Origin: Streptosporangiaceae bacterium
GTDB lineage: Bacteria > Actinomycetota > Actinomycetes > Streptosporangiales > Streptosporangiaceae
DNA length: 8,064 bases
Assembly: GCA_025934635.1 (NCBI GenBank)
Contig: JAICWX010000370.1
Location: 1-8,064, forward strand
Direction: 5' to 3'
Below are positions 1 through 8,064 of this stretch, in pieces. Numbering within the stretch: the stretch's first letter is position 1; every line of letters starts with the position of its first letter. The notes beneath the pieces were generated by a model that saw nothing but the letters and a program-made list of their open reading frames with translations, did no database searches and had not been told where the DNA came from. The position numbers were made by a program, and so were the translations under genes.

Positions 1-1339
1 AGACGACGTTCGGCACGTACCCCTCACGTTCGGTGTCGTCCGGGTCGAGCAGGCCCTCCGGCAGGTCGGCGATGACCCGCTCGGGCTGGTCGAGGTCGAG
101 CAGCATGGCGCCGACGGCGTACCGCCGCATCGGGCCGACGCCGTGGGTGAGCACCAGCCAGCCCGCCTCGGTCTCGATCGGCGACCCGCAGTTGCCGACC
201 TGCAGCATCTCCCACGGCGCGGACGGTTCCTGCAGGACTGCTGACCGGTCCCACGCGTAACCGTCGGCCGAGCTGGCGAGGCTGGTGCTCTCGCCGTCGG
301 AGCGGCACAGGGCGAGGTGCTGCCCGTTCACCTTGCGCGGGAACAGCGCCATGCCCTTGTTGCGGGCGGCCGGCCCGGCCAGCCGGTGAGCGCGGAACAC
401 CCGCAGGTCCGGGCTGGTGAGCAGGCGCGGGGCGATCCGCTGCCCGTCATAGGCCGTGTAGGTGGCACGGTACTCGACGGTCCCGTCATCGCGGGTGAAC
501 CGGGTGAACCGCGCGTCTTCCATGCCATTGCTCTCCTCGTCAGCGGACGGCAACAGGACCCGCTGCCCGAGGTCGGCGTCGCGGGCAAAGGAGGCCTCGT
601 AAGCAGACGACACGACCTTGCGCAGCAGGTCGGCGGTAGCGGCGGAACCCGTCCGGCTCAGCAGATCCCGGTGCGCTTCGGCTAGCGCCTGCTCGAGGTC
701 AGCGCCCTCGAACTCGGCGGGAAGGGCGCGCAAGACGGCCTTGGCGAGCTCATCGAGATGACCCTGGTCAGCGAGGACGGCATGCAGGTGTGCCCGGTGC
801 CACCTAGCCGGCGTGGTTTCCGCTGTGGAGGCCGGCAGGAGCCGTGGCTCGAAGGTCCACTGCGCGCCAGGGCCGACGACAGCCGAGCAGAAGCCGATCG
901 AGGAGATGTGACCTTCACCAATGCCCCGCAGGCTGAGTGCCATCCGGGCCTGGCCAGCGCCCAGCCCCCCTTGGTCGGGGCCCAGCACTGCGCTCGGGTT
1001 GCACAGGGCCGCGCCCTCCGTCGCGTACTCCGCGGTGAAGGTCGCTCCCAGCAGCAGCGTGCGCGCCGCCGTTAGCTCAAGCGCCCCCTCGACATTCGCG
1101 GAGACGATCGAGGCATGCCGTTGCAGGAGCGCCTGATAGTGGTGATGCCGACCGCCGAAGTCATGCAGCAGGGCTGCAGCCAGCCGCTCGACTTCGTCGT
1201 CGGCCAGGCTCATCACCCGGCCGACGACCTGGCTGGCCCGCGAACGGGTGCCATGCAGCTCCTCGCCAGGAAGGAACAGCCGGGCGATGACGCGGGCCGG
1301 ATCGGGTCGCAGCTCGGCCTCAATGCGGTGCGCGATCAC
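1..1339 (-). CDS. GH130-family glycosidase/phosphorylase, C-terminus outside window
   Basis: 446 residues are visible and the frame is open to the left edge. The GH130 family contains beta-mannoside phosphorylases and beta-mannosidases with a five-bladed propeller fold. Family hallmarks are EDAR near residues 274-277 (the Asp is the expected general acid), NKGMALFPRKVNG from about residue 327, GNCGSPIETEAGWLVLTHG followed by VGPMRRYAVGA, and EREGYVPNVV at 437-446. Family members I recall are about 490 residues, so roughly 45 C-terminal residues are missing. I chose the GTG start at 1339 because it overlaps the upstream TGA by 4 bp (GTGA) and gives the usual N-terminal sequence with RPDPARVIARLFLPGEE. 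It is the last visible gene of a glycosyltransferase/toroid/GH130 operon and is probably cytoplasmic, since no signal peptide is visible. Whether it is a phosphorylase or a hydrolase, and its sugar linkage, cannot be decided from the sequence. Confidence 0.9.
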   Translation of the reverse strand, partial: MIAHRIEAELRPDPARVIARLFLPGEELHGTRSRASQVVGRVMSLADDEVERLAAALLHDFGGRHHHYQALLQRHASIVSANVEGALELTAARTLLLGATFTAEYATEGAALCNPSAVLGPDQGGLGAGQARMALSLRGIGEGHISSIGFCSAVVGPGAQWTFEPRLLPASTAETTPARWHRAHLHAVLADQGHLDELAKAVLRALPAEFEGADLEQALAEAHRDLLSRTGSAATADLLRKVVSSAYEASFARDADLGQRVLLPSADEESNGMEDARFTRFTRDDGTVEYRATYTAYDGQRIAPRLLTSPDLRVFRAHRLAGPAARNKGMALFPRKVNGQHLALCRSDGESTSLASSADGYAWDRSAVLQEPSAPWEMLQVGNCGSPIETEAGWLVLTHGVGPMRRYAVGAMLLDLDQPERVIADLPEGLLDPDDTEREGYVPNVV

Positions 1340-2376
1340 TCGAGCTCGCCGATCCGGAATGCCTGCTGCGCCGTCGCGAGCAGGGCCAGGGTCGACTCGG
1401 CGCCCTGGTTCAGATTGCGGCCGTGGCGTTCCAGGCCGTCGTAGCCGCCTCCGGTACGCGGGTCAAACATCGGCGTGTCGCTGTCGTTGTCACCGAGGAA
1501 CCAGTCCCACGCTAGGCGGACGCCCGCCAGCCACCATGACTGCTGGGTGATCCGGAACGCGCTTGCGCAGGCGTCAGCGAGCGCGGCTACCTCTATGGGT
1601 TGCTGGTCGTAGCCGGGGCCGGCGTCGCCGCGGCCGCGGCCGCCCACCGGGGTCACGGACAGGTGGCCATCGCGGGTCTCGGTGCGCAGCAGGAACTCAA
1701 GCAGGCTCAGGCCGCGGCTAAGGGCCGGCTCATCGGCAAGGGCGTCACCCGCGACGATCAGCGCCTCAGCAATCGAGGCGTTCCCGTAACTCAGGCGCTC
1801 CTCTGGCCAGGGCCACCGGGGATCGTCGTCGGTCGGCTCGCCGATCGCGGCCAGCACGTCCGTGAGCAGCTGCCTGGCAGCTATTTCGTCCGGTCGTGCC
1901 CTGAGCAGTTCAGCAGCGCCCAGCGCGGCAAACGCCATCGGCCGGACGTACGGGGACCGGCACTGGGCCGCCAGGCGGAACCCGGCAAGCGCCCGGGCTC
2001 GCATCCCCGGCGTCTGCGCACTAGTAGCCGCGACACCCAGGCCCCATAGCGCCCTTCCCCACCAGTCGCCTACCGCGGCCTCGTCGCGCCACTGCCCGTC
2101 GACGGCCATCCTGTTGTGGCAGGCCCCCGTGGGATCGAGCGCGTCGAGGACAAAGGCGAGGTAACAGCGGGCCAGACGGCGGCCCCGTCCGGGCTCCGGC
2201 GCGCGGCACGCGACGACCAGCCCGCGGGCAGCATCGTCAACGCAGTAGCCGTGCTCGCGCCTGGGGACTGTGAGAAGGGCGTGCTCGAAGAGCCCGCGGT
2301 CGTCAGTGAGCCGTTCGAGGTGATCGAACACCGGCTGGTGAACGCTGCCCGCGGGAATCATGCTGCCCTCGCTCAC
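1336..2376 (-). CDS. Conserved (alpha/alpha)-toroid-like carbohydrate protein
   Basis: 346 residues with no signal peptide or membrane segment. The sequence is rich in amphipathic helices with conserved aromatic/acidic turns: EHGYCVDDAARGL (about 43-53), HNRMAVDGQWRDE then DWWGRALWGLG (87-114), WPWPEERLSYGNA (168-180), GYDQQPIEVAALADA (225-239) and FDPRTGGGYDGLER then NLNQGAESTLALL (304-333). This pattern resembles (alpha/alpha)6-barrel sugar enzymes such as the AGE-epimerase and GH-toroid folds, but I cannot name an activity. It is coupled to the GH130 gene by a 4-bp overlap, so the two probably act on the same mannoside-like glycan. The GTG at 2376 lies inside the IS flanking repeat. A second start, ATG at 2361, has GAGGG four bases upstream and would remove five residues. 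An IS110 element sits immediately 5', separating the gene from its operon promoter and the glycosyltransferase gene; the frame is undamaged. Confidence 0.8.
   Translation of the reverse strand: MSEGSMIPAGSVHQPVFDHLERLTDDRGLFEHALLTVPRREHGYCVDDAARGLVVACRAPEPGRGRRLARCYLAFVLDALDPTGACHNRMAVDGQWRDEAAVGDWWGRALWGLGVAATSAQTPGMRARALAGFRLAAQCRSPYVRPMAFAALGAAELLRARPDEIAARQLLTDVLAAIGEPTDDDPRWPWPEERLSYGNASIAEALIVAGDALADEPALSRGLSLLEFLLRTETRDGHLSVTPVGGRGRGDAGPGYDQQPIEVAALADACASAFRITQQSWWLAGVRLAWDWFLGDNDSDTPMFDPRTGGGYDGLERHGRNLNQGAESTLALLATAQQAFRIGELE
2372..2376. repeat. Left flanking copy of CTCAC (IS110 core and junction)
   Basis: Left copy of the 5-bp repeat bounding the element. Read on the minus strand it is GTGAG and supplies the GTG start of the toroid gene. 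CT (2372-2373) is the likely recombination core. Confidence 0.75.
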
Positions 2377-2385
2377 TGGTGCACC

Positions 2386-2595
2386 ATCTCTCTAACCGAG
2401 TCACTTGCTTGCCTGCTGGGTGAGAGGGTTCGGGTGCACCCCTGGTCCCCGCCGGGCCATTGCCATCCTCGCTCGACCTTCGAGGTCCAGCGTGAGTTCT
2501 GCGAGGCCCGGCGGCCCAGGACGCCCAGACTGGCTACAGGGCTATGCGCCAGTGAGCGCCGCTCAGTGAGCGACCGGGTGCGGCGTCCCGGGACC
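2386..2595 (+). ncRNA. IS110 bridge RNA (target- and donor-binding loops)
   Basis: Three structures lie in order in the left end. (a) A 5' stem-loop: CTCTC (2388-2392) pairs with GAGAG (2422-2426) and is continued by ACC (2395-2397) with GGT (2419-2421). (b) A target loop closed by GCCGGGCC (2451-2458) with GGCCCGGC (2505-2512). It contains CCTCGCT (2467-2473), an inner hairpin GACCT/AGGTC (2475-2487), and GCGTGAG (2490-2496). (c) A donor loop closed by 2515-2525 with 2582-2592 (10 pairs and one A-C mismatch). It contains ACAGGGC (2536-2542), an inner hairpin GCGC/GCGC (2546-2559), and CAGTGAG (2564-2570). The target guides equal the top strand left of the insertion (2367-2373) and the reverse complement of the right flank (3904-3910). 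The donor guides equal the right end (3895-3901) and the reverse complement of the left end (2372-2378). This is the arrangement known for IS621. The exact RNA ends are inferred. In the donor loop the bases aligned with the CT core do not match on the left-guide side. Confidence 0.85.
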
Positions 2596-2636
2596 ACCGG
2601 GTGTCTTCCAGCTGATGCAACAGCGAGAGGACAACC

Positions 2637-3878
2637 ATGAGTATCGACCAGAGTGCCGCCGCGCCGCGAGTCACGGCGGGAGTTGACTGGGCCAAGGACG
2701 ACCATGCCATCTGCGTGGCCGGGGACCAGGGCGAGGTCCTGGAGCGGTTCACCGTCCGCCACGACGCGGCCGGGCTGAGGCAGATGGCCGCCCGGCTGCT
2801 GCACGCCGGCGCAGCCCAGGTCGGCATCGAGCGCGGCGACGGGCCGGTCGTCGACACTCTGCTGCAGGCCGGGCTGACCGTGTTCGTGATCCCGCCGGGC
2901 CAGGTCAAGAACCTGCGCAGCCGGTACGGGTCGGCCGGCAGCAAGGACGACCGGTTCGACGCCTACGTGCTGGCCGACACGGTCCGCACCGACGCCCGCC
3001 GGCTGCGGCCCATGGAGACCGACAGCGAGCAGGCCACCGCCCTGCGCTCGACCGTCCGCGCCCGCCGGGACCTGGTCGGCCACCGGGTCGCCGCGGCCAA
3101 CCAGCTGCGCGCCCACCTGCAGATCGCGTTCCCGGCCGCCGCGGCGCTGTTCGCCGACGTTGACTCGGAGATCACCCTGGCGTTCCTGAGCCGCTTCACC
3201 ACCCAGGAGCAGGCGGACTGGCTCTCGCCCCTGCGGCTGGCCGCCTGGCTGAAGTCCGCCGCCTACAGCGGGAAGGCCGACCCCGCCGTCCTGCACGCCC
3301 GGCTGCTCGCCGCTCCCCGCGGCCAGGCCGGCCCGCACGCCAGCGTCCTTGCCGAGACCACCCTCGCCCTGGTCGCCGTCCTGCGGGTCCTGAAAGCCCA
3401 GATCAAGGCCCTGGCCGCCAGTATCGGCACCCAGCTGGCCGCCCACCCCGACGCCGCGGTCTTCACGTCCCTGCCCCGCTCCGGCACCATCCGCGCGGCC
3501 CGGCTGCTCGCCGAGATCGGCGACGCCCGCGGCCTCTTCCCCACCCGCGACTCCCTGACCTGCCTGGCCGGGGTCGCCCCCTCCACCCGGCAGTCGGGCA
3601 AGGTCAAGGCCGTCACGTTCCGGTGGGGAGCCGACAGGCAGCTCCGCGACGCCCTCTGCGACTTCGCCGGAGACTCCCGCCGCGCCAGCCCCTGGGCCGC
3701 CGACCTCTACGACAGGGCCACCGCCCGCGGCTGCGACCACCCGCACGCCGTCCGCATCCTCGCCCGGGCCTGGGCGCACGTCATCTGGCGATGCTGGCAA
3801 GACCACGTCCCCTACGACCCCGCCGCCCACAACAGCCTCCAGACAATCCTCCGCCAGCAACAGCCAATCGCCGCCTGA
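2637..3878 (+). CDS. IS110-family DEDD transposase (bridge-RNA-guided recombinase)
   Basis: 413 residues. The N-terminal RuvC-like domain carries the DEDD tetrad: D17 in VTAGVDWAKDD, E65 in QVGIERGDGP, and D105/D108 in GSKDDRFDAYVLAD. A helical middle part (about 120-270) is followed by the C-terminal Transposase_20 domain, with VFTSLPRSGTIRAARLLAEIG and LAGVAPSTRQSGK. Ser320 of the SG motif (or Ser316) is the candidate nucleophilic serine. The known mechanism is RNA-guided recombination between the element ends and a target; the protein would bind the RNA encoded just upstream. The ATG at 2637 has GAGAGG (2625-2630) six bases upstream. It is the only gene in the element and is convergent with the flanking host operon. 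No frameshift or missing catalytic residue is seen, and the length fits actinobacterial members. Confidence 0.95.
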   Translation: MSIDQSAAAPRVTAGVDWAKDDHAICVAGDQGEVLERFTVRHDAAGLRQMAARLLHAGAAQVGIERGDGPVVDTLLQAGLTVFVIPPGQVKNLRSRYGSAGSKDDRFDAYVLADTVRTDARRLRPMETDSEQATALRSTVRARRDLVGHRVAAANQLRAHLQIAFPAAAALFADVDSEITLAFLSRFTTQEQADWLSPLRLAAWLKSAAYSGKADPAVLHARLLAAPRGQAGPHASVLAETTLALVAVLRVLKAQIKALAASIGTQLAAHPDAAVFTSLPRSGTIRAARLLAEIGDARGLFPTRDSLTCLAGVAPSTRQSGKVKAVTFRWGADRQLRDALCDFAGDSRRASPWAADLYDRATARGCDHPHAVRILARAWAHVIWRCWQDHVPYDPAAHNSLQTILRQQQPIAA

Positions 3879-3889
3879 CGACGAAGGGG

Positions 3890-3895
3890 TTGACA
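3890..3895 (+). promoter_or_regulatory. TTGACA -35 box in the IS right end
   Basis: A perfect TTGACA lies 8 bp inside the right boundary, just after the transposase stop. In a circular right-end/left-end junction it would sit upstream of the left end, about 17-18 bp before GCACCAT (2381-2387). That is a poor -10, so the promoter is only half convincing. Junction promoters driving the bridge RNA are known in IS110 elements. In the inserted form no -10 follows in the host DNA. Confidence 0.5.
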
Positions 3896-3903
3896 CAGGG
3901 CAA

Positions 3904-3908
3904 CTCAC
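3904..3908. repeat. Right flanking copy of CTCAC (IS110 core and junction)
   Basis: Right copy of the 5-bp repeat. On the minus strand it is GTGAG and contains the TGA stop of the glycosyltransferase (3907-3905), so that gene keeps its native end after the insertion. Confidence 0.75.
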
Positions 3909-5035
3909 GCGGCCACCCTGGCCCTGATCAGCTCTCGGGCCAGGTCACGGTACTGGTCAGCGACGGTCGGCCACATCAGTTGGGGCGCTGTCGCGGTGGC
4001 CGCGGCGGCCATCCTCGTCATCACGTCCCGGCGCGTGGCCAGCGAGCGAAGCGCGGTAGCGATCGCGGCCGGGTCGCGGTGCGGCACGAGCACGCCCGCT
4101 CCCCCAGCGAGCAGCTCTACGGCGTGCGGGAACTGCGTCGCTACCACCGGCTTGCCGGCGGCCACCGCCTCGATGAGCACTCCCGAGGTGACCTGCTCGG
4201 CCGAGTCGTAGGGCAGCAGCACCACGTCGGCGGAGCGGATGAGGGAGGCCAGCGCGCTGGTGTTCCGGTAGTGACCCTCGAAGGTGACCCAGGGGCCGAG
4301 CTCGCCTTGCCGGACCTGCTCGCGAAGGCGATCACGGTAGGCATCGCCCTCGCGGAGCAGCACCTTGGGGTGCGTCTGGCCTGCGACCACGTAGCGCGGC
4401 AGGGGCTGGAGATCGCGCAGCATCGCCATTGCCTCGATGCCCCACTCGATGCCCTTGCCCGGGCCGAGCAGGCCCCACGTCAAGACGGTGAACTGCCCCG
4501 TTCGGAATGTCGGCTCCGCCATCGTCGTCTCCAGGGCGGGCGCGCCGTGCGCGATGACGGAGACCTTCGTCATGTCGGCGGCGTACCCGGCCGCAAGCCG
4601 TTCGCGCGCAGTCATCGTCATCGTGACGACGGCACCGGCCTTCGCCATCACCGACTCGAGGACCCGGCGCTGGTGTGGCGTCGGGTCGGCCAGCACGGTG
4701 TGCAGGACGACGACGCACGGCACCCGGACCTCGTCGAGCAGATGCAGGATCTCGCTGCCGTCGGCGCCGCCGTAAACGCCGTACTCATGTTGCACGATAG
4801 CGACGTCGCACAGGTTCAGCTGCGCAGCCGCACGGCGGATCGAGGCGGGGTCGCCTGGGATGATCTGCGCGACCACCTCGGCGCCGGATTGCGGTCCGGG
4901 CGCGTCGGCCAGGCGGACAACCCAGCCCTCATCGGTCGTGGAGTGCAGGAGGGCGCTACGCAGGGCGGCGGTGAAAGTAGCCAGTCCGCACTGGGTTGGC
5001 GGGAACGTGCTGACAAAACCGAATCGTGTGGTCAT
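3905..5035 (-). CDS. GT4-type (GT-B) glycosyltransferase
   Basis: 376 residues, GT-B fold, nucleotide-sugar dependent by family. The N-terminal acceptor domain begins FGFVSTFPPTQCGLATF with a glycine-rich loop; HEYGVYGG lies at 83-90 and IAHGAP at 161-166. The donor domain begins near 181 (TVLTWGLLGPGKGIEWGIEA) and carries VVAGQTHPK, FEGHY, and then LPYDSAEQVTSGVLIEAVAA with Glu280 and Glu289. The usual GT4 E-x7-E motif is therefore altered, with E-x8-E spacing. FPHAVELLAGGAGVLV follows. No signal peptide or membrane helix is visible. The ATG is preceded by GGAAGG, ten bases upstream. It is the first gene of the operon with the toroid and GH130 proteins and was originally coupled to the former by a GTGA overlap; an IS110 element now separates them. 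The conserved neighbours suggest a role in making or turning over a mannose-containing glycan, but donor and acceptor are not determined. Confidence 0.9.
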   Translation of the reverse strand: MTTRFGFVSTFPPTQCGLATFTAALRSALLHSTTDEGWVVRLADAPGPQSGAEVVAQIIPGDPASIRRAAAQLNLCDVAIVQHEYGVYGGADGSEILHLLDEVRVPCVVVLHTVLADPTPHQRRVLESVMAKAGAVVTMTMTARERLAAGYAADMTKVSVIAHGAPALETTMAEPTFRTGQFTVLTWGLLGPGKGIEWGIEAMAMLRDLQPLPRYVVAGQTHPKVLLREGDAYRDRLREQVRQGELGPWVTFEGHYRNTSALASLIRSADVVLLPYDSAEQVTSGVLIEAVAAGKPVVATQFPHAVELLAGGAGVLVPHRDPAAIATALRSLATRRDVMTRMAAAATATAPQLMWPTVADQYRDLARELIRARVAA

Positions 5036-5132
5036 AGTTCAGGTGCCTTCCGATCGGACGGCCCCGAGAGAATCGAGGACGAAGCCTCACGCAGTTGATA
5101 GTCCGGCTCGCGGGCAGCGTGTGTGCCCGGCC

Positions 5133-5169
5133 AACCGCAGCGGCACCCCTACGTTCCTGTACGTTCCTG
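5133..5169 (-). promoter_or_regulatory. Tandem 10-bp repeat / possible alternative-sigma promoter
   Basis: CAGGAACGTA occurs twice in tandem on the minus strand (5169-5160 and 5159-5150), 115-135 bp upstream of the glycosyltransferase start. Each copy contains GGAAC, and the nearer one is followed after 17 bases by GTT (5135-5133). GGAAC-N17-GTT resembles promoters of SigR/SigH-type ECF sigma factors. It could equally be a tandem operator or chance. Confidence 0.25.
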
Positions 5170-5324
5170 ACGCCGGCTGCTGACGGCTGGTATCTATCCA
5201 CTGCGCAGCAGCTGCCGTCCTAGCCAGGCGCTCAAAAGGGGCGCGACCGGCCAATTCTATCCCCGGGACGGCCGGTGACAGCAGCCGGGGTGGAAGGGGC
5301 GGGCCTGGGACCCGGCCTGACCCG

Positions 5325-5558
5325 CGAATCGGCTGCACCCACTCCGAGGCCCACGTCGCCGCCGCGCTCGATCCCCTCGGCGGCCTGCTGGGGACGCGGG
5401 AGTTCCCCGCGACGGCGGCCGGCTACGTCGGCCTGCTGGGCTGGCTCGGTAAGAGGGCCACGAAGCCGGGCAGGCCGCCCTATCCGGCGGGGGAAGGTGA
5501 CGCGGCCTTGCGGGCCGTCTGCAAGTATGCCCTGGCCTGCGCCAACGCGTGGCCGTAG
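5325..5558 (+). pseudogene. Decayed IS110-type transposase N-terminal fragment
   Basis: One frame (78 codons including the TAG stop at 5556-5558) reads RIGCTHSEAHVAAALDPLGG, then LLGTREFPATAAGYVGLLGW. This closely follows the N-terminal RuvC-like domain of many actinobacterial IS110 transposases (pattern GVDTHKDTHVAAxxDxLG, then LGTxxFPATAAGYxxLLxWL), with the catalytic Asp replaced by Cys at 5334-5336. The last 30 or so residues do not fit the family. There is no start codon in a sensible place and no catalytic remainder. It belongs to a different subgroup from the intact transposase at 2637 (VDWAKDD), so it is not a duplicate of it. The frame runs opposite to the neighbouring host genes. 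I read it as a relic of an older insertion in the spacer. The family assignment is from remembered consensus, not an alignment. Confidence 0.6.
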
Positions 5559-5586
5559 CCCGCTTCGCGCGTTCAGCGCGCGGGCT
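5557..5586. terminator. Strong bidirectional hairpin after the transposase relic
   Basis: AGCCCG (5557-5562) pairs with CGGGCT (5581-5586), and CGCGC (5566-5570) with GCGCG (5576-5580), around a GTTCA loop. A three-base bulge sits on the 5' arm. There is no T-tract, as is common for actinobacterial hairpin terminators. It overlaps the stop of the relic. Confidence 0.35.
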
Positions 5587-5787
5587 GGTAACCAGGATCC
5601 TGCCCCGGGGGCCGCCCTCTCGGTATCCCGGGGCGCGGTCGTGCCGGCACCGCCGCTGACCCGGTGCCCTCTCGTGCCCGCGGTTCGGGGCGAGGCGGTG
5701 AGCTTGCCCGGGCGCCGGTCCCGTTCCGGGGCGCCGGAGTGGTTTTCTCGTCCCCGGACCGTAGCCGCAGCCCCCAGTTACCTTGAC

Positions 5788-5824
5788 ACCGAGTTGAACC
5801 CCCATGAAACCGAGTTGAACCCCC
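5788..5824. repeat. Two 16-bp direct repeats, 21-bp period
   Basis: ACCGAGTTGAACCCCC is present at 5788-5803 and again at 5809-5824, separated by ATGAA. The sequence is less GC-rich than its surroundings. Its function is unknown: it may be a binding site pair or the end of a vanished mobile element. Confidence 0.7.
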
Positions 5825-5942
5825 GCGAGGCAGCCCTGCCGTCATGCTGCCGGCCGGCGACGGTGGCGATCATGGCCTCCCGGGATACAGGCACGGGTGG
5901 CTATCGGGCGTTGCCAGGTGCCTGCGAGCGCCCGCGGCGCAT

Positions 5943-5966
5943 GCGGCCCGCCACGCTCCGGGCCGC
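5943..5966 (-). terminator. Hairpin downstream of the WD40 gene
   Basis: GCGGCCCG (5943-5950) pairs perfectly with CGGGCCGC (5959-5966) around an 8-base loop. It begins about 38 bases past the WD40 stop in the transcribed direction. No T-run follows, so it is a candidate actinobacterial-style terminator only. Confidence 0.4.
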
Positions 5967-6004
5967 TATCTTCCCGCGCGGGCACTGGCCAGAAGGGGCA
6001 TGTG

Positions 6005-6574
6005 TCATCGGCACACGCTGGGCTGCGGCTCGCCCGGAGCGTAATGCGTCCATTCTGCCTTTGTTGGTGGGCCGGCATCGGCACAGAGTGCTGCGTACGG
6101 GTTAGCGAAAAGCGGCATTTGCCATAGCCGCACGGTGCCGTCGGTGTCGGCCGTGGCCAGGAGCGTGCCGTCCGGGCTGAAGGCCACGCCGGACACGCTC
6201 CCCGTGCCGGCACCGGCCGGGAGGGGAACGCCGACGGCCTGCCTGCTGGCCAGATCCCACAGCCGAGCATTTCCGTCGCTGTAGGCGGCAGCCAGCAGCT
6301 TGCCGTTCGGGCTGAACGCCACCCCGTTCACGCCGCCGCTGGTGACGGCCGGGAAGGGAGCGCCGACGGGCTGCCCGCTGCCCGGGTTCCACAGCCGCAC
6401 GGTGCCGTCACCGTCCGCGCTGGCCAGCAGTTTGCCGTCCGGGCTGAACGCCACCCCTAGCACGCTGCCCGCAGGGTCGGCCGGGAGGGGAGCGCCGACG
6501 GCTTGCCTGGTGGCCAGATCCCACAGCCGTACGTGCCCGTCCGTGTCGGCGGTGGCCAGCAGCGTGCTGTCCGG
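6005..6574 (-). pseudogene. C-terminal WD40 blades displaced by a frameshift
   Basis: This is the natural C-terminus of the WD40 protein, in a different frame from the upstream part. Across the break the text runs ...GGSVLRVAFS | PDSTLLATADTDGHVRLWD, so one blade is split exactly. Three more blades follow, then a tail with PYAALCADAGPPTKAEW and YAPGEPQPSVC before the stop at 6005. An LC...G...EW..Y.P....C tail is common at the end of actinobacterial WD40 proteins with N-terminal kinase or NTPase modules. The cause is CCGG at 6571-6574, where nearly every sister repeat has CCGGG (one has CCGGA): one base is missing. This frame stays open upstream to a GTG at 6769, but that part is out of frame with the blades. 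There is no independent start or RBS, so I treat it as the disconnected end of the same gene; a sequencing error is possible. Confidence 0.75.
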
Positions 6575-8064
6575 CTGAACGCCACCCTTAGCACGCTGCC
6601 CCCAGGGTCGGCCGGGAGGGGAGCGCTGGACGCTTGCCTGGTGTCCAGATCCCACGTTCGCACGGTGCCGTCGGTGTCGGCGGTGGCCAGCAGCTTGCCG
6701 TCCGGGCTGAACGCAACCGCGTTCCGTCCGGAAAAGCCGCCTGAAGCCTGCCCGGTGACCGGGTTCCACAGCCCAATGGTGGTGTCGCTATTGGCGCTGG
6801 CCAGCAGCTTGCCGTCTGGGCTGAACGCCACCCCATTCACGCGGCTCCCCGGGCCGGCTTCAGCCGGAAGGACGCCAGCGGATTGCCGGGAAGCCGGATC
6901 CCACAGCCGCACGGTGCCATCGCCGCCGGCGGCGGCTAGCAGCTTGCCGTCGGGGCTGAACACCACCCCATTCACGCCGCCGGTGACGGGCGGGAGGGGA
7001 GCGCCAGGAGTTCGCCGGGTGGCCGGGTTCCAGAGCCGCACGGTGCCGTCGCCGCCGGCGGTGGCCAGCAGCTTGCCGTCCGGGCTGAACGTCACCCCGT
7101 TCAGGCCGCCCGTGGCGGCAGCCAGGACGGGAGCGCCGACGGCCTGCCGGGTGGCCGGGTTCCACAGCCGCACATACCCGGCTGTGTCGGCTGTGGCCAG
7201 CAGCGTACCGTCCGGACTGAACGCCACCCCATACACGCTGCCGTTGGTGACAACCGGGAAGGGAACGCCGACGGCCCGCCGGGTCGCCGGGTTCCAGAGC
7301 CGCACGGTGCCGTCGATGTCGGCGGTGGCCAGCAGCTTGCCGTCCGGGCTGAACACCACCCCGTACAGGCCGCTGGGGGCAGCGGGGAAAGGGCCACCGA
7401 GGGCCTGCCGGGTGGCCGGGTTCCACAGCCGTACGTACCCGGCCGTGTCGACGGCGGCCAGCAGCTTGCCGTCCGGGCTGAACGCGACCCCGTTCAGGCT
7501 CGGCCCCCCGCCCCTGCCCGTGCCTTGTGGGCTGGTGCTAGCGAAGACGCGAGCGCCGACGGCCCGGTGGCTGGCGGGGTCCCACAGCCGTAGGTACCCG
7601 TCCGTGTCGGCGGTGGCCAGCAGCTTGCCGTCCGGGCTGAACGTCATCGATATCACGCCGCCCCCAGGGTCGGCCGGGAGGGGAGCGCCGACGGCCTGCC
7701 GGGTGGCCGGGTTCCACAGCAGCACGTTGCCCTCGGCGTCGGCGGTGGCCAGGACTTTGCCGTCCGGGCTGAACGCCACCCCGTACGCGCCTCCCCCCGA
7801 TCCGGTATCAACCGGGAGGGGAGCGCCGACGGCCTGCCCGGTGGCCGGGTTCCACAGCCGTACATAGCCGTCGCCGTAGGCGGCGGCCAGCAGCTTGCCG
7901 TCCGGGCTGAATGCTGTCTGTTGCACGCCGGGGTTGGCTGGACCAAAGTAGGTGGCTGGATCACCGGGCAGGATGCCGTCTTGCTGCTGCTCGATCAGCA
8001 AGCTCGCCAGGACGGGAGCGCCGACGGCCTGCCGGGTGGCCGGGTTCCACAGCCGCACATACCC
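6120..8064 (-). repeat. Intragenic tandem array of about 130-bp WD40 units
   Basis: About 15 units with strongly conserved nucleotide blocks. On the plus strand these are CAGCTTGCCGTCCGGGCTGA (and close variants), CACAGCCGCACGGTGCCGTC and GCCGACGGCCTGCCGGGTGG. Unit length varies from about 115 to 160 bp through the inter-blade linkers. Synonymous sites are conserved too, suggesting recent duplication or gene conversion. Confidence 0.85.
6457..8064 (-). CDS. WD40-repeat protein, N-terminus outside window, frameshifted
   Basis: The frame is open through the right edge, so the apparent GTG at 8058 is not the true start. It contains ten complete blades and partial ones of the form AFSPDGKLLATADTDGTVRLW followed by NPATRQAVGAPLPA, about 42-53 residues each. 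Blades carry the expected Asp (in DG/DT turns) and LW ends of beta-propeller repeats. Together with the four blades past the frameshift this makes about 15, enough for two seven-bladed propellers. WD40 propellers are protein-interaction scaffolds. In actinobacteria such arrays usually follow an N-terminal Ser/Thr kinase, nSTAND/NACHT NTPase or TIR/peptidase domain, but that part is not visible, so the effector is unknown. A one-base deletion near 6573 turns the frame into an unrelated tail ending at TAG (6459-6457), losing the last blades and the Cys-containing C-terminus. No promoter is visible in the window. Confidence 0.85.
   Translation of the reverse strand, partial: GYVRLWNPATRQAVGAPVLASLLIEQQQDGILPGDPATYFGPANPGVQQTAFSPDGKLLAAAYGDGYVRLWNPATGQAVGAPLPVDTGSGGGAYGVAFSPDGKVLATADAEGNVLLWNPATRQAVGAPLPADPGGGVISMTFSPDGKLLATADTDGYLRLWDPASHRAVGARVFASTSPQGTGRGGGPSLNGVAFSPDGKLLAAVDTAGYVRLWNPATRQALGGPFPAAPSGLYGVVFSPDGKLLATADIDGTVRLWNPATRRAVGVPFPVVTNGSVYGVAFSPDGTLLATADTAGYVRLWNPATRQAVGAPVLAAATGGLNGVTFSPDGKLLATAGGDGTVRLWNPATRRTPGAPLPPVTGGVNGVVFSPDGKLLAAAGGDGTVRLWDPASRQSAGVLPAEAGPGSRVNGVAFSPDGKLLASANSDTTIGLWNPVTGQASGGFSGRNAVAFSPDGKLLATADTDGTVRTWDLDTRQASSAPLPADPGGSVLRVAFSRTARCWPPPTRTGTYGCGIWPPGKPSALPSRPTLRAAC

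Follow-up and report, generated by a model that had tools for sequence, protein, structure and literature searches.

Predicted bridge RNAs of an IS110-family group read start-codon motifs, and an antisense reading frame spans the elements

Taken together, our findings lead us to propose that in a group of IS110-family insertion sequences the right target guide of the bridge RNA programs insertion at start codons, and that an antisense path for ribosomes, together with a start codon and Shine-Dalgarno (SD) sequence of the element's own, keeps the host gene translated. We consider this model probable. It was built from one element in an 8,064-nucleotide stretch of DNA from a Streptosporangiaceae bacterium (the window) and from the relatives of that element. 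In these elements the guides covary with the DNA that they read, the target holds a start-codon motif, a long frame lies open on the strand opposite the transposase, codons that would interrupt this frame are depleted, and an SD-like stretch usually precedes the new start; frame and SD-like stretch are absent from related control elements. Restored expression of the host gene is what we infer from this pattern.

Judged by its sequence, the window element is an IS110-group insertion sequence of the IS110 family.

2372 to 3905, plus strand: the IS110-group element, with CT cores at 2372-2373 (left) and 3904-3905 (right) and edges supported by comparison of within-genome copies
2637 to 3878, plus strand: DEDD transposase/recombinase of 413 aa, with PF01548 and PF02371 and residues D17, E65, D105, D108 and S320
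2365 to 2371, no strand assigned: left target flank, GCCCTCG
3906 to 3910, no strand assigned: right target flank, CACGC, in which the host start codon GTG occupies 3908-3906 of the minus strand

The recombinase has the DEDD RuvC-like and Transposase_20 domains and the catalytic serine of the IS110 group, and the only PDB sequence that it matched was IS621. D105, D108 and S320 were placed by alignment to IS621 and D17 and E65 by motif, and all five are present in 58 of 58 relatives. The end lengths also agree with this group: the left end, which holds the bridge RNA, measures 265 nt and the right end about 25 nt. Copies within a genome part at the predicted edges, give or take bases common to their targets. 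At 3890-3895 the right end reads TTGACA, as it does in many relatives, a possible -35 box of a circle-junction promoter; no clear -10 box was seen beside it by eye. Elsewhere in the window, a long minus-strand frame with WD40 repeats occupies 6457-8064. Among the relatives, L132, L134 and L135 differ in how many GAGGAGCTGCCT repeats precede the transposase match, within what is predicted to be the N-terminus of the transposase, and L027 has a similar stretch (CGGCATGAGTTCAGGCACTG) in both flanks, as if a repeat lay on each side of the element.

Relatives came from a genome scan (79 loci) and a viral scan (one locus). Matches were present in 12 of 12 genomes reached through loci, in 7 of 394 genomes of a class, in 8 of 62 and 15 of 215 genomes of two genera and in 2 of 35 of one family; three of the 35 genomes in the family of G003 matched at 1e-60, and on this comparison the mobile IS110 of Frankia casuarinae may or may not belong to the present family. 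The transposase matched in 128 of 138 sequences (137 loci and the window). We excluded matches below 44% identity and any locus whose left end could not be recognised, a choice that may favour family-like ends. Ends were detected in 71 non-redundant elements, 11 of which were removed for an uncertain right core (nine broken ones and the intact L029 and L104). Sixty were kept, 58 of them with an intact transposase (48 different transposases). The right flank is CA(T/C) in 46 of these 58, which on the other strand is ATG or GTG followed by AG; we refer to them as start-flank elements and to the other 12 as controls. Guides were readable in 54 of the 58 (exceptions L050 and L097-L099), target guides were tested in 39 of the 46 start-flank elements, and the consensus fold was built from 20 left ends hand-picked by the author. 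Twelve plasmid regions were added: L138, ten that were examined, and L145, left out with its transposase in pieces.

The left end of the window element is predicted to specify a two-loop RNA.

2441 to 2601, plus strand: structured region of the bridge RNA, with outer stem 2441-2446/2596-2601
2449 to 2514, plus strand: target-binding loop, with closing stem 2449-2463/2501-2514 and inner hairpin 2475-2478/2484-2487
2465 to 2473, plus strand: left target guide, matching left flank and core at 2467-2473; weak across the family
2490 to 2496, plus strand: right target guide GCGTGAG, reading the core plus target positions +1 to +5
2497 to 2498, plus strand: handshake guide TT, pairing with AA, the last two bases of the right end
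2516 to 2591, plus strand: donor-binding loop, with closing stem 2516-2525/2582-2591
2536 to 2542, plus strand: left donor guide ACAGGGC
2564 to 2573, plus strand: right donor guide CAGTGAG with handshake CGA

A first-pass annotation of this DNA had read four 7-nt guide matches out of the single insertion, and all four lie where it put them. CCTCGCT (2467-2473) equals the left flank plus core (2367-2373), GCGTGAG (2490-2496) is the reverse complement of core plus right flank (3904-3910), ACAGGGC (2536-2542) equals the right end (3895-3901), and CAGTGAG (2564-2570), of which there is a second copy at 2550-2556, is the reverse complement of 2372-2378. The four together arose in none of 100,000 first-order Markov resamples of 2386-2595 and three of them in six, in keeping with its judgement that they exceed chance, and the two loops with their left and right guides have the order and polarity of the IS621 bridge RNA, as it had also said. 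Pairing extends further than it stated: 2490-2498 (GCGTGAGTT) pairs at 9 of 9 positions with the right junction and 2564-2573 (CAGTGAGCGA) at 10 of 10 with the left junction, the added bases sitting where IS621 carries handshake guides. The left donor match stops 2 nt before the CT core (RNA TA, DNA AA); in the window this guide falls short of the core, a point of IS621 detail that we do not take as decisive for the family.

Folded as a single sequence, the left end gave an unconvincing result (z -1.6, with 16 of 200 shuffles as stable), and covariation was used instead. In the consensus fold, 12 of the 41 counted pairs changed on both sides, compared with 5.3 in shuffles, none of 500 of which scored as high; 96.7% of cells were paired, compared with 32-47% when partners were slid, and both closing stems contain compensatory changes. 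An Rfam search found nothing. The guides in turn covary with DNA, each target guide matching its own flank better than those of shuffled partners (0 of 20,000 in both cases). For the right target guide the agreement was 5.46 of 7 against 4.29 shuffled over 39 elements, with values of 0.95, 0.95 and 0.92 at +3, +4 and +5 (shuffled 0.57, 0.58 and 0.50) and none above background at +6 (0.15 against 0.16). The left target guide reached 3.82 of 7 against 3.13, its signal coming mainly from -4 and -3. In the donor loop the left guide followed the right end (0 of 2,000 shuffles). The first handshake base agreed in 0.83 against 0.43 shuffled (54 elements, 0 of 20,000), the second in 0.52 against 0.45. 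On this comparative evidence, which includes the covariation checks proposed by the first-pass annotation, the bridge RNA that it placed in the left end is supported; this RNA is predicted to be made and bound and to serve in recombination.

Read from the same comparisons, most of the target specificity comes from the right target guide, over the five bases that follow the core. The left one predicts poorly: three copies in Pseudonocardia dioxanivorans that carry one RNA have left flanks matching it at 3, 4 and 1 of 7 positions. The first-pass annotation had held that unchanged guides at differing sites would speak against its reading, and for the left target guide they partly do: CTGCTCGCT is common to many elements with differing left flanks. 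Its view that the target can be decoded from one insertion is sound on the right, where the guide predicts the flank to +5; because the left guide is weak, the decoded target GCCCTCG-CT-CACGC was over-read on its left side. It recognised the four guides and missed the handshake guides, the antisense frame and the start-codon character of the target.

The right target guide spells xx(A/G)TGAG, in which (A/G)TGAG represents an opposite-strand start codon, and in start-flank elements the host start codon is always antisense to the transposase, so that orientation is fixed. In the window the insertion separates two genes of an operon.

1336 to 2376, minus strand: host gene that follows the insertion, complete at 346 aa when read from the GTG of the element
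3905 to 5035, minus strand: glycosyltransferase gene upstream in the operon, whose pre-insertion TGA stop overlapped the host GTG

The empty site is GCGTGAGCG, a GTGA stop-start overlap, and the window insertion is at translation initiation signals, as in IS900-like elements that hit start codons. An uninterrupted counterpart with the same pair of neighbours, L143 from the genome reached through Nonomuraea endophytica L048, has the glycosyltransferase TGA (1508-1510) overlapping an ATG (1507-1509) as ATGA. Homologues of the 346-aa protein (best 120 of 6960) are nearly all 341-352 aa long and most are covered over 97-100%; several of the matches listed are named Streptosporangiaceae. A GH130-type phosphorylase gene at 2-1339, minus strand, forms a co-directional cluster with these two genes.

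Across the 46 start-flank elements, the frame behind the new start runs for at least 100 codons in 28, is cut by a contig end in four and spans 11-98 codons in 14. The length of a host-flank frame was rejected as proof of a gene start, because G+C-rich DNA is open in other frames too, and Pfam was used instead. A Pfam match was found in 26 of the 28 long frames read from the element's start. It begins at profile position 1-6 in 20 of the 26, and in 16 of these 20 it also begins within the first 45 residues; those genes therefore look whole from the element's start. L044 is a clear insertion inside a gene. In the database, P0001 (887 aa) is a TPR-repeat protein that continues into a similar antisense frame, with MVHQ as its last residues; inspection by eye suggests insertion at an internal ATGAGC.

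Three further features lie on the strand opposite the transposase.

2374 to 2376, minus strand: GTG brought by the element as start codon of the host gene; it shares bases with the terminal TGA of the antisense frame
2380 to 2394, minus strand: SD-like stretch TAGAGAGATGGTGCA before the new GTG, at -7.8 kcal/mol middling for the family
2373 to 3908, minus strand: antisense open frame of 511 codons that begins at the host GTG, traverses the entire element and closes with the TGA at 2375-2373

The new start codon is GTG in 40 of the start-flank elements and ATG in six. Controls also have GTG or ATG at the left end, and it is thus the SD-like stretch and the frame, not the codon, that separate the two classes. 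GGAG, GAGG or AGGA precedes the new start in 32 of 46 start-flank elements and in 0 of 12 controls. Pairing with the anti-SD averages -9.75 kcal/mol, compared with -5.69 shuffled and -1.56 in controls. When only distinct ends are counted, the motif is present in 21 of 32 with a mean of -9.37, and eight control ends average -1.85, one of them at -8.1. On the host side, pairing is -7.22 versus -5.17 kcal/mol shuffled in 45 start-flank elements, with no gain in the 12 controls (-4.83 versus -4.96).

The antisense frame crosses both transposase and bridge RNA and ends on a TGA that overlaps the new GTG or ATG. It is open over the full element, without a start of its own as in the hed type, in 43 of the 46 intact start-flank elements (exceptions L004, L022 and L033) and in none of the 12 intact elements with other flanks. 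Because the frame shares its codon register with the transposase gene, any TTA, CTA or TCA codon in that gene would interrupt it. Such codons number seven in the 46 start-type transposases, 44 of which are free of them, as against 50 in the 12 controls, none of which is free; codon use in long frames of the flanks predicts 3.1 per gene and 2.1 of 46 genes free. Within their codon families, CTA makes up 4 of 1877 and TCA 2 of 496 in start-type transposases (21 of 351 and 10 of 87 in the CAG clade described below), and the depletion is codon-specific, with GCA, GGA, CCA, ACA, GTA and CGA together at 753 of 9620. Over the left end this frame averages 0.15 stops, whereas the two alternative antisense frames average 2.09 and 1.70. 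Forty-four of the 46 start-flank elements have a left end of length 1 mod 3, as do 22 of the 24 distinct lengths; part of this length is transposase N-terminus, which necessarily comes in multiples of three. Where the alignment starts at residue 1-2 (21 elements), eight of nine distinct lengths are 1 mod 3. Control left ends spread over the three classes as 7, 3 and 2 of 12. Right ends measure 10, 16, 22 or 25.

The frame could be kept open for its product. On this account, which follows the proposal made for IS900 hed in the accessible part of PMC8141618, it encodes a functional protein, start targeting provides its expression and rescue of the host gene is a by-product. Beyond that precedent, the openness of the frame fits, and its translation is matched by 21 database proteins, which means that gene callers do choose frames of this kind. 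However, codon analysis looked for constraint on the antisense protein beyond openness and did not show it, the C-terminal part, opposite the bridge RNA, changes length along with the left end, and the SD ahead of the host gene is left unexplained. We regard a functional protein as possible but doubtful, and antisense passage of ribosomes as probably mattering more than the peptide. We give less credence still to antisense control, in which host transcription through the element would damp transposase and bridge RNA. The constant antisense orientation of the host start codon is what it would explain, but it needs no open frame, SD or left-end start codon, yet all are present. That these are ordinary IS110 elements, their frame arising from high G+C and their start-codon flank from chance in a short guide, is barely credible, for although codon-register antisense frames are commonly open in G+C-rich genes and some insertions lie off gene starts, relatives of nearly equal G+C lack the frame (0.683 versus 0.695), only frame-stopping codons are depleted and nearly all left-end lengths keep to one class.

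On a tree of the 58 transposases the target label switches three times, in the CAG clade (nine rows), in L031/L032 (CT-CCC) and in L013 (CT-CGTCCC). The frame follows the label in a mean of 2.6 of three independent pairs over 200 random pairings and never goes the opposite way; the median p is 0.25, three switches being too few for significance. The SD-like stretch is absent from L013 and L031 too, and in L013 the right target guide changed together with the flank. In L138 (Nonomuraea) guide and flank both read CAGTC, and the element has one frame-breaking codon and a shortened frame; by eye, its site resembles a resolvase gene. A sister clade (L102, L118, L119, L120, L121, L122, L126, L130 and L043) has targets like CTGA..(C/G)T-CAG, some with a GT core and with CTGA in the left guides too, and may be aiming at stop codons or convergent gene ends.

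The ten plasmid IS110 elements examined are 34-65% identical, and six have a CAT flank (L139, L141, L144, L146, L147 and L148, two of them from Variovorax, in the Betaproteobacteria). These six hold 0, 0, 1, 0, 0 and 0 frame-breaking codons and the other four 3, 3, 0 and 6. The antisense frame of five of the six extends beyond the element to a stop that overlaps an ATG or GTG; the sixth, L144, is truncated on the left, where it adjoins an IS3 gene. L148 (Streptomyces, 39.6%) supplies the ATG from which lanC is annotated (TAATGAG), and the stop of the gene upstream was part of an ATGA overlap. Of the five complete CAT-flank elements it alone has a gene that follows from the new start; frames of 13-22 codons follow in the other four, and L141 is by annotation inside a plus-strand gene. 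Together with the 14 short frames above, these cases mean that some sites are not gene starts. What the guide recognises is a motif; part of the family shows a preference for gene starts, to which subsequent loss of harmful insertions may contribute.

Going by the title of a 1997 paper by Doran, IS900 of Mycobacterium avium subsp. paratuberculosis is said to target translation initiation signals. Its hed, a whole-element antisense frame without ribosome-binding site or start codon according to the accessible text of PMC8141618, is a precedent for the frame described here. IS900, compared by description only, thus shares with the present elements the IS110 family, the initiation-signal target and a whole-element antisense frame lacking its own ribosome-binding site and start. 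Its motif, CATGNNNNNNTCTCCTT, suggests insertion between SD and start codon, whereas insertion here is directly behind the start codon and the element brings a new start and SD. On its opposite strand the motif quoted for IS900 around position six (ACCTTTCTT..., PMC8141618) is the SD-like AAGAAAGGT; IS900, too, may supply its host gene with an SD.

As far as the accessible parts of PMC11208160 and PMC11208158 describe IS621, it has in common with the present elements a DEDD/Ser recombinase, a left-end RNA with two loops, a CT core and handshake guides, which in IS621 pair with the other partner's DNA after strand exchange (PMC11208158). Unlike in IS621, the left target guide here is weak, the left donor guide stops short of the core, and a start-codon target, antisense frame and SD are present; start codons play no part in the accessible text, and the phrase 'start codon' does not occur in either paper. 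The seekRNA of IS1111/IS110 (PMC11187229) is likewise a transposase-bound RNA from a non-coding end that picks the target, and its accessible text describes no start-codon target or host-gene rescue, 'start codon' occurring once, in the methods. In the titles and abstracts of the open PMC papers listed by our searches, we found no report of a replacement start codon or SD and none of a bridge RNA guide that explains start-codon targeting.

In the model that we prefer, the right target guide would direct insertion to opposite-strand start-codon motifs, in the window to the GTGA overlap of two operon genes. Ribosomes starting at the host start codon, or coupled from the upstream gene, would cross the element on the antisense frame, stop at its TGA and restart on the host gene with the help of the element's SD; such restarting would avoid polarity and make the insertion tolerable. 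Several observations count against rescue. According to the accessible text of PMC11946415, auxotrophy resulted in Frankia when an IS110 element, which may or may not belong to the present family, inserted close to the GTG of pyrE. The short frames behind the new start, the intragenic L044, and L004, L022 and L033 belong on the same side. We are evenly divided on the broader proposal that this is a class of RNA-guided elements that inserts at start codons or stop-start overlaps, swaps in its own start and keeps the whole antisense path open, the insertion being nearly silent.

These findings link a guide RNA to the old observation of IS110 elements hitting translation starts. They describe a non-coding guide RNA that is under three constraints at once, those of structure, of guide and of an antisense reading frame. 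The natural cases of retargeting, L013, L031/L032 and L138, make the link between start codon and frame directly testable. A natural insertion that may spare its target gene would have a property that is wanted for genome editing with bridge RNAs.
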